This document shows, one piece after another, positions 1-64,000 of a DNA stretch of 64,000 nucleotides. The stretch is from Nitrospirota bacterium (GTDB lineage: Bacteria; JACPQY01), in NCBI GenBank assembly GCA_016180645.1, contig JACPAV010000011.1, positions 94,398 through 158,397 on the forward strand, in the 5' to 3' direction. The notes below the pieces were generated by a model. The model saw only the letters and a program-made list of their open reading frames with translations. It ran no database searches and was not told where the DNA came from. The translations under genes and the position numbers were made by a program. Numbering within the stretch: position 1 is the stretch's first letter; every line of letters begins with the position of its first letter.

Positions 1-16
1 CCTGTAGGATACCGCC

Positions 17-2524
17 GTGCCTTCTCTGCCCCCCTCCGGTCGCAAGCGCCGTCCACGGAGATTTTTCCTCCGCGCTGCTGCCGTCGCCACGTGCATCTCC
101 ATGGCGCACTGTGCCTCCAGGGCCGAGAAGAATCCCGATGGAACCGTGTACGGCCAATGGTTCGAGGCGGGTGGCGAACCGCGTTTCCATTACGTAGGAC
201 CCGTGGTCAGCCCCCAGATTACAACCCAAGGAGAGGCTTCCGTGCCTCTTCAACTGTTCGGTAACGACGCATGGTCGGCTTTCGCCGACACACGCGGCCG
301 GGTTGGTTTCTTCCTTAGGACGGGCGGCCCCATGTGGCTGGGCCACCCGAATCCGGATCGGGGCCGGCCCGGCTCAGGCTGGGGGACATGGACCGACTCG
401 ACAGGAGCTCGCATCGCACGGCGGGACGCCGAACCGAAGCCCGGCGCCGCCGTCTTCACCCACCGCTCCGTGTCGTTTGAGTCGAATTCCGACGGCCTCC
501 ACGTCACGCAATCGCTCCACTTCCCAGCCGGAGTCGAGTTGGCGGCCGAGAAAGAAGTTCGAATCGAACAAACGCCCAACCGGCAGGGCACGTGGACCGA
601 TGTCTGGGATCTGACACCGCAGCCGCTCCTCGCCGCGCTGCTGATCGGCGGGAGCATCACCCGATCCGTAGAGGATTCGCGACTCCGGTGGAACAACCGA
701 TACCGGTTCAACACGAGGCAGGTGGACCGCCGCGAGGTTCGTGTGGATATCGATGCCTTGGAGTCCGAGGCCACCAAACCGCCTGCCGATTTTGGATCCT
801 ACCCAAGGCAGCTTACCCTTCGTTCGCTCGATGCCGACATCGAATCCTTTGAACTGAAACCGCCGCTGGTCATCTCTCTGAACGTACCGACCCCATCAGG
901 TTCAAGACCGCTCACTCTCCGCTTTCGCCTGGAGGTCACCCCTGCGGGCGGCACGGAGCCCGCTCCCTCGAAAGGACCACGCGGCCCGAGAGATATCGTC
1001 GAGTTTCGGGGACCCGAAGTCCCATCGTGGCTGACACGGGAGATACAGTGGCACAGCGGCCAGATTGCAGCTTCAGCGGCCTACGATGGCGCGTTCCACG
1101 AAACCTTCGTCGATCAGGGCTCGGCCTATCTCTACCTCCAGGGACTCAGCGGCGCCGTGCGGGACTACGTGCTTCATGCCCTGGCCCTGATCCCCACGCG
1201 ACCGGATCTCGCCCGCGGCAATCTGCGCGTGGCGATGCGCTTCACCCAATCGGACGGCCACATCACCTACGGCTCGTTCGGTTTCGGAAACCTGACGGAC
1301 GCGGGAATTCGCGACGAGAGCACCGATCTCGATATCTTTCTCCTCTGGGGCCTCGCGCGGTACGTTCTGGAAACGCGCGATTTCGGATTCCTGGACGAGA
1401 TTGTCCCGTTCGCGGATAAGGGAGAGTCCACCGTGCGCCACCGTATCGAGCTCGCGTTCAGCCATCTCATGAACGTCACGCAAACCGGGCCCAACGGATG
1501 GATCCGGGTGGGAACCGGCGATTGGTCGGATGGCATCATTCTGTTCAGCAAAGATCCCATCCTGACCCGCGCGAAAGGAGAATCGTTTTTCAACACAGCC
1601 ATGGCGCTCGCCGTGCTTCCCAGGTCCATCGAACTTGTGGGCCAGTGGAATCCGGTGGTGGCCATCGTTGCCCAAAGCTGGCTCGAATCCATGCGCACGG
1701 CAGCCCGATCCGCGTGGAGCGGGCGTTGGTATGTCCGCGGAAGCTTTGGCGATGGAAGTGTCCTTGGGGCGGATCGGATTTTCCTCGAGAGCAACCTGTT
1801 TGCCTTGTGGGCGGGGCTAGGCGATGAAGTTCAACGCGCGACGCTCACTCAGGCTCTGGACGAACAGCTCGATCGCGATGAGCCTCTCGGCGCCCGGAAC
1901 GTATTCCCACCCGCCGAAGTCGCCGGTGAGCTGCTCAAACCGGGGTGGGACGTCAACGGTGGCACGTGGGCCGCGCTGAACGGCCTCCTCGCCCTGGCGT
2001 ACACATCAATCGACCCGCTTCGAGCTTGGAAATCATTCCTTGAAGGCTCGCTCCATCAGCACGAGATCACCTACCCGAATATCTGGTATGGGATCTGGAC
2101 CGGACCGGACAGTTACAATGCGTCCTATGCCGAACGTCCGGGTGAAACATTCGTGCACATCGCCACCTCCATGGCGGATTTTCCCGCGGCCAACATGAAT
2201 GTTCACAGCGGCCCACTCATGGCGCTGGACGATCTCGTCGGAATTCAACCGCTGGCCGAAGGGATCCATATCCGTCCCAGCCTTCCACTGAAGGAGTGGA
2301 GCTATCGGAGCGCCGTGCTTTCAATCCAATGGGGAAAGAATGCCGTTACCCTTGATTACCACTTGGACCATCCATCCACCGATCTTTGGCGGATCACCTA
2401 TCCTTCCCATTGGGGGGCTGTCTGCGATCCTTCGGGAAATCGTATCGCGGACGCGGGTCGAGGAGAGGTCGTGATCCCGCTCGAAGAGGCCGAACTTCGC
2501 CCCTGCCCCCAGTCGATTCGATAA
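17..2524 (+). CDS. Exported six-hairpin (GH94/GH63-like) glycosidase or phosphorylase-like protein
   Basis: 835 aa with a GTG start. The basic N-terminus carries RRFFLR followed by a hydrophobic stretch, which looks like a twin-arginine export signal ending near SMAHCASRA. The second half (about residues 330-790) has the helix-rich pattern of (alpha/alpha)6 glycosidases. GDWSDG at about 501-506 matches the GDWNDG catalytic-region motif of GH94/GH63-type enzymes. The C-terminal 70 residues (IHIRPSLP and after) resemble the beta-sandwich cap of such proteins. Substrate is unknown; periplasmic glucan or oligosaccharide breakdown is inferred. No sugar transporter or partner gene lies nearby. Only 16 bases of upstream sequence are visible, so operon context cannot be judged. 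Confidence 0.7.
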   Translation: MPSLPPSGRKRRPRRFFLRAAAVATCISMAHCASRAEKNPDGTVYGQWFEAGGEPRFHYVGPVVSPQITTQGEASVPLQLFGNDAWSAFADTRGRVGFFLRTGGPMWLGHPNPDRGRPGSGWGTWTDSTGARIARRDAEPKPGAAVFTHRSVSFESNSDGLHVTQSLHFPAGVELAAEKEVRIEQTPNRQGTWTDVWDLTPQPLLAALLIGGSITRSVEDSRLRWNNRYRFNTRQVDRREVRVDIDALESEATKPPADFGSYPRQLTLRSLDADIESFELKPPLVISLNVPTPSGSRPLTLRFRLEVTPAGGTEPAPSKGPRGPRDIVEFRGPEVPSWLTREIQWHSGQIAASAAYDGAFHETFVDQGSAYLYLQGLSGAVRDYVLHALALIPTRPDLARGNLRVAMRFTQSDGHITYGSFGFGNLTDAGIRDESTDLDIFLLWGLARYVLETRDFGFLDEIVPFADKGESTVRHRIELAFSHLMNVTQTGPNGWIRVGTGDWSDGIILFSKDPILTRAKGESFFNTAMALAVLPRSIELVGQWNPVVAIVAQSWLESMRTAARSAWSGRWYVRGSFGDGSVLGADRIFLESNLFALWAGLGDEVQRATLTQALDEQLDRDEPLGARNVFPPAEVAGELLKPGWDVNGGTWAALNGLLALAYTSIDPLRAWKSFLEGSLHQHEITYPNIWYGIWTGPDSYNASYAERPGETFVHIATSMADFPAANMNVHSGPLMALDDLVGIQPLAEGIHIRPSLPLKEWSYRSAVLSIQWGKNAVTLDYHLDHPSTDLWRITYPSHWGAVCDPSGNRIADAGRGEVVIPLEEAELRPCPQSIR

Positions 2525-2708
2525 TGGTGGTCACATGCCAAGGAAGTATCAAAATTGACACTTTTTTTTGCCGAAGTGTAGAGGAGTTACGCCGATTCCG
2601 GAAATCTCAGAAACGGCGCCACGGATCGGGCGGATCCGCTTGAAAAACACTGCAATTTCAACTAACAAAAGACTTGGTGATGGCCTCCTCGTTGCGAATA
2701 GTCACGGC

Positions 2709-3857
2709 ATGACAACGACCAGCAAAATAGTACTTTCTTCGGTTCTGGCAATCGGCATACTCGCGATCTTGGCCAATTCTTCCTTTGCCACTGACTACTA
2801 TGATTTGGCCGGTCACTGGTCCCCCGTCGTCTTCCAAGACACGGCGACCAAAGACAGCAACATCAGCCAGGATTTCATCACCCATTTCAATTTCGACGGC
2901 AACTACAACGCCTACGACAACTGGGAGAACCAGCCGAACGTCAGCAACCCCGGTTACATCTACTTCAGCGTGGTGGAGAGCCAAACTCACTACTACATCA
3001 TCTACTCGTTCTTCCATCCCCGCGACTGGGAACAAATCTGCACCGGGCTTTTCACCGAGTGCCACGAGAACGACGGCGAGCAGATCCGGCTGATCATCGC
3101 GAAAGACGGCAGCGCATATGGGACGCTCCAAGTGATGGAGACTCAGGCGCACGGCTCCGTTTCTTCCCACAAGCCTTCAGGGAGCCCCGTTACCGGCGGC
3201 AAAAAAAGTCTCGACACCGACGTCAGTTATGAAAACGGCTCCCACCCCCGCATCTACGTGGAAGCGCACGGACACGGCCCGTTCCCCTGCGACAGCCGAT
3301 GCGCCGATTTCCCGGGCGGAGACGGCGTGGTCTATCGCTTCAAGGGCAAGGCGGAAGTTCCCTCCAGCGCGAATGATTCCGACGTCGCCTACGACTTGAT
3401 CGATGAACTTGCCGATCTTTGGCTTCGACGCCACGATGCCGGGAACGGCAACCCCTTTGACAAAGCCGTTCAGTACAGCGGCGTCCGCCTGGGCGCAATC
3501 GGCAAGCCCATCGGGAAGGATTTCGGCGGCGATACGTACGGCGGCGGCGGCCATCCCGGTTGGGGATGGGGTGGAAAAGACGGAGTGAACTCGGGCGACT
3601 GGCTCATCGATGCCGCTTACGTCGCGCAGCTCTGGTACACGATTCCCAATGAGAACGATCCCGGATTCCTGACCTACACCTTCAATCGCTATCTCGACGA
3701 CCTCAAGGCCGAATCCTCCACCGGCGGCGGTGGGGGCGGTGGCGGCGATACGGGCGGCGGCGGCTGCACGATGGTGGCGGCCTCGGACGGTACCGGCTCA
3801 CTCGCGCTGTTGCTCCTCTCGCTCGGGTTCGTGGCCTTCCGCCGCCATTTGAGCTGA
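2709..3857 (+). CDS. Secreted protein with Gly-rich/Cys C-terminal sorting tail, function unknown
   Basis: 382 aa. I chose the ATG at 2709 because it opens a normal signal peptide (MTTTSKIVLSSVLAIG to about SFATDYY); upstream in-frame codons do not look coding. The mature part has FFHPRDW and HENDGEQI motifs, rich in His, Asp and aromatic residues, which recall Vps62-like or other surface proteins, but I cannot assign a function. The C-terminus is a run of Gly, then GGGCTMV, a hydrophobic helix and Arg-Arg-His. This is the layout of MYXO-CTERM/JDVT-CTERM-type signals, which are cleaved by a dedicated intramembrane protease and leave a surface-anchored protein. The same tail ends the phosphoesterase at 15841-17139. 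Confidence 0.7.
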   Translation: MTTTSKIVLSSVLAIGILAILANSSFATDYYDLAGHWSPVVFQDTATKDSNISQDFITHFNFDGNYNAYDNWENQPNVSNPGYIYFSVVESQTHYYIIYSFFHPRDWEQICTGLFTECHENDGEQIRLIIAKDGSAYGTLQVMETQAHGSVSSHKPSGSPVTGGKKSLDTDVSYENGSHPRIYVEAHGHGPFPCDSRCADFPGGDGVVYRFKGKAEVPSSANDSDVAYDLIDELADLWLRRHDAGNGNPFDKAVQYSGVRLGAIGKPIGKDFGGDTYGGGGHPGWGWGGKDGVNSGDWLIDAAYVAQLWYTIPNENDPGFLTYTFNRYLDDLKAESSTGGGGGGGGDTGGGGCTMVAASDGTGSLALLLLSLGFVAFRRHLS

Positions 3858-3908
3858 TCCACCCCCCACACCCTTCAACTCTTAGCCGAAGGGGTCTACA
3901 ATGCCCCG

Positions 3909-4742
3909 ATGCAAATCAGTGAGGGCACGGCGGTTTTGTTCTATCTGGATGCGCGCCGAACGTATCTGAAAACGGTCCATCCCGGGGACAAGCTTCACAC
4001 CCACAAGGGGATGATCTCGATGGACGATGCCATCGGCCACCCCTTCGGAGACTCCATTCGCACCCACCTCGGGAACACCGTCATTCTCCTGGAACCGACA
4101 CTCGAAGACATGATGATGAAAATCCAGCGGCAGACCCAGATCATCTATCCCAAGGAGGCGGCCCTCATCATCCTCAAGGCCGGTGTCCTGAAAGGATATC
4201 GCGTTTTGGAGGTGGGATTCGGCTCGGGCGCTCTCACCATGGCGCTGGCGAATGCCGTGGGGGATACCGGAAAGGTCTACGCCTATGATCGTCGCGAAGA
4301 CAGGATCGAGAAGGCCCTTCGCAATACGCGGTGGCTCAATCTCACCCACACGATCCAGTTCAAGACGGCCTCGATCCCGGACCGGTACGACGAATCGGAT
4401 CTGGATGCGGCCATGGTGGATGTGCCTGAACCGTGGGAAGTGGTCGAACCTGTCTGGACCGCCCTTCGGGGCGGCGGACGCTGGGTGAGCCTGTCCCCCA
4501 CGTACAATCAGGTGGAGAAGACCGCTATCGCGTTGGGTCGAGGCGGGTTCATCTTCCTCGAGACGATCGAAATACTTACGCGGATCATTCTGGCCCGGGA
4601 AGGAAGAACTCGGCCGTTCGAGCGGATGATCGGGCACACGGCATTCCTGACCTTCGCCAGGAAGATCAATGAACGTCGAGCGGAGCCCGTCCCCGAGGTG
4701 CCGGCCGGAGAGGAATCGCCAGAGGCGGTCGAGCCCACATGA
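3909..4742 (+). CDS. trmI: tRNA (adenine-58-N1)-methyltransferase TrmI
   Basis: 277 aa, the usual length for bacterial TrmI. It methylates A58 in the T-loop of tRNA using SAM. The N-terminal beta domain (about 1-75) includes HTHKGMI and a basic surface. The Rossmann domain follows with IIYPKEAALI and the SAM loop EVGFGSGALTMALA (about 99-112). The DLDAAMVDVPEPWE segment supplies the catalytic-pocket Asp. Its stop overlaps the next gene's start as ATGA, so the two are translationally coupled. It is the first gene of an operon with a sulfur-carrier/RadC fusion and ttuA. TrmI and TtuA modify neighbouring T-loop positions (58 and 54), so the grouping makes biological sense. Confidence 0.9.
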   Translation: MQISEGTAVLFYLDARRTYLKTVHPGDKLHTHKGMISMDDAIGHPFGDSIRTHLGNTVILLEPTLEDMMMKIQRQTQIIYPKEAALIILKAGVLKGYRVLEVGFGSGALTMALANAVGDTGKVYAYDRREDRIEKALRNTRWLNLTHTIQFKTASIPDRYDESDLDAAMVDVPEPWEVVEPVWTALRGGGRWVSLSPTYNQVEKTAIALGRGGFIFLETIEILTRIILAREGRTRPFERMIGHTAFLTFARKINERRAEPVPEVPAGEESPEAVEPT

Positions 4743-5713
4743 TCCGGGTGACGTTCAACCACAAGGTCCTGGAATTCGAGGGCTCCATGACCACCGGGCA
4801 GCTTTTGAAAAAGATGAATCTCCTCCCGGAAGTCGTTCTGGTCGCCAAGAATGGCGAAATCGTCACGGAAGACGAGTTCCTCCGCCCCGAAGACGAAGTC
4901 GAAATTATCCGCGCCATTTCTGGTGGAGCGGATCCGGCAAGCCTGCCTCGTTCCAACTCCGTTCCCGGCCCCATCCCCGATGGGGCCCGCGTTTCCTATA
5001 GAATCCCCATAAAAGATTGGCCCGATAGCGATCAGCCGAGGGAAAAGCTGATTCAAATGGGACCGGATTCTCTGAACGATGCCGAACTGCTGGCCATTCT
5101 GCTCCGCACGGGAGTGAAAGGCCTCAGCGCGGTGGACCTCGCCCGGCAGGTCCTCAAGGACGTGGGCGGATGGGCCGTGCTTGCCCGCTCCGATGCCGCC
5201 GACTACCAAGGTGTGAAGGGCTTGGGGCCGGCAAAAATTGCCCAGATTCTCGCCGCGCTGGAAATCGGCCGCCGGGCGGCCCATGCTCCGAAGCCGGACG
5301 AATTGTACATCCGCGGCTCCGGGGACGTTTTTCAACTTGTTTCTCCCAAGCTGCGGGACCTAAAGAAAGAAGTGCTCGACGTGCTCTTTCTCAATTCACG
5401 TAATCATGTGCTGGCCCAGGAGCGCCTCAGCAGGGGAACCGTCAACCGGAGCAGCGTGTTCGCCCGCGAGATTGTGGAGCGCGCACTCCGCCGGGGCGCC
5501 GCGGCTCTGATTCTCATCCACAACCATCCTTCCGGAGATCCTGCGCCCAGCGCAGAGGACGAACGCGTGACCCAGGAAATGGTGTGGGCCGGTGAAATCC
5601 TCAACCTGTGCGTTTTGGATCATGTGATCATCGGCGGGAACCGCCATTTCAGCTTTGCGGATGAGGGAAAGATCGAGGCCATGCGCTCGAAAGCCAGGGA
5701 CAAACGAAAATGA
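4739..5713 (+). CDS. TtuB-like ubiquitin-fold sulfur carrier fused to RadC-type JAMM protein
   Basis: 324 aa in two parts. Residues 1-63 look like a complete ThiS/MoaD/TtuB beta-grasp carrier ending in AISGG, the same ending as free TtuB, but translation continues (ADPASLP). A Pro/Ser-rich linker (64-84) leads to RadC. This begins with IPIKDWPDSDQPREKL, then a helix-hairpin-helix (VKGLGPAKIAQILAALEIG), then the JAMM zinc site HNHPSGDPAPSAED (H261, H263, D274). JAMM proteases cut after Gly-Gly of ubiquitin-like proteins in other systems, so the fusion may process itself. It overlaps trmI and ttuA by 4 bases each. RadC alone has an uncertain role; the annotation 'DNA repair' is historical. The domain architecture is read directly; cleavage is inference. 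Confidence 0.85.
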   Translation: MIRVTFNHKVLEFEGSMTTGQLLKKMNLLPEVVLVAKNGEIVTEDEFLRPEDEVEIIRAISGGADPASLPRSNSVPGPIPDGARVSYRIPIKDWPDSDQPREKLIQMGPDSLNDAELLAILLRTGVKGLSAVDLARQVLKDVGGWAVLARSDAADYQGVKGLGPAKIAQILAALEIGRRAAHAPKPDELYIRGSGDVFQLVSPKLRDLKKEVLDVLFLNSRNHVLAQERLSRGTVNRSSVFAREIVERALRRGAAALILIHNHPSGDPAPSAEDERVTQEMVWAGEILNLCVLDHVIIGGNRHFSFADEGKIEAMRSKARDKRK

Positions 5714-6873
5714 GATGTACCCCGTGCGGACAAAAGGCCATCGTTCACCTCCCAGCCTATCGTCTGCGATTGTGCAAAACGTGCTATCCCGCATGGTTCG
5801 AAAAACATACACAGCGGACGATCGAACGGCTGAAAATGTTCACGCGGCAGGATCGGGTCCTCGTTGCCGTCTCCGGCGGCAAGGACAGCCTCGGCCTCTG
5901 GCACGCTCTTCTAAAACTCGGATACGAAACAGACGGGTTCTACATTCACCTGAGGATCCAATCCGATCACCGCGACGAGGGAGCACCCCCCCCCCCACCC
6001 TACTCGGAGGACTCCCTGACGTTCGCCCAAGCCTATGCAGACCGGATCGGGAGGAAGCTCCACGTCGTCGACCTCCAGGAAACGCTCGGCTTCGGCATCC
6101 CGGAAATTCGCCGGGCCGCGCGTCGCCCGCCCTGTTCACCCTGCGGAACCATCAAACGCCACTACATGAACAGCGTCGCCATCGAGGGCGGATTCGCCGT
6201 CATGGCCACGGGACACAACCTCGACGATGAGGTGGCAACGCTTTTCTCGAATACCCTGCGATGGGATATGGACTATCTATCACGCCAACACCCTGTCCTT
6301 CCGGCCGCGGAGGGCTTCGCGCGCAAAGTGAAACCCTTCTGCTTCTTCTCCGAGAAGGAAACGGCGCTATACGCCCGCGTGGAGGGGATCCCTTACGTGT
6401 ACGACGAGTGCCCTTTTGCGGCCGGCGCCACTTCGCTGCACATGAAAGACGTGATCAACCGGCTCGAACACGATTCTCCCGGGATGAAGCGGACCTTCCT
6501 GGCGAATTTCCTCAAAGCCAAGGATCGTCTCCCGACCGCCCCCAAACCGGAGATGCGCCCTTGCAAGGAATGCGGCGCAATGACCCCATCGCGATTCCAC
6601 TCGCCGTCCCCGGAGCGGAGCGGAGGGGGCGGGGCAGATCCCCATGTAGAATCCGTTCGCCGTCCCGGTGCCGGTCCGAATGAATCTCCATCCACCGTCC
6701 CCGAAGGGGGCCGGAGCGAAGCGGAGCGGGGCGGGGCGCCCACTCCCGCGGAAGTATGCGCCTTCTGCCGCCTCCGGGACCTTACTCGGAACAAGGAAGC
6801 GGCAAGAGTGGAGGCGCTCCACAATCCGATCCCGCGCCCCATGACGACCGCCGAGGACGGCTCGGTTCCCTGA
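5710..6873 (+). CDS. ttuA: tRNA-5-methyluridine(54) 2-sulfurtransferase (TtuA family)
   Basis: 387 aa; TtuA proteins are usually around 300-330. TtuA adenylates U54 of tRNA and replaces its O2 with sulfur delivered by TtuB-thiocarboxylate. Features seen: N-terminal zinc ribbon C3/C6/C22/C25, PP-loop SGGKDS (55-60), the iron-sulfur cysteines C142, C145 and C234, GHNLDDE (168-174), and a C-terminal zinc ribbon C285/C288 and C350/C353. Two oddities stand out. A run of eleven C bases encodes the loop GAPPPPP. A roughly 55-residue low-complexity insert (about 294-348) separates the two halves of the last zinc ribbon. The preceding gene carries a TtuB-like domain, which supports TtuA over the related TtcA/Ncs6 enzymes. 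Confidence 0.88.
   Translation: MRCTPCGQKAIVHLPAYRLRLCKTCYPAWFEKHTQRTIERLKMFTRQDRVLVAVSGGKDSLGLWHALLKLGYETDGFYIHLRIQSDHRDEGAPPPPPYSEDSLTFAQAYADRIGRKLHVVDLQETLGFGIPEIRRAARRPPCSPCGTIKRHYMNSVAIEGGFAVMATGHNLDDEVATLFSNTLRWDMDYLSRQHPVLPAAEGFARKVKPFCFFSEKETALYARVEGIPYVYDECPFAAGATSLHMKDVINRLEHDSPGMKRTFLANFLKAKDRLPTAPKPEMRPCKECGAMTPSRFHSPSPERSGGGGADPHVESVRRPGAGPNESPSTVPEGGRSEAERGGAPTPAEVCAFCRLRDLTRNKEAARVEALHNPIPRPMTTAEDGSVP
5986..5996 (+). repeat. Homopolymeric tract of 11 C inside ttuA
   Basis: Eleven consecutive C encode part of a Pro loop at about residues 92-96 of TtuA. Tracts of this length commonly slip during replication, and a one-base change would end the protein early. Confidence 0.9.
6604..6738 (+). 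repeat. GC-rich repeat-derived insert within ttuA
   Basis: Two related units (6604-6634 and 6695-6738) share the pattern CCGTCCCCG, then GGAGCG/GAAGCGGAG, then GGGGCGGGG. They encode Ser/Gly/Pro/Glu-rich sequence between the two CxxC pairs of the C-terminal zinc ribbon. An inverted, non-coding relative lies at 55693-55716. The insert keeps the frame. It looks like a dispersed palindromic repeat that landed in a loop and was tolerated. Confidence 0.6.
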
Positions 6874-6888
6874 TCCATTCTCACCCTC

Positions 6889-8384
6889 ATGAAACCTGAC
6901 CTGAAGGAATTCATGCATCTGGCGGAAACGTACTCCGTCATCCCCGTCCGGGAGGTCATCCTGGCGGACGACGAGACTCCATTGACCGCCTATCGGAAGA
7001 TCGTCGGCAACCGTCCCGGTTATCTCCTAGAAAGCGTGGAGGGACCGGAACAGTGGGGGCGATACAGCTTCATCGGCCTGGACCCCGAAACCGTGTTTCG
7101 AAGCCGGGGAAACCGGTTCGAGATCCACCGCAACGGATCCACTCGAAAAGGGACCGGCCACCCCCTTGAAGCGCTCCGCGGGATCATGAACGATTATCGT
7201 CAGGCTCCTGCTCCGGAATTGCCGCGATTCAGCGGCGGCGCCGTCGGCTTTTTCTCCTACGACGTCGTGAGGTTCATCGAACGGCTGCCTGCGCGCGCCA
7301 AGGATGACCTCCACCTTCCTGATGCCTGCTTCTTTGTCGGAGGACCGATGGTCATCTTCGACCGCAACCACCATACCCTGACCCTGCTGGTCAACGCACG
7401 GAAGGGGAAGGGATCGAATCCCCGGCGAGTGTATGAACAGGCCGTCCGCACGCTCAGGGCGATGAAGCGAAGGCTCCAGATGGCTCATCGCCCACCTGCG
7501 CTGCCTAAAATCCCCCTGCGTCCGCCCACCCCCAACATGGAACGGTCCCGGTTCGAAAACATCGTGGAGTCCGCGCGCAACTACCTGATTCGCGGGGACG
7601 CCATTCAAGTGGCCGTTTCCCGAAGACTGGAGTACCACTCGCGGCTCGACCCGTTCACGCTGTACCGCGCCTTGCGGTTTACCAATCCATCCCCGTACAT
7701 GTTCTATCTCAATTTCGGCGATCTCCGACTGATCGGCTCGTCCCCGGAAATCCTCGTTCGACTCGAAGACCGGAAACTGATCACACGTCCCATCGCCGGA
7801 ACACGCCCCCGAGGTAGGACCCCGGAAGAGGATAAGAACCTGGAGCAAGAGCTGCGCAAAGACCCGAAGGAAATGGCCGAACATATCATGCTCGTGGACC
7901 TCGGCCGCAACGATATCGGGCGGGTCGCCGTCGAGGGAAGCGTAAAGGTCACGGATCTCATGTTCGTCGAACGCTACTCCACGGTGATGCACCTCGTCTC
8001 CAACGTCGTGGGGCGGCTTCAATCCGGCCTGGATGCCTTCGACGTGTTCTCGTCCTGTTTCCCCGCGGGGACGCTGACCGGCGCGCCGAAGGTGCGGGCG
8101 ATGGAAATTATCGAAGAACTGGAGCCCACGCGTCGGGGCTTCTACGCCGGCAGTGTCGGGTATTTCGGATTCGGCGGGAATATGGACATGTGCATCACGA
8201 TTCGCAGCATCCTCCACCGGAGAGGCCGGTTTTATGTGCAGGCCGGGGCGGGCATCGTCGTGGACTCCGTTCCCGATCGTGAGTACGTGGAAACCGAGAA
8301 CAAGGCGCTTGGCCTGAAACGTGGCCTGAAACGTGCTTTTGACCTGGCCGCCCGGGGCTTGGTCCCTGAAGGAGAGGAGATCCG

Positions 8385-8388
<4 letters not shown>
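6889..8388 (+). CDS. trpE: Anthranilate synthase component I
   Basis: 499 aa, full length for TrpE. It makes anthranilate from chorismate using ammonia passed from TrpG, the first step of tryptophan synthesis. The N-terminal domain includes [19 protein letters not shown], which carries the LLES-type tryptophan feedback site. The C-terminal chorismate-binding domain includes [43 protein letters not shown] and the final [17 protein letters not shown]. It starts 15 bases after ttuA and overlaps trpG by GTGA. I saw no clear Trp leader peptide or attenuator in the short gap, and no other trp genes follow, so the rest of the pathway is encoded elsewhere. Confidence 0.95.
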
Positions 8389-8956
<568 letters not shown>

Positions 8957-8960
<4 letters not shown>

Positions 8961-10141
8961 CCAAGCGCACCGCTCTCTCCGCCCGCGAGATCGACACCCT
9001 GCTCGATGCCCGGCTCCAGGCACGAAGCCGGCAGTTCCGTTCAAAACTCGATGAGACCCTCAACCGTATCCAGAAGAAGATCGATCGGCCACCTTCCTGG
9101 GCCAAAGGAGGGATGCAGTCCTTGGAGGAGTTGGAGAGCGATCTTGCGGTGCTCCGGAAATTTGTTTCGTCGGACGGTCAGGGTCACATCCCAGCGCCGG
9201 GCCCGCAGCGGCCAGCCTCCCTTCCCAGGGATGAGCGCCCGGCAACTCGTACCGGCGAACCGGCAGAACCCACCAAGACTCGTCCCGATCTATCCCTGAT
9301 CGACCGTGCCCTTCAATCGTTCTACCGCCTGCGCATGATTCTCCGGTCGGAGCAGGTGGACGAGTACGGACTCGACCCCGTGTTCTTCGATTTCGTCAAA
9401 CCCATCGTCGAATTCTTCTACCGGAAATATTTCCGCGTGGACGTCAAAGGGCTTGAGCATGTTCCTTCCGAGGGTCGGGGGCTTCTCGTCGGAAACCATT
9501 CGGGGGTCCTGCCCTACGACGGGATGATGGTGTGCGCCGCCGTCATGTTCGACCATCCCAGCGGGCGCATTCCGAGATTCCTGGCGGAGGACATGTTCAG
9601 CAACTACCCGATCCTCTCGCCCATGATGACGAAAGGCGGCACCGTCCGCGCGTGCCAGGAAAACGCCGAACGCCTGCTCCGCAACGATCAGCTCGTGGCC
9701 GTCTTCCCCGAGGGAGTCAAAGGCATCGGCAAGCTTTATCGCGAGCGGTATCACCTTCAGCGGTTCGGCCGGGGCGGATTCATTCGCCTGGCGCTCCGCA
9801 CACGGGCGCCTTTGATCCCCGTGGCGGTCGTCGGCGCCGAGGAAAGCATGCCCATGATCGCCAAATCCGACCTCCTCGCGCGGATCATCGGCATCCCCTA
9901 CTTCCCCATCACGCCGAACATGCTGTTTCTGACCCCGTTGCTGGGGCCGACCGGAGGGCTCGTCCCCTTCCCCACCAAGTGGACCATTGAGTTCGGTGAA
10001 CCGATCCTTCTTCCATCCAACGTCCTCGGGGCGCCGGACGAAGACTTGAAGGTCAATCTCTACAAAGAAGATATTCGGGACCGACTTCAGGAGATGATCA
10101 ACGGACTTGTGAAGAAAAGAAAATCGGTCTGGTGGGGCTAG
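8957..10141 (+). CDS. Lysophospholipid acyltransferase (PlsC/MGAT-like)
   Basis: 394 aa, GTG start overlapping trpG. Residues 1-115 are a charged, Pro-rich, probably partly coiled region without a recognised domain. The acyltransferase domain (about 150-390) has [10 protein letters not shown] (catalytic His and Asp in the longer H-x6-D spacing typical of MGAT-like members rather than the NHxxxxD of PlsC), [17 protein letters not shown] and PVAVVGAEE. It is likely to acylate a lysolipid or diacylglycerol at the inner membrane, but the substrate is unknown. Coupling to trpG looks incidental. The gene ends 5 bases before a convergent gene on the minus strand. Confidence 0.82.
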
Positions 10142-10146
10142 AAATC

Positions 10147-11622
10147 CTACTCGTCGAAGGTCCTATGAGGCAGTTCGGTGCGCCACCACGGCTTCCCGCC
10201 CTGCATGCGTTCAACGATCAGGTCGGCGCGAGAGACATTGTAGCGCATCAGGATGGCGGGTCCCGTGTATTGAAACAAAGCCACCGTCGCCAGAGTTGCC
10301 GCATTGGATTGACTCTGAAGCGGTCGCCCGAGGAGGAAAAAGGCTCCCCCACCGAGCGGCAAAACGATGGCAAGAACTTTCGAGACGGTCGCCAGACGAA
10401 GAGAATATCCATTCCCGTTCGGCCTTGTCCATGTATATTCGTAGCAGGCAACGATCAGTCCGGAGAGAAAGACTTGGAGGTACCCGAACGACCCCATGTG
10501 CCCCACAACGAAGAACAGTAATGCAGGAGTGAACCACAAGATGTAGAAGACCGGCTTCGTCCAATCTCCTCCCCGGCGGAGCGGTTCGTCGGGTCGGGCC
10601 GGCGTTGCGCTCGACCTGCGGCTGACAGGAATGCGCGTGAACAGCATGAAAAGGAAGGGGAGGAGCACCGGAGCGGAGACCCCCGCGTAGAAACCAACCT
10701 TGAGAATTTGATAGGCCGCGATTCGAAGGGCGTGCCTCAGCGACGGATCCGCCCACCTCTCACGACGCGGGAAAAGGTGCGTACCCAGCCGATCATCCAC
10801 ATACACCGCCACCTCAATGAAGGGCCAGTGATAACCCATCCCCTTCACATTCGCGTATGGGCCGGGGACGATCTTGAGAAGAGTGGCCGGATCATAGTTG
10901 CCGGCCAGTCCCGCCTGAAATTCAAATGACTGCCCCCCTCCATGTTTCATGAGGAAGTGGTGGTTGCCGTAGACCCATGGGGCGATCAGGGCCGCGGCCA
11001 AAATACCGTTCACCCCCAGAACCCTCCATCGAGGTCGGACGTGCAGGCAGCAGTACAGCCACAAAGGGGCGAGAAAGACCGTCGTCGTGGGACGAATAGC
11101 GCCGCCGAGACCCCATGCCGCGGTCAGGGCGACGGCGTCACGCCAGGTCCGTTTCCGGAGCGTACGGAACGCGAGGAAGCCAACCGCGGTGGCAAAAAAT
11201 CCCTCCACGGCGTAGCTGAGACCGACGGTGCTATAGTAGAGAGTGTTGATACTGAGCGAGTAGGCAGCCGTCGAGAGGAAGGCCCGTTTCCAATCCATCC
11301 CGACGCTCCGGGCGAGCCGCCAACAGAGGGCGATGGATCCCATCGTGGAAAGGAAGGAAACCAGCACCATGGAAAATATCCGCTTTCCGGTCAGGCAATG
11401 GGCGATGGATGTCAACGTACAATAGCCGATGAACCCCGGCGGGTGCGCAACTCCCGGTCCCGGGCAGCCCGTGCACCCCGCATATCCCAAAGAATCCAAA
11501 TGGAACAGCCGATCGGCCCAGAAAGGCAGTCGGAGAACCGCCGATGAGATCAGCAGAACCGCCAAGCCCCCCAGCGGGTACCAGGAAGGCGAGGGACGCT
11601 CCTCGCCGCGATCCAACGTCAA
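10147..11622 (-). CDS. Multi-spanning membrane protein, DUF2723/GT-C glycosyltransferase-like
   Basis: 491 aa with roughly ten hydrophobic segments. The first periplasmic loop has LDSLGYAG and then AHPPGFIG. HPPG is the hallmark of DUF2723 proteins and the region resembles GT-C enzymes that use lipid-linked sugars. SIRPTT-like GGAIRPTTTVFL also fits. It lies downstream of phaR on the same strand, with the phaR stop overlapping its start by 4 bases. Role in protein or envelope glycosylation is inference from the fold family. Confidence 0.6.
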   Translation of the reverse strand: MTLDRGEERPSPSWYPLGGLAVLLISSAVLRLPFWADRLFHLDSLGYAGCTGCPGPGVAHPPGFIGYCTLTSIAHCLTGKRIFSMVLVSFLSTMGSIALCWRLARSVGMDWKRAFLSTAAYSLSINTLYYSTVGLSYAVEGFFATAVGFLAFRTLRKRTWRDAVALTAAWGLGGAIRPTTTVFLAPLWLYCCLHVRPRWRVLGVNGILAAALIAPWVYGNHHFLMKHGGGQSFEFQAGLAGNYDPATLLKIVPGPYANVKGMGYHWPFIEVAVYVDDRLGTHLFPRRERWADPSLRHALRIAAYQILKVGFYAGVSAPVLLPFLFMLFTRIPVSRRSSATPARPDEPLRRGGDWTKPVFYILWFTPALLFFVVGHMGSFGYLQVFLSGLIVACYEYTWTRPNGNGYSLRLATVSKVLAIVLPLGGGAFFLLGRPLQSQSNAATLATVALFQYTGPAILMRYNVSRADLIVERMQGGKPWWRTELPHRTFDE

Positions 11623-12251
11623 TACTTCCGGCGTCTATGGTCCAACCGACGGATGAGCTCGTCGACCCGTCGGCGCAGGGCTTCGACGTCTCTCTTCGTG
11701 GGGATATTGAGGCGGGCGAGGGCGTTCTTCATGCTGACGTCGATGCGCTTTTGAATTTCATCCACGCTCCGGCGGGACACCTTGAGGACTCCCTGGATGA
11801 ATCGCCTGCCGTCCTCGGAGGTGATCTGACCCCGCTTGATCAGCTTCTCGATGTGTTTCTCCAACTCCTCCCGACCGGGAAACAGGAGCTGGCCGCTGGG
11901 CGTCAGATATTCCTCCAGCAACTCCCTGAACCGCGCCGTGCTCTCCTGGAACCGCTCGCCCACTTTGGTGTGCGCGAAGGACTGGATCAGGCCCCTGAGA
12001 GGTTGGATGGGCAGCAAGCTCTTCTTCTTTTTCTGCTCCTCATAGATCACTTGAGTGAGGATGACGGACGTCAGGTCTTCGTCGGTATCGTTGTCGATGA
12101 TCCGGATCTCCTGCCCTTCGCGAATGAGGTCCGCAATTTCGTCCAGCTTGATGTACTTGCTTCTCGACGTGTCGTAGAGCTTGCGATTGGGATATCGCTT
12201 GATGATCCTTGCCTCTTCCTCCTGCGTTTCTTTCGGTGCCGTCGTCTTCAT
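11619..12251 (-). CDS. phaR: Polyhydroxyalkanoate synthesis regulator PhaR-like
   Basis: 210 aa from the ATG at 12251; an alternative ATG lies at 12272. The N-terminal domain IIKRYPNRKLYDTSRSKYI with LDEIADLIREG is the PHB/PHA accumulation regulator DNA-binding domain, followed by DLTSVILTQVIYEEQ. The remainder is helical and charged (ELEKHIEKLIKRG, RRRVDELIRRL), like phasin-associated or PhaR C-terminal regions. PhaR represses phasin genes and binds PHA granules in other bacteria. No phaC or phasin gene is nearby, so the role in PHA metabolism here is family-based. Confidence 0.85.
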   Translation of the reverse strand: MKTTAPKETQEEEARIIKRYPNRKLYDTSRSKYIKLDEIADLIREGQEIRIIDNDTDEDLTSVILTQVIYEEQKKKKSLLPIQPLRGLIQSFAHTKVGERFQESTARFRELLEEYLTPSGQLLFPGREELEKHIEKLIKRGQITSEDGRRFIQGVLKVSRRSVDEIQKRIDVSMKNALARLNIPTKRDVEALRRRVDELIRRLDHRRRKY

Positions 12252-12363
12252 ATCCCGTAGGGCGCATAACACGCATGCCGCAGTGTGTCAAATGTCGTAC
12301 GGAAAAAATCGGCCTCGAAAAGAGATGTTGACAAACAGGCAGAACTTCCTAAGATACCTCGCT

Positions 12364-13380
12364 ATGCTCCGAATTCCGAAATATTCCACCTGCTTTGCAC
12401 TGATGCTGCTCGCTTCTTCGGCCTCGGCCCAACCCCAAGGCTCATACGTGTTGAAAGTCGGCACCCTCGCCCCGAAGGGCTCGACGTGGGAACGCGTTGT
12501 GGCAGATTCGTTCAATGAAATCAACCAGTTGACCAGCGGGAAGATGAAGTTTCAGATGTACGCAGGCGGCGTGCTCGGTGACGAAAAGGACATGGTTCGA
12601 AAAATGAGAATCGGACAGTTGGACGGCGGGGGATTCACCGTTCTGGGCGCGGAGGAAATCGCCCCGGAAGTTTCGATCCTCGAACTTCCCTTCCTGTTCA
12701 ATTCACTCCAAGAGGTCGATCAGGTGAGGGCGTTCATGAAGGAAGAACTCGGCAAGCTGTTTCTGGAGCGCGGGTTCATCCTGCTCAGTCTGATCGATCA
12801 AGCCGGGTTCATCCAAGCCTACTCGAAGGAGAAAGTGACGAACCTTGCGGACATTCGCCGGCAGAAGCCGTGGGTATGGGCCGGCGCCAAGGTCCACTAC
12901 GAAACCTGGAAAGCGATGGACATCAATCCCACGCCTCTGCCGGTGCCGGAGGTTCTCTCAGGCCTTCAAACCGGGCTGGTGAATTTCATCACGACCACGC
13001 CTCTCGCGTGTGTCGCCCTTCAGTGGTACACGCAGGTCAAGTATGTGTTCAAAGTCGATCTGCGTTATGAACCTGGGGTGGTGGTCATTGCGAAGAAACC
13101 CTTCGATGCCCTCCCGAAGGAGTACCGGGACATCATCCTTCAGGTCAACGCGAAGTATCAACCTTCCATCATTCAGGTGGCTCGCGAGGACGACGAAAAA
13201 GCCCTCTTCGGCATGCGGAAGAAAGGGATTGGAATCGTGATCCCCACCAAGGAAGCACGGGACGAAATGATCAAGCTGACGAAGAATTCAGTCCCGGAAG
13301 CGCTGATTCGCGACAAGTTCTTCACCCGCGAGCTGTACGAGAAGGTTCTGACCCGGCTGTCGCGGCCCATGGGGGGCTGA
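12364..13380 (+). CDS. dctP: TRAP transporter substrate-binding protein (DctP family)
   Basis: 338 aa. I chose the ATG at 12364 because it opens a signal peptide (LRIPKYSTCFALMLLASSASA/QPQG). An earlier ATG at 12325 would overlap TTGACA at 12328 with a TAAGAT-like -10 sixteen bases on, which may be this gene's promoter. The mature protein is a full DctP fold: LKVGTLAPKGSTWERV, GGVLGDEKDMVRKMRIGQLDG, then QTGLVNFITTTPL. It captures an organic acid or similar solute in the periplasm. No DctQ or DctM membrane gene follows, which is unusual. Confidence 0.88.
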   Translation: MLRIPKYSTCFALMLLASSASAQPQGSYVLKVGTLAPKGSTWERVVADSFNEINQLTSGKMKFQMYAGGVLGDEKDMVRKMRIGQLDGGGFTVLGAEEIAPEVSILELPFLFNSLQEVDQVRAFMKEELGKLFLERGFILLSLIDQAGFIQAYSKEKVTNLADIRRQKPWVWAGAKVHYETWKAMDINPTPLPVPEVLSGLQTGLVNFITTTPLACVALQWYTQVKYVFKVDLRYEPGVVVIAKKPFDALPKEYRDIILQVNAKYQPSIIQVAREDDEKALFGMRKKGIGIVIPTKEARDEMIKLTKNSVPEALIRDKFFTRELYEKVLTRLSRPMGG

Positions 13381-13410
13381 GCTACGCCCGATTCGCTCCG
13401 GCGCTGGTAC

Positions 13411-13578
13411 TTGACGCCGATCGGGCGCGTGGTCCGGGCCGCTTTGGGCCTCCCCTTCCTCGGGTTCGCGATCTATCTGGTCCGGCTCGACGGAATCGCC
13501 TTCACTCTGCTCGCGATTCTTCCCTTGTTGGTGGGGCTTTCTCTTCCCGCGGCCGCTCTCGTTCAGGAACCCGACTGA
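13411..13578 (+). CDS. Possible small membrane protein downstream of dctP
   Basis: 55 aa if it begins at TTG 13411 in the dctP frame after its stop. It reads TPIGRVVRAALGLPFLG, then two hydrophobic segments with an intervening VRLDG loop, ending LVQEPD. The layout is like the short two-helix DUF2892/YgaP-type proteins. There is no good ribosome site and no ATG, so it may be a remnant rather than a gene. After its stop the same frame continues DVVVIPN for 17 codons before another stop. Confidence 0.3.
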   Translation: MTPIGRVVRAALGLPFLGFAIYLVRLDGIAFTLLAILPLLVGLSLPAAALVQEPD

Positions 13579-13865
13579 GACGTCGTCGTCATCCCCAACC
13601 GGGTGTTGGGAAAGAAATGGTCGTTCCCCTGAATTCTCTCCTGGTCATCGGTCGATGACGGATTGAAGCGCCGCCGCGCCCGGAAGCAGCTTCCCTCGCC
13701 CAAGTAGTCGCGCGCGCGTCCGCCGCGGCCGGGGTCGGCCGGGGTCGTTCTTTTCAGTCAACATCGCTGGTCAGCCGGGGTCAGGTAGCATGAACGGCGG
13801 CGACCTCCTTCGGGTATGATTCGTGCCGTCTGCCTGAAACTGCGCGGGTTCGTCGAGCCGCGCTA
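13579..13865. other. Non-coding stretch without recognised genes
   Basis: Very GC-rich sequence with short CGCCGCGCC/CGCGCGCGTCC runs and a duplicated CCGGGGTCGGCCGGGGTCG near 13728-13746. I found no convincing gene, RNA or terminator here. Confidence 0.5.
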
Positions 13866-13989
13866 GGTTCTGTTTGAAAACGTATCGCGGACCCTAAAGG
13901 GCCCGCTACGGATGTTCGCGATTTCCTCTGTAGCGGAGCCTTCAGGCTCCGCAGGCGAAGCCATGCACGGGCAGTTTTCAAACAGAGCC
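13866..13989. mobile_element. 124-bp element with 16-bp terminal inverted repeats
   Basis: The left end GGTTCTGTTTGAAAAC (13866-13881) and right end GTTTTCAAACAGAGCC (13974-13989) are inverted repeats matching at 15 of 16 positions. Inside are two smaller hairpins built on GACCCTAAAGGGCCCGC and GCGGAGCCTTCAGGCTCCGC, the same type of stem as the dispersed repeats at 18221, 45021, 48564 and 52173. This is the build of a small non-autonomous element (MITE/REP-like). No clear target duplication was seen. Confidence 0.55.
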
Positions 13990-14048
13990 CAATCGCGCAA
14001 TCGTCTGGGCCGACCTCCATTGCCTCCCCCTCAAGCGGCGGTCACGGG

Positions 14049-15839
14049 TCACAAATCCGCGATGGCGTCGAAGTAGGCGAGGATGGCGTTGAGGGGACCG
14101 AGGCTGGCCGGGCAGAAGCCCTCGGCGTCAACTTCGCAGATGGAAACGATTTCGCCGAAGACGGAGCCGAATGAACCCGGGGCGATGAATAACATCCCGC
14201 CGAACGTCGGATCGCGGAAGGCGTAGTACGGCACGAGTTCGGATGGATCGCCCGAGGAGGGTGAGATCCCGTCAGCGGGGAGTTCGTATCGTACGCCGTC
14301 CACTTCCAAGCCCTGGAAATGCGGCGCATCCCCCACTTTCAAAGATTCGAAGAATTCCGGCGTCACCCGGATGGTCGCCAGGATCTCGTTGCTTTCCGCA
14401 ATCTCCCCTTCCACCGCCAGGACGATCGACCCCTTCGACTCGTACCGGACGGGGAGCAGGTCCCGTGCGGACACGGGCTTGCGAAAAAGAGCGCCCAGAT
14501 CGACCGCCATGAAGTCCGTGAGTGGGTTGAGTCCCATGAAGGCCAGGGGAATGTTGAGGTCTGCCATCGTGACGCGCGTCAGAGGTTCCCCCTGGATCGA
14601 TGCGCGCACTTTTTCCAAGAACATCGGCAGTGCGTTCATGTTTCCCAGGAGTTCGGCGGACAATCGTATATTCCCCACACCGGGGAGTTTGAGGAGGTCG
14701 CCTTCGTCAACGCGGCCGCTGGCATTGACGTCGATCACCGCGATCGGACGCGGCGGATCCGAAACCGTCGTGAGTCCCGCGTTCAGGCCATCCACGAAGA
14801 CCCGTCCATCCGCTCCGAGAAGCGCGTCCATCGCCTGAATCCAAATCCGTCGCGCCGAAGCGAATCGCACGGGGGTTTCCAGCGTCAGGAGTTGCGGATT
14901 CCGCTCCAGCACGGCGCCCAGCCCGCGGACTTTCGCGATGTCGCCCGGTTCCTGGAAGCTCACGGCCGAAAGGGCATCCAGAAAAGCCGGATCCAGCGGC
15001 ACGTCCAGATTGTGAGCCATGACCATTTGGACGACACCGTCGAGAAGACCCACGATGGCCGAAAGAAATCGCACCTCCAGCGCCTGGTAGTCGCCGGAGA
15101 GATCGAACACCAAATCGCCCGCATCCCCTAACTGGAGCTGGAGTTTCGGCACATGAAATTGGAGCGAGTCGATCTCTTTCAATCCGAACAGGCGCCTTCT
15201 TGCGTCCATCAGGCCCGCGACCAGGTTCTCGGCGATGGATCGGATTCCCGCGCTCCCCTGCCTCCTTGGGGCTGACAGGATCGGCTCAGCCAGAGCAAAG
15301 GCAGTGGAGATCCTCGCGATGGCGATCCCGGCTCTCGCCTTCTCCCTCTCCGTTTCCACGAAGTCCAGTGCATCCGATGATAGAGCCGTTTGGAAGGCCC
15401 GCACGGCCGAGGTAGGATCGCCCTCGATCAGGGTGAATCCTTCCTCGACATTTCTCCGCGCGGCATCGGCCGCGAGGGATTGGCGAATCCAAACCATGCC
15501 CTGTTCATCCGCGGCGTCCCAATGCACGGTGCAGAATACGGGATACTCGCCGGGAGGCGGAGAAGGAATCGACACGGACTGCCCGGCTTCCATTACTCCT
15601 GTATCGAAACTGCGATCGGCAGCCGTAACCGAATGCGCCGCGCCCGCTTCGTTTTTCAGAACCAGAGGTGCGGCGGTTTCCGTTGAGAGGAATGAGAAAG
15701 ACTGAGCCGCGGGTGGTTCAGGGGTGATGGTGGGTTCCGAGTTGCTGCAAGAAACGAAAAGGGCCGCAAAGCTTCCCAGAATCAGGGATGGGACGGAAAA
15801 CAGCGCTCGGCCGGAAATTTTCGAGAAACGGATGGAGAT
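14049..15839 (-). CDS. Cupredoxin-domain lipoprotein with helical and EF-hand-like regions; start codon non-standard
   Basis: Coding signal runs well beyond the first ATG (15593). Upstream in frame lies a textbook lipoprotein signal: basic KISGR, a hydrophobic core, then LFVSC with the Cys codon at 15747-15749. No ATG, GTG or TTG occurs in this frame between the stop at 15882 and the signal, so the start at 15839 (ATC) is a guess; CTG 15803 is another option. The restored N-terminus forms a plastocyanin-like domain: LVLKNEAGAAHSVTA (His ligand), then PGEYPVFCTVHWD and GMVWI (Cys, His, Met ligands). After it come a TPR-like helical segment and DVNASGRVDEGDLL, which is EF-hand/dockerin-like. 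Outer-membrane anchored copper protein is inferred. Confidence 0.72.
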   Translation of the reverse strand: MSIRFSKISGRALFSVPSLILGSFAALFVSCSNSEPTITPEPPAAQSFSFLSTETAAPLVLKNEAGAAHSVTAADRSFDTGVMEAGQSVSIPSPPPGEYPVFCTVHWDAADEQGMVWIRQSLAADAARRNVEEGFTLIEGDPTSAVRAFQTALSSDALDFVETEREKARAGIAIARISTAFALAEPILSAPRRQGSAGIRSIAENLVAGLMDARRRLFGLKEIDSLQFHVPKLQLQLGDAGDLVFDLSGDYQALEVRFLSAIVGLLDGVVQMVMAHNLDVPLDPAFLDALSAVSFQEPGDIAKVRGLGAVLERNPQLLTLETPVRFASARRIWIQAMDALLGADGRVFVDGLNAGLTTVSDPPRPIAVIDVNASGRVDEGDLLKLPGVGNIRLSAELLGNMNALPMFLEKVRASIQGEPLTRVTMADLNIPLAFMGLNPLTDFMAVDLGALFRKPVSARDLLPVRYESKGSIVLAVEGEIAESNEILATIRVTPEFFESLKVGDAPHFQGLEVDGVRYELPADGISPSSGDPSELVPYYAFRDPTFGGMLFIAPGSFGSVFGEIVSICEVDAEGFCPASLGPLNAILAYFDAIADL

Positions 15840-15840
15840 G

Positions 15841-17139
15841 CTACCCGATCCGGCGGCGTGCCAGGAACCCGGCCAAGAGGATCAATCCCACCATGGAGCC
15901 CGCCATCGAGCCGCCGGTCGATCCAAAGCCGACTTGCGTGCATCCTCCGCCACCCCCGCCGCCGCCGGAGCCGCAGGCGGGGAGAGGATCTCCGGAGTTA
16001 AACATGCCGTCGTTGGATGTTGCGTCCACGCTGAAGGAATCGATGGTCGTGCCGTCCGGTTGGTAGGCCTTCGCCGTAACAACATTCCCAGATACCTGAA
16101 CATATAAGTGGTTAAGCGTCTTTCTTGAAGTAACACTGTAAGAACATAAGCCCACGTCCCGAAGCGGCGCGCCGCCGCCCCCGCTGACTACGTAGGTCAC
16201 ACCGTTGATCGATTTCGTGCGCTCATAGTTGTGATCGTGGCCGTTGAATACCAGGTCCACGCCATGTTTCTGGAAGAGCGGCACGAGGTCCTGTTTCACG
16301 CCGCTGTCCTCACCGTGGTACCCCGAACTGAACGGTGGCTTGTGGAAGAAAACGAACAACGGACCCTTCCCCGCGCTGGCGGCCAGATCATTGTTGAGAA
16401 AAGCGTACTGGCTGCCGCCGGAGGCGAAATTCTGCTCCGTATTCACCGAAACAAAATGAGCGTTTCCGTAGTTGAAAGAGTACCAATCTTCCGTCCCGGA
16501 CGCTGCGGTGGGCGTCACGAAGAACTTGCCGTAGAGGGACCCCGTGTCGTGGTTCCCCATCGTCGGAAACAGAGGCGATTTGCCGATCAGCGTCCGCTCG
16601 ATGTCGAAAAAGTTCTGCCAATCGCCCGAGGACGTTCCGGTGGCCACGAAATCAGCCGAGTTCACAAGAAAGTCTGGCGACTGCCCGACGATCGCGTCGA
16701 CCACCTTCTGATGATCGGAGTTCGAGCCGCCCGACTCGAAAATCGTTCCCTTGCGGTTGTCGCCGTAGACGACGAAGGAGAACGATTCGCCGGAAGCCGG
16801 CGCCGTGAAGAAGGTAAGATCGCTGCTCGCATCGCCCGAGGACGTGGTGACCTTGTAGTGGTACAAACTCGATGGAGCCAAGCCCGCAAGGCCCACTTCG
16901 ATGACATCATTGTTGCTCACATCCGAAGCGGTCGCTGATTTTCCATACAAAGTATCGAGGCCGTAATTCACGGTGGCCGAGGACGCCCCCGATTCAACCA
17001 CCACCACAACGGACGAGGAATTCACCGATTGGAGATACGGGCCCTTGCTGATGGCGCCCCATGCCACGAACGGAGTGAGAATACTGACCGCGGCCCCCAA
17101 ACCTGCCGATGTAATCAGTCGAAACGATGCGATACGCAT
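15841..17139 (-). CDS. Secreted metallophosphoesterase with N-terminal Fn3-like domain and sorting tail
   Basis: 432 aa from ATG 17139, which has AGGAG about 8 bases upstream and opens the signal peptide MRIASFRLITSAGLG to about VAWGAIS. Residues 25-115 form a fibronectin-III-like domain as in purple acid phosphatases (SSLYHYKV). The catalytic domain follows: VVYGDNRKG, NSADFVATG, PTMGNHDTG, FFHKPPFSSG and NGHDHNYERT, giving the Asp, Asn and His metal ligands. The C-terminus is SGGGGGGGGCTQV, a hydrophobic helix and ARRRIG, the same sorting-tail type as in the protein at 2709-3857. Likely surface-anchored phosphatase or nucleotidase. Confidence 0.88.
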   Translation of the reverse strand: MRIASFRLITSAGLGAAVSILTPFVAWGAISKGPYLQSVNSSSVVVVVESGASSATVNYGLDTLYGKSATASDVSNNDVIEVGLAGLAPSSLYHYKVTTSSGDASSDLTFFTAPASGESFSFVVYGDNRKGTIFESGGSNSDHQKVVDAIVGQSPDFLVNSADFVATGTSSGDWQNFFDIERTLIGKSPLFPTMGNHDTGSLYGKFFVTPTAASGTEDWYSFNYGNAHFVSVNTEQNFASGGSQYAFLNNDLAASAGKGPLFVFFHKPPFSSGYHGEDSGVKQDLVPLFQKHGVDLVFNGHDHNYERTKSINGVTYVVSGGGGAPLRDVGLCSYSVTSRKTLNHLYVQVSGNVVTAKAYQPDGTTIDSFSVDATSNDGMFNSGDPLPACGSGGGGGGGGCTQVGFGSTGGSMAGSMVGLILLAGFLARRRIG

Positions 17140-17315
17140 GCTTGGCTCCTTTCTAACAATCGAGGGGAAGCAAGTCAAGGACCAACATCGGATTCGACGC
17201 ACGGGATCTTATGCGTTATCAACACATTGTCCGCAGGTCGGCCCAAGTCCCGCCTCGTGCATGTCAGAAATGACACTCTTTCTCCTTGACACACCACCCT
17301 TCTCCGGACTATCCG

Positions 17316-18233
17316 ATGGAGATGCCCAAAGCCGCCAGAAAGAAAATCGGGAAGGTCGTTCTCGTCACGGGCACCTCCAGCGGGTTCGGACTGCTTGCCG
17401 CCATTGCGTTGGCGCGGCGCGGACACTGGGTCTTCGCTTCGATGCGCAATCCATCCAAGGCTGAGGCGCTCCGGGACGCCGCCACCCAGGCGGGGATCAA
17501 GATTGAAGAGAACGCCCCTCCACTGACCCTCGTTCCCCTCGACGTAACGCGAAACGATTCCATTCATCGCGCCGTGCACGATATCCTCGGCCGGGTGCAT
17601 CGGCTGGACGTGGTCATCAACAATGCCGGAATCGGCCTCGGCGGCTTTTTCGAGGACATGGACGAAGCCGATCTGCGGGATGTGATGGAGACCAATTTCT
17701 TCGGCGCGGTGGCCTTGATTCGCGAAGTGGCCCCCATCATGCGCAAGCAGGGTTACGGGCGAATCATCAACGTCACCAGCATCGGCGGGCGCGTTCCTCT
17801 GCCCGGCATGACCGCCTACAGCGCGAGCAAGTTCGCGCTGGAGGGGCTGAGCGAATCGCTCCGTTACGAACTGAAGCCCTTCGGCGTGGAGGTCGTGTTG
17901 GTAGAGCCGGGCACCTTCAAAACGGACATTTTCACTTCCAATCGCCGCATGGCCAGGCACGCCGAGAGTCCGACCAGTCCTTACAAGGCCGTCACCGAAA
18001 AAGTGCTTATGAAGGTTTACGAGCGTGTGGAGAAGCTGGGCGGCGACCCCCAGCGTGTGGCCGATCGGATCGCTCGCGTAGTGGAGGCCCGCTCCACCCG
18101 CCTCCGCTACACCGTGGGGCTGGATGCCAAGACCGAGGCATTTCTCCGGTGGCTCCTCCCATCGTCCGTGCCCGATCTCATTGCCGGGCGGGTTCTACGA
18201 TCGTTTGGTTTGGGAAGAAAGACGCACCCATAA
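17316..18233 (+). CDS. Short-chain dehydrogenase/reductase
   Basis: 305 aa from ATG 17316 (an in-frame TTG lies at 17286). Classical SDR: the cofactor loop VTGTSSGFG, NNAGIGLGG, the catalytic Ser in INVTSIGG, and YSASK with catalytic Tyr and Lys. The PG-motif after it is VEPGTFKTDIF. RNPSKAEAL after strand 2 suggests NADP preference. Substrate is unknown; the longer C-terminus (about 60 residues beyond the core) resembles oxidoreductases acting on steroids or lipids. Its last codons and stop lie inside a palindromic repeat starting at 18221. Confidence 0.85.
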   Translation: MEMPKAARKKIGKVVLVTGTSSGFGLLAAIALARRGHWVFASMRNPSKAEALRDAATQAGIKIEENAPPLTLVPLDVTRNDSIHRAVHDILGRVHRLDVVINNAGIGLGGFFEDMDEADLRDVMETNFFGAVALIREVAPIMRKQGYGRIINVTSIGGRVPLPGMTAYSASKFALEGLSESLRYELKPFGVEVVLVEPGTFKTDIFTSNRRMARHAESPTSPYKAVTEKVLMKVYERVEKLGGDPQRVADRIARVVEARSTRLRYTVGLDAKTEAFLRWLLPSSVPDLIAGRVLRSFGLGRKTHP

Positions 18234-18293
18234 AGGGTGCGCCTACCGCAGGCAGCGCGCCTCCATTCCGGTAGCCGCGGGCTTCAGCCCGCG
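18221..18293. repeat. Paired palindromic repeats overlapping the SDR stop codon
   Basis: Two hairpins: GACGCACCCATAAAGGGTGC with its GCCTACC tail (18221-18247), and GGTAGCCGCGGGCTTCAGCC with its CGCG tail (18270-18293). The same two units, in reverse order, form the repeat at 52173-52228. The first supplies the final Thr-His-Pro codons and the TAA of the SDR gene. Confidence 0.75.
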
Positions 18294-18299
18294 AAAAGG

Positions 18300-18327
18300 T
18301 TGACAATCCCGACTCCCGCCGTATCAT
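18300..18327 (+). promoter_or_regulatory. Sigma-70-type promoter for thiC
   Basis: TTGACA at 18300-18305, spacer of 16, TATCAT at 18322-18327. The predicted start, near 18334, falls just before the TPP riboswitch. Confidence 0.65.
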
Positions 18328-18337
18328 GGGCCCATAG

Positions 18338-18432
18338 AGCGCTGGGGGTGCCTGTCGGAACAGAAAACCGGCGAGCTGAGAACGAGACTCCGGAAGCCTG
18401 ATCAGGGTCATGCCTGCGAAGGTAAGCGCCGA
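18338..18432 (+). promoter_or_regulatory. TPP riboswitch (THI element)
   Basis: Conserved blocks in order: GGGGGTGCC (18344-18352), CTGAGA (18376-18381), and CCTGATCAGGGTCATGCC followed by TGCGAAGGTAAGC (18397-18427). These match the THI-box consensus, binding thiamine pyrophosphate. It lies between a promoter and thiC, about 57 bases before the start codon. The short distance and the AGGAGG site right after it suggest control of translation initiation rather than a long terminator, but I did not fold it. Confidence 0.9.
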
Positions 18433-18441
18433 CGCCACTAG

Positions 18442-19857
<1,416 letters not shown>

Positions 19858-20685
19858 GTGGACACCTTTCCCGCCGCGCCTGATGCGGGCACCCCCTCCC
19901 TTCTGCTGAGCGGCAGGGACGGCGATCAGAATGGTCAGGGGGTCCACGCGCCGCCCCCGTGGGACTCGCCCGCTCCGATCGACCCCTCCGGGCCAAAGGG
20001 ATCGTCCTTCGTTCGCCGAACCTGGGAGGACTGGGCCGGCGCCCTCTTCTCGCCGCGCGTGTTCTTCCGGGACCTGCGGAGCCGCACCTCCATCAAGCAG
20101 GCGCTGGTCTTTGGGATTGTCTTGAATGCCGCCGGGTCTCTGCTCTCCTTCCCCGTCTCGCTCCTTCGGTGGAAGAGTTCATTGGCCATGCTGGAACAAG
20201 ACGGCCTAAGCCGCTTCTCGTTTCTTCGGCAGATGCTCCAAACGGCTGATTCGGACTCCTTCCTCAAGCTCGGCGCCTATCTGTATCACGGCGGCTCGAT
20301 CCTGCTCTCGCCGATCACCGTTCCCCTCTTCTATCTCGGGCTTGCGATGACCTTCATTCATCCCACGGCCCGCCTCCTTGGAGGAAAGGGAACGTTTGTC
20401 CAGACCGTGATCGCCCTGACCTACACCAGCGCCACCCAGCCCCTACTGCTCCTCGGAATTCTTCCCTTCTTCGGATATGGGGCCTATCTTTTCTATACGA
20501 CCCTTCTCGCGACGATCGCCGTGCGCGAGGCGCATCAATTCTCCACGGGCCAGTCCCTCGTCTCCCTCGGGCTCGGAGGCGTGGTGGCTCCGTTCGTCCT
20601 ACTCATCATCACGCTCGTCCTTGTCGTGCTTCTCATCACCGGCGGCTCCGCCGGGCAGCTTCTGGAAACCTTCCAAGCCGCATGA
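19858..20685 (+). CDS. Yip1-family integral membrane protein
   Basis: 275 aa with a GTG start immediately after the thiC stop. A Pro/Gly-rich cytoplasmic N-terminus of about 60 residues (PPPWDSPAPIDPSG) leads to WEDWAGALFSPRVFFRDL, typical of Yip1-type proteins just before the first helix, then about five membrane segments. Yip1-domain proteins in bacteria have no settled function. Read-through from the riboswitch-controlled thiC transcript is likely, but a direct thiamine role is not shown. Confidence 0.65.
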   Translation: MDTFPAAPDAGTPSLLLSGRDGDQNGQGVHAPPPWDSPAPIDPSGPKGSSFVRRTWEDWAGALFSPRVFFRDLRSRTSIKQALVFGIVLNAAGSLLSFPVSLLRWKSSLAMLEQDGLSRFSFLRQMLQTADSDSFLKLGAYLYHGGSILLSPITVPLFYLGLAMTFIHPTARLLGGKGTFVQTVIALTYTSATQPLLLLGILPFFGYGAYLFYTTLLATIAVREAHQFSTGQSLVSLGLGGVVAPFVLLIITLVLVVLLITGGSAGQLLETFQAA

Positions 20686-20700
20686 CGCACCCGCCGCACC

Positions 20701-20760
20701 GGGTCAATGCTGAATGTTGACAAACCCAGACTGGAGAATGTCAACATTCAGCATTGACCC
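20701..20760. repeat. Perfect 22-bp inverted repeat spanning a start codon
   Basis: Left arm 20701-20722 begins GGGTCAATGCTGAATG; right arm 20739-20760 is its exact reverse complement; the loop is 16 bases. The ATG at 20738 of the next gene sits at the loop/right-arm boundary, so the first residues STFSIDP are encoded by the repeat. The hairpin may act as terminator for the Yip1 gene and hide the start of the hydrolase gene. It resembles the 18-bp hairpin at 37020-37066 in build, not in sequence. Confidence 0.85.
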
Positions 20761-22015
20761 CAAATGGCTCGCGATGCTGCTCGCCGTCGCAGTGATGTCA
20801 TGCAGCGGAGGAACCGACTCCTCATTCTCGCCCGGACTCGCCCGGAAACTGGCCGAGGATCTAGGAGAGACTCCGCTCGATTATTCCGATCCCGCGAAAT
20901 GGGCGTGCACGGCGGACCGGAAGGACGATGTGTGCGATGTGAACTACACGGACACCCGAATCGAAGCCGATGGATCCACGACCCATCAACCGGCGGCGCC
21001 GGACCCTTCGGCACCCATCGATTGCTTCTACATCTATCCCACAGTGGATTGGAGTTTCACGACGGGCAATCACGACGATTTGTCGGAAGTACGTCTCCCC
21101 GAGCTCACGGTACAAACCCAGGCAGGACGATTCTCGGAAGTCTGCCGCGTGTTCGCCCCGTACTACCGGCAGGCCACCATCGCCAGCTACGCCCTCACCA
21201 ATGCGGAGGGCGAACGTATCTTCCGGAAAGCGTTCATGGACGTGGCCACGGCCTTCGAGTACTACCTCGACCACTGGAACAACGGCCGACCGATGGTCCT
21301 CATGGGCCACTCGCAGGGGGCGCAAATGACTTCCTACCTCCTCCACCTCTATTTCGACGGTGCGGACAACAAACTGAGGACAAAACTTCTCCTCGCGCTG
21401 CCCATCGGCTTCAATGTCTTCACACCGACCGGTCAATTCGTCGGGGGATCATTTTCGGACATCCCGTTGTGCACGTCCTCGGACCAAACCGGTTGCGTCA
21501 TTCACTACCGGTCGTTTCCAGAGGGGTATGAGTTTCCGCGCCGCACGGCCATCGGGGGCAGCATCGATGAACTTCTGGGGTCCATGGGCTATCTTTATCG
21601 CTCCTATTCGGCGGGAGATGTCGTCTCGTGCGTGAATCCCTCGAGCGAATCTGCCGGCCCGACGGATGTCGTGATGGACGGCAACGGGAAGACGCAGCCT
21701 TCGAATGACGCGCGGATTCTCGAGGGGACTTTCCTGATGGGGTTGTTCACATCCCCGGGGGCGAGCCCCACGGCCGTCCAGTCCGCCCAACATCTGCCCG
21801 GCCGCTACACGGCTACTTGCCGAAAAGAGCCGGACGGCGACGCCTATCTTGCTATCGGCCTTCGCGAACGGTCAGGCACAATCGACGTCCGAGGGGACCC
21901 CCTCAGCACGTCGCAATCCCTCGGCAGCCTCGGACTGCATCTTTACGATTTCAACCTCGCCCTCGGAGACCTGATCATGCAGGTGCGCGTCCGCTCCGCC
22001 GCATTCAGCCGTTAG
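20738..22015 (+). CDS. DUF3089 alpha/beta-hydrolase lipoprotein
   Basis: 425 aa from ATG 20738. The N-terminus PKWLAMLLAVAVMSC gives a lipobox, so it is a lipoprotein. The mature part matches DUF3089 proteins: CFYIYPTVDW, VFAPYYRQAT, then the nucleophile elbow MGHSQGAQM, and IGFNVFTP. The Asp and His of the triad are expected in the last third. DUF3089 proteins are predicted esterases or lipases of unknown substrate. The start is built from an inverted repeat, which may reduce translation; an ATG at 20774 would leave too short a signal peptide. Confidence 0.78.
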   Translation: MSTFSIDPKWLAMLLAVAVMSCSGGTDSSFSPGLARKLAEDLGETPLDYSDPAKWACTADRKDDVCDVNYTDTRIEADGSTTHQPAAPDPSAPIDCFYIYPTVDWSFTTGNHDDLSEVRLPELTVQTQAGRFSEVCRVFAPYYRQATIASYALTNAEGERIFRKAFMDVATAFEYYLDHWNNGRPMVLMGHSQGAQMTSYLLHLYFDGADNKLRTKLLLALPIGFNVFTPTGQFVGGSFSDIPLCTSSDQTGCVIHYRSFPEGYEFPRRTAIGGSIDELLGSMGYLYRSYSAGDVVSCVNPSSESAGPTDVVMDGNGKTQPSNDARILEGTFLMGLFTSPGASPTAVQSAQHLPGRYTATCRKEPDGDAYLAIGLRERSGTIDVRGDPLSTSQSLGSLGLHLYDFNLALGDLIMQVRVRSAAFSR

Positions 22016-22021
22016 CACCCA

Positions 22022-22831
22022 TCACCCTCCGGACTTCGGCTCCAGCATGCCCTCCAGCGGGCTGGAAGCCGTGGCGTAGAGTCGGCGGGGAATTCGACCC
22101 GCCCGATAGGCGAGCCGCCCGGCCTCGGCGGCGAGTCGCATCGCGCGCGCCATCTGTACGGGATGCTCGGCACCCGCAACTGCCGAATTCATAAGCACGC
22201 CGTCCGCTCCGAGTTCCATCGCCACGGCCACATCGGACGCCGTCCCCACACCCGCATCCACGATAAGCGGCACTTTCACCAGGTCCCGTATGATTTGAAG
22301 GTTGTACGGATTGCGGATGCCCATGCCGGAACCGATGGGAGCGCCCAACGGCATCACCGCCGCGCATCCCATGTCCGCGAGCTTCCGGCACGTAATGGGA
22401 TCGTCGTTGCAATAGGGAAGCACAACGAAACCCTCGGCCAGAAGGGTCTGTGCCGCCTTCAGCAGCTCGGGCACATCGGGGAATAAGGTCTCGTCGTCCC
22501 CGATGACCTCGAGTTTCACCCAGTGGGTGGTGAGTGCTTCCCTCGCGAGCTGCGCCGTGAGGACGGCTTCCTTCGCCGTGTAGCAACCGGCCGTATTCGG
22601 CAGGATGAAATACCGGGATCGATCGAGGAGTTTCAGCACGCTTTCATCGGAGGAATCCTTCAGGTTGAGGCGGCGAATCGCCACGGTCACCATTTCCGTT
22701 CCACTCGCTTCCAGAGCTTCGAGCATGACGCGAGGGCTGGGGTATCGCGCCGTCCCCAGAATCAATCGCGACCGGAAGTCGCGGTCGGCGATATGCAGGG
22801 TATCACCCCTGTCCATGTCTTGCCCCGGAGC
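22022..22831 (-). CDS. thiG: Thiazole synthase ThiG
   Basis: 269 aa from ATG 22831, 7 bases after the thiS stop; ATGs at 22864 and 22816 are also possible. ThiG builds the thiazole phosphate from DXP, dehydroglycine and ThiS-thiocarboxylate. Seen: [37 protein letters not shown], the Schiff-base Lys in [32 protein letters not shown] and [14 protein letters not shown]. It is the last gene of the operon thiO-thiS-thiG. Confidence 0.96.
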
Positions 22832-22838
22832 CATGCGC

Positions 22839-23045
22839 CTAGCCCCCCTGGACGGGGCGGACAATCTCGATCCGATCGCCCATTTGAATCCGCAGAGAAC
22901 CCCATCGCCCTTTCGGAATCACTTCGTCGTTCACGGCGACGGCCGTTCCCGATTGCTCGGGGGAGAGTTGGAGATTCCGGATTACATCCGACAGGACGGC
23001 ATTCTCATCTACCGACACCATCTCACCGTTCACGGAAACGTCCAT
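22839..23045 (-). CDS. thiS: Sulfur carrier protein ThiS
   Basis: 68 aa from ATG 23045. The frame is open further upstream, but 23045 is right because it follows the thiO stop by 10 bases and gives a standard ThiS. It is a beta-grasp protein ending in VRPVQGG; the terminal Gly-Gly is adenylated and loaded with sulfur. It is a useful contrast with the internal Gly-Gly of the TtuB-like domain at 4739: here the stop codon comes directly after the second Gly. Confidence 0.95.
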
Positions 23046-23055
23046 GACCCCGCCC

Positions 23056-24207
23056 TCATGAATCCAGACGGCGGTTCGCGAACCGCATCGGCGAGAACGG
23101 CCGGAGTACATCCGGGCAGCGGCCGGTCGTCAGCAGTTCGCTCATCGCGTAAGCCGTGATAGGAGTGAGCAGGATCCCATGCCGGTAATGACCGGTGGCA
23201 TAAAAGAGTCCCTGTACGTCCGTGCCGCCAAGCAAGGGCGCGTGGTCTCTGCTCCCCGGCCTCAGCCCGACCTGAATCTCCTCCAGATGCAGCTCATAGA
23301 TCGCGGGCATGGCCTCCCATGCCCGTTGGAGCAGTTTCATGATCGGCCCGGCCGTGGGGAGTGTGTCGAATCCCATCTCCTCACTGGTTGCACCGACCAT
23401 CAGGCGGCCATCGTCCTTCGGCGCCAGGTAGACGTCCGGTGCCCGGACGGCATGTTTGGGCCGGCACGCGTCGGACATCCTGAGTGTGAGAATCTGACCT
23501 TTAACCGGGCGGACGGCCGGCGCGATGGCCGTGGGAATCCCCGCGATGTCGCGCGACCAGCAACCTGCGGCCACGACAACGGTCTCCGCCTCCATCATTT
23601 CCTCGCCGGCGCGAACCCCTCGCACGCGACCGTTCCTGATCGAGATCGATCGGACCGGAGTCTCCTCATGAATTTTCCCCCCTCGTGACTTTACGCCGCG
23701 GATCAAGGCCTCGACCATCGCCCGGTTATTGACCTGGGCGTCACCCGGCATCCACACGGCGGCGCAGGTCCGCGGAGATAGAAGCGGCTCCCGCTCGCGC
23801 GCCACCGCTCCGTCCAGCCACTCTGCGGCCAGTCCCACCCTCTCGCGGAATCGCATCAACCGCCGCAGCCGTTCGACATCATCGCGGTTGAGACCGATCA
23901 TCAGGCTCCCGCTGCGATCCATCGCCACCTTCCTTCCCGAATCCTCTTCCAACTCCTGGATACACTGCGGGTACAAACGGAGGCTTGCCTCGGTGAGGCG
24001 CAGGAGGTCTTCCTCTTCAAATCCCGCCTCTGCGCCCGGGGCCAGCATCCCGGCGGCCACCCAACTCGCGCCACGACCCGCCCGGTCGCGTTCGAGAATT
24101 TCAACGGATCGGCCCCGACGCGCGAGCTGCCAGCCGAGGGAGAGGCCGACGATTCCGCCTCCGACGATCACGATCCTCTCATGCTCCACGATGGTGCCCC
24201 CAGTCAT
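23056..24207 (-). CDS. thiO: Glycine oxidase ThiO
   Basis: 383 aa FAD-dependent amine oxidase that turns glycine into dehydroglycine for ThiG. The N-terminal dinucleotide fold IVIVGGGIVGLSLGWQLARRG and SWVAAGMLAPGAEA are diagnostic. VVVAAGCWSRDI, GQILTLRM and YATGHYRHGILLTPI follow, the last being the FAD/substrate region. Using ThiO rather than the radical-SAM ThiH implies thiazole synthesis works with oxygen present. First gene of the thiO-thiS-thiG operon. Confidence 0.94.
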   Translation of the reverse strand: MTGGTIVEHERIVIVGGGIVGLSLGWQLARRGRSVEILERDRAGRGASWVAAGMLAPGAEAGFEEEDLLRLTEASLRLYPQCIQELEEDSGRKVAMDRSGSLMIGLNRDDVERLRRLMRFRERVGLAAEWLDGAVAREREPLLSPRTCAAVWMPGDAQVNNRAMVEALIRGVKSRGGKIHEETPVRSISIRNGRVRGVRAGEEMMEAETVVVAAGCWSRDIAGIPTAIAPAVRPVKGQILTLRMSDACRPKHAVRAPDVYLAPKDDGRLMVGATSEEMGFDTLPTAGPIMKLLQRAWEAMPAIYELHLEEIQVGLRPGSRDHAPLLGGTDVQGLFYATGHYRHGILLTPITAYAMSELLTTGRCPDVLRPFSPMRFANRRLDS

Positions 24208-24236
24208 TGCGCACGGCTGAGCCGATGCCTCGCTCG

Positions 24237-24292
24237 CCCTTCGACGGGCTCAGGGTGAGCGGGTTATTTCCGCTCATGGTGATCCCGTCGAC
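24237..24292. repeat. Palindromic repeat, TTCGACGGGCTCAGGGTGAGCGG-type
   Basis: An imperfect inverted repeat: TTCGACGGGCTCAGGGTGAG then CGG, a short AT-rich loop, and CCGCTCATGGTGATCCCGTC. A second copy is at 30555-30616, and a half copy (CTTCGACGGCGCTCAGTACG) near 36987. It sits between divergent or unrelated genes and probably acts as a spacer or transcript-stabilising hairpin. Confidence 0.7.
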
Positions 24293-24300
24293 CAAGCGGT

Positions 24301-24873
24301 TCAGAATTCGATTCGCAGGACGGCGCCGTAGGTGTCCCGCGTCATCAACGGCGCCAGGCGCAGTCCGTATTCCTCCCGCCGATCCGGCGGCCCCTCGGAG
24401 TACCTTCGCACGGCGTCGTCAATATCGAACCAATCATAGATCGTCAGAGCGGTCCAGCCAACCCCCCCCAGCAGGATGGCCATGGACTCCCCTGGCCTAA
24501 GCGAACGGTCTTCATCCTTCGCACCCGCAGCGGCGCCCGCGGCCACGCCCATCGCCAGGAACCGGAACATTGAGAATAAGAACGCATGCTCGTATTCCTC
24601 GCAGTAGACATGCCCCATGGACGGCGCTACCCCCAATCCCGCCGCGCCGAGCACCGTGCCCATAGCCTGGGCATTCGCGTTGTCTTGCGATTTTCCGAAA
24701 AAGTACAAACCGGCCCCGCCGCCGCCGACGATCAGAGTGGATCCGATACCCAGAAAACGAGCCGTCCCCACGCTCTTTGTTCGGGGCTCCTGGGCGGCCG
24801 CCGGACCGACGTGGGTCCCGACCAAGGCGAGAACGACGGTCGTCAGGGTTCCAAATCTACACCAGAATGGCAT
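24301..24873 (-). CDS. Exported hypothetical protein, DUF5683-like small membrane/outer-membrane protein
   Basis: 190 aa from ATG 24873, which opens a signal peptide (PFWCRFGTLTTVVLALVGT to AAAQEPR). The mature part has Gly-rich hydrophobic stretches (TLIVGGGGAGLYFFG, LGAAGLGVAPSMGHVY, LLGGVGWTALTIYDWFDIDDA) and a C-terminal AVLRIEF like a beta strand. The GHxY...DW/DIDDA pattern resembles DUF5683-like proteins. Function unknown. Confidence 0.6.
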   Translation of the reverse strand: MPFWCRFGTLTTVVLALVGTHVGPAAAQEPRTKSVGTARFLGIGSTLIVGGGGAGLYFFGKSQDNANAQAMGTVLGAAGLGVAPSMGHVYCEEYEHAFLFSMFRFLAMGVAAGAAAGAKDEDRSLRPGESMAILLGGVGWTALTIYDWFDIDDAVRRYSEGPPDRREEYGLRLAPLMTRDTYGAVLRIEF

Positions 24874-25020
24874 GTGGCTATGCTTCCCGGCTCCCATGCG
24901 GCGGGCAGTCTACCATAGATGACCCAAAAACATGATTGAAAAACGCTGGAACGACGCTGACAGGAAGGAACGATCCGCGTTCGTCTTGTGGACCCCCCGT
25001 GGCCATGTTAGCGTTGTGGA

Positions 25021-26559
25021 ATGATTCGGGGGCACGCCACCGAAGAAGGCACCGCCGCGTATGCGCGCACACACACGGCCACGGGGAATGGGTTTCGTTC
25101 CTTCGGCAAGACCGGTCTGACCACCGGGCCGGTGGGATTTGGGGGATACCGCATCCATCCATCGGACGAAACTCACGCCGAAGCCCTCTCCGCCGCTCTC
25201 TTGCGAGGTTCCAACCTCATCGATACCTCCAGCAATTACACCGACGGCGGCAGTGAGACGCTCATCGGTCACGTACTCCAGGAGTTGATCTCAAAAGACA
25301 AGCTCAAGCGGGAACAGGTCGTCGTCGTTTCCAAAGTCGGCTACATGCAGGGAGAAAACCTGCGCGTGGCGGAAGAACGCGAGAAGGCCGGCAGGCCCTT
25401 CCCGGAAGTCGTTCCCTACATGGATGGCTGCTGGCATTGTCTCCATCCGGATTTCCTGGAGGATCAACTTCAACGTTCGCTGGCGCGGCTCGGTCTGGAC
25501 TGCATCGACGTCTACCTGCTCCACAATCCCGAATACTATCTGGGTTACGCGCGGAAAAAGCAGCCCGATTCGATCGCGACGCTCCGAAAGGAGTACTATC
25601 GGCGGATTCGGCAGGCATTCGAATGGCTCGATCAACAGGCGCGGGCGGGTCGCATCTCCGGCTACGGGATTTCTTCCAACACATTCCCTTCCGCGGCGGA
25701 TGATCCGGAAGCCACCTCCCTGGAAGACATCCTCAAGGCCGCCGGCGAAATGGGCCCCTCCTCGCATTTCACCGCGCTGCAACTGCCCATGAATCTGTTT
25801 GAATCTGGCGGATGGACCCGCAAGAATCAACGCTCAGGCACGGTGAGCGTTCTGGAACTTGCCCGTGAGAACGGCATCGGGGTCTTGATCAACCGCCCGC
25901 TGAACGCAATCACGGGAAACGCCATGATTCGTCTCGCGGATTTCCCGACGGAGGACGAGGCGCTCACTCAAAATCGAATTCAGAAGGCTCTCCAGTCCGT
26001 CGTTGCGTTGGAGCAGGAGTTTTCCGCCACGGTATGGCCCCAGGTCGCCGCGATGGGCATCGACGAGCGGGCGTCGACAGCCTTCTCCCTCGCCGGCGAG
26101 CTGAAGGACCACTATGCTTCCTTCGAGAACTTGGAGCACTGGACGCACGTGGCCGAATCGATGGTCTGGCCGCGGTTTTCGCAGTTGGCGGGGTACCTCG
26201 ATCAGGCCACCCGGGGCCATGCGGGCTGGCGCGAGTGGGCACGTCGGTACGGACGCGCTCTGGGCGATCTGACCGAAGCCATCTCTCAGCTCTATTCCAG
26301 CCGCGCGCAAGTCCGCTCCGTGCGCATCACCCAGGAGCTGGAGGATCTCGATCCCGAGACCAAAACCTCTTCGACCCTCTCTCAAAAAGCGATTCGCGCC
26401 CTCACTTCCATGCCGGGAGTCTCGTGCGTTCTCGTGGGAATGCGAAGGCCGGCCTACGTGACCGATAGTCTGACCGTTCTCTCCCAGCCACCCTTCCATC
26501 TGCCCGCGAAGCTCTTCGAGCAAAGCGATCGGGTTGCGCGGGCCGCGATGGCGGCTTAA
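25021..26559 (+). CDS. Aldo/keto reductase family protein, long form
   Basis: 512 aa, about 200 longer than a usual AKR. The barrel shows the tetrad: Asp and Tyr in NLIDTSSNYTDGG, Lys in VVVSKVGY, His in YLLHNPEY. The PYMDGCWHCLHPDFLEDQLQRSL segment fits AKRs acting on lactones or sugars. The extra C-terminal half (about 310-470, helical) separates the barrel's last strands; KAIRALTSMPGVSCVLVGMRRPAYV near the end is the usual AKR cofactor-site segment. So the helical part is an insertion within the barrel. Substrate unknown. Confidence 0.8.
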   Translation: MIRGHATEEGTAAYARTHTATGNGFRSFGKTGLTTGPVGFGGYRIHPSDETHAEALSAALLRGSNLIDTSSNYTDGGSETLIGHVLQELISKDKLKREQVVVVSKVGYMQGENLRVAEEREKAGRPFPEVVPYMDGCWHCLHPDFLEDQLQRSLARLGLDCIDVYLLHNPEYYLGYARKKQPDSIATLRKEYYRRIRQAFEWLDQQARAGRISGYGISSNTFPSAADDPEATSLEDILKAAGEMGPSSHFTALQLPMNLFESGGWTRKNQRSGTVSVLELARENGIGVLINRPLNAITGNAMIRLADFPTEDEALTQNRIQKALQSVVALEQEFSATVWPQVAAMGIDERASTAFSLAGELKDHYASFENLEHWTHVAESMVWPRFSQLAGYLDQATRGHAGWREWARRYGRALGDLTEAISQLYSSRAQVRSVRITQELEDLDPETKTSSTLSQKAIRALTSMPGVSCVLVGMRRPAYVTDSLTVLSQPPFHLPAKLFEQSDRVARAAMAA

Positions 26560-26579
26560 AACATCTTCCGAGGCTGACG

Positions 26580-27065
26580 ATGGACGACGATCTGGAAAAG
26601 AAACGGGCCTTGGAGCTCTGGAATGAGGGTTTACGCGCCCAGATGGAGGGTAACATCGAGAAGGCCATCGAGCTCTACACCCGATCCATCGAGATTCATG
26701 CCACGGCCGAGGCGTACACCTTCAGGGGATGGGCCTACAGCTTTCAGAACCGCGTGGACGAGGCGATTGAGGAATGCAAGAGAGCCATCGAAGTCGATCC
26801 GACGTTTGGGAATCCTTACAACGACATCGGATCCTACCTAGTTCACAAGGGCAAGAACGACGAGGCCATTGAGTGGTTTGAAAAAGCGAAACTCGCGCCG
26901 CGCTACGACCCGAAACATTTCCCCTACATGAATCTCGGGCGCCTCTTCGCGGCGAAGGGCATGATCCTCCGCGCCATCAAGGAATTTGAGGAAGCCCTCA
27001 AGATCCAGCCCCGCGAGCCCACCTGCATGAAGGCCCTCCGCGAACTCAAAGCCGGACTGAACTGA
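26580..27065 (+). CDS. TPR-repeat protein
   Basis: 161 aa, soluble, no signal peptide. Four tetratricopeptide units are visible (AIELYTRSIEIHATAEAYTF, RVDEAIEECKRAIEVDPTFG, KNDEAIEWFEKAKLAPRYD, ILRAIKEFEEALKIQPREP). TPR proteins bind partners; the partner here is unknown. It lies 20 bases after the aldo/keto reductase and is probably cotranscribed. Its stop is followed within a few bases by a repeat bordering a pseudogene. Confidence 0.85.
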   Translation: MDDDLEKKRALELWNEGLRAQMEGNIEKAIELYTRSIEIHATAEAYTFRGWAYSFQNRVDEAIEECKRAIEVDPTFGNPYNDIGSYLVHKGKNDEAIEWFEKAKLAPRYDPKHFPYMNLGRLFAAKGMILRAIKEFEEALKIQPREPTCMKALRELKAGLN

Positions 27066-27067
27066 AT

Positions 27068-27088
27068 AGGGGACATTCTACTTTTCCG
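27068..27088 (+). repeat. Direct repeat, left copy (GGGGACATTCTACTTTTCC)
   Basis: This 21-base sequence and the copy at 28026-28046 are identical except for one T/C change and point the same way. They bracket a broken lipoprotein gene. Repeats of this kind resemble REP ends left by REP-associated transposases. Confidence 0.75.
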
Positions 27089-27096
27089 CCGAAATC

Positions 27097-27957
27097 CTAT
27101 TTCGCTGCACCTCCTGGAGGGTGGGTTACCGCCGAAGCTTCATTGCTCGGTTCAGATCGCCCTCCACGATTGGCGTAGTAAACGCGATACGTGTAGCGCG
27201 TGTTTGCTCTCAGTCCGGAGTCCTCGTGCTTGTTGGTGCCTGGATCGAGAAGCGCGATCTCCGCAAAATCGGAACCCACTTCCCGCCGCTCCACGCCGGT
27301 CTTGTGGGTCACCCCCTCGCGATTTCGCCATTCAAGAGCAACTGACGTGGCGTTCAAGGGCGATGCGGTCAACATGCCGGGCCAATCCAAGGGCGCGGGT
27401 GCAAAAGTGCATCGTGCGCTCTCACATATCTCTTTCCCGGGGAGCGAGGCACAACTGGCGATTTCGTGGCATTCACAGCCGCTCTCCCTCCATCCCTTTT
27501 CCCATCCTTCAATTCGGACCAACTCCGAGCGACGTGTTCCATGGGGGCATAAGCAAGGATCGCCCACCGTCACTCAATCGGCATCTTCGGCACAGGACAC
27601 CTCCTGGGAAAGGACGATTTCTTTTCGGATCGTTTCCAATCCCTGATCGCAGGCTTCCTGTCGTCGAATCTCCTCCTCGAGCTCCTCCTGTGTCATGCGG
27701 TGGATCGTGCTCGCACGCGAGAAACCATCCCTGACTCCTCCCCGTTCTCCACCACGCACGCCGGTATCCTCATCTCCCGTGGCAGCCTTGCAAGCGCGTG
27801 CTCCTGAAGTGCTGTCTTCGGCAATGAGATACTACGGCTCCACCTCGGCGATCACGTTTTCGTGTCCTGAGCCACAGCCAAGCAGAAGACACAATCCGAC
27901 CAACCAGTTGAATGGGTTGGCTTTGGGCTGGTGCCTTCGGGGTGCATCAGGTGTCAT
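27097..27957 (-). pseudogene. Broken fibronectin-III lipoprotein gene
   Basis: One reading frame from ATG 27957 gives a lipoprotein start (MTPDAPRR, then WLVGLCLLLGCGSG with the lipobox Cys), but a TAG interrupts it at 27832-27834 and a TGA at 27574-27576. The last part (158 codons) is a Cys-rich segment followed by a clear Fn3 domain (SPLNATSVALEWRN, LRANTRYTYRVYYANRGGRSEP). The frame is unbroken by indels. Two different stop codons argue for decay rather than recoding. The 3' part could still be made from a GTG at 27573 but would lack a signal peptide. Direct repeats flank the gene. Confidence 0.65.
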
Positions 27958-28025
27958 CTGTCTAATTCCCCCGAATCGATCCTCATGGACCGAGGATACG
28001 CCTTTCGGGAAAGCGAATCCAGAAA

Positions 28026-28046
28026 AGGGGACACTCTACTTTTCCG
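28026..28046 (+). repeat. Direct repeat, right copy (GGGGACACTCTACTTTTCC)
   Basis: Partner of 27068-27088, 20 of 21 bases identical, about 940 bases away, same orientation. Confidence 0.75.
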
Positions 28047-28067
28047 AGAAGCTCCCCGGACGGCGCT

Positions 28068-28361
28068 TCAGCCCCGGCGCAGGCTTTGCCACAGAATTTC
28101 CCGGGCTAGCGTTTGATACTTGGTTCCCGCCTGCCGGGCGGCCTTCTTGAGATGCCGGATGAGCGTCTTGTCCAGCCGCAACGTCACCGGAAAACGCTCT
28201 CCGGATTTCTCTCTGAAGTCTCTCAGGACCTCGCTGAGGGAAACCCGTCGCCACGTGCCGTAATCAAGGGGATCGTGCTCATCCCAGAAATCGCTCTCTT
28301 CTTCAACGGACCGGAACCGAGGCATCTGCTTCGGGCCCCGAACGATATCTTTTTCCTTCAT
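28068..28361 (-). CDS. CopG/BrnA-type antitoxin
   Basis: 97 aa. MPRFRSVEEESDFWDEHDPLDY matches the start of CopG-type antitoxins partnered with BrnT-like toxins; the C-terminal VTLRLDKTLIRHLKKAARQAG is the ribbon-helix-helix DNA-binding segment. It should neutralise the toxin and repress the operon. Its ATG overlaps the stop of the upstream toxin fragment (28358-28519) as ATGA, the normal toxin-first order. The toxin has lost its N-terminal half, so this antitoxin is effectively an orphan. Confidence 0.82.
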   Translation of the reverse strand: MKEKDIVRGPKQMPRFRSVEEESDFWDEHDPLDYGTWRRVSLSEVLRDFREKSGERFPVTLRLDKTLIRHLKKAARQAGTKYQTLAREILWQSLRRG

Positions 28362-28519
28362 TTCTTCCTCCGGTTTTTGTTGTAGAGCCGCCTTTGCCTC
28401 TCAGACATGTCGCGTGCCGTGATCACCTTGGCCCTGCCCGGCGCTACGTGGATGTAGACAGTCATGAGGAACCGCCCCGACGACGTGCGGCCGAGCCCCT
28501 GTACCTCTTTTCCCCACAC
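28358..28519 (-). pseudogene. Truncated BrnT-like toxin
   Basis: 53 codons from a GTG at 28519. The residues GLGRTSSGRFLMTVYIH, KVITARDMSERQRRLY match only the C-terminal half of BrnT-type RNase toxins (about 90 aa in full). The N-terminal half, with the WDPxKxxxNxxKH catalytic region, is absent. The frame begins directly behind the flgE stop (TAG at 28535-28537), so a rearrangement joined flgE to the middle of the toxin gene. Probably non-functional. Confidence 0.62.
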
Positions 28520-28534
28520 TGATTGTGCTCTCCG

Positions 28535-29803
28535 CTACCGGCGGAGGTTGATGATTTCCTGGGTGAGGGAGTCGTTGACGGTGAGGAGGCGGAGGTTGGC
28601 GCGGTAGCCGCCCTGAGTGCGAAGCATCTGAACGAGTTCCGTCGAGAGATCGACGTTTGAAGTTTCCAACGCACCGGAATAAATCGAACCGGCGCCTCGC
28701 GTACCCGGAGTTCCAAGCAGCGCCTGACCGGACTCCGGGGTCGCGGCAAAGAGATTTTCACCGAGCGGGCTGAGTCCCGTCGGACTTGCAAAGGTCGCCA
28801 CGGCCACACGCGCAACGGGCGACGACTGGCCGTTGGCGTAAAGCGCAAACACGGTTCCACTCGTATCCACCCTGGTTCCCATCACGGCGCCGTATCCCGA
28901 TCCATCGCCACTGATCCCATTCACCACGCTGTCCGCGGCGTACTGGGTGGCGCCAACCGTTCCTGTTCCTCCACTGGACACGGGGTTTCCAAATGAGAAA
29001 CTGACGTCCTGGCTCTTCGCTCCCGAGAACACAAAGGTCGAATCCGCGGTATTCGAATCGTAGAGGCGTCCGTCGTTCGTAAATCTCAGCGTTCCGTTGG
29101 CCTGCACCGTGGGCGTACCGCTCTCAGAGGTCACGCCATACCATTCCCATCGAGCCACCTGCGAGGATACTCCCGTCGTCGGGTCCGTCACCGTGTCAGT
29201 CCCGGCCTTCCGGAAATGCATTTCCACGGCATGGGGATTCCCCAGCGAATCGACCACCGTGGCCGACGTGGAGAAATTGGCCGTGTTCGGCGCATCGTTC
29301 ACGTCGAATGCGGCCTTGATTTCTGAGTTGGAATCGAGATTGGCCGAAAACTCGATTTTGGTGGTCGCTCGAACACTGCCCGCCGCCGATGGCAATTGGA
29401 TGTCTCCGGCCGCCCCCTGGAGCGCCCCGCTACCCGAATTAACCTGGAATCCCTGAACACGCCTCCCGCCTGAATCCACAAGGAAGCCATCCCGATTGAA
29501 ATGGAACGACCCCGAGCGGGTGTACGAAAGCCCGCTCCCGGATTCGCGGACCGCGAAAAACCCATTGCCGGCCAGCGCCATATGCGTGGGAATCCCCGTC
29601 GACTCGATCGCGCCTCCACCGATCTCCGCGGCCACGCGCCCCACATCCACCCCAAGGTTGCTCGGCATTTCACGCAGATCCACTCTCGACCGGCTGAACC
29701 CGGAGGTATTCATATTGGCGATATTGTTGGAGGTCACGGACAACTGGCGCATTAGGCTCGACATGGCCGACAGCGCGATGGATGACCCCGGGCCTCCGAT
29801 CAT
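28535..29803 (-). CDS. flgE: Flagellar hook protein FlgE-like
   Basis: 422 aa. The N-terminal rod/hook motif (SAMSSLMRQLSVTSNNIANMNTSGFSRSRVDL) and the C-terminal helix (ETSNVDLSTELVQMLRTQGG, LTQEIINLRR) are both intact, so the protein should polymerise. FFAVRESGSGLSYTRSGSF is the conserved FlgE/F/G middle. Length and the LGNPHAVEMHF domain favour hook (FlgE) over rod proteins. No other flagellar gene is in the window, which is unusual. It may be part of a scattered flagellar set or a leftover of a lost locus. Confidence 0.88.
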   Translation of the reverse strand: MIGGPGSSIALSAMSSLMRQLSVTSNNIANMNTSGFSRSRVDLREMPSNLGVDVGRVAAEIGGGAIESTGIPTHMALAGNGFFAVRESGSGLSYTRSGSFHFNRDGFLVDSGGRRVQGFQVNSGSGALQGAAGDIQLPSAAGSVRATTKIEFSANLDSNSEIKAAFDVNDAPNTANFSTSATVVDSLGNPHAVEMHFRKAGTDTVTDPTTGVSSQVARWEWYGVTSESGTPTVQANGTLRFTNDGRLYDSNTADSTFVFSGAKSQDVSFSFGNPVSSGGTGTVGATQYAADSVVNGISGDGSGYGAVMGTRVDTSGTVFALYANGQSSPVARVAVATFASPTGLSPLGENLFAATPESGQALLGTPGTRGAGSIYSGALETSNVDLSTELVQMLRTQGGYRANLRLLTVNDSLTQEIINLRR

Positions 29804-29975
29804 GGACTCACTTTCCCTTTCACTTCCCCCATAGACATCAGGATACCGTCCCCTTTTGAATTTGTCATCGGAATCTTCACGACTAACTTGAGATTGTGAC
29901 CCGGATCACCCCCCCCTCGACCCCTGTGCGCGTTGACGCCACGGAGCGAATCGGGCACGATGACCGCCAGTGACA

Positions 29976-30530
29976 ATGAAGACCTTCCCGGTCCACTTCT
30001 GGGCCTTCACCGCTGCTAGCCTCAGCATGGGAACGTGTGGCACCGAATCGACGCCCGCAACCCCCGTCGTGGAGTACATCGCTCAGGATGCAGATTTCGA
30101 TTGCATGTTGAATTGGGATAGGGTCGGAAAGTTCCGCATCATCAACCGGCTTGGAATGCAGGCGGAGGCCTTGGCCGTCGCCCGCGGAGACAAGAAAGGG
30201 CCCTTTCCCGTCGGCACGATCATCCAACTCGTACCCGTGGAGGCGATGGTCAAACGCGGCCGCGGCTTCGCCCCCGAGGCAAACGACTGGGAATTCTTCT
30301 TCCTCGATCCCAAGATCGACACCGAAGGCAACCCGGTGGGCAAGACGATCCAGACCCGCGGCGCCCGGGAAACGATCAATCGGTTTGGAGGAAATTGTTT
30401 CGACTGCCACGTGAAGGCGCAGTCGTTCGATTTCATCTGTGGGACCGATCATGGGTGCGATCCCATTCCGTTGGCCGAGGCGCCGCTCATCGACGGATTC
30501 CAGACCGCCGACCCCTCCTGCCCCCACTGA
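29976..30530 (+). CDS. Cytochrome P460-like haem protein
   Basis: 184 aa from ATG 29976 (GTG 29970 also possible). The signal segment VHFWAFTAASLSMGTC may be a lipoprotein signal. The core VGKFRIINRLG, VGTIIQLVPVEAMVKRG and the DWEFFFLD segment resemble the cytochrome P460 fold. A haem c motif CFDCH is at 141-145, followed by Cys residues at 155 and 161. P460 proteins oxidise hydroxylamine or detoxify NO; the crosslinking Lys cannot be confirmed here. Stands alone, upstream of a palindromic repeat. Confidence 0.7.
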   Translation: MKTFPVHFWAFTAASLSMGTCGTESTPATPVVEYIAQDADFDCMLNWDRVGKFRIINRLGMQAEALAVARGDKKGPFPVGTIIQLVPVEAMVKRGRGFAPEANDWEFFFLDPKIDTEGNPVGKTIQTRGARETINRFGGNCFDCHVKAQSFDFICGTDHGCDPIPLAEAPLIDGFQTADPSCPH

Positions 30531-30554
30531 AGAACGGGGCCCGTCGGCCCGTCC

Positions 30555-30616
30555 ACCCTTCGACAGGCTCGGGTGAGCGGCATTTTCCGCTCATGCTGAG
30601 CGCCGTCGAAGCAGGA
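30555..30616. repeat. Palindromic repeat, CCTTCGACAGGCTCGGGTGAGCGG-type
   Basis: Second copy of the family at 24237-24292: CCCTTCGACAGGCTCGGGTG then AGCGG, a loop CATTTT, and CCGCTCATGCTGAGCGCCGT then CGAAG. It sits between convergent genes and may end both transcripts. Confidence 0.7.
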
Positions 30617-30625
30617 GCGGCCTGC

Positions 30626-31423
30626 CTACTCTCCCGCCGGCAGCCCCTCTTCTTCCGGAGACGGGGGAACAGGCCGGGAGCGCTCGGCGGAAGTATCCCG
30701 GTAGTCCGGTGGCACCTCAAAGATCTCGGTCCCGATTGGGATCTCTTGGATGCTCGTGATCTCGGTCACCGCATTCTCTTCATCCACATAGGACATCAGA
30801 AAGCCCTCCGTACGGAGGTCCACCTGCGTGATCACACTCGGCCCCCGCGCCTTTTCAATTCTCTCGCCCACCGCCCGGTAGAGTTTGAGCAGGGGCTTCG
30901 GAAGATCCTTCGAGTAGCAGACTTTGCCGAATGCCTCACCCGAAACAACCACCTCGTATTCCGAGCACGCATAAGTGGAAACTTTTCGCTTCGTCCCCAG
31001 GGGACGCAGGCTCAGGCCTTCATTCCGACCGCCGAACTCACCGATAATCTGGTCCCGGTCTTCCGTGAGCGGTGTGAAGTACGCCGTTTTCCGGACGTGG
31101 TCGACATTCGAGATTCGCCCTTCCCGAAGATTCCAGATCTCGGTTTTGTCCACTCGGAGCGTGCCGTCGGTCGGCGAAGGCTCGCCGGACATGTTCACGC
31201 GGATCCGGTCGGCTTGCAGATAGAGCTCGATCTTGAACACCTGCTCCTCGAATTGGCTTTTCTGGACGAGGAGCCACGCCTTCTCCTTCGGCCGGACGGA
31301 ACTGGGTGCTCCCTGGGCGGCTTTCTCATCCGCGTAGGCCGCCTCCTCGCCCAGGAGGAGGGTGAGGACGATCAGGCAGGTCGCGAACACGGGGGCCGAC
31401 TCAAACGGTGCGGATTTCGCCAC
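30626..31423 (-). CDS. Exported LolA-like/DUF4412-type hypothetical protein
   Basis: 265 aa from GTG 31423, which gives a signal peptide (AKSAPFESAPVFATCLIVLTLLLG to AAYADEK). The frame is open upstream but overlaps the zincin gene and looks non-coding. The mature part, with KAWLLVQKSQFEEQVFKIELYLQADRIRV and repeated beta-strand patterns, is like DUF4412/LolA-type lipid-binding half-barrels; ACSEYEVVVSGEAFGKVCY is also in keeping. It overlaps the upstream zincin gene by 23 bases. Function unknown; envelope location inferred. Confidence 0.62.
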   Translation of the reverse strand: MAKSAPFESAPVFATCLIVLTLLLGEEAAYADEKAAQGAPSSVRPKEKAWLLVQKSQFEEQVFKIELYLQADRIRVNMSGEPSPTDGTLRVDKTEIWNLREGRISNVDHVRKTAYFTPLTEDRDQIIGEFGGRNEGLSLRPLGTKRKVSTYACSEYEVVVSGEAFGKVCYSKDLPKPLLKLYRAVGERIEKARGPSVITQVDLRTEGFLMSYVDEENAVTEITSIQEIPIGTEIFEVPPDYRDTSAERSRPVPPSPEEEGLPAGE

Positions 31424-31736
31424 GGGCTTCCACCTCGTACGGGTTCTCAAGATATGCCGTGCGGCGATCGCGGAACCGGAGCCAGTTGCGAACGAAAAAC
31501 CACATGTACTTCGGCCACATCTTGAACCCCTCCCGCTCAAACTGCAATATGTGCACACGTTCGTGTTCAAGCACCTTTTCCGGCAGAGGCAACACGTAGG
31601 CGAACACCTTTCGACCCATCGTGACCGCCACCCGGCCCGGCACGAACCACGCCGAGACCCGGCCCACGATTCTCCAAGGCACACCCTGCGTCACGACACG
31701 AATTTCGCGTTTTTCATCCATCTTCATTGCGCGCAC
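31401..31736 (-). CDS. Small zincin-like protein with HERVH motif
   Basis: 111 aa (ATG 31736; ATGs at 31724-ish positions also possible), no signal peptide. LEHERVHILQFEREG carries the HExxH zinc motif (H58, E59, H62), and NPYEVEARGE near the C-terminus could give the third ligand Glu. FKMWPKYMWFFVRNWL is a hydrophobic helix. This is the build of minimal DUF4157-like metallopeptidase domains. It lies divergent from the kinase gene, 9 bases apart, so they may share a promoter region. Confidence 0.6.
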   Translation of the reverse strand: MRAMKMDEKREIRVVTQGVPWRIVGRVSAWFVPGRVAVTMGRKVFAYVLPLPEKVLEHERVHILQFEREGFKMWPKYMWFFVRNWLRFRDRRTAYLENPYEVEARGEIRTV

Positions 31737-31745
31737 CGACCCCGC

Positions 31746-33299
31746 ATGTTAGACTTCAAACCCTCAGCCATGCAATCGGTCGGGAGGAGACCCGGGCGTT
31801 CGCGCTCTGCCCAGCAAACCGCCATCGGTCGGTACGAGATTCTCGAACGGATCGGATTCGGCGGCATGGCCGAAGTCTACAAGGCTCGCCTCCGCACCGA
31901 CCGCGGCGCCGAGAAGATCGTGGCCGTCAAGAAGATCCTGCCGCAGTGGGCCGACGACGACCAACTTCGCAACATGTTCCTTCACGAAGTCAAAGTCGCC
32001 TTTTCCCTCTCCCACAAGAACATTGTCTCGGTTTTCGACCAAGGGGAAGCGGACGGCTACCACTATCTCGTCATGGACTACGTCGAGGGCAAGGACCTCG
32101 GCCAAGTGCTCCGTGCCCTGGGTCATTTGCGAAACCGCATCCCGGAGCCGTTGGCGGTGTTCATCGTCGCCGAGATCGCTGCCGCATTGGAGTACGCCCA
32201 CACGAAGCAGGACCGCATGGGCCGCCGCCTGAATATCATCCATCGCGATGTGAGTCCCTCCAACATCTACATCTCCTGCGAAGGAGAGGCCAAACTCGGC
32301 GATTTTGGAATTGCGAAAATAGCCGTCAATCCACAGACTTCCGTACATATCCTTAAGGGTAAATGGAGCTACATGTCGCCCGAGCAGGCGCGTGGCGAGG
32401 ACATCGACCACCGTTCGGATCTCTACTCCCTTGGGCTCGTTTTCTACGAATTGCTTTGCGGTCGAAAGTGCTTCTCCGATGAAAACGAGATGAAGATTCT
32501 CGAGAAGGCTCGCCGCGCGGATCTTCCGAACTTCAAGGAAAGCGGGATTCCGGAAGGACTCCTCCCCATCGTCAGCAAGGCGCTGGAGGCCAACCCCGAG
32601 GAGCGATACGCCTCGGCAGCCGGGTTGGAGGACGAGTTGAGACGGTTCCTCCATCGCTTCGGATCGGAGCGGTGGGAACGCCGGCTGGGCGCCGTTGTCA
32701 GCGAGTTGTTCCCGGCCCAAGCCCAAACCGGATCGAAAGATGATGAGCAAGAGGAAACCGAGGAGAAACAGACCAAGGTGATTCCGGGTGCCGAGTCGCC
32801 TTCCCCACGCCCCTGGCGGACGCCTGTCTTCGTGGCCGCGGGCGCCCTGCTGGGGATCTCCACGGCCGTGGCCGCGCTACGGTTGTTTCGCGAGCAGGAA
32901 ATCCAGACGGTGGTCGTGGCTCCCCAGAAGTCGCCCTCGGCCGCTGCCGAGCCGAGCGCTCCCCACCCGCCCTCTCTGGCACCCGACTCAACCACACCGG
33001 CGACCGCTTCCTCAGCCGGATCCAAGACCGTCCCCGCGGCAGTGGGCACCAGCCTCCACACGCAGGCCGAGCCCGCGGCCCATGGATTCCTGAATCTTAG
33101 CTCCACCCCATGGGCCAACGTCACCATCGACGGGAGGCCGGTGGACGCGACCACTCCTTTGATCCACTACAAGCTCGCAGCCGGCCGTCATGAAATCCAG
33201 TTGAGCAATCCGTACACCCCGATGAAGAAGTCCCTCAAGGTGGACATCCGCGAGGGCGAGACCCAGAACCTGGTCGTCGATCTCCAACTGAACCGCTGA
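31746..33299 (+). CDS. Membrane-anchored Ser/Thr protein kinase with PEGA domain
   Basis: 517 aa from ATG 31746 (31770 is an alternative). The kinase domain (about 30-300) has the Gly loop IGFGGMAEVY, catalytic Lys in VAVKK (62), HRDVSPSN (166-173), DFG (186-188) and MSPEQARGE. HRDxSPxN is typical of myxobacterial and related kinases. A Pro/Gln-rich linker leads to one membrane helix (WRTPVFVAAGALLGISTAVAA), then a Pro/Ala/Ser spacer and a C-terminal PEGA domain (LNLSSTPWANVTIDGRPV) outside the membrane. Eight bases downstream is an FHA/sigma-54 activator, a natural phospho-target reader. Confidence 0.92.
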   Translation: MLDFKPSAMQSVGRRPGRSRSAQQTAIGRYEILERIGFGGMAEVYKARLRTDRGAEKIVAVKKILPQWADDDQLRNMFLHEVKVAFSLSHKNIVSVFDQGEADGYHYLVMDYVEGKDLGQVLRALGHLRNRIPEPLAVFIVAEIAAALEYAHTKQDRMGRRLNIIHRDVSPSNIYISCEGEAKLGDFGIAKIAVNPQTSVHILKGKWSYMSPEQARGEDIDHRSDLYSLGLVFYELLCGRKCFSDENEMKILEKARRADLPNFKESGIPEGLLPIVSKALEANPEERYASAAGLEDELRRFLHRFGSERWERRLGAVVSELFPAQAQTGSKDDEQEETEEKQTKVIPGAESPSPRPWRTPVFVAAGALLGISTAVAALRLFREQEIQTVVVAPQKSPSAAAEPSAPHPPSLAPDSTTPATASSAGSKTVPAAVGTSLHTQAEPAAHGFLNLSSTPWANVTIDGRPVDATTPLIHYKLAAGRHEIQLSNPYTPMKKSLKVDIREGETQNLVVDLQLNR

Positions 33300-33307
33300 T
33301 TCGCTCC

Positions 33308-34624
33308 ATGGACCTCACCCCGGACACCGTCACCAAGCTCATCTACCTCGGGGAGAAGCCCACCAAGCTGGTCTACCGAAAACTCCTCTTCCGCATTCTG
33401 AAGGGCCCCGAGAAAGGACGGAAATTTGTATCCGATCGGGATCAGATCCGCATCGGCTCGGCGCCGGACAACCAACTCGTGCTGGCCGACGACACGATCT
33501 CGCGCCACCACGCGGAGATCCGGCTCGATCCCAAGGGATTTCTCGTGCGGGACCTCGGGAGCACCAACGGCACGTTCGTCAATGGCGTACAGGTCAACGA
33601 GGCCTATGTCCCTGCCCATTCGACGCTGACCATCGGCGCCACTCACTTCACCTTTGAGCCGCTCAAAGACCGCGTTGAGGTCGACATCAGCGAGAAGACC
33701 GTTTTCGGCGAACTGGTCGGGATCAGCGTCCTTCTCCGCCGAAGCTTCGCCTTGTTGGAGAAAGTAGCCGGGAAGGATGTAACGGTGCTCATCGAGGGCG
33801 AAACGGGCACCGGAAAAGACCTCGCGGCCCGCGCCATTCATCAATCCGGCCCCCGCAAATCCGGTCCTTTCGTGGTCTTCGACGGCGGCTCCGTGCCCAA
33901 AAACCTGGCCGAGAGCGAATTGTTCGGCCACGTTCGAGGCTCCTTTACGGGGGCACACTCCGACAAAATCGGCGCCGTCGAGCAGGCGCACCGGGGAACA
34001 CTGTTTCTCGATGAGATCGGCGAACTGGATCTGGAACTCCAACCCAAGCTCCTCCGCGCCCTGGAACAGCGCGAGGTGAAGAAAGTCGGTTCCACCACGA
34101 TGGCACACGTGGACGTCCGTTTCATCGCCGCCACGAACAAGAACCTGGAGGAGGAAGTCGAGAAGAATCGATTCCGGAAGGATCTTTTCTATCGGCTGAA
34201 CACCATTCGTATCACGATGCCTCCGCTCCGGGAGCGGCGCGAGGATGTTCCCGTACTTATCGACAAGTTCCTCAAGGAGTTCAACGCCCCTCCCGACTAC
34301 CGGCTACCTCCCGAAGCCGTTCCCCTCTTCCAATCGTACAGTTGGCCCGGCAATGTGAGGGAGCTCCGGAACACCGTTCAGAAGATGCTTGTTTTTTCAG
34401 ATCCCCGGGAAGCCCTTACACCGCGCGAAGAGGCGCCCGCTGGAGAAGTGGACCTCTCCGTCCCCTTCAAAGAAGCCAAACATGAAGTTCTCGTGCAATT
34501 CGAACGCCGGTATCTCTCCCAGCTCCTTTCTGAAAAGGGCTACAATGTCTCGGAATCCGCGCGATCGGCCGGCATCGACCGGAAGTATCTTGAGCGGATG
34601 GTGAAGAAACTGAATCTAAAATAG
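33308..34624 (+). CDS. FHA-domain sigma-54-dependent transcriptional activator
   Basis: 438 aa. FHA domain at about 28-115 with RIGSAPDN, SRHHAEI and GSTNGTF, which binds phosphothreonine. The AAA+ domain starts near 135: Walker A GETGTGKD (164-171), the sigma-54 contact loop GSFTGA (211-216; Ser replaces the usual Ala), Walker B TLFLDEIGEL, and YSWPGNVRELRN. A Fis-type helix-turn-helix ends the protein (NVSESARSAGIDRKYLERMVKKL). No receiver domain is present, so activation is probably through phosphopeptide binding, most likely by the adjacent kinase. Targets unknown; no -24/-12 promoter was identified nearby. Confidence 0.93.
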   Translation: MDLTPDTVTKLIYLGEKPTKLVYRKLLFRILKGPEKGRKFVSDRDQIRIGSAPDNQLVLADDTISRHHAEIRLDPKGFLVRDLGSTNGTFVNGVQVNEAYVPAHSTLTIGATHFTFEPLKDRVEVDISEKTVFGELVGISVLLRRSFALLEKVAGKDVTVLIEGETGTGKDLAARAIHQSGPRKSGPFVVFDGGSVPKNLAESELFGHVRGSFTGAHSDKIGAVEQAHRGTLFLDEIGELDLELQPKLLRALEQREVKKVGSTTMAHVDVRFIAATNKNLEEEVEKNRFRKDLFYRLNTIRITMPPLRERREDVPVLIDKFLKEFNAPPDYRLPPEAVPLFQSYSWPGNVRELRNTVQKMLVFSDPREALTPREEAPAGEVDLSVPFKEAKHEVLVQFERRYLSQLLSEKGYNVSESARSAGIDRKYLERMVKKLNLK

Positions 34625-34733
34625 AGCCCCGCCGAGCGGGACAAGCCATCAGCTGTCAGCGGTCAGCTCTCAGCCAGGAACCGGCCTTCTCTGCAGCGGA
34701 CGACTGAGCGCTGAATGCCGAACGCTTGATCGA

Positions 34734-35930
34734 CTACTTCTCCACCCGGATCGTCACCACTTCCTGACGAAACGCATCCACCACGAAGGGGGTCGCGGCA
34801 CCCGTCAGGGCCACGCCCACGACCGTCGGCCAGAACCACTTTTTCCGGATGATGGAGGCGAAGGCGAGCGGCGGTTTTTCACCGCGATGCCACTGGAGTA
34901 TCCGTTGGACCACGCGCTCCAATTCCGGGTTGTTCTTTCCGAATTCTTCCTGGTCGTCCGCTCCTGAAAGTTCGATCGGATCACCGATGGCGATTCCCTT
35001 CCCCTCCCGATAAAGGGCCCACGCCAGCCTCCAATGCTCCCCGCTCGATTCAACCTTCGCCATGCATACCGTGTTCACGCCCAAGAGGCCGGCCACCCGC
35101 TGAAAGGGAACGGCCGACACGGTGGGTTGGGAAAAAAACTCTTTAACCGTTGAAGCCACCATTTCGGAGCCTTGACGCGGCGTGAGGTAGGCCTTCAGTG
35201 TGTTCTCCGGGAGCGGCAGCGAGATGCGCTGAACGAATGGGCGCGTGTCATCCCTCTCGAGTTGAAACAGGTAGGTCAGCCCCGAGCGCAGCGGAACCGT
35301 CAACGGAGTTTCGCCCATCGGCTTCCCGTCGATGATCACGGTGGCCGACCCCGGCTCGGACACCACGTGCACGGGGACGGTCGCCTCGCGCTCGATCTCC
35401 TGTGCCACGGCATTGAAGAGCGTGCTCACTCCCGGTGGAAACCTCAGTGGATCGATCCATGCCGCCGTGCCGAGGTCCGCCGCCTTCCGCAAAAGTTTGG
35501 AGGCCCCCACCCGATCCTGCCGGACAAGAGACAACATGGCCTGAAATACCTTGATGTCGAACAGGGCCTTTCTCAACGCCTCCGGGGAGTCGCCCCAGCT
35601 CAGGAGCGCCTCCTCGGCATGATCGAGATGGGTCGTCGCCTCGTCGAAATTGAAGTATTTGTAGGCCAGCCAGGCCTTCTCGATCCATTCCGGAACGGGA
35701 GGGGAATCGGCCGGCGCGGTCGGCTGGAGTGCGACCGGATCGATTCGGGAAACCGACAGACCCTCGCGTTTGACCCCCTGTTCCACGAGGAGCAGGGCAT
35801 TGGCCGCCAGGGCGGGCGGCGCGGCCGGATCGTGCGCGAACACCAGCCCGATATCGTCGCTCAGCGCCGGCGGGGCCTGGATGATGAGGATGGCCCAGAG
35901 AAGCGTGGTGGAGATCCAGAAACGTTTCAT
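34734..35930 (-). CDS. Exported PEGA/TPR-like protein
   Basis: 398 aa from ATG 35930, opening a signal peptide (KRFWISTTLLWAILIIQAPPALSDD); the longer open frame upstream is not coding. Residues about 90-180 are helical TPR-like (KAWLAYKYFNFDEATTHLDHAEEALL). A PEGA domain follows (VHVVSEPGSATVIIDGKPMGETPLTVPL). The C-terminus has one hydrophobic segment (WFWPTVVGVALTGAATPFVVDAF), so it is probably anchored. PEGA is shared with the kinase upstream; a role in the same envelope-sensing module is inference. Confidence 0.7.
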   Translation of the reverse strand: MKRFWISTTLLWAILIIQAPPALSDDIGLVFAHDPAAPPALAANALLLVEQGVKREGLSVSRIDPVALQPTAPADSPPVPEWIEKAWLAYKYFNFDEATTHLDHAEEALLSWGDSPEALRKALFDIKVFQAMLSLVRQDRVGASKLLRKAADLGTAAWIDPLRFPPGVSTLFNAVAQEIEREATVPVHVVSEPGSATVIIDGKPMGETPLTVPLRSGLTYLFQLERDDTRPFVQRISLPLPENTLKAYLTPRQGSEMVASTVKEFFSQPTVSAVPFQRVAGLLGVNTVCMAKVESSGEHWRLAWALYREGKGIAIGDPIELSGADDQEEFGKNNPELERVVQRILQWHRGEKPPLAFASIIRKKWFWPTVVGVALTGAATPFVVDAFRQEVVTIRVEK

Positions 35931-35970
35931 CCCGTGCAAGCGGGCCCTTGCTCCCATCGCACAGGAGGAA

Positions 35971-36918
35971 CTACAGTCGGCGTCGGTAGAGATGAAGGTC
36001 CGCAAACATCCCTTCCGCCGCCGGACCGGAGTCTTCGGCCGCTTCCAAGCCGCCCAATCGAAGTAGGGACATCGGATCGATCCGCGCACCCATGAGCCGC
36101 ACGCCCATGTGGAGGTGTGCTCCGCGGGCATGACCTGTACGTCCGGCAAGACCGAGGGCTTGTCCGCGTGTCACCGCCTGCCCCTCTTTCACGTCGACCC
36201 GGGAGAGGTGGGCATACAGCGAGTGCAATCCTCCGCCATGGTCCAGAATCACCACATTGCCCTCGAGCAGGAACCGATCCACCAAGGCCACGGTCCCCTC
36301 GCTCACCGCGTTGATTGGAGTCCCGGACCTCGCGCGCAGATCTACACCTGTGTGCGGCATGAGGGCGTCCCCCCCCGCAAACCGACGCGCCGCAAATCGG
36401 CTCGTCACTTTCAATTCGCCTTCCACCGGCGAAGCAAAAGGGACCGACCATTGAAAACCTGGACGAACCGTCCAGAAAATCCGATTCATCTGAGCCTTTT
36501 CGCGCCGCACCCGCTCGATGACCCGTGGGTCCCTGTTCCCTCGTCGTCGTCCGAATCCCTCCCAGGATCGAACGGCATGACACACCGTCACCTCGCCGGA
36601 AAAGGTGTGGGGGCGGCCGTGGATGGCGTAGGAGAGCCGGTATGGCCGAGGCCCCTCCGGAGCTTCCATGTCGAAGCCCACGAGCGCGCGCCTTCGTCCA
36701 TCACGACCTCGTTCGGTACTGACCCAGCCCCCTTCCACGCCTACATCCAGGACCTCGAATCCCGCGGGCGCCAGGGCCAGGATTTCCCCGGGCGATACGC
36801 ACCGACCCAGATCGAGAGGGCTCTTGAACGGGTACGGGTAGGGATACGGTTCGGAATCGGTGAAGGCCAAGGCCGCTGCAAGAAGGGACAGCACACACGT
36901 TCTGGCCAGCGTGATCAT
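35971..36918 (-). CDS. M23 (LytM-type) peptidase
   Basis: 315 aa with signal peptide (LARTCVLSLLAAALAFTDS). The C-terminal M23 domain has MPHTGVDLRARSGTPI (zinc His and Asp), GGLHSLYAHLSRVDVKEGQ and GAHLHMGVRL (HxH). The Asn-Val-Val-Ile-Leu-Asp-His segment is also normal. It should cut peptidoglycan cross-links or, if degenerate, activate amidases; all ligands appear present. It precedes the PEGA protein on the same strand by 40 bases, so they are likely cotranscribed. Confidence 0.9.
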   Translation of the reverse strand: MITLARTCVLSLLAAALAFTDSEPYPYPYPFKSPLDLGRCVSPGEILALAPAGFEVLDVGVEGGWVSTERGRDGRRRALVGFDMEAPEGPRPYRLSYAIHGRPHTFSGEVTVCHAVRSWEGFGRRRGNRDPRVIERVRREKAQMNRIFWTVRPGFQWSVPFASPVEGELKVTSRFAARRFAGGDALMPHTGVDLRARSGTPINAVSEGTVALVDRFLLEGNVVILDHGGGLHSLYAHLSRVDVKEGQAVTRGQALGLAGRTGHARGAHLHMGVRLMGARIDPMSLLRLGGLEAAEDSGPAAEGMFADLHLYRRRL

Positions 36919-37019
36919 TCGTTAGCAACTCTTATAGACGAAACGCCCCAGGTTTTCCAGTTGTCACCCTTTGGGTCCCGCCTATGCTTCGACGGCGCTC
37001 AGTACGTGCGGAGCATAAC

Positions 37020-37066
37020 AGGTGACAGTATACTCTAATGCGCGTGAATAGAGTATACTGTCACCT
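37020..37066. repeat. Perfect 18-bp inverted repeat (GGTGACAGTATACTCTA)
   Basis: Arms 37020-37037 and 37049-37066 are exact reverse complements with an 11-base loop. It lies just downstream (3') of the selC tRNA, and a half copy of the TTCGACGG repeat is next to it at 36987. Similar in build to 20701-20760. Confidence 0.85.
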
Positions 37067-37080
37067 TTTATCCACGGAAA

Positions 37081-37176
37081 TGGCGGAGGATGATGGGAAT
37101 CGAACCCACCCGCCCCGTTTAGTGAAGCGCACCGGTTTTGAAGACCGGGAGGGCCACCAGAGCCCCTGCATCCTCC
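37081..37176 (-). tRNA. selC: tRNA-Sec (UCA anticodon)
   Basis: 96 bases including an encoded GCCA 3' end (37081-37084). On the minus strand it begins GGAGGATGCAGGGGCTC and ends CATCCTCC-GCCA, giving an 8-bp acceptor stem, the long one typical of selenocysteine tRNA. The anticodon arm CGGTCTTCAAAACCG places UCA at 37139-37141. A long variable arm (about CGCTTCACTAAACGGGGCG region) and T-arm GGGTTCGATTCCC are present. This shows the organism should decode UGA as Sec; no selA/selB or selenoprotein gene was found in the window. Confidence 0.93.
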
Positions 37177-37230
37177 GTCCTTGCTGAAGCGTGAATAGTG
37201 AAGGGTGATGAGTGAAGAGTAAAGGGGCAA

Positions 37231-38262
37231 TCAGGACACGGAGAGGCGAAGATGGGATTGGAGCCAGCGGGCGGCTTTGCCCAGCACCACGGGGGCGGGC
37301 TGAGAAACGTAACCGAGATCTCGACGGATTTTCGCGTCGGAGTAGTACCAGTACCGCTTCGCCGCGATCAGGACCATACCCATTTCGAGTTTGAGCCGGC
37401 TGTACAGAAATCGTTCCACGGGTACCAGTGCCGCGCGCGGAAGTCGATAGAAGATGTTCAGCAAGGCGGGATTCACGGCTCGACGAGGAGCCTTGATACC
37501 CGTCGCGCTCTCCAGGATCCGGTACATCTCACGATATTCCAGGTTCTCCCCGCCCGAGAGATATTTTTCTCCGGCCTTGCCCTTTTCCAGGCCGAGGACC
37601 AGGGATGCGCCCGCGTCATCCACGCCCTGCACGTTGATCCCGCCGTCCAGGTACACGCTCATCTGCCCCTTCAAATAGGGGACGATGGCGCGCGACGAAG
37701 AGAGATACACATCGCCTTCTCCAAAGCAAAAATTGGGATACACGGTGACCACCGGCACGCCCTTCCCGACGAACTCGTCCCTCGCCTCTTCGCACTGCTT
37801 CTTGGCCCGCACGTAAGGAACCTTCCGCGCCAGATCTTCAAGATTGAATTGGACGGTTTCGTCCGCGGCCTCGCGTCCTTCACCCCGCCCGAAACCGAAG
37901 ATCGAGCCGAGGAAAACAACTCTCGGGGTCCCAGCGGCCCGGCAGGCCTCGAACACGTTCCGGGTGGTCTGATAATTCGACCGGATCACTTCCTGTTCGA
38001 GCTTGGGATCCACGCTCATCCTCACCCACCCGGCCAGGTGGATCACACCGTCGCATCCTTTGACACACTCCTTGGCGAAAGCCAGATCGCCCAGATCTCC
38101 ATCGAGGATTTCAACGCCGTTCTGGTGAGCGGCAAGATTCTCGATCTTGGAGCTTTTCCGGCGCGAGATCCGGACACGGTAGCCCCGCTCGGTCAGCACC
38201 CTCATCGTGTGGGACCCGATGAAGCCGGTCGCGCCGGAGACGTAGACTCGTTCTTTGGCCAT
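37231..38262 (-). CDS. NAD-dependent epimerase/dehydratase (HpnA/dihydroflavonol-reductase-like)
   Basis: 343 aa extended SDR. The NAD(P) loop VSGATGFIGSHTMRVL, then DGDLGD, VIHLAGWV, and the catalytic YVRAKKQCEE (Tyr and Lys). The RISRRKSSK after strand 2 suggests NADP. HpnA acts in hopanoid pathways and related enzymes act on sugars or ketones; no hopanoid genes are nearby, so substrate is open. Immediately upstream on the same strand is the metal permease gene (24 bases away). Confidence 0.8.
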   Translation of the reverse strand: MAKERVYVSGATGFIGSHTMRVLTERGYRVRISRRKSSKIENLAAHQNGVEILDGDLGDLAFAKECVKGCDGVIHLAGWVRMSVDPKLEQEVIRSNYQTTRNVFEACRAAGTPRVVFLGSIFGFGRGEGREAADETVQFNLEDLARKVPYVRAKKQCEEARDEFVGKGVPVVTVYPNFCFGEGDVYLSSSRAIVPYLKGQMSVYLDGGINVQGVDDAGASLVLGLEKGKAGEKYLSGGENLEYREMYRILESATGIKAPRRAVNPALLNIFYRLPRAALVPVERFLYSRLKLEMGMVLIAAKRYWYYSDAKIRRDLGYVSQPAPVVLGKAARWLQSHLRLSVS

Positions 38263-38286
38263 TTGGCCGCTGACTATATCGGAGAA

Positions 38287-39138
38287 TCAGCTCCCGTGCG
38301 AGGGGTGTGCCATGTTGCCCTTGCGTGCGGTCAACTGCCGGATCACAGCCAACACAACGAGCGCGGCTCCGAACGTGCACACCACCGTGGCCCCGGTGGG
38401 GGTGTCGAACCGGTAGGACCCCCACATCCCCAGCAGGCTCACGACGGTTCCCATCGCCCATCCAATGGCCAAGCGGTGCCCGATCGATTCCGAAAAGAGA
38501 ATTGCCGCGACCGATGGAACGATCAAGTATGAGAACACCAAAAGGACCCCCGCGATGGCCACGGAGGACGTTACCATCACGCCGAATGTCGCGTAGAACA
38601 GGAAATCCCACATTCGCACATTGTACCTGCGCCTCACCTCACCATCCGACTCCGTGGAAATGGCCAGGAATGGTTTTCGCCACAGCCAATGCAACACCCC
38701 GATCACGGAGTAGAGTGCGGCGAGCTTGATTACTTCGGTGGGGGTCACGGCCAGGAGATTCCCCACCAACAGGTGTTTGATGTGTTCCGCGCCCTCCGGA
38801 AGCCTGTCCATGATCAAGATCGCAGTCGCGGCGCCCATGGCATACACGATCCCGATGATCGCTTCCTGGGGAATTCGCCCGTTCCTTGCCCTCGTCAGGG
38901 CAAAGAGCGCCGCTCCCAACAGGGTGAATCCCAGCGAGAAGAGGTAGGCGGCCTGGCCGTGCAGCTCGAAGCCGCACAGCAAGGCGATGGTCGCGCCCAG
39001 GGCAGCCACTTGCGCCAGGGAAAGATCCACGAAAATGACGCCTCGCTCCACCACGTGGAGTCCCAAATAGGCGTGGATCCCGGTGATGACGAGGCACGCG
39101 ACCGACGGCCAGAACAGGAATTGCGCAACTTCCATCAT
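38287..39138 (-). CDS. znuB: Metal ABC transporter permease (ABC-3 family, ZnuB-like)
   Basis: 283 aa with about eight membrane segments. Seen: AQVAALGATIALLCG and GIVYAMGAATAILIM, typical of the ZnuB/TroC family, and VVTSSVAIAGVLLVFSYLIVPSVAAILF with the EAA-like loop. It forms the channel for zinc or manganese with the binding protein encoded just upstream (4 bases apart). No ATP-binding subunit is in this cluster, so either it is elsewhere or the operon has lost it. Confidence 0.88.
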   Translation of the reverse strand: MMEVAQFLFWPSVACLVITGIHAYLGLHVVERGVIFVDLSLAQVAALGATIALLCGFELHGQAAYLFSLGFTLLGAALFALTRARNGRIPQEAIIGIVYAMGAATAILIMDRLPEGAEHIKHLLVGNLLAVTPTEVIKLAALYSVIGVLHWLWRKPFLAISTESDGEVRRRYNVRMWDFLFYATFGVMVTSSVAIAGVLLVFSYLIVPSVAAILFSESIGHRLAIGWAMGTVVSLLGMWGSYRFDTPTGATVVCTFGAALVVLAVIRQLTARKGNMAHPSHGS

Positions 39139-39142
39139 CGGA

Positions 39143-40060
39143 TCACCCCCGATTCTCCAAGGCTTCTCTTAGGCGCCGGACCTGCGCGTCGAAGAGATCG
39201 AAATAGGTCTTGATTTCTTCCGTTCCTCCAACCGACGGAGGAAACACCACGAAAGTTGCGCCTCCTTCACGCGCGACTTTCTCGGGAAGTTTCGGATCGA
39301 AGTAAGGTTCCACCAGCACCAAGGGGATCGCCTCCGATCGCACCTGCTCGATCAGGTCATGAATATGCGCCGGCGAAGGTGGAATCCCCGGCTTGGGCTC
39401 GATGTAGTTCACCACGTTGAGACCGAAACGCCCGGCAAAGTTCGGCCAGGAGTTATGATAGGTGACGACCTTGACTCCTTTGTAGGGAGCCAGAAGGGTG
39501 TCCCACTCCTTCTCTTTGCCTGCAAGTTTCACCTCAAATCGCGCGAAGTTGGCCACGTAGTCCTTCGCATGATCACGATCCAACGCGGCAAGCCTCTGAG
39601 CGATACTCCTCGCGATGATCCGGCCATTGCCGGGATCAAGCCAGTAGTGGGGATTGCCGAGCGGATGCACGTCGCCGAGCGAGCGATCGACGCGTCCCTC
39701 CGGCCTTTGCGTGATGTTGCAGCCTTCGGAGGCATCCATGAAACCCATGTTGCCAGGGAGGATTCTCGGATTCCTCGCGTTGGTGAGCAGGGACGTGGCC
39801 CACCCCACTTCGAGTTCGAGTCCCACCTGGATGTACAGATCGGCCCTCTTGAGTTTCAGCAGGTAGCTGGGCTTGGCCTCCACAAAATGGGGATCCTGGT
39901 AGCCTCGCGCGATGGGGGTGGCATCCACCCAATCGCCACCGACTTCGCGGGCCAACGCGGAGAGGTCTTCGGTAGTGGTCACCACCTGGACCTTGGCGAG
40001 AGCGAGTGAAGGAATTGCGGACAAGAGCGCGACGGACAGAAACATTGTTCGAATAGTCAT
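39143..40060 (-). CDS. znuA: Metal-binding periplasmic protein (ZnuA/cluster A-I)
   Basis: 305 aa from ATG 40060, with a strong AAGGAGGT site upstream and a signal peptide (TIRTMFLSVALLSAIPSLALA). Metal ligands of the family are visible: GYQDPHFVE (His), GNPHYWLDPGNG (His), TYHNSWPNF (His) and the last acidic ligand in VLVEPYFD. The His-rich loop of many zinc-specific ZnuA proteins is absent, so manganese or a broad range is possible. Part of the operon His-rich protein - porin - znuA - znuB. Confidence 0.88.
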   Translation of the reverse strand: MTIRTMFLSVALLSAIPSLALAKVQVVTTTEDLSALAREVGGDWVDATPIARGYQDPHFVEAKPSYLLKLKRADLYIQVGLELEVGWATSLLTNARNPRILPGNMGFMDASEGCNITQRPEGRVDRSLGDVHPLGNPHYWLDPGNGRIIARSIAQRLAALDRDHAKDYVANFARFEVKLAGKEKEWDTLLAPYKGVKVVTYHNSWPNFAGRFGLNVVNYIEPKPGIPPSPAHIHDLIEQVRSEAIPLVLVEPYFDPKLPEKVAREGGATFVVFPPSVGGTEEIKTYFDLFDAQVRRLREALENRG

Positions 40061-40071
40061 GATAAACCTCC

Positions 40072-41193
40072 TTAGAACGGATCGGCGCCGTGCGGGCCGA
40101 TATTGAAAGTGACCTTGAGAAGGCCGAGGGTGTCTTCCGCCCCACCTTCCTTCCACACTTGCTTGCCTTGCAAACTTATCCGGCAGAATTCGGAAGTCGC
40201 AAATGTGAGGTAAGCAAGACCGCCGGTCACACGATCCGATCTGTCCGTCGGCGACTCGGACCAGTCGTACCGGGCACCGGTGCGCCAGCGCCGCGCGAAC
40301 TGGTATTCGAGGTGCGAGAACAGGCCGGCAGTCGCCAACGCGGAATCGGCCGCCCGCTCGCGGTTGTTCAAGAAAGCTTCTGTTTGCCAGAACCAGGAGC
40401 CGTAAATCGCCCGACGCGGATTCTTCCACCGCATCGTCAAGTCCACCCCGTAGAGTCGGTTTCCAGGTGTGAATGATTCGCCCGTCGCCTCGTCCGCGAC
40501 CGGGCCCGCCGTCCCAAGGGCGACGCTGGCTCCAACATTGGCGTTCAACGCTTCGGTCAGGTCGTGGTAGCTGCTGAGACGGCCGACGTAAAGCAGGTCA
40601 TTCCGGCCTGCGGCACCGAAGGCCGGGGTTTCCTCCGTGTCGGGCATATTCATCGCTTCGGCATCCAGGTTGATGAGCCACCATGGATTGGGAACGTGCC
40701 ACGAGAGTGCTCCACCGATGCTCGCGAGGCCCTCATCGCCCAAGTACCGTTCCTGCGCAAGGGGGCGGTCGGCAAAGGCGGTTTCCGGCCTGTGAGTACG
40801 ATTGAATTTCCCGAAGTCCGCCTTGAACTTCCCGAGCTTGAGCGACAGATCCGCAGGGAGCGCAAACCACGTGAGATATCCCTCTTCGAGATCGACGCCT
40901 CCCTCGCCTTCCACCGCTACGAAGAAGTCAGCCCGGGCGAAGGGGTCGACGACCGACTGGAAGGCCAATTCCGCTTCCTTGAATTGGAACCGCGGGGTCT
41001 TGTCTTCTCCCGCCTCCGTTTCCCTTTGCCCCGCTTCGGCCTGGAACCATCCGATGGCGCTGATATTCGGATTCAGAATGTTTGACGATTGCAGTGCTGC
41101 GCCGCTCGATTGGGGCGACGTGGATTGCGACCACGCAACCAGCGGGCCCGCAAGAAACGCAAGCCCGATCAGCGAAATGAAAACAACTCTCAT
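40072..41193 (-). CDS. Outer-membrane porin-like beta-barrel protein in metal operon
   Basis: 373 aa with a signal peptide (RVVFISLIGLAFLAGPLVAWSQ). Repeated alternating beta-strand patterns with aromatic girdles (FQFKEAELAFQSVV, SLKLGKFKADFGKFNRTH, IYGSWFWQTEAFL) and a C-terminal LLKVTFNIG strand ending in Phe fit a phosphate-porin/OprP-like barrel. It overlaps nothing but lies 11 bases upstream of znuA, so it may be the outer-membrane pore for the same metal. Specificity is inference from context. Confidence 0.68.
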   Translation of the reverse strand: MRVVFISLIGLAFLAGPLVAWSQSTSPQSSGAALQSSNILNPNISAIGWFQAEAGQRETEAGEDKTPRFQFKEAELAFQSVVDPFARADFFVAVEGEGGVDLEEGYLTWFALPADLSLKLGKFKADFGKFNRTHRPETAFADRPLAQERYLGDEGLASIGGALSWHVPNPWWLINLDAEAMNMPDTEETPAFGAAGRNDLLYVGRLSSYHDLTEALNANVGASVALGTAGPVADEATGESFTPGNRLYGVDLTMRWKNPRRAIYGSWFWQTEAFLNNRERAADSALATAGLFSHLEYQFARRWRTGARYDWSESPTDRSDRVTGGLAYLTFATSEFCRISLQGKQVWKEGGAEDTLGLLKVTFNIGPHGADPF

Positions 41194-41281
41194 AAAACAG
41201 TTCCTCCAATGGCAAGAATCAGTTTCCTCGGGCTGGAGCCCTAAGGATGACGGATTGTTCGGCCCCTGTAGGCCGGAGGAG

Positions 41282-41674
41282 CTAGGCGCGAGGAGGAGAC
41301 TGCTTGGGGGCGAGGAGGATCAGATCGACGGTGCGGAGGACCGGGCGGGCCACAACGCTCCGATCCGCAACCTGGCTCTCGGGCACCGAGAGCATTCGAA
41401 CTTGGGATGCCGTACCGACCAGACTTCGGGCCGAGGCGAGAAACACACATCCATGATTATGGCCGGCCACATCCCTGCGCTCTTCGGCGTCCCCTGCCCA
41501 CCCATGGGCGGAAGGCAGGGACGCGGCGACCGAGGGATCTTGGTGAACGACCTCGCCGTGGCGGGGGCAGATTCGGTGTTGCGTGAAGGCCCCATGGGCC
41601 AGGGCGGAGATCTGACCGAGGACAAACAGGACGGCCACCCACCCAGCCATGCGCCTTCGCAGATTTGTCCGCAT
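41282..41674 (-). CDS. Small His-rich exported protein upstream of metal uptake genes
   Basis: 130 aa. Signal-like N-terminus (RRRMAGWVAVLFVLGQISALAHG), then TQHRICPRHGEVVHQD, a His/Asp-rich middle (AGHNHGC) and a C-terminal LLAPKQSPPRA. Cys and His pairs suggest metal binding. A C-terminal APKxSPP-type ending is shared by small proteins found next to metal or TonB loci. It is first in the minus-strand operon with the porin and ZnuA/ZnuB. Function unknown. Confidence 0.55.
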   Translation of the reverse strand: MRTNLRRRMAGWVAVLFVLGQISALAHGAFTQHRICPRHGEVVHQDPSVAASLPSAHGWAGDAEERRDVAGHNHGCVFLASARSLVGTASQVRMLSVPESQVADRSVVARPVLRTVDLILLAPKQSPPRA

Positions 41675-41737
41675 TCCTCCAAAATACCTGCCGCTTCCCC
41701 GCTTGTCAATCCGGGCATATCGCGATACGCCAAAGCG

Positions 41738-42100
41738 ATGACCCCATCGCGCTTTCGAGAGTTGGTGGAAAAGGCTCTGGGGGAGCTACCCGAACAATTC
41801 CAGACTCACGTGAGGAATGTCCAAGTCACGGTCAAGGCCGCCCCGGGCGCCGAAGCCGATGGGCAGCCGGACGCGGACACCCTGTTGGGCCTCTACGTGG
41901 GAGATCCGCTCACGCAGCAGAGCGCGACCGAACCGCCGCTCTTCCCGGCCCGAATCTTCATCTACCGGGACAGCATCCTTCAGGAGAGCGGCGAGGATGA
42001 GCGGCTTATCGTGGAGGAAATCCGAATCACTGTGCTGCACGAGATCGGACACCACTTGGGGTTGGATGATGAGGAGATGGCGATTCTGGAGGAGGAGTGA
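41738..42100 (+). CDS. Zincin-like metallopeptidase (minimal metallopeptidase family)
   Basis: 120 aa from ATG 41738. FRELVEKALGELPEQFQTHVRNVQVTV is the usual start of this family, and HEIGHHLGLDDEEMAIL gives HExxHxxGxxD with zinc ligands His, His and Asp. These are cytosolic, of unknown substrate. Divergent from the metal operon by 63 bases and converging on a lipoprotein gene whose stop is directly adjacent. Confidence 0.88.
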   Translation: MTPSRFRELVEKALGELPEQFQTHVRNVQVTVKAAPGAEADGQPDADTLLGLYVGDPLTQQSATEPPLFPARIFIYRDSILQESGEDERLIVEEIRITVLHEIGHHLGLDDEEMAILEEE

Positions 42101-43351
42101 TCAGTCTTCGCGCTTGACAAGCCCTTCGCCGGACACGTACCAACCGTTGTGCAGAGGCGGCTCTCCCTCACCTGAAAAGGTGAGCTTGATGGCCTTCGGG
42201 TAACTCTTCTGCTCCACTTGGAGGATGCTCGTACCCGACAGCACGATTTCGAAGGACTTCGGAGTCTTGTACGGTCCGCCGTTCCACGCCGACCACTTCC
42301 CGGTCACAGGGTCCTGTGTCCTGCTTTTCCGACCGTAATCGAGGAGCAGCATTCCATCCTGTTTCAATGCGCGCACGGACACGCTGGTCCGGCCCTTCAG
42401 GGGTTGACCGTAGATTCTGAGGGATTCCTCCGTCTCCACCGTCCAGAGCCGATCTTTCCCTCGCACTTCCGTGCCGAGCACCTTCATCCGGGTCACCTTC
42501 ATTTGAGACGCATCCTGCCTGATATCCTGGTAGATGACTTTTCCCGCCGTCAGCGCGAAGTATTCCCCCGCGCGGATAGAGGCCAGCGTGTCGAGTCGAG
42601 TCTTCGCCGATTGGATTTCCGAGATGAGGCTTTCGGCCTGCTTCATCGCGTCGGAAGGCAGCCCTTCCGTCTTCAACTCCATCGCAGAGACGTACGCCTT
42701 CTCGACCTCCCCGGCGGCGAGGAGCTCCTTCATATCCTCCAAGGACCAGTACAATTGCCCCACCGAGGATTCCAAATCCCGGTAGCGCCGATCGGGTTCC
42801 TCCCCCAATCCCATTCCCAAATCCTCTCCGATCTGAAAGGCGCGGTGGAGTTCCATGTAGGCATTCAGGTGGCGACCTTTCTGGCGATGCTCCAATCCCG
42901 TTGCGATGTGTCCCACCATCTCAGCGGCCGCCAAACGCGCATCCGATTTCCGCTTGGGAAACGGCTGCGGACCGATCCGTTTCAGAACGGCGCGCGAGCG
43001 TTCACCCTTTGCCGACTCGGATACGGTCCCATAATCAAGACCGCCTGATCGTAGCTTCTCCATGCCGTCCATCACCTCTTCCCAGTGGGCGGACTGTACC
43101 GCCTTGTCGATCCCGATCACCGCCAGGACATCCTGCATCCGGAGCAATCCTGCCCGCGACGGGATAACGAATTTTCCGGATCCGGCAGAAACGGCGAGCT
43201 GGTAATGATCGAGGGCCTCTTGAAATTTCCCCTGCTCTTCCAGTTGAGCAGCCAACTCGAAAGGCTTCTTCGACCGGTCGCAGGCGGAGAGGAGGACCGC
43301 CGCAATCATCGCGCCGGCTCGGACGTGGTGAACCAGGATGCTGTGTTTCAA
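42101..43351 (-). CDS. Lipoprotein with TPR-like repeats, function unknown
   Basis: 416 aa. VRAGAMIAAVLLSACDRS is a lipobox. Two helical TPR-like segments follow (FELAAQLEEQGKFQEALDHYQLAV; HRQKGRHLNAYMELHRAFQIG), then a beta-rich C-terminal part of about 150 residues with KVTRMKVLGTEVRGKDRLWTVETEES. I do not recognise the C-terminal domain. Adjacent to the CoA-transferase gene by 14 bases, same strand. Confidence 0.6.
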   Translation of the reverse strand: MKHSILVHHVRAGAMIAAVLLSACDRSKKPFELAAQLEEQGKFQEALDHYQLAVSAGSGKFVIPSRAGLLRMQDVLAVIGIDKAVQSAHWEEVMDGMEKLRSGGLDYGTVSESAKGERSRAVLKRIGPQPFPKRKSDARLAAAEMVGHIATGLEHRQKGRHLNAYMELHRAFQIGEDLGMGLGEEPDRRYRDLESSVGQLYWSLEDMKELLAAGEVEKAYVSAMELKTEGLPSDAMKQAESLISEIQSAKTRLDTLASIRAGEYFALTAGKVIYQDIRQDASQMKVTRMKVLGTEVRGKDRLWTVETEESLRIYGQPLKGRTSVSVRALKQDGMLLLDYGRKSRTQDPVTGKWSAWNGGPYKTPKSFEIVLSGTSILQVEQKSYPKAIKLTFSGEGEPPLHNGWYVSGEGLVKRED

Positions 43352-43365
43352 TTCAGGAGCATGAC

Positions 43366-44598
43366 CTAATACTCAGCCACGCCGCTTTTTTCAAGTGTTC
43401 GAACGACTCCTGACCCGGCCAACGCGGAGATTTTCGGCAGCGTGTATCCCAGGACCTTACGGAGAATATCCCGGGTATGTTCGCCTAACCGAGGCGGCGG
43501 CGAGGTCGGCAATGAGGCCTGGGTGAATTTTACGGCGCTCCCTACCGCGCGGATCCGCCCGGCGGTCGGATGATGGAGAGTCACTACCGTGCCACGGGAC
43601 TTGACCTGCGGATGATCGAAGGCGCGGTCCATCGTGGAGACGGGACCGCATACGACGTCGCACTTCTCCAGCCGTTTCACCCAATCGGCAACGGTTCGTT
43701 TCACAAGAATCGCCTTGAGAGCGGGTAGAAGCGTGCGACGATGTCGGTAGCGCGCCGCCATCGTGTTGAACCGCGGATCATCGCCCCACTCCGGTTTCCC
43801 AATCCCCTTGCATAGATTCCTCCAGAACCGGTCGTTCATCGCCATGACGACCAGGGTGCCATCCTTCGCCCGAAAATTCTGAACGGGGATGATGTGGGGG
43901 TGCCCGGAGCCCGCGACACGTCCCGGCTTCTCGCCGGCGTTAAGGTAGTAGGCCGCCAGATATGTGAAGAGTGACATCTGAGTATCCAGGAGCCCCACGT
44001 CGACGAGATCGCCACGGCCTGTCGCCTGCCGCCGCCAGAGCGCGGCCACCACGCCGAGCGCGGAGTAGAGACCGCCCACATGGTCCACCATCGAGATACC
44101 CGTCTTGACGGGCGGTCCCCCCGGTTCGCCTGTGATGCTCATCATCCCGGACATCGCCTGGATGACGTAGTCGTAGCCCGGTTTGGAACTCCAGGGGCCG
44201 GTCAGCCCATAGCCGGTCAATGCGCAGAACACGAGGCGCGGATGGATGCGGCGGAGGCGGCCGTATCCTATCCCGAGCCGCTCCATCGTGCCGGGGCGAA
44301 AATTGTGGAAGACCACGTCGCTCTTTTTGACCAGATCCTCAAAAACTTTGCGTCCATCCGGATGTTTGAGATCGAGGGCGAGGCTCTTTTTGTTCCGGTT
44401 CAGGCTGAAAAAATAAATGCTCTCGCCTTTGATGAAATGCGGCGGGGTGGATCGGGCGATGTCAGGGCTGTTCGGATGCTCGATCTTGATGACTTCGGCG
44501 CCCAGGTCGCCCAGGATCATGCTCCCGAACGGGCCGGCGACGGTCTGCGTCAGATCGAGGACGCGAATCCCCGAGAGTGGACCCCTCCCTTTTTCCAT
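43366..44598 (-). CDS. CoA-transferase family III (CaiB/BaiF)
   Basis: 410 aa. Opening GIRVLDLTQTVAGPFGSMILGDLGAEVIKIE and SLNRNKKSLALDLKHPDGR are diagnostic of family III. GYDYVIQAMSGMMSITG holds the catalytic Asp. PVKTGISMVDHVGGLYSALGVVAAL and VDVGLLDTQMSLF follow. It moves CoA between acyl groups; substrate cannot be told. The C-terminal FTQASLPTSPPPRLGEHTRDIL is the usual ending. Confidence 0.92.
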   Translation of the reverse strand: MEKGRGPLSGIRVLDLTQTVAGPFGSMILGDLGAEVIKIEHPNSPDIARSTPPHFIKGESIYFFSLNRNKKSLALDLKHPDGRKVFEDLVKKSDVVFHNFRPGTMERLGIGYGRLRRIHPRLVFCALTGYGLTGPWSSKPGYDYVIQAMSGMMSITGEPGGPPVKTGISMVDHVGGLYSALGVVAALWRRQATGRGDLVDVGLLDTQMSLFTYLAAYYLNAGEKPGRVAGSGHPHIIPVQNFRAKDGTLVVMAMNDRFWRNLCKGIGKPEWGDDPRFNTMAARYRHRRTLLPALKAILVKRTVADWVKRLEKCDVVCGPVSTMDRAFDHPQVKSRGTVVTLHHPTAGRIRAVGSAVKFTQASLPTSPPPRLGEHTRDILRKVLGYTLPKISALAGSGVVRTLEKSGVAEY

Positions 44599-44622
44599 GG
44601 GCGGGATGATGGCGAATTGCCG

Positions 44623-44932
44623 TCATTGGGGCAAGTCGTTCTTTCCGGCGCCCCATTTCTTGATATCGAGCTTCGTCACCAGAGCCGTTGCGCTAACATA
44701 CCCGAGCGTTGCAGCGGCTACGCTGAAGAAACCCCCACTGCTCGGAATGAACCACGAACCCGATGGTGGCCCACGTCAGGAGTTCTTCCAGCCCAGCCAG
44801 CAGACTGGCCGGCTTCGTCCTCCGCGCGAGGATATAGATCGTCTGCGCATCGGACAGGAAGCTCACCAAGAACCGGGCGACAAAAACGCCGACCAAAACA
44901 AGCGCCAGTTCCACGGCACACCTCACTTTCAT
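44623..44932 (-). pseudogene. Frameshifted UPF0316/DUF5698 (YebE-like) membrane protein
   Basis: From ATG 44932 the frame reads VELALVLVGVFVARFLVSFL, DAQTIYILARRTKPASLLAGL, then EELLTWATIGFVV, matching the start of UPF0316 proteins, and breaks after GFVVH. One base over, the family pattern resumes as IPSSGGFFSVAAATLGYVSA, then TALVTKLDIKK, to a stop at 44623. A single extra base near codon 62 explains it. It could be a sequencing error or a fresh mutation. Repeats lie just upstream at 45021-45075. Confidence 0.62.
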
Positions 44933-45259
44933 CGTTATCCCGGACTTCCATGTCCGGCGCCCAAGGTTGAGAGGGCGTCCGGCATCCCGCCGGACCGTCC
45001 GTTTCGTGCTTTCTGATCTCGGTCGCCGCAGCCTTCAGGCTGCGCGCCTTACGCAGGCTAAAGCCTGCGGCTACCAGCAGTCGGTTCAGATCAGTCAGGT
45101 CATCTCCAAGGTAGCCTCCACCCCCAAGGTGAGTCAAGCCAGTGATCAAGAAATAGTCTCGTACTTACAATAACTTACGAACTATACGTGAAGTCGACGC
45201 TTCCCGAATTTGCCTGAAGATCCAGTTCGTTAACCGGGGATCGTGGCAGAGACTAAAGA
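44933..45259. other. Intergenic region with a palindromic repeat
   Basis: Besides the repeat at 45021-45075 and a short GGACTTCCATGTCCGGCGCC hairpin near 44942, this 327-base stretch has nothing I can recognise. Confidence 0.5.
45021..45075. repeat. Paired palindromic repeats (CGCAGCCTTCAGGCTGCG-type)
   Basis: Hairpins GCCGCAGCCTTCAGGCTGCG and CGCAGGCTAAAGCCTGCGGC in tandem, ending in TACC. Same family as 18270-18293 and 52173-52197. Confidence 0.75.
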
Positions 45260-46828
45260 CTACTGGTGGCGGCGGCGCCAGAAGACATAGGCGCCGGTGA
45301 GGAACAGGGCGCCCGGAATCAGGAGCATGGTCAACAGGGCCACATTCCGCATTTGAACCGAAGTCAGGCTCACCGACCGGAATCCGGGGGTCTTATCCCG
45401 GATGGAGATGAGCGCCTCGCGGCGGGCGAGCCAGTTGACCATGTTGAGCATGAGATTGAGGTTGGCGGATAGGTTCACGTAGGCGTTCGATCCGAAATCG
45501 GAATCCCCAACCACCACGAGGCGAGTCTCCCGCTTGTTCTCTTCCTCGGCCGCGTGGGCCTCGGCGCCTTCCTTCTTCTCGGTCACCGATGCGCCGCCTT
45601 CAACCGCTTTCGTGACCACCAGAATCACCGGGAGCGGCCCCTTCTCGTCGCCCGCATCCAGCTTGGGTTTGGACATGTTGGTTTCCGCCCAGCTCTGCGG
45701 GGTCGTCTCGGCGAGCTTGACGATCGACACGCCCGACGGCGGAGTGGCCTGCGGCTTCACGGGACGACTCGTGGGAAACAGCGTGGCGTACTTGAAGTTC
45801 TTCGTGATTTCGTGGTCGCCGTACTGGGAAACGAGCGGGATGGTGTAGTCCGCGCCCAGCAATTTCGCGAGCGGATCGATGATGACCTCATCCCGCAGCT
45901 CGACGCCCCAATCTTTGAGCCAGTCTTTCCAACCGCCGGAATCGGGATCCAGCATCATCAGGAGCCGCCCGCCGGCTTGCGCGTACTGTCCGAGCCGCTT
46001 CTGCTCCTCGTCGAAATACTTGAGTCGGGGGCCGGACACGATGACCACGGCGGCGTCCGCCGGAACCTTCTCCTGCTGCGCGAGCGCGAGCGGCCGCACC
46101 TGATAGTTCTCGTCCTCCAGGGCTTTCTTGACCTGCGAATATCCGTTTTCTTCGGCATCGTCGGGATCCTTCTCGCCGTGGCCCTTGGTGAAATAGATGA
46201 CGGGCGTCGAATCGGATGTGACCTTGACCACAGCGTTCGTCAGACTCTCCTCGTTGGTCTCCTCCATTTTCGTCTGATTGCCCTGGCTCTGGAGCACGAT
46301 CGTGCCGAGGACCGTGACGCCGTATTCCTTGGCGCTGGCCGGCCGTTTGTAGGGGTCGACGAATTCCACCGTGAACCTGCCCTGGGCGGCGTGCTCGTAT
46401 TCGGTGAGCAGGTCCTCGGCCTTCTTCCGCTCCGGAGTTCCCTCCTGGAAAAACGCCGTGACTTTGATATCCCGCTTGAGGCCGCCTACGAGCTTCACCG
46501 TCTTGTCGGTCAGGCTGTACAGCTTCGTTTCCGTGAGGTCCACGCGCCAGCTTCGTTTCACCCCGATGTAGTTGATCGCCACCATCACGCCCAGGACGAT
46601 CAGGAGGAAGAAGCCTGCGCCACCCGCGTATCGAGTGCCCTTGGCGCTCAAGACGTTCTTGACGAGATCGAAGTACGCGAAGAGGGCGACAAGGAGGGAC
46701 ACGAGACCCGCGATGGCCAAGGCCGTAGGCACCGTGCCGAACTCGTCCGTCATGATCATGGCCACGGCCGCAGCGATCAACAGCCCGGCAGCCAGCGGAA
46801 GGATCAGTTTCTTGAGTCGCAGCAACAC
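45260..46828 (-). CDS. GldG-like ABC transporter auxiliary protein
   Basis: 522 aa. Three membrane helices at the N-terminus (LILPLAAGLLIAAAVAMIM, LAIAGLVSLLVALFAYF, GGAGFFLLIVLGVMVAINYI), a large periplasmic GldG/ABC_transp_aux domain (YSLTDKTVKLVGGLKRDIKVTAFF, FVDPYKRPASAKEYGV, YFTKGHGEKDPDDAEENGY), a Lys/Glu-rich spacer, LVVVGDSDFGSNAYVNL, and a last helix near the C-terminus followed by RRRHQ. It works with the permease and ATPase upstream in the same operon. Gliding has been linked to GldAFG only in some bacteria; here an envelope export role is all that can be said. Confidence 0.85.
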   Translation of the reverse strand: MLLRLKKLILPLAAGLLIAAAVAMIMTDEFGTVPTALAIAGLVSLLVALFAYFDLVKNVLSAKGTRYAGGAGFFLLIVLGVMVAINYIGVKRSWRVDLTETKLYSLTDKTVKLVGGLKRDIKVTAFFQEGTPERKKAEDLLTEYEHAAQGRFTVEFVDPYKRPASAKEYGVTVLGTIVLQSQGNQTKMEETNEESLTNAVVKVTSDSTPVIYFTKGHGEKDPDDAEENGYSQVKKALEDENYQVRPLALAQQEKVPADAAVVIVSGPRLKYFDEEQKRLGQYAQAGGRLLMMLDPDSGGWKDWLKDWGVELRDEVIIDPLAKLLGADYTIPLVSQYGDHEITKNFKYATLFPTSRPVKPQATPPSGVSIVKLAETTPQSWAETNMSKPKLDAGDEKGPLPVILVVTKAVEGGASVTEKKEGAEAHAAEEENKRETRLVVVGDSDFGSNAYVNLSANLNLMLNMVNWLARREALISIRDKTPGFRSVSLTSVQMRNVALLTMLLIPGALFLTGAYVFWRRRHQ

Positions 46829-46833
46829 GGCCG

Positions 46834-47601
46834 TTACCTCCAGCGATGGGCGTCGATCGCCTGCTGCGAAATGACGATGCCCGTGAAAATCATGGTGATG
46901 AAATAAATGATGTGCTTGGTGTCGAAGACCCCTTTGGTCAGGTCTTCCAGATGTTCGGAGATCGAAAGGTGATTGAGCACCTCACCGATCGGCCCGCTGA
47001 TCGCCTCGCCCGCCCAGTTGAGAAGCCAGAGAAGAAGCAGCGAGCCGAAACCGATCAGCGCCGCGATGATTTGGTTCTTCGTCACCGACGAGGCCACCAG
47101 CCCGACGGCAAGGAAAGTCGCGCCAATCAGGTAGAAGCCGAGATACGCCAGCGCCATGGGGGCCGGATCGGGCCTCCCATAAAGGAGGAGGGTCAAGGGG
47201 AACGGAGCCGTCAGGAGCACCATCACCGTGAAGAGTCCCAGACCGCCGAGGTACTTCCCGAGCGCAATCTGAAAGGTCGTGAGGGGAGACGTCAGAAGCA
47301 ATTCGATCGTTTGGAGCCGCTTCTCTTCCGAGACCAGCCGCATCGTCAGAATCGGCATGATGAAGAGGATGACGATGCTCAGATTGTGCATGAGGGGGCG
47401 CACGATCATTTCGTTGATATTGAGCTGTTCGAGCATTTGCGGGTTGCGGGAGGCGAGGAAGTAGTATGTGAGGAAGAACTTCAGGGAGACGGCGAAGAGG
47501 TAGCCCGAAATCAGCATGAACACGCCGCTCACGGCATAGGCCAGAGGCGAGGCGAAATAGGCCCGCATCTCCCGACCGGCGATATGGAGCACATTCTTCA
47601 T
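46834..47601 (-). CDS. ABC transporter permease (GldF/NosY-like)
   Basis: 255 aa from ATG 47601, which overlaps the ATPase gene by 4 bases. Six membrane helices, with REMRAYFASPLAYAVSGVFMLISGYLF, the RLVSEEKRLQTIELLLTSPLT cytoplasmic loop and VGLVASSVTKNQIIAAL. Belongs to ABC-2 type permeases partnering with GldA/GldG-type proteins. The final residues IDAHRWR are typical of the family. Confidence 0.88.
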   Translation of the reverse strand: MKNVLHIAGREMRAYFASPLAYAVSGVFMLISGYLFAVSLKFFLTYYFLASRNPQMLEQLNINEMIVRPLMHNLSIVILFIMPILTMRLVSEEKRLQTIELLLTSPLTTFQIALGKYLGGLGLFTVMVLLTAPFPLTLLLYGRPDPAPMALAYLGFYLIGATFLAVGLVASSVTKNQIIAALIGFGSLLLLWLLNWAGEAISGPIGEVLNHLSISEHLEDLTKGVFDTKHIIYFITMIFTGIVISQQAIDAHRWR

Positions 47602-48527
47602 GACTGACCTTCTTCCGTCGTTAGGCGCACAAACACGTCCTCCAGAGTGATATTCACCGGCCGGAGTTCCAAGATCCCCCAACCCGCGTCAAAGACCAGC
47701 CGGGAAACATCTTTCCTCACGTCCTTGTTCAGCCCGCTCTTCACGAGCAGCGTGGTCTCATCCTTCTTTTCCACCTCGTCCACGCTCGCTACTTTCCGGA
47801 TCTTGTCCACCAGCCCGTCCACCGGGCGGTCCACCTGAATCACGAACGCCTCCGACTGACGGACCTTCGACTGTAGGCCGTCGAGGCTGTCGCTTACGAT
47901 GATCTTCCCCTTGTCGATGATGATCACCTTCTGGCAGGTCATCGCCACTTCCGGGAGGATGTGGGTGGAGAGGATGATCGTGTGGTCGCCGGCCAGCGAT
48001 TTGATCAGCGCCCGGATTTCCCGGATCTGGACCGGATCAAGTCCGATCGTCGGTTCGTCCAGAATCAATACTTTCGGATTGTGAATGAGGGCTTGGGCGA
48101 GACCGACGCGCTGCCGGTACCCTTTCGAGAGGTTTCCGATGACGCGCTCCTCGACTTCTTTGATCCCGACTTTGTACATGACGGATTGGAGCCGCTCCTC
48201 GCGATCTTTGCGCGCAATCCGCTTGATCTTGGCGACGAAGAGGAGATACGCGCGGACGGTCATGTCCTCGTATAGCGGAGGGGTCTCGGGGAGGTATCCG
48301 ATGATCTTTCGCGCCTCGAGGGGCTGCGCGAGTACATCGATTCCTCCCACGCTGGCTTTCCCTTCATTCGGCATGAGGTAGGCGGAGAGGATTCGCATGG
48401 TGGTGGTTTTTCCTGCTCCGTTGGGACCGAGGAACCCGGCGATTTCGCCCGCCTCAATCTTGAAGCTCACGTTCTGAACCGCGGCGATCTCGCCGTATCG
48501 CTTCGTCAGGCCTTCGACTTCAATCAT
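47598..48527 (-). CDS. ABC transporter ATP-binding protein (GldA-like)
   Basis: 309 aa. Walker A GPNGAGKTT, Q-loop YLPETPPLY, signature NLSKGYRQRVGLAQAL (LSKGY in place of LSGGQ, common in this family), Walker B VLILDEPTIGLDP and H-loop STHIL. The C-terminal 90 residues form the DUF4162-like extension of drug/export type ABC-2 ATPases. First gene of the three-gene operon; it energises the GldF-like permease. Confidence 0.93.
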   Translation of the reverse strand: MIEVEGLTKRYGEIAAVQNVSFKIEAGEIAGFLGPNGAGKTTTMRILSAYLMPNEGKASVGGIDVLAQPLEARKIIGYLPETPPLYEDMTVRAYLLFVAKIKRIARKDREERLQSVMYKVGIKEVEERVIGNLSKGYRQRVGLAQALIHNPKVLILDEPTIGLDPVQIREIRALIKSLAGDHTIILSTHILPEVAMTCQKVIIIDKGKIIVSDSLDGLQSKVRQSEAFVIQVDRPVDGLVDKIRKVASVDEVEKKDETTLLVKSGLNKDVRKDVSRLVFDAGWGILELRPVNITLEDVFVRLTTEEGQS

Positions 48528-48563
48528 ATATCGAACTCCAGCAGTCTAAAGAGCACCTAATGC

Positions 48564-48620
48564 GTAGGGGAGGGTCTTCAGACCCTCCCGAAGAGGGAGC
48601 ATCTGAAGATGCTCCCCTAC
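48564..48620. repeat. Tandem hairpins (GTAGGGGAGGGTCTTCAGAC-type)
   Basis: Two stems: GGGAGGGTCTTCAGACCCTC then CC and GGGAGCATCTGAAGATGCTC then CCCTAC; the whole unit begins GTAGGGG and ends CCCCTAC, so it also folds as one long palindrome. It lies between the ABC operon start and the htrA 3' end. Sequence differs from the GCAGGC family but the plan is the same. Confidence 0.75.
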
Positions 48621-48643
48621 AAGCAGGTATTCGGTCATAGGCT

Positions 48644-50005
48644 TCATATGTCCAACACGACTCGATAGATAAAATTACCCCTTTGGATTTCGGCGAGTAT
48701 ACTCGCCTGACCGCGCATATTCAAGACCGTTTCGCGAAAATCATCCAATGAATACAACACGCGCGAATCCAATCGCAGGAGAATGTCCCCCGCCCGGATT
48801 CCCGTCTGATAGGCCGGGCTCCCCGGACGGACCTTCGAAATGGAAACGCGCCGACCCGGCCCTGCTTTCACGTTGAATCCCAACATCTCGAAACCCAAAT
48901 CCTCCGCTCTCGCGTTCGGGAAGACCGTCACCACCACCGGGATGACTCGCTTTGTCCCCTCGCGAAAGATTTCCGTCCGGATCGTGTCGCCGGTTCGGTA
49001 TCCGCGAAGGAGCGAGTAAAAGTCCTCACGGTATTGCACGGGACTGTCTTCGAGCGACGTGATGATGTCCTGCCGTCGGAGACCCGCTTTATCCGCAGGG
49101 CTGTCCGCTTCCACCTTCGTGACAACAACGCCCCGGGAGACACCGAAGTAGTTCGAGAGTTCGTCGTTGATCGCCTGCACGCGGACTCCGTACCACGGGA
49201 TCGTCACTTGCCCCTGGGTGAGGAGGTTGCTCATGATGCGGTTCGCGCGATCGATCGGGATGGCGAATCCGATTCCCTGCGCCTTGGCCACAATGGCCGT
49301 GTTGATGCCGACCGTTTGCCCGAGGATGTTGAGAAGCGGCCCGCCGGAGTTGCCGGGATTGATCGAGGCGTCGGTCTGAACGAAATCCTGATACACGCGA
49401 TCGCCGGTCTTCACCGAGCGGTGGAGCGCGCTCACCACACCCACGGTCACGGTGTGGGAAAGCCCGAAGGGATTTCCGATGGCGATGACGGTTTCGCCGA
49501 TCATGATATCGTTGGAGCGACCCATTCCGAGGGTCGGCAATCGAATCGCTCCGCTCTCGGTTTTCACGCGGAGCACCGCGATGTCCGTGTCCGGGTCCGC
49601 CCCTACCGGTTCGGCAAGGTATTCCTTTCCATCCACGAGAGTGACTTTGATCTTCGTGGCCAGGCGGACGACGTGCTCGTTGGTCAGAATGATGCCCTGG
49701 GGATCGATGATGGCGCCGGAGCCGAGGCTTTCGTACACGCGTTCTCTTGGGAGGGAGTACATGTCGAAAAAGTCCTTGAAGAACTCGTCGAAGAACGGGT
49801 CCTGGAAGCCGAATGGCGCGCCTTGCCGCTCCTGCGTGCGCGTTTCCGTGTTGATATTGACCACGGCCGCGCTCGCCTTTTGAACGACCTCCACAACGGC
49901 ATCGCGCCGGTAGAGATTGACCTCAGCGGCCTCTGCGAGAGTACGGAGTCCTGGGTGCGGGGTTCCCAGCAGCAGCAGGACCAGAACGGCTTTCTTCATT
50001 TCCAC
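48644..50005 (-). CDS. degP: HtrA/Do-like periplasmic serine protease
   Basis: 453 aa with a signal peptide. The trypsin-like domain has H111 (TNEHV), D141 (DTDIAV) and S220 (NPGNSGGP). Two PDZ domains follow (VVVTKVEADSPADKAGLRRQD; VSISKVRPGSPAYQTGIRAGD). FGFQDPFFDEFFKDFF is the LA-loop-like region of Do proteases. It degrades or refolds damaged envelope proteins. An eight-C run lies just ahead of the start codon. The gene symbol is for the family, since degP, degQ and mucD cannot be told apart here. Confidence 0.92.
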   Translation of the reverse strand: MEMKKAVLVLLLLGTPHPGLRTLAEAAEVNLYRRDAVVEVVQKASAAVVNINTETRTQERQGAPFGFQDPFFDEFFKDFFDMYSLPRERVYESLGSGAIIDPQGIILTNEHVVRLATKIKVTLVDGKEYLAEPVGADPDTDIAVLRVKTESGAIRLPTLGMGRSNDIMIGETVIAIGNPFGLSHTVTVGVVSALHRSVKTGDRVYQDFVQTDASINPGNSGGPLLNILGQTVGINTAIVAKAQGIGFAIPIDRANRIMSNLLTQGQVTIPWYGVRVQAINDELSNYFGVSRGVVVTKVEADSPADKAGLRRQDIITSLEDSPVQYREDFYSLLRGYRTGDTIRTEIFREGTKRVIPVVVTVFPNARAEDLGFEMLGFNVKAGPGRRVSISKVRPGSPAYQTGIRAGDILLRLDSRVLYSLDDFRETVLNMRGQASILAEIQRGNFIYRVVLDI

Positions 50006-50123
50006 GGGGGGGGATCTTGAACGGACTTCAGCACGAATTCAAACGGCAACCGATCTCACTCTGGAGCTGCACTCGCTCCTGCCGACGTTGACCCCTCGTA
50101 ACACCGCACGTAAGATCAAAGGC

Positions 50124-50696
50124 ATGGCGAATCGTGAAGACGACAATGCGAGAGACTGGGAATCGCTCAGGCGGCGGCTTCTCTCGCTTGTCACCAAGGG
50201 CAAACGGCTCATGGTCGGCGCGACCGCGATGCAACAGTACGTCGAGATCCGGCCGACCGCCGACCTCGACTATCTCGTGGACGACCGCATCTTCGCCAAC
50301 GTGGAGGCTTTCCTCGGCACCGAGAAGATTCCCTACGCGGCGGACAAGCAGAAATCGGCTTTCGTCGTGCGCATCCTGAACGTGGATGTCATTCGGGCTT
50401 CGTCTCACCCGGTCCTCGAAGCCGTCCTGAAGGTAGAGGGGTCGGCGAAATATACAACGATGCCCTCCCCGGAAGCTCTGGCCGCGCTCAAGTACGTTGC
50501 GCTCGTCAGCCCGACCCGCCCCACGAGGAAAAAACGCCAGGACCGGCTGGATTTCGGATTGCTCGCCCAGCATCCCGATTTCTCACTTGCCACGTTTCGG
50601 CGCTGGCTCGATGGCAGGCTTTCTCCCGCCAAGGTCGAGGCGGCGGTCCGCATCGTCCGAGGGGAACAGATCCACAGCGTCGCCCCAGACAGTTGA
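50124..50696 (+). CDS. Nucleotidyltransferase-like protein (AbiEii/MNT type)
   Basis: 190 aa from ATG 50124; the in-frame extension upstream is not coding. LMVGATAMQQYVEIRPTADLDYLVD is the nucleotidyltransferase G-x-x-A/R-x-T-x-D-x-D pattern seen in AbiEii and similar toxins. FVVRILNVDVIRAS and SPEALAALKYVALVSP follow. Toxin-type members usually have an adjacent AbiEi or HEPN partner; none is next to it. It may be a stand-alone resistance or repair-type enzyme. Confidence 0.68.
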   Translation: MANREDDNARDWESLRRRLLSLVTKGKRLMVGATAMQQYVEIRPTADLDYLVDDRIFANVEAFLGTEKIPYAADKQKSAFVVRILNVDVIRASSHPVLEAVLKVEGSAKYTTMPSPEALAALKYVALVSPTRPTRKKRQDRLDFGLLAQHPDFSLATFRRWLDGRLSPAKVEAAVRIVRGEQIHSVAPDS

Positions 50697-50723
50697 GATA
50701 AGTTCTCCCATCAGATCAATAGA

Positions 50724-50749
50724 TCAATCATGAGCGGCCTCATGATTGA
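50724..50749. repeat. Perfect 11-bp stem hairpin
   Basis: TCAATCATGAG (50724-50734), loop CGGC, CTCATGATTGA (50739-50749). No T-run follows, so it is not a classic intrinsic terminator, but it could end the nucleotidyltransferase transcript or protect its 3' end. Confidence 0.6.
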
Positions 50750-50761
50750 AGACTGATCTGT

Positions 50762-50789
50762 TTGACAGCCAAGCATCGGTTGATAGGAT
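50762..50789 (+). promoter_or_regulatory. Sigma-70-type promoter for the dihaem cytochrome gene
   Basis: TTGACA (50762-50767), 16-base spacer, TAGGAT (50784-50789). An AGGGAGG ribosome site lies shortly before the ATG at 50835. Confidence 0.5.
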
Positions 50790-50834
50790 GCCGGTTGGAC
50801 TTGACGTTATCCGCTCGAAACCAAGGGAGGATAC

Positions 50835-51839
50835 ATGAACACGAAGAGAATCACTCTTGCCATCGCGGCGTTCGGGCTGCTTTCAGCATCCTGTTCTCTC
50901 ATCTTTCGCTCAACCATCCCGAACGTCGGTCCACCGCCGGCGATCAAGGTACAGGCGTCCCCAGATCAGCTTGAGCGAGGACGGTATCTTGCCCGCCATG
51001 TGACCGGCTGCATCGATTGCCACTCGGAGCGGGACTTCCATCGTTATTCCGGCCCCGTCGTGCCTGGAACGGAAGGGAAAGGCGGATTTGTTTTTGGCAA
51101 AGAGATGGGTTTGCCGGGAACAATACCCGCATCCAATATTACGCCGGCCGCTTTGGGCAAATGGTCGGATGGCGAGATCGCGCGGGCCATCACCAGCGGA
51201 GTGACGCGCTCGAATGAAGCCCTCTTTCCGATCATGCCCTACCCCCGCTACAACGCGATGGATGCGTCGGACCTCCATGCGATAATCGTCTACGTCCGCA
51301 GCCTGAAGCCCATCGATAACAAAGTACCTTCCCGTCAGCTCGACTTCCCTCTCAACCATGTGGTGAAGACCCTTCCCCGGCCGGCCGCGCCTCAACCGCG
51401 GCCCGACGCGAAGGAATCGGTCGCGCTCGGACGGTATCTCGTGAACATTGCCGCCTGCTCGGACTGCCACACGCCGACGAAGAAAGGTACGCCGATTGCG
51501 GGCAAGGAATTCGCCGGTGGAGGTGAATTCGTCCTTCCGTGGGGGAGGGTCCGTCCCACCAACATCACGCCCGATCCCGAAACGGGCATCGGCCAGTGGA
51601 GTCGCGAGAGGTTCATCGGGCGCTTCAAGGAATTCGACCCCTCGAACGGGCGGGTCATTGCGGTGAAGGACGGTGAATTCAACACCATCATGCCGTGGAG
51701 TGAATACAGCGGCATGACCGAGGCCGACCTAGGCGCGATCTACGACTATCTGAAGACGTTGAAACCCATCTCGAATACCGTCGTCCTCTTCACTCCGGCC
51801 GGCGCAAGTCAGGATCACGATTCCAATCGCCGTCCTTGA
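50835..51839 (+). CDS. Dihaem cytochrome c lipoprotein
   Basis: 334 aa. Start fixed by AGGGAGG. The signal TLAIAAFGLLSASCSLI has a lipobox. Two haem c sites: HVTGCIDCHSE and IAACSDCHTP. Each is followed by a long loop with GLPGTIPASNITP or PTNITPDPETG, like the cytochrome subunits of alcohol and aldehyde dehydrogenases. It should pass electrons from a periplasmic dehydrogenase to the respiratory chain; no dehydrogenase is in view. Confidence 0.88.
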   Translation: MNTKRITLAIAAFGLLSASCSLIFRSTIPNVGPPPAIKVQASPDQLERGRYLARHVTGCIDCHSERDFHRYSGPVVPGTEGKGGFVFGKEMGLPGTIPASNITPAALGKWSDGEIARAITSGVTRSNEALFPIMPYPRYNAMDASDLHAIIVYVRSLKPIDNKVPSRQLDFPLNHVVKTLPRPAAPQPRPDAKESVALGRYLVNIAACSDCHTPTKKGTPIAGKEFAGGGEFVLPWGRVRPTNITPDPETGIGQWSRERFIGRFKEFDPSNGRVIAVKDGEFNTIMPWSEYSGMTEADLGAIYDYLKTLKPISNTVVLFTPAGASQDHDSNRRP

Positions 51840-51923
51840 AGCGGAGCGAAATGGGCGGCGCCGCGGCGCGCTGAACCGCGATCTCGGCTTGACATGTGGT
51901 GATGAGCGCGTCAGGCTCCTCCG

Positions 51924-52148
51924 ATGGCGCAGGCGCTACGGATTCGCAACGTGCCGATCCGCCTCCGCCGAAAGTTCAAGTCCCGGGCGTTTTCAGCCGA
52001 CTTGTCGCTTTCGGCCTACCTCTTGAGGGATTTTCGCCGCTCACCTGAAATCCCCACGGAAGAGGAGTTACGCCGCCGGGTCGAGAGGCTCAAGAAACTT
52101 CGCGCTACTCCTTGGACCACTATCCCATCCCCTCCATTGCGCGGCTAG
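51924..52148 (+). CDS. FitA/VapB-like antitoxin, orphan
   Basis: 74 aa. AQALRIRNVPIRLRRKFKSRAFSADLSLSAYLLRDF is the ribbon-helix-helix domain of FitA-type antitoxins, and the Pro/Glu-rich C-terminus (PEIPTEEELRRRVERL) is where the PIN toxin would bind. No PIN-domain toxin follows; a palindromic repeat begins 25 bases after the stop. Either the partner was lost or it acts in trans. Confidence 0.78.
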   Translation: MAQALRIRNVPIRLRRKFKSRAFSADLSLSAYLLRDFRRSPEIPTEEELRRRVERLKKLRATPWTTIPSPPLRG

Positions 52149-52172
52149 GCTCTGGTTGGAAAGGTTCCTCCG

Positions 52173-52228
52173 GTAGCCGCAGGCTTCAGCCTGCGTCCGA
52201 GGACGCACCCTTGAAGGGTGCGCCTACC
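52173..52228. repeat. Paired palindromic repeats after the orphan antitoxin
   Basis: GTAGCCGCAGGCTTCAGCCT then GCGTC (52173-52197), and GGACGCACCCTTGAAGGGTG then CGCCTACC (52201-52228). Same two units as at 18221-18293 in swapped order. Confidence 0.8.
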
Positions 52229-52267
52229 AGGAAATCTCACGGCAATGAGGTGCTTCTCAGACACAGG

Positions 52268-52975
52268 CTAGTGACCTGGACCGAACGGGCAGCCGACGGT
52301 CAATGCCGGAACGGGCAGCCAGCCGGGAGCATGACTCCCGGCGTAATCCCCCAGACCTGCCCGAATTCTGACGCCAACATCGGAAACCAGCTCATATCCG
52401 ATCTCGATGGCGACAAGATTGGTCACCCAATCCCTCGGGAGCTTGTTGTAACCGTCATCCGGAACGAGAGGCAGCGTCAGCCCGTGATCTTCATCGTACC
52501 AACGAGGTCCATTGTAGATACCCTGCCCGTAGCTCAGGTAAATTCGGTGCGTGCCACCCACACTCGCGCGAAGCCCCGGAGTGTACACCGGAAATCCCCA
52601 CCCGACGGTGTAGCCCGGCATGAAGAACGTCCAAGCGCCGACATTCAGAAACGGTTCAAGCGCAAAGCCGCCATCCACCAAAGGGTAGTAGAAACCGGCT
52701 CCCATCCCGACAACGTTCATCGTCGGGCCTTCGCCAGCCTCCACCACCACCCCAGGGAATTTGAACTTGTCCTCCTCGCTGGACGCCCTGCTCTGTGCTG
52801 CTCCACGGCCGCACAGTCCAAGCACACCGGCGATGCCGAAAAACAGGAATCCAATCCCATGTCGCCTCAATTCGCCCCGCGAGATTCGTGACTCGTGGGA
52901 CGCGGCTGCGCCAGGAAGAATCAGAAGCTTCCGAGAGCTGGATGGGCGGTCGGGATTTTGAGCCGCTTGGATCAC
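52268..52975 (-). CDS. Outer-membrane beta-barrel-like hypothetical protein
   Basis: 235 aa from the ATG at 52975; the signal peptide is probably the RRHGIGFLFFGIAGVLGLCGRGAAQSR stretch, so the start may be later (an in-frame start around 52875 would suit). The mature part has alternating strands ending in aromatic residues (GMGAGFYYPLVDGGFALEPFLNVGAWTFF, YTVGWGFPVYTPGLRASVG, ALTVGCPFG). Function unknown; no recognisable domain. Confidence 0.5.
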   Translation of the reverse strand: MIQAAQNPDRPSSSRKLLILPGAAASHESRISRGELRRHGIGFLFFGIAGVLGLCGRGAAQSRASSEEDKFKFPGVVVEAGEGPTMNVVGMGAGFYYPLVDGGFALEPFLNVGAWTFFMPGYTVGWGFPVYTPGLRASVGGTHRIYLSYGQGIYNGPRWYDEDHGLTLPLVPDDGYNKLPRDWVTNLVAIEIGYELVSDVGVRIRAGLGDYAGSHAPGWLPVPALTVGCPFGPGH

Positions 52976-53230
52976 CTACCCGTGCGTGACTTGAGATAGC
53001 CGATGGCATGGCCCGTGAGCGCCCCGACAAACCGTTCGAATCGAAGCTCCGCCGATGGTTCGCGGAACCTGCCCATCGGACCTGTACTGCGATCCGTCAG
53101 TAGCAAGCAGGAACAATCGTACAGCTGTTCACGAACGAGTTTCTGGCAGAACAATTCATATCTCTTGGCATACGACGCTGGGATTCGCAAGGTCTGAGGG
53201 AATTGCGTCGGGGAGGCTGGTACTCTCCAC
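52972..53230 (-). pseudogene. C-terminal fragment of a PaeR7I/XhoI-like restriction endonuclease
   Basis: About 86 codons reading VPASPTQFPQTLRIPASYA, KRYELFCQKLVREQLYDCSC, then EPSAELRFERFVGALTGHAI. This is the tail of PaeR7I/XhoI family endonucleases. The N-terminal catalytic domain is missing: the frame runs into the start of the divergent methyltransferase gene. The fragment therefore ends where the present restriction-modification pair begins. An open frame continues to 53346, but that part is antisense to the methyltransferase. I infer replacement of an older system by the newer one. Confidence 0.62.
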
Positions 53231-53293
53231 TCAATCAATCTGCAAGTTCCGGCCCATTGGACTTGAACAATCAGAGGTGAGAAACTATTAATC

Positions 53294-54766
53294 GTGGCAG
53301 GGATGTCCGTCCACAACCAGACGAAGACGCTGGGACAGTTCTTCACGCCGCCGGACGTGGCGCGTACTCTTGTTCACTGGGCCACCCAGCGAAAACGCGA
53401 TCGTTTGCTTGATCCATCGTGTGGGGACGGAGAATTCCTCGCCTGTCATCGCAAGTCGGTCGGCATCGAGATCGATCCACAAAAAGCCGCGATGGCCAAA
53501 ATGCGCGCGCCGTGGTCCCTCGTGCACGAAGGCGACTTTTTCGATTGGGCCGCGCAGACCAAGGAAAGGTTCGACGCCGCTGCCGGGAATCCTCCCTTCA
53601 TTCGATATCAAAGTTTTTCAGGTGTTCTCAGGGAAAAGGCGCTTTCACTTGCGTCCTTCTTAGGGGCCGAATTCAGCGGTCTCTCTTCGTCCTGGGCGCC
53701 CTTTCTGGTAGTTGCCGCGAGCCTGCTCAAGCCCGGGGGCAAGATGGCGTTCGTGGTGCCGGCCGAGATCGGCCACGCCACATATGCGAAACCTCTGATT
53801 GAATGGATTTGCGGGCATTTTGGGCAGGTCCGTCTTGTGGCTTTTCGCGAGAAACTGTTTCCGGCCTTGTCGGAGGACGCCTGGTTCCTGTACTGCTCAG
53901 GCTTCGGCGATGAGACGACGGGAATCCATCTGAACTGTCTTGAGAGATTTGTGGCCGATCAGGAACCGGCCAGATTCGCAAGGCGCATCGAACTTTCAAC
54001 CTGGAGGGAATCCGGCTGGAAGCTGAGACGCAACCTCCTAACAGACACCCAGCTTGATCTCTATGACGATCTCATCGCCAGACCCTCGGTGGTGAGATTC
54101 TCAGAGGTGGCCCACGCAGGCATTGGTTACGTCACTGGGGCCAACGATTTCTTTCACCTCCGACCCTCCGAGGCGCGGTCTCATGGGATTCCGCGCCGAG
54201 TCCTCCGCGTGTCGGTGCGAAAGTCCCAACAGCTTCCTTCCTCTACGGTTGATCGCGCCGTGGTAGCCAATTGGATCGCAACGGACGAACCGGTCCTTCT
54301 GTTGGACCTTGCTGAGCTGAACGATCTCCCCGATTCCGTGCGACGTTATCTAGCTACCCCCGCGGCGAGAGACGCCAAGCGGGCGTACAAATGTCGGAAT
54401 CGAGCCCCGTGGTACGCTGTTCCCGATGTCCGGACCCCCGATGCGTTCCTGTCGTACATGAGTGACAGCCAGCCCTTGCTGGTCCGAAATCCCGCCGGTT
54501 GCACCTGCACCAATTCCATTCATGCGGTGAGATTCAAGCCAGGTGTGGCGGCGCGCGATGTCCAGCGGGCTTGGAATGAGCCACTCGGCCAGCTAAGTTG
54601 CGAGTTGGAGGGCCATCCGCTCGGAGGCGGCCTCCTGAAACTCGAGCCGGGGGAAGCGGCGAACGTCCGGATCGCGATGAATGGACTAAGATTGACAAGA
54701 AGTGAGGCTGATACGATCGCCGAGGCCACCTCCCTGATGAGGAAGTGGAGGCATTATGCGTCCTGA
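53294..54766 (+). CDS. Type II N6-adenine DNA methyltransferase
   Basis: 490 aa (GTG 53294; ATG 53303 also possible). Gamma-class m6A methyltransferase: LGQFFTPPDVARTL near the start, SAM motif I LLDPSCGDGEFL, motif IV GNPPFIRYQS (NPPF), then a long target-recognition half (about 230-470) with NLLTDTQLDLYDDLIARPS and TGANDFFHLRPSEA. It protects DNA from the nuclease encoded next, overlapping it by 11 bases. Recognition site cannot be read from sequence. Confidence 0.88.
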   Translation: MAGMSVHNQTKTLGQFFTPPDVARTLVHWATQRKRDRLLDPSCGDGEFLACHRKSVGIEIDPQKAAMAKMRAPWSLVHEGDFFDWAAQTKERFDAAAGNPPFIRYQSFSGVLREKALSLASFLGAEFSGLSSSWAPFLVVAASLLKPGGKMAFVVPAEIGHATYAKPLIEWICGHFGQVRLVAFREKLFPALSEDAWFLYCSGFGDETTGIHLNCLERFVADQEPARFARRIELSTWRESGWKLRRNLLTDTQLDLYDDLIARPSVVRFSEVAHAGIGYVTGANDFFHLRPSEARSHGIPRRVLRVSVRKSQQLPSSTVDRAVVANWIATDEPVLLLDLAELNDLPDSVRRYLATPAARDAKRAYKCRNRAPWYAVPDVRTPDAFLSYMSDSQPLLVRNPAGCTCTNSIHAVRFKPGVAARDVQRAWNEPLGQLSCELEGHPLGGGLLKLEPGEAANVRIAMNGLRLTRSEADTIAEATSLMRKWRHYAS

Positions 54767-55619
54767 GGAGATATCGCGTTTCCTAAACGTCAAATCGGCC
54801 CTCACCGAATTCGTCACCGTCGTGGGGACGCAGGCACAGGAGCACATCAAACCATTTCACAAGTATGTTGCCTTGCGCCTCGTGTTTGAGGGCGGCTTTG
54901 CGCCGGACGAGGTCAGCCCCCGTCCCCCGCTCACGGTCGACAACCGCGGCAAACGGAGGCGGATTCGATTCGATGAAAGCGTCGAAGGGAATGGGGAGCA
55001 GACCGTGTTAGGAGGTTTGAAGAGCAAGAGAGTCGATGTGGTAGTTGCGAAACGCGGCGTCGGCCCCGTAGTGGCGGTATCCATAAAGGGGACGGGAAAC
55101 GCGTTTCGTAATCTGACGAACAGGATGGAGGAGGCCATAGGCGATTCGACCAACATCCACATCATGTACCCCGGTCTTGTGTACGGGTTCCTCCACTTGC
55201 TGAAAGCGAATCGAGAGGGAAAGTTCCGTAAGAATGATGTCTCCGTCGATATGCAAGGTCGGGTGGTCCCAGCCATAGCGCGATACCATGATGTGCTGCG
55301 GGGCTTGACGGGAAGACGCTTCGTTCGAAATGACTTCACCCGGTATGAAGCCGTTACGCTTGTCATGGTGGATTCATCGGGGAAGCGAAGGGGAGAAATC
55401 TTTGGGAAGTATCCGAGCCTTGACAGTCCGCTTCATCTTTCCCGATTTTTCGCGAGCCTCTACAACGTTTATGACTTGAGGTTTCCCTACGTGTCGGCGT
55501 CGGTGCCCAGTCTCGAGCGGATCGAATGGGACTCGGGGTCCCCCGCGTTCGTCCAGTTCGGCTCATTAGGACAATTCACCCGGATTGCAGGGTACACGCC
55601 GCGAGTTTCCCACGGATAG
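54756..55619 (+). CDS. Probable restriction endonuclease partner
   Basis: 287 aa. It overlaps the methyltransferase, as restriction genes often do. No exact family match by eye. The segment GLKSKRVDVVVAKRGVGPVV then AVSIKGTGNAF has the order Asp - hydrophobic strand - x - Lys of PD-(D/E)xK nucleases, with Ser-Ile-Lys at the usual (D/E)xK place, a variant. It is preceded by Arg-rich and Gly-rich strands. The rest is unfamiliar. Alternative: a non-nuclease effector. GC content is similar to the flanks. Confidence 0.6.
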   Translation: MRPEEISRFLNVKSALTEFVTVVGTQAQEHIKPFHKYVALRLVFEGGFAPDEVSPRPPLTVDNRGKRRRIRFDESVEGNGEQTVLGGLKSKRVDVVVAKRGVGPVVAVSIKGTGNAFRNLTNRMEEAIGDSTNIHIMYPGLVYGFLHLLKANREGKFRKNDVSVDMQGRVVPAIARYHDVLRGLTGRRFVRNDFTRYEAVTLVMVDSSGKRRGEIFGKYPSLDSPLHLSRFFASLYNVYDLRFPYVSASVPSLERIEWDSGSPAFVQFGSLGQFTRIAGYTPRVSHG

Positions 55620-55692
55620 AGACCCATCCGGCAGGCGGCAGGGTCGCGACGACGAGAGTCATCGGAAAAGGGCGCCGATTCCGGCTCGATTC

Positions 55693-55716
55693 GCCCCCCC
55701 CTCCGCTCCGGGACCG
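55693..55716. repeat. GC-rich repeat copy related to the ttuA insert
   Basis: GCCCCCCCCTCCGCTCCGGG then ACCG lies in the intergenic gap after the restriction gene. Its reverse complement closely matches the unit at 6604-6634 inside ttuA. Confidence 0.5.
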
Positions 55717-55728
55717 CGAGATGAACCG

Positions 55729-57996
55729 TTATGAGGCCCCGGCGCAGCCGTGGATGCGGAGGGCGCCGGATTGGAGGTCGAGGATGAAATGCGAGGCGCG
55801 GTCCCACTGTTCCATGACGGGCAGTTTGACCGTTTCGTCGATCACGCGTTTCAGGAAGCGCGCGCCATACTGGATGCTGTAGCCCTTCGCGGCGAGGGCG
55901 GCGGCGGCCTCCTCCGTGTAACTCAGGCTCTTGCCGAAGCCACGCAGGTGGGCGTCCAACGCCGCGAGATGACGCTCTACAATCTGCCGCACCTCGCCTT
56001 CTGATAGCGGCGTGAAGACCACCACTTCATCGATCCGGTTGATGAACTCCGGTGAGAAGGCTTTTTCCAGCTCCGCCATGACATCCGATCGGATCGCCGC
56101 GAACTCCTTCCCTTCCTGGAGGAAGCCCATGGGACGCGTGAGGCTCTTGAAGTGCTCGGCGCCCAGGTTCGACGTCATGATGATGGTCGAATCGCTGAAG
56201 TAGACCTTCCGGCCGCGACCGTCCGTCATCCACCCCTCGTCGAAGACTTGCAGGAATAGATCGCGCACCCACCGATTGGCCTTTTCCATTTCGTCGAGCA
56301 GCACAATCGTGAAGGGGTGGTCGCGGATGGCGCTCGTCAAGACCCCGCCGCGCTCGCTGCCCACAATCCCCCGTGGCATACCGATGAGCTTGTCCACACC
56401 AAGCGTCGAGTCCGAGAATTCCGACATGTCCATCCGCACCATCTTCCGATCATCGCCGAAGAGGAACTCGGCCAGCGCTTTCGCCATCTCCGTTTTCCCC
56501 ACGCCGGTGGGCCCCAGAAAGAGGAGAACCCCGTCCGGTCGCGCGGCATCCAACTTCAGTGGACCCTTGTTCAGCCGCAGCCGCCGCACGACCGCATCCT
56601 TCGCCTCCCGCTGGCCCACGATGCGACGATCCAAAACCTCCGGAAGCGCGTCGAAGGGGGGGATGCCGTCCCGAGCGATCATCGCATATGGAATCTTCGC
56701 CTCCTCCGCCACCACCCGCGCCACGTCCTCCGCGCGCACGATTTTCTCCTGGCCGTGGAACTCCACTTTCACGCACGCCGTGTTGAGCCATCCGATCGCC
56801 TTGTCCGGCAGCCGGAGGTGGTGCATGTAGCGCCGGGAGAGATCCATCGCCGCATTCAGCGCGGCGTCGGACACATTGACGCCATAATATTCCTCGTAGC
56901 GTTTGCCGGCCTCGGCCAGGATGGTTCGCGCATGCTCCGGCGAAGGCTCCTCCACGTGGACGATGCGGAATCGTCGCGTGAGCGCCTCATCCTCCTGGAT
57001 GTGCATTTTGTACTCGGCCAGCGTGGTCGCTCCAACGATCTGAACCTCTCCTCTCGCAAGGGCGGAGCGCAGGATGGTGGCCGCGTCCGACGTGACGCCG
57101 AGCGCCGTGCCCGCCCCGATCATCGTGTGCGCCTCATCGACAAACAGGATGATGTCTTTCCGCTCGCGCACCTCGCGGATGATTTTTTCCATCCGATCCT
57201 CGAACATCCCGCGGAAGACCGTTCCCGCCACAAGCGTGTTCATCTGAAGGTTCACGATCTGGGCCTCGCGGAGCCGTTCGGGAATGGTCTGCGGTTCAAG
57301 CTCAAGCTTCCGTGCCATCCCCTCGGCCAGGGCGGTCTTGCCCACTCCCGCATCGCCCACGAGCATCACGGAGTTTTGCCTTTCCCGGTGGCAGAGAATT
57401 TCCACCATTTGCCGGAGCTCGGCTTCGCGTCCCACGAGCGGGGGAATGCGACCCTGAAGGGCCAGTTGATTCAGATTGACGCCGTACATGGCCAGGTGGG
57501 GAGGCAGGTCGTGCTTCCTTCGGCGCAGCTCAGCCCCGGACCTTCGATCGCGATGCCTGGTTTTGAGCCACTCCTGGACTTCATCGGGGCTGACGCCGAA
57601 GGACATCAGCATTCGGGCGGGGAGGGAATGCTCGTCCCGGAACATGGCAGCCAGGAGATCCGCTGAATGGATGAGATTCCGGCCCCTTTTCTGGGCCTCC
57701 TCCCAGGCGTGCTTGAAAACCATTTTCGTATCGCTGGGAATCCGCATTCCCACGCCGAGATACTGCTTGGCCGTGTGCATCTGGGCCCGCACGGCTTCGT
57801 CCACCAGGTCCAGCGGGAGGCGGACGTCGTCGGCCATCTCCTTGAACAAATCGTGTTCGATTTCGAGAAGGGCGAGGAAGAGGTGCTCGATGCCGAGGAA
57901 GAAATGCTGCCGCCGCTGGGATTCGTCGACCGCCCGCGTGAGAACGCGGAAGCAGCGTTCGGACATCTTGTTCTGGTATCGCGAGAGGTCGATCAC
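55729..57996 (-). CDS. clpA: Clp protease ATP-binding subunit (ClpA/ClpC-like)
   Basis: 755 aa AAA+ unfoldase. N-domain (1-150) with double Clp repeats (FFLGIEHLFLALLE; LIHSADLLAAMF). D1: VGREAELRQMVEIL, Walker A GDAGVGKTALAEG, Walker B VDEAHTMIGAG. There is no coiled-coil M-domain, so it is of ClpA type. D2: GPTGVGKTEMAKAL, LLDEMEKA, TSNLGAEHF, and MGFLQEG in the place of the ClpP-binding loop. The end is FLKRVIDETVKLPVME. It would feed substrates to ClpP; no adaptor gene (clpS) is next to it. Confidence 0.93.
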   Translation of the reverse strand: MIDLSRYQNKMSERCFRVLTRAVDESQRRQHFFLGIEHLFLALLEIEHDLFKEMADDVRLPLDLVDEAVRAQMHTAKQYLGVGMRIPSDTKMVFKHAWEEAQKRGRNLIHSADLLAAMFRDEHSLPARMLMSFGVSPDEVQEWLKTRHRDRRSGAELRRRKHDLPPHLAMYGVNLNQLALQGRIPPLVGREAELRQMVEILCHRERQNSVMLVGDAGVGKTALAEGMARKLELEPQTIPERLREAQIVNLQMNTLVAGTVFRGMFEDRMEKIIREVRERKDIILFVDEAHTMIGAGTALGVTSDAATILRSALARGEVQIVGATTLAEYKMHIQEDEALTRRFRIVHVEEPSPEHARTILAEAGKRYEEYYGVNVSDAALNAAMDLSRRYMHHLRLPDKAIGWLNTACVKVEFHGQEKIVRAEDVARVVAEEAKIPYAMIARDGIPPFDALPEVLDRRIVGQREAKDAVVRRLRLNKGPLKLDAARPDGVLLFLGPTGVGKTEMAKALAEFLFGDDRKMVRMDMSEFSDSTLGVDKLIGMPRGIVGSERGGVLTSAIRDHPFTIVLLDEMEKANRWVRDLFLQVFDEGWMTDGRGRKVYFSDSTIIMTSNLGAEHFKSLTRPMGFLQEGKEFAAIRSDVMAELEKAFSPEFINRIDEVVVFTPLSEGEVRQIVERHLAALDAHLRGFGKSLSYTEEAAAALAAKGYSIQYGARFLKRVIDETVKLPVMEQWDRASHFILDLQSGALRIHGCAGAS

Positions 57997-58038
57997 CCGA
58001 ACTCCTTCCGTTCAGAATACCAACGGAAGCGAAGAGCG

Positions 58039-58137
58039 TCAATCGAACGGCCGCTTGGGACCTTTCAGGCTGCTTTTCCAAGGACCGCCGGCCCTCAGCG
58101 ACCATTTTGAATCGGGTTTGAATCCATGCACTTTCAT
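58039..58137 (-). CDS. Candidate 32-aa small protein upstream of clpA
   Basis: ATG 58137 has a near-ideal GGAGGAACCT ribosome site 5 bases away. The peptide is basic (MKVHGFKPDSKWSLRAGG, Lys/Pro-rich end KGPKRPFD). It ends 42 bases before the clpA start on the same strand. No known match; could be a leader peptide or chance. Confidence 0.35.
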   Translation of the reverse strand: MKVHGFKPDSKWSLRAGGPWKSSLKGPKRPFD

Positions 58138-58189
58138 AGGTTCCTCCGCTCTCACGTGAAGGTAAATGAAAAGAAGTGAAGGATCTTTC

Positions 58190-58218
58190 TTGACAGCTTG
58201 GCGCCACATCCGTATAAT
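58190..58218 (+). promoter_or_regulatory. Near-consensus sigma-70 promoter
   Basis: TTGACA (58190-58195), 17-base spacer, TATAAT (58213-58218): both hexamers are perfect. Predicted start near 58225, two bases before the GTG at 58227, so translation from that GTG would be leaderless. Confidence 0.85.
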
Positions 58219-58226
58219 TAACTACT

Positions 58227-58487
58227 GTGAAGAAGGACGAAGGGCAATCCGGGGCTCCGTCTGCCATGGTCCGCCGGGACCCCCCCGCTCCCCTGCGGGC
58301 GGAGATCATGACCGTGAAGCAGGTGGCCGATTACCTCCAGATGGAATCGCACACGGTCTACAAGATGGCGCGCCTGGGCGAAATCCCCTCGTTCAAGGTT
58401 TCCGGTCGCTGGAGATTCAAACGCGATTTGATTGACGAATGGTTCCGGGAGAAATCCCTGGGACGAGTCCGGAAAGAGGCCTCATAG
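58227..58487 (+). CDS. Excisionase-family (MerR-like) DNA-binding protein
   Basis: 86 aa from GTG 58227, or 59 aa from ATG 58308, which has GGAG close by. MTVKQVADYLQMESHTVYKMARLGEIPSFKVSGRWRFKRDLIDEWF is the complete winged-helix domain of small excisionase/AlpA-type regulators. The 27 N-terminal residues before it are poorly conserved, so the later start may be correct. It is followed 30 bases on by the secretin gene and is probably its operon partner. No integrase is nearby. Confidence 0.85.
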   Translation: MKKDEGQSGAPSAMVRRDPPAPLRAEIMTVKQVADYLQMESHTVYKMARLGEIPSFKVSGRWRFKRDLIDEWFREKSLGRVRKEAS

Positions 58488-58516
58488 GTCATTTCAGTCC
58501 CAAGGAGGGCTGCGGG

Positions 58517-59776
58517 ATGAAACGCACGGCATGGATGGCTGCAAGCGTGGCCCTGCTTTTTCTTTGGCTCGCCGAGGCACAGCCGATCGAAGTCTCCCCC
58601 CCCCCGCCACCCGGCGAGAAACTCTTCACTCTTTCCAGCCAGGATGCCGACCTCCGAATCATCCTTCAGGCTCTGGCCGATGAGATGGGCGTCAATTTGA
58701 TTCTGGATCCGAAGGTGAAGGGTGTGGTCTCACTCAATCTCAAGGACGTACCCATTCAGGACATCCTCGAAGCGTTGTTGGGCGCCTATGACCTCGCCCG
58801 AACGGTCGACGGCGCCATCATGCGGATCGCGCCCAAGGGCGAGGCCGCGCCGAAGCAACTGGTCACGGAGGTCATTCCCGTTATCTACTCCGATGCCAAC
58901 CAGATGCTCGCTCAGATCACTTCCCTGCTCTCCCCGGACGGACGCGCGAACGTGAACAGCCGCACGAATCACTTCCTTCTGACCGATACCCGCGAGAACG
59001 TGAACCGCGTAAAAGAGATCCTCCGCCAGATCGACACGCGCGTCCCGCAAGTGGAAATCGAGGCCAAGCTCGTCGAGCTCTCCACCTCTTTCAGTCGAAA
59101 CCTCGGGATCCGGTGGGGTTCGCAGATCCGGGCGGGAGGCGACGTGCTGACCGGCGTTGGCGGCGCCGCGGGTCCGGGGCTTGGGAACTTCCTCGTCGAC
59201 ATGCCGGGTGGGGGCCGGCAAGGCATCGGCTTCACGGTGGGTCAAATCAGCAGCCTCGCCACCCTGAATGCCCAGATCCTCGTCGCGGAGAGCGATGGAC
59301 TGGCCAAGATCATCTCCCACCCCAAGATCACCACGCTCAACAAGGAGAACGCCACGATTACGAGCGGAGAGACCATCCGGCTGCGGACGGGCGGAGGCAC
59401 GGGGAGCGGCGGGGTGTCCGCGCCTGTCACGCTCACAGAGATCACGTCCGGTATCACCCTGAACGTCCTCCCGCTGATTTCTCCCGGGGGATACGTGGAA
59501 CTCAAAATCACGGCCACTCGAAGCACGCTGAGCGGGAAGGCCATCGACAACGTTCCCGGCCAGGCAAGCAAGTCGGCCAACACCAACGTCCTTCTCAAGA
59601 ACGGCGAAACAACCGTCATTGCGGGCTTGTATGAAACGGTGGACACCCGTTCTTCCGAGCGCGTGCCCCTGCTCTCCCAGATCCCCATCATCGGCTGGTT
59701 GTTCAAGAACATGGTCAAGTCGCACGATCAGACGGAGCTCCTCATCTTCATCACCCCGCGCATTCTCACTTCCTGA
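58517..59776 (+). CDS. pilQ: Secretin (PilQ/GspD-like), short form
   Basis: 419 aa. Start fixed by AAGGAGG and a signal peptide (KRTAWMAASVALLFLWLAEAQ). A STN-like domain (FTLSSQDADLRIILQALADEMG), then a secretin N1 domain (VIPVIYSDANQMLAQITSLLSPDG, LLTDTRENVNRVKEILRQIDTR), then the secretin core (VEIEAKLVELSTSFSRNLGIRWGS, ISHPKITTLNKENATI, NVLLKNGETTVIAGLYE, VPLLSQIPIIGWLFKN). It forms an outer-membrane ring for pili or type II secretion. No pil or gsp neighbours. A ten-C run near the signal cleavage site encodes the Pro run. Confidence 0.88.
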   Translation: MKRTAWMAASVALLFLWLAEAQPIEVSPPPPPGEKLFTLSSQDADLRIILQALADEMGVNLILDPKVKGVVSLNLKDVPIQDILEALLGAYDLARTVDGAIMRIAPKGEAAPKQLVTEVIPVIYSDANQMLAQITSLLSPDGRANVNSRTNHFLLTDTRENVNRVKEILRQIDTRVPQVEIEAKLVELSTSFSRNLGIRWGSQIRAGGDVLTGVGGAAGPGLGNFLVDMPGGGRQGIGFTVGQISSLATLNAQILVAESDGLAKIISHPKITTLNKENATITSGETIRLRTGGGTGSGGVSAPVTLTEITSGITLNVLPLISPGGYVELKITATRSTLSGKAIDNVPGQASKSANTNVLLKNGETTVIAGLYETVDTRSSERVPLLSQIPIIGWLFKNMVKSHDQTELLIFITPRILTS

Positions 59777-59902
59777 CCCCGCCCGGCCCCTGTCGCGTCT
59801 CCCATCTCCTATCTCCCATTTGACATTCGGCCCTCCTCCGGGATAATCCACCGGGGCACGGAGGGATCTGAACAACCCGATCACGATCGAGACATATTCA
59901 CC

Positions 59903-60346
59903 ATGGCCAAGGCGCAGCAATCCATCATCGTCGATGTCTCCTCGAAGCACTTTTTCGAGGTGATAGTGGATTATGGCCGTTATCCGGAGTTTCTGCCGGA
60001 GGTCAAGAAGATCGACATCCTCGAACGGAAGAAGAATCACGCGATCGTGGGATTCGAAATCGACGTGCTCCGTCGGATCCACTACTCCATCTCACTCATT
60101 GAGAAGCCCTACAAATCCGTCGAGTGGAAACTTCACGAAAGCCCGTTTTTCAAGGAGAACAACGGCGGCTGGTATCTCACGCCCATGGGCAGGAGCAAGA
60201 CCGAAGTCACCTACATGGCGGAGCTGGCCCTCCCGCTCCTGATCCCGAAGTCCATCACCAATATGCTTCTCCAAGTGCGCCTGCCGAAGATGCTCGAACT
60301 CTTCAAGGGCCGTGCCCAATCGATCACGAACAAGACCGTTGCCTAG
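59903..60346 (+). CDS. SRPBCC/START-like protein (RatA/COQ10 type)
   Basis: 147 aa. FFEVIVDYGRYPEFLPEVKKIDILER and VEWKLHESPFFKENNGGWYLTP match the SRPBCC fold of RatA/COQ10-type proteins, which bind lipid or quinone ligands. ELALPLLIPKSITNMLLQVRLPKML forms the C-terminal helix that lids the pocket. Upstream of ispD on the same strand and overlapping or adjoining it, so probably cotranscribed. Ligand unknown. Confidence 0.78.
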   Translation: MAKAQQSIIVDVSSKHFFEVIVDYGRYPEFLPEVKKIDILERKKNHAIVGFEIDVLRRIHYSISLIEKPYKSVEWKLHESPFFKENNGGWYLTPMGRSKTEVTYMAELALPLLIPKSITNMLLQVRLPKMLELFKGRAQSITNKTVA

Positions 60347-61058
60347 GCCCCGACAGCGCCCTTCGCGACGCGACACATCGATCATCCTGCTCGCCGCGGG
60401 CGAGGGCCGACGGCTGGCGCATGGCGTGCCCAAAGGGTGGGTCTCCCTGGCCGGGCGCCCGCTTCTCGTCCGTGCCATCGAATCTTTTTCGTCTCTCCCC
60501 GAAGCCCTGGAAATCGTCGCCGTCGTCCATCCCTCGATCTATCGCCGCGCCCGGGCGTGGATGGTCGGCCATCGCGCGAGGGTGCCCGTAAAGTTTGTGC
60601 TCGGTGGCCGCACCCGGCAGGAATCGGTCCGCCGCGGACTGGAGGCCGCGGCCCGGCAGGCGCAGCTCATCATCACGCACGATGTGGCCCGGCCGCTCAT
60701 CCGCGCCCGAATTACTCGGGAAGCCGTTCAGACCGCGCGGCGCTCAAAGGCCGCCGTCGTAGCCGCCCGAGCCACCGACACGCTCGTGCTGGCTCGGAGT
60801 TCCCGCCTCCAACGCGTCTTGGATCGAAAGGAGATCGCGGCCACCCAGACGCCGCAGGTGTTCGACGCGGCGCTCCTCAGATTGGCCCATGAGGCCGCCC
60901 GCCGAGACCGCTTTCTTGGCTCGGATGAGGCATCGCTCGTCGCCCGCATCGGCCACCAAGTTTCGCTCGTGTGGAACGACTCCCCCAATCTGAAAATCAC
61001 CCACCCGCATGACCTCGTCGTCGCCGAAACCCTCCTGAAGCCAAGAGCTGACCGCTGA
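60339..61058 (+). CDS. ispD: 2-C-methyl-D-erythritol 4-phosphate cytidylyltransferase
   Basis: 239 aa from TTG 60339, 8 bases inside the upstream gene; an earlier GTG at 60312 adds 9 residues. It couples MEP to CTP in the non-mevalonate isoprenoid pathway. ILLAAGEGRRLAHGVPKGWV is the nucleotide-binding loop (G-x-G-x-R), then HDVARPLIR, ATDTL and ATQTPQVFDAALL. DEASLVARIGHQVSLVWNDSPNLKIT is the usual end. The ispF ATG overlaps its stop by one base. An AGAGCTGACCGCTGA repeat spans the junction. Confidence 0.93.
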   Translation: MPRPRQRPSRRDTSIILLAAGEGRRLAHGVPKGWVSLAGRPLLVRAIESFSSLPEALEIVAVVHPSIYRRARAWMVGHRARVPVKFVLGGRTRQESVRRGLEAAARQAQLIITHDVARPLIRARITREAVQTARRSKAAVVAARATDTLVLARSSRLQRVLDRKEIAATQTPQVFDAALLRLAHEAARRDRFLGSDEASLVARIGHQVSLVWNDSPNLKITHPHDLVVAETLLKPRADR

Positions 61059-61549
61059 TGGCTGGAAGCTTCCGAATCGGCTTCGGCTACGACATCCACC
61101 CGCTGGTGGAAGGCCGACCTCTCATTCTCGGCGGGGTTCGGATTCGATCTAAACTGGGGCTGGACGGCCATTCGGATGCCGACGTCCTCTGCCATGCCGT
61201 CGGAGAAGCCCTCCTCGGCGCGGCCGGACTCGGGGATCTCGGCCGGCACTTCCCACCCTCCAATCCCAGGTACAAGAACATCTCCAGCCTCACCCTTCTG
61301 AAGGAAATTCGCAGCAAGCTCCAACGGCGCGGTTGGATGATTCAGCAGGTGGATTCCACCGTTGTGCTGCAACTGCCTCGTCTCGCCACCCGGCTGAACG
61401 CCATGCGATCGACACTGGCTCGAACGCTCGCCATGAAACGGACGGATATCAACGTCAAGGCCAAGAGCCCCGAATGGCTCGGCCCCGAAGGCGAACTCCG
61501 CGCCTCCTCCGCCTTTGCGGTTGCCCTCCTCAAGTGCCCCCCCGCCTGA
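61058..61549 (+). CDS. ispF: 2-C-methyl-D-erythritol 2,4-cyclodiphosphate synthase
   Basis: 163 aa. GYDIHPL gives the metal Asp and His; DGHSDADVLCHAVGEALLGAAGLGDLGRHFPPS is the conserved active-site helix-loop. The segment KAKSPEWLGPEGELRASSA replaces the common KATTxEGLGFxG; the Glu is kept but the flanking residues are unusual. It follows IspD and IspE (not here) in the MEP pathway. The ispD-ispF pair is common. Confidence 0.94.
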   Translation: MAGSFRIGFGYDIHPLVEGRPLILGGVRIRSKLGLDGHSDADVLCHAVGEALLGAAGLGDLGRHFPPSNPRYKNISSLTLLKEIRSKLQRRGWMIQQVDSTVVLQLPRLATRLNAMRSTLARTLAMKRTDINVKAKSPEWLGPEGELRASSAFAVALLKCPPA

Positions 61550-61570
61550 CCCTTCGCCAAGGGGCGAGCA

Positions 61571-61607
61571 TTGACTCAGGCTCCGGCCTAGACTAGACTA
61601 GACCTAG
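61571..61607 (+). promoter_or_regulatory. Promoter and repeated CTAGA operator of a toxin-antitoxin pair
   Basis: TTGACT (61571-61576), 17-base spacer, TAGACT (61594-61599). Overlapping the -10 is a direct-repeat array CTAGACTAGACTAGACCTAG (61588-61607), whose ends are CTAG palindromes. This is the type of site an antitoxin or toxin-antitoxin complex binds to repress its own genes. Confidence 0.5.
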
Positions 61608-61626
61608 TTTAATTCAGGAGGCAACC

Positions 61627-61866
61627 ATGCGTATGGTCAACATTCATGAAGCCAAGACACATCTATCGAGACTGCTTGAAAAGGTGAGCGCCGGCACGGA
61701 AGTGGTCATCGCCAAGGCGGGGAAGCCGCTGGCTCGCCTCGTTCCGATCGAACGGACAAGGAAACGCCGTCGATTGGGAATCCTGGCCGGCCGTTTCACG
61801 GTCCCCGATGACTTCGACACTCCTTTGCCCGACGACATACTCAAGGGTTTCGAAGAGGGCGATTGA
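61627..61866 (+). CDS. Phd/YefM-family antitoxin (VapB type)
   Basis: 79 aa; an AGGAGGC site precedes it. MVNIHEAKTHLSRLLEKVSAGTEVVIAKAGKPLARLVPI is the full Phd/YefM DNA-binding domain. The C-terminus (PDDFDTPLPDDILKGFEE) is the toxin-binding tail. It overlaps the PIN toxin gene at the stop/start. It should neutralise the toxin and repress the shared operon through the CTAGA repeats. Confidence 0.9.
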   Translation: MRMVNIHEAKTHLSRLLEKVSAGTEVVIAKAGKPLARLVPIERTRKRRRLGILAGRFTVPDDFDTPLPDDILKGFEEGD

Positions 61867-62255
61867 TGCGTCTCCTTGTCGACACGCACGTGCTCCTGTG
61901 GGCCGTGGCGGAGCCCGGCAGGATCCCGAAATCACACCGCGACCATATCGAATCGCCTGACAGCGAGGTGCTGTTCTCGGCCGCCAGCATCTGGGAACTG
62001 GCGATCAAACTCCAAGTGGGCCGGATTCAATTGCCTGTGGATCTGGAGGAGATCACCGCAGCCGCCGTCCGCATGGGCTTCAGCGAGCTTCCCGTGACCT
62101 CGGCGCATTCAGCGGAGATCAGACGACTCCCGCTCCACCATCGCGACCCCTTCGATCGCCTCCTCTTGGCTCAGAGCCTGCACGAGCCCGCTCGCTTCTT
62201 GACCGCAGACCGGGCGCTTGCGGCGTATTCGAACCTCGTGGATGTCATCACATAA
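61866..62255 (+). CDS. vapC: PIN-domain toxin (VapC type)
   Basis: 129 aa from ATG 61866, overlapping the antitoxin stop. RLLVDTHVLLWAVAEP has the first catalytic Asp, IWELAIKLQVGRI the Glu, HRDPFDRLLLAQSLHE the Asp pair, and LTADRALAAYSN the last Asp. PIN toxins cut tRNA or rRNA. All acidic residues are present, so the toxin appears active. Confidence 0.92.
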   Translation: MRLLVDTHVLLWAVAEPGRIPKSHRDHIESPDSEVLFSAASIWELAIKLQVGRIQLPVDLEEITAAAVRMGFSELPVTSAHSAEIRRLPLHHRDPFDRLLLAQSLHEPARFLTADRALAAYSNLVDVIT

Positions 62256-62338
62256 CCGCTCGATCGAAGGAATCCCTGTCTATTCTACGTTCGTTCCACC
62301 CTGACTGACGGGCACAGGGTCTGAAGAAGCGGCCCGCC

Positions 62339-63322
62339 CTATCTTCGCGGGGATTTCTTCCTGTCTTGAGGAGGGACGGTGGGAGGGCCTTGGGGTTGAG
62401 TCGTGGGTAGAGAGGCAGGACCTTTGCCCGGATCTTCGAGGATGCGGATTTTGTCGTCGCCCCAATACATCGTCTGACCGGCTTCGGCGGAGACGAAGAC
62501 TTTCATGAGGCCGTCCAGTTCCCAGCCGCGGATGCCCTTGAGGAGGTCGATCACGAGCGAGCGGGGGATCTTCACCGCCCATCGCCCACCGCCCTCCGCC
62601 TGCCACTCCACCCTGTCGGCCACAACGGTCCCCTGGAATTTCGTCGTCGTCGCGAGCAGGCCGGCATTCTGCGGCGCGGAGAGATAGGCCGTAATCCACT
62701 TGCCCTCCGACTTGAAGTTCAGCGTATCCGGATCGACGTCCAGCCCCACCTTCACCGGCTCTTTCTCGGTGGTCTGGATGATCAGCGTGTTCGACCACAC
62801 CTCTCCGATCCAGACCTTCGCGCGATCGTCGACAGTCTTAAAAGGATTCTCTTTGTTCCCATGCGGCCAGCGAAGTCGATAGGTGTCCGGAGGCACTCTA
62901 AGTAGCCCTACCTCCATGCAATGTTCGGTGTTGCGGCACGGAACGTTATGCGTTTGAGGCCCCACGTAGAAATCGCCTTCCCTGATGACCTCAGTCTGCA
63001 CTCGCGAATCTCCCGGCTTCAGGAGCGTGAAGTCTGAGGTTTTTCTATACCGAACTTGTCCGAAGAAATACGGCTCAATTCGCTTGCCTTGCGAGTCGGT
63101 AATCTGGAACGGTCCTACCGCCATACGAAATAGATCGCCAATATTGGGCCTTGGGACAAGCAGATCTATTGTATCGTGGTTGCTCGTCACGAAATCAACT
63201 TCCCAGGGTTTGCCTTCCGGCCGGACCGGGGACGGCGTACCCAGCGCGGCGATCACTGGCCCATCAATCGCGTGGGCAGATCCACAGAACCACAACAACC
63301 CGAGAAGAACTAGAATTCGCAT
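62339..63322 (-). CDS. Exported protein of unknown function
   Basis: 327 aa from ATG 63322, giving a signal peptide (RILVLLGLLWFCGSAHA). The mature part is rich in beta strands: WEVDFVTSNHDTIDLLVPRP, FGQVRYRKTSDFTLLKPGD, WSNTLIIQTTEKEPVKVGLD. The last about 35 residues are Pro/Lys-rich and charged. I do not recognise a domain. Its start overlaps the 3' end of the next upstream minus-strand gene by 13 bases, so they are cotranscribed. Confidence 0.55.
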   Translation of the reverse strand: MRILVLLGLLWFCGSAHAIDGPVIAALGTPSPVRPEGKPWEVDFVTSNHDTIDLLVPRPNIGDLFRMAVGPFQITDSQGKRIEPYFFGQVRYRKTSDFTLLKPGDSRVQTEVIREGDFYVGPQTHNVPCRNTEHCMEVGLLRVPPDTYRLRWPHGNKENPFKTVDDRAKVWIGEVWSNTLIIQTTEKEPVKVGLDVDPDTLNFKSEGKWITAYLSAPQNAGLLATTTKFQGTVVADRVEWQAEGGGRWAVKIPRSLVIDLLKGIRGWELDGLMKVFVSAEAGQTMYWGDDKIRILEDPGKGPASLPTTQPQGPPTVPPQDRKKSPRR

Positions 63323-63993
63323 TGGCTTGGTGTGATTGGCACATCGGGGGGCTTCGGCTGTCCACACACTTCAGGGTCAGGGTTGTCTCCGCCACATTCC
63401 TGAAAACAGATGCTTTCGCAACTGTCTGCTCGTTGATCTGCCGAAAGTCCGTCAAGTGGTGTGAAATTTGGTGGAGTCGGATCACATTGGTGAACACGCT
63501 CGTGCAGAGTCGTGATTTCTAGGCTGCGGCCAGCCGGGGTACCCGCGTTGTCTGCACAGACCACGCTCTGCTTGGTCTGGGCGTCCGTGTATCCGCCGTT
63601 TCCTCGTCGGCAATTGTCGTCCCCATCATTTTTCACGCAGGCGAATCGGCTCGCATCGGTATTCTTGAAACATTCCTTCATCCTCGGCCCCAAACACGGC
63701 GGCGGAGTCGTCTTCCACGTCTTCTGGAGGCACGCCACGCGGTTTTCGCATTGGGATTGATCGGCCTCGCACGGGTCGTCGGCTTCGCACGAGAGCGCCC
63801 GCCTTGGGGCGAGATCGCCGGCCCGGTCCGGGGCGGGAGAGGGACTCGGTGCTTCCTCCAACACCTCCAGGATCGCCTTCACCTGCGAGGTCAACCGCTC
63901 AGCATCCGCCTCCCCCACTTTGAACACCTCCCGCCCGTAGGGCAACTTCTCAAACTCCAAATACATCGCCTCCGCCGGAAGTTCCCACTCCAT
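63310..63993 (-). CDS. Cys-rich protein with HERVH motif, 5' end probably outside the window
   Basis: 227 codons from an ATG at 63993, but the frame stays open to the window edge, so the gene may begin beyond it. LEITTLHERVHQC is an HExxH zinc motif; SCESICFQECGG and the Cys pairs around it suggest disulfides. Upstream is a Pro/Ala-rich linker (SPSPAPDRAGDLAPRR) and a hydrophilic N-terminal part. It recalls exported metallopeptidase or effector C-terminal domains; I cannot name the family. Confidence 0.5.
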   Translation of the reverse strand: MEWELPAEAMYLEFEKLPYGREVFKVGEADAERLTSQVKAILEVLEEAPSPSPAPDRAGDLAPRRALSCEADDPCEADQSQCENRVACLQKTWKTTPPPCLGPRMKECFKNTDASRFACVKNDGDDNCRRGNGGYTDAQTKQSVVCADNAGTPAGRSLEITTLHERVHQCDPTPPNFTPLDGLSADQRADSCESICFQECGGDNPDPEVCGQPKPPDVPITPSQCEF

Positions 63994-64000
63994 CCGGTCC

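Follow-up and report, generated by a model that had tools for sequence, protein, structure and literature searches.

A TtuB-type sulfur carrier joined to RadC in one chain between trmI and ttuA in a Nitrospirota lineage: a possible self-processing precursor in tRNA thiolation

QbsE/QbsD, HcyS/HcyD and CysO/Mec are pairs of a sulfur carrier and a JAMM protein, in which additional residues follow the Gly-Gly of the carrier and the JAMM protein trims or releases it. Operon associations of carriers with JAMM proteins have been described, and cleavage of ThiS/MoaD fusions by JAB proteins was predicted in 2006 (PMC1779556); a JAMM enzyme of Deinococcus processes a MoaD-MoaE fusion and thereby exposes a C-terminal Gly (PMC8832034). 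In the 2-thiolation of tRNA by Thermus thermophilus, the ubiquitin-like (Ubl) carrier TtuB gives sulfur as a C-terminal thiocarboxylate (PMC3980101, PMC7138817). The side chain of TtuA K137 is required there for sulfur from TtuB-COSH, and not when sulfide is supplied (PMC7138817), while m1A58, the product of TrmI, accelerates sulfur transfer by TtuA (PMC6418473). Deletion of the T. thermophilus JAMM homolog leads to abnormal TtuB conjugates and lowers thiouridine to about half (PMC3980101). RadC is widespread and was long misnamed a repair protein; whether it is a peptidase or a nuclease is disputed. In the open literature we found no paper that links RadC with JAMM and sulfur carriers.

The DNA analyzed here (the window; 64,000 nucleotides of contig JACPAV010000011.1 from a Nitrospirota bacterium, genome G000) contains a ttuB::radC fusion gene of 324 amino acids (4739..5713, + strand). 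The reading frame and its domain matches confirm that this gene joins a complete TtuB-type carrier to a full RadC in one chain. Residues 1-63 (4739..4927, +), which end in AISGG, form the beta-grasp carrier domain: this N-terminal piece, used as the query, matches Pfam ThiS (E = 1.1e-11), and its best solved relative is T. thermophilus TtuB (5ztb, E = 5.9e-6), in an alignment that reaches the terminal AISGG of the latter. The internal Gly62-Gly63 (codons at 4922..4927, +), which corresponds to the C-terminus of most free TtuBs, is followed by a linker predicted to be disordered (residues about 64-88; 4928..5002, +), the RadC N-terminal HhH domain (UPF0758_N, residues 91-168; 5009..5242, +; Pfam PF20582, 1.8e-26) and the RadC JAB/JAMM domain (residues 193-310; 5315..5668, +; Pfam PF04002, 4.1e-40). 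The RadC part scores above the NCBI RadC equivalog cut-off (NF000642), and both RadC Pfam domains are far above theirs. The full JAMM motif, E-x(n)-H-x-H-x(7)-S-x(2)-D, is present (E211, H261, H263, S271, D274), and all five columns are invariant in an alignment with 29 other RadCs. As translated, the product runs 261 residues beyond G63 and has no free C-terminal Gly-Gly unless processed. A preliminary description, made from the letters of the sequence, had recognized a complete carrier ending at residue 63 and a full RadC behind it, with H261, H263 and D274 at the JAMM site, and the Pfam and 5ztb matches bear this out; E211 and S271, which it did not name, are present as well.

The fusion gene sits between trmI, encoding tRNA m1A58 methyltransferase (3909..4742, +; Pfam GCD14, 1.4e-32, and TrmI-like_N), and ttuA, encoding tRNA m5U54 2-thiolase (5710..6873, +; NF049949, 1.5e-78; T. 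thermophilus TtuA 5gha, 1.4e-75). Its start overlaps the end of trmI, and its stop the start of ttuA, in each case as ATGA. Aligned to T. thermophilus TtuA, the window TtuA keeps S55, D59, C142, C145, K149, D173 and C234; it has the PP-loop, the three active-site Cys and, as Lys149, the basic residue at the position of K137. Since this lysine is kept, a Ubl sulfur donor is implied, and the fused carrier is the obvious candidate.

The ttuA gene also carries an in-frame insert of a dispersed, palindrome-flanked repeat of ~150 bp (window about 6590-6740), which splits the C-terminal zinc finger of TtuA between its CKEC and CAFC halves. Copies that are about 77-84% identical occur on contigs C20, C7, C18 and C4 of the window genome and at window positions 51800-51861. 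TtuA of the second genome described below is without this insert.

An independent MAG of the same family (G001; contig JACPQY010000042.1, labelled Nitrospirae bacterium) is 84% complete, so that absences from it are weak. It carries trmI, the fusion (locus L046, 3964-4932) and ttuA in the gene order of the window and with the overlaps. The two fusion proteins are 60% identical overall (carrier 60%, HhH 54%, JAB 71%), whereas the linkers differ in length and share 6 of 16 aligned residues, with 11 gaps; AISGG is unchanged. Judged from these two sequences, selection seems to preserve the carrier and its tail, whereas the linker is drifting. The preliminary description had proposed comparing the internal Gly-Gly among homologs and looking for ttuA nearby: the former is kept in G001 and the latter lies directly downstream, in a trmI/ttuA context that had been overlooked. 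Among the residues common only to the two fused RadCs are R232, F241, R252, W283 and C291, a comparison that rests on two sequences.

The fusion is rare, as might be expected if chance read-through or an assembly error had joined two unrelated genes. An assembly or frame error, or a chance read-through, is ruled out by the independent MAG G001, where the fusion, its gene order and the overlaps recur with a protein that is 60% identical, and we give this explanation next to no weight. Separate translation of TtuB and RadC is also unlikely: the window gene has no in-frame ATG, GTG or TTG from G63 to residue 107 that would serve as an internal start, and no stop in the +1 or -1 frame near the Gly-Gly that would end a frameshifted product. 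A GTG at codon 78 of the G001 gene is not conserved in the window gene.

An AlphaFold2 model of the fusion protein (41 sequences; mean pLDDT 90) has a classical beta-grasp domain and a well-formed RadC. The predicted carrier domain (pLDDT about 95) has the elements E2-6, E9-13, H19-25, E33-37, E40-42 and E53-58, in a beta-grasp fold of about 65 residues. Confidence is low at about residues 60-85, Gly62-Gly63 included, with pLDDT below 50 over most of this stretch; a corresponding model for G001 gives the same picture, its low-confidence stretch being 60-71, and in both predicted models the Gly-Gly lies at the start of the stretch with pLDDT below 50. In VIA-align comparisons of the model, the carrier domain matches TtuB of 5gha (Z = 10.6) and the fused RadC matches the RadC structure 2qlc (Z = 21.9). 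Outside RadC, the JAB domain fits PfJAMM1 best (5lda, Z = 8.8), though by a modest margin over the other JAMM proteins listed. In 5lda, PfJAMM1 is bound to SAMP2, a relative of TtuB, so that each half of the fusion resembles one partner of that complex.

We read the fused carrier as TtuB because it is closest to TtuB in sequence and fold and has ttuA next door. The fusion would then be the TtuB of a trmI-ttuB-ttuA tRNA-thiolation operon, made as a precursor with an entire RadC for its C-terminal 'tail'. The RadC JAMM domain would hydrolyze the bond that follows G63, either within its own chain or on a second copy, giving free TtuB-COOH; a rhodanese-MoeB E1 encoded elsewhere in the genome would adenylate and thiocarboxylate the freed TtuB; and TtuA would pass the sulfur to U54 of tRNA, with help from the m1A58 that TrmI makes. 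Once released, RadC may in addition strip TtuB from proteins conjugated to it, as is thought for the T. thermophilus JAMM protein. A precursor is supported by the Gly-Gly being kept while the linker diverges, with JAMM residues intact, and by the fit of the JAB domain, best to PfJAMM1 among non-RadC structures; the known chemistry of the ttuB/ttuA gene cluster requires a freed Gly-Gly terminus. Cutting of a TtuB precursor after G63 by its own RadC, followed by thiocarboxylation by the E1 and use by TtuA, has in our estimate about an even chance of being correct, and self-processing is the most likely single mechanism. Of the two possibilities raised in the preliminary description, self-maturation is thus the best reading, with a cleavage that we infer, while for a carrier released only on a signal we found no evidence.

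What this would mean for the family is put forward slightly more tentatively, at a little under even chance: a RadC-family protein would be a true peptidase for a Ubl sulfur carrier, the fusion would be a carrier-protease zymogen that processes itself for tRNA thiolation, and the RadC JAMM could act on Ubl tails and not DNA. The main argument against cleavage by RadC comes from a paper which proposes that JABs of the RadC clade act as nucleases instead of peptidases and lack the residues lining the Ubl-tail tunnel (PMC3482391). The fused RadC might accordingly act on RNA or DNA, as an HhH/JAB enzyme brought to tRNA thiolation, e.g., for quality control of tRNA without s2T54/m1A58; HhH domains usually bind nucleic acid, and there are weak matches to HhH proteins. 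In a later review, however, a RadC-like domain matched metalloproteases, not nucleases, in a structure comparison (PMC11981726), and a nuclease leaves unexplained both the kept Gly-Gly and the function of a carrier with a blocked end, so that we consider such a role improbable. The same review reports that the DNA damage sensitivity of E. coli radC mutants is normal (PMC11981726). With a candidate substrate and cleavage site on the same chain as RadC, the fusion offers a direct route to test RadC function.

That the fused carrier is the donor for TtuA is favored by the positions of the other ThiS-family proteins of the genome, which belong to thiamin, Moco and CysO-NIL loci. The window encodes a free ThiS (22839..23111, -; Pfam ThiS, 6.3e-13) next to a thiG-like gene (22022-22864) and a thiO-like gene (23056-24207), a thiO-thiS-thiG cluster and not a TtuB partner of ttuA. 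Elsewhere in the genome, a MoaD lies within the Moco cluster on C18, and a CysO/MoaD-like carrier whose internal Gly-Gly precedes a NIL domain is encoded on C9 (L121, 5048-5560), between threonine-synthase-like and sulfate adenylyltransferase genes. By neighborhood, none of these is a TtuB for ttuA. A standalone TtuB serving TtuA, which the preliminary description had named as evidence against its proposal, was found neither in the window genome nor in G001 (84% complete), which encodes the fusion, a CysO-NIL and a MoaD. CysO-NIL genes with an internal Gly-Gly are also present at L249, 1492-2004 (G001, contig C16) and at L258 (G015, where a Prok-JAB adjoins); across G000, G001 and G015 these genes are near threonine-synthase-like, cysteine synthase or sulfate adenylyltransferase genes.

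The further carriers, together with an E1 with a rhodanese domain (rhodanese-MoeB, one encoded in the window genome, on C33), could also fit a fusion that stays uncut, in which the carrier serves to dock RadC onto TtuA, TrmI, the E1 or TtuB conjugates, and U54 receives its sulfur from ThiS, MoaD, CysO or free sulfide. In vitro, TtuA can accept sulfide, and redundancy among Ubl carriers is possible (PMC11323500). Yet a docking domain would not need AISGG, a terminus that is strictly kept despite linker drift, and TtuA keeps the lysine used for TtuB-COSH desulfurization; we consider docking unlikely.

The main rival to self-processing is cutting in trans by another protease, with RadC as a passenger that is made together with TtuB, comparable to the ribosomal proteins translated in fusion with ubiquitin, and has a job of its own. 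A canonical Prok-JAB with the JAMM motif (HSH...SGTD) is encoded on C6 of the window genome and could cut in trans, which weakens the case for self-processing, and the second internal-Gly-Gly carrier of this genome (CysO-NIL, C9) would need cutting too. In G001, on the other hand, no JAMM or Prok-JAB other than the fused RadC was detected (in a MAG that is 84% complete), which favors cutting of the fusion by its own RadC. On balance, a protease acting in trans is a minority possibility, though one to be taken seriously. The window genome has two further RadCs besides the fusion. It also has a JAB-type gene on C20 (L123, 3071-4941) with an E1-like gene directly after it and another radC copy about 4 kb away; the surroundings include ParB-like and other mobile-element-like genes, and the locus may represent a ubiquitin-like system.

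TtuBs that run past the Gly-Gly also occur apart from the fusion (loci L089, L095, L100, L103, L093 and L090), most of them near ttuA. Their tails are short in G015 (GG-AE), G219 (GG-DHAVCQV), G379 (GG-SSGD) and G341 (GG-V; no ttuA nearby), and longer, about 20-30 residues, in G077 and G086. As far as sequence can tell, such TtuBs would need trimming ahead of use, implying precursors in several lineages; TtuB precursors thus seem not to be unusual, and those of the other lineages would mean that bacterial s2T54 synthesis includes one more step, the processing of TtuB. Among tailed TtuBs the fusion would be the extreme, with the candidate processing enzyme itself as the tail. A canonical Prok-JAB is encoded in 6/6 genomes with tailed TtuBs vs. 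4/11 without tails (Fisher one-sided p = 0.017, ignoring relatedness), as cutting in trans would lead one to expect. In some other genomes, however, the canonical JAB adjoins cysO/cysM or sat genes, not ttuB, and the correlation may therefore reflect sulfate assimilation.

The distribution of the fusion was assessed in two heavily overlapping genome samples (386 and 385; about 390 genomes in all). TtuB-like matches at 1e-6 were obtained in 37 of the 386 genomes (some being ThiS of thiamin loci), and the RadC fusion only in the window genome and G001; the 385-genome sample yielded it only in G001. A TtuB-domain scan of 84,980-species genome contigs with two strict peptide patterns returned 6 loci, one of which is G001 and the other 5 of which include no proven fusion. 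By tblastn, plasmids and phages gave RadC matches only and no carrier fusion, and a viral scan with a single RadC sequence gave no match; an alignment-based viral scan supplied RadC rows for the models. The one match with >80% cover, from Rubrobacter, is an ordinary RadC annotated to start 3 bases ahead of the match and was judged a chance extension. Frames in G312, G030 and G177 that resemble long carrier fusions are thiamin-locus ThiS genes: in G030 (L119, 5492-7033) ThiS and ThiG share one frame with GGG inside, a ThiS-ThiG fusion, and in its relatives G177 and G312 the ThiS frame ends separately. A Caldiserica TtuB (L047, 3504-3697) reads AISGGT up to the contig end, so that a tail or fusion is possible; RadC is a separate gene elsewhere.

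About 17 other TtuBs lie near ttuA, with trmI nearby in four of the fetched loci and radC absent within the fetched ~6 kb; in HR37, TtuB ends in Gly-Gly-stop just ahead of ttuA. ttuB is thus usually a free gene beside ttuA, in some cases accompanied by trmI; the fusion seems to have arisen locally and is seen in one family-level lineage, a restriction that weakens the case for self-processing. The earlier suggestion that RadC functions in sulfur transfer is not supported beyond this lineage by such a distribution, with the fusion in 2 of about 390 genomes and those ttuA-linked ttuB loci without radC in the fetched ~6 kb.

The arrangement in this lineage is a variation on a known combination, carrier fusion plus JAMM, for which rarity and an inferred cleavage limit the claim. 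Like the RadC/UPF0758 family (2qlc), the fused RadC has full HhH and JAB domains with JAMM residues intact; unlike that family, it has an N-terminal carrier domain and a place in a trmI/ttuA cluster, whereas in the loci examined ttuB/ttuA have no free RadC gene close by. The phage tail assembly TAPI-JAB fusion of one E. coli prophage likewise has a Ubl and a JAB in one chain, with release of the Ubl by the JAB proposed (PMC1779556), but it is a phage tail protein, neither sulfur carrier nor RadC. In QbsE/QbsD, HcyS/HcyD and CysO/Mec, the genes are separate and the protease is a canonical Prok-JAB, while here one gene encodes both and the protease candidate is RadC. MoaD-MoaE (MoaX) proteins, e.g., DR0402 of Deinococcus radiodurans, share with the fusion an internal Gly-Gly carrier needing release, there by JAMM (PMC8832034); their tail is the partner enzyme of the carrier and the JAMM is another protein, whereas here the tail itself is the JAMM protein. 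The TtuB/TtuA/TtuC pathway to s2T54 in T. thermophilus also uses a TtuB-type carrier, a TtuA with the catalytic residues, an E1 and an m1A58 methylase, and in it a JAMM protein affects TtuB conjugates and the thiouridine level (PMC3980101, PMC7138817). Thermus TtuB is free and ends in Gly-Gly, with the JAMM protein separate, whereas in the present lineage the carrier and a RadC-type JAMM form one chain within the gene cluster.
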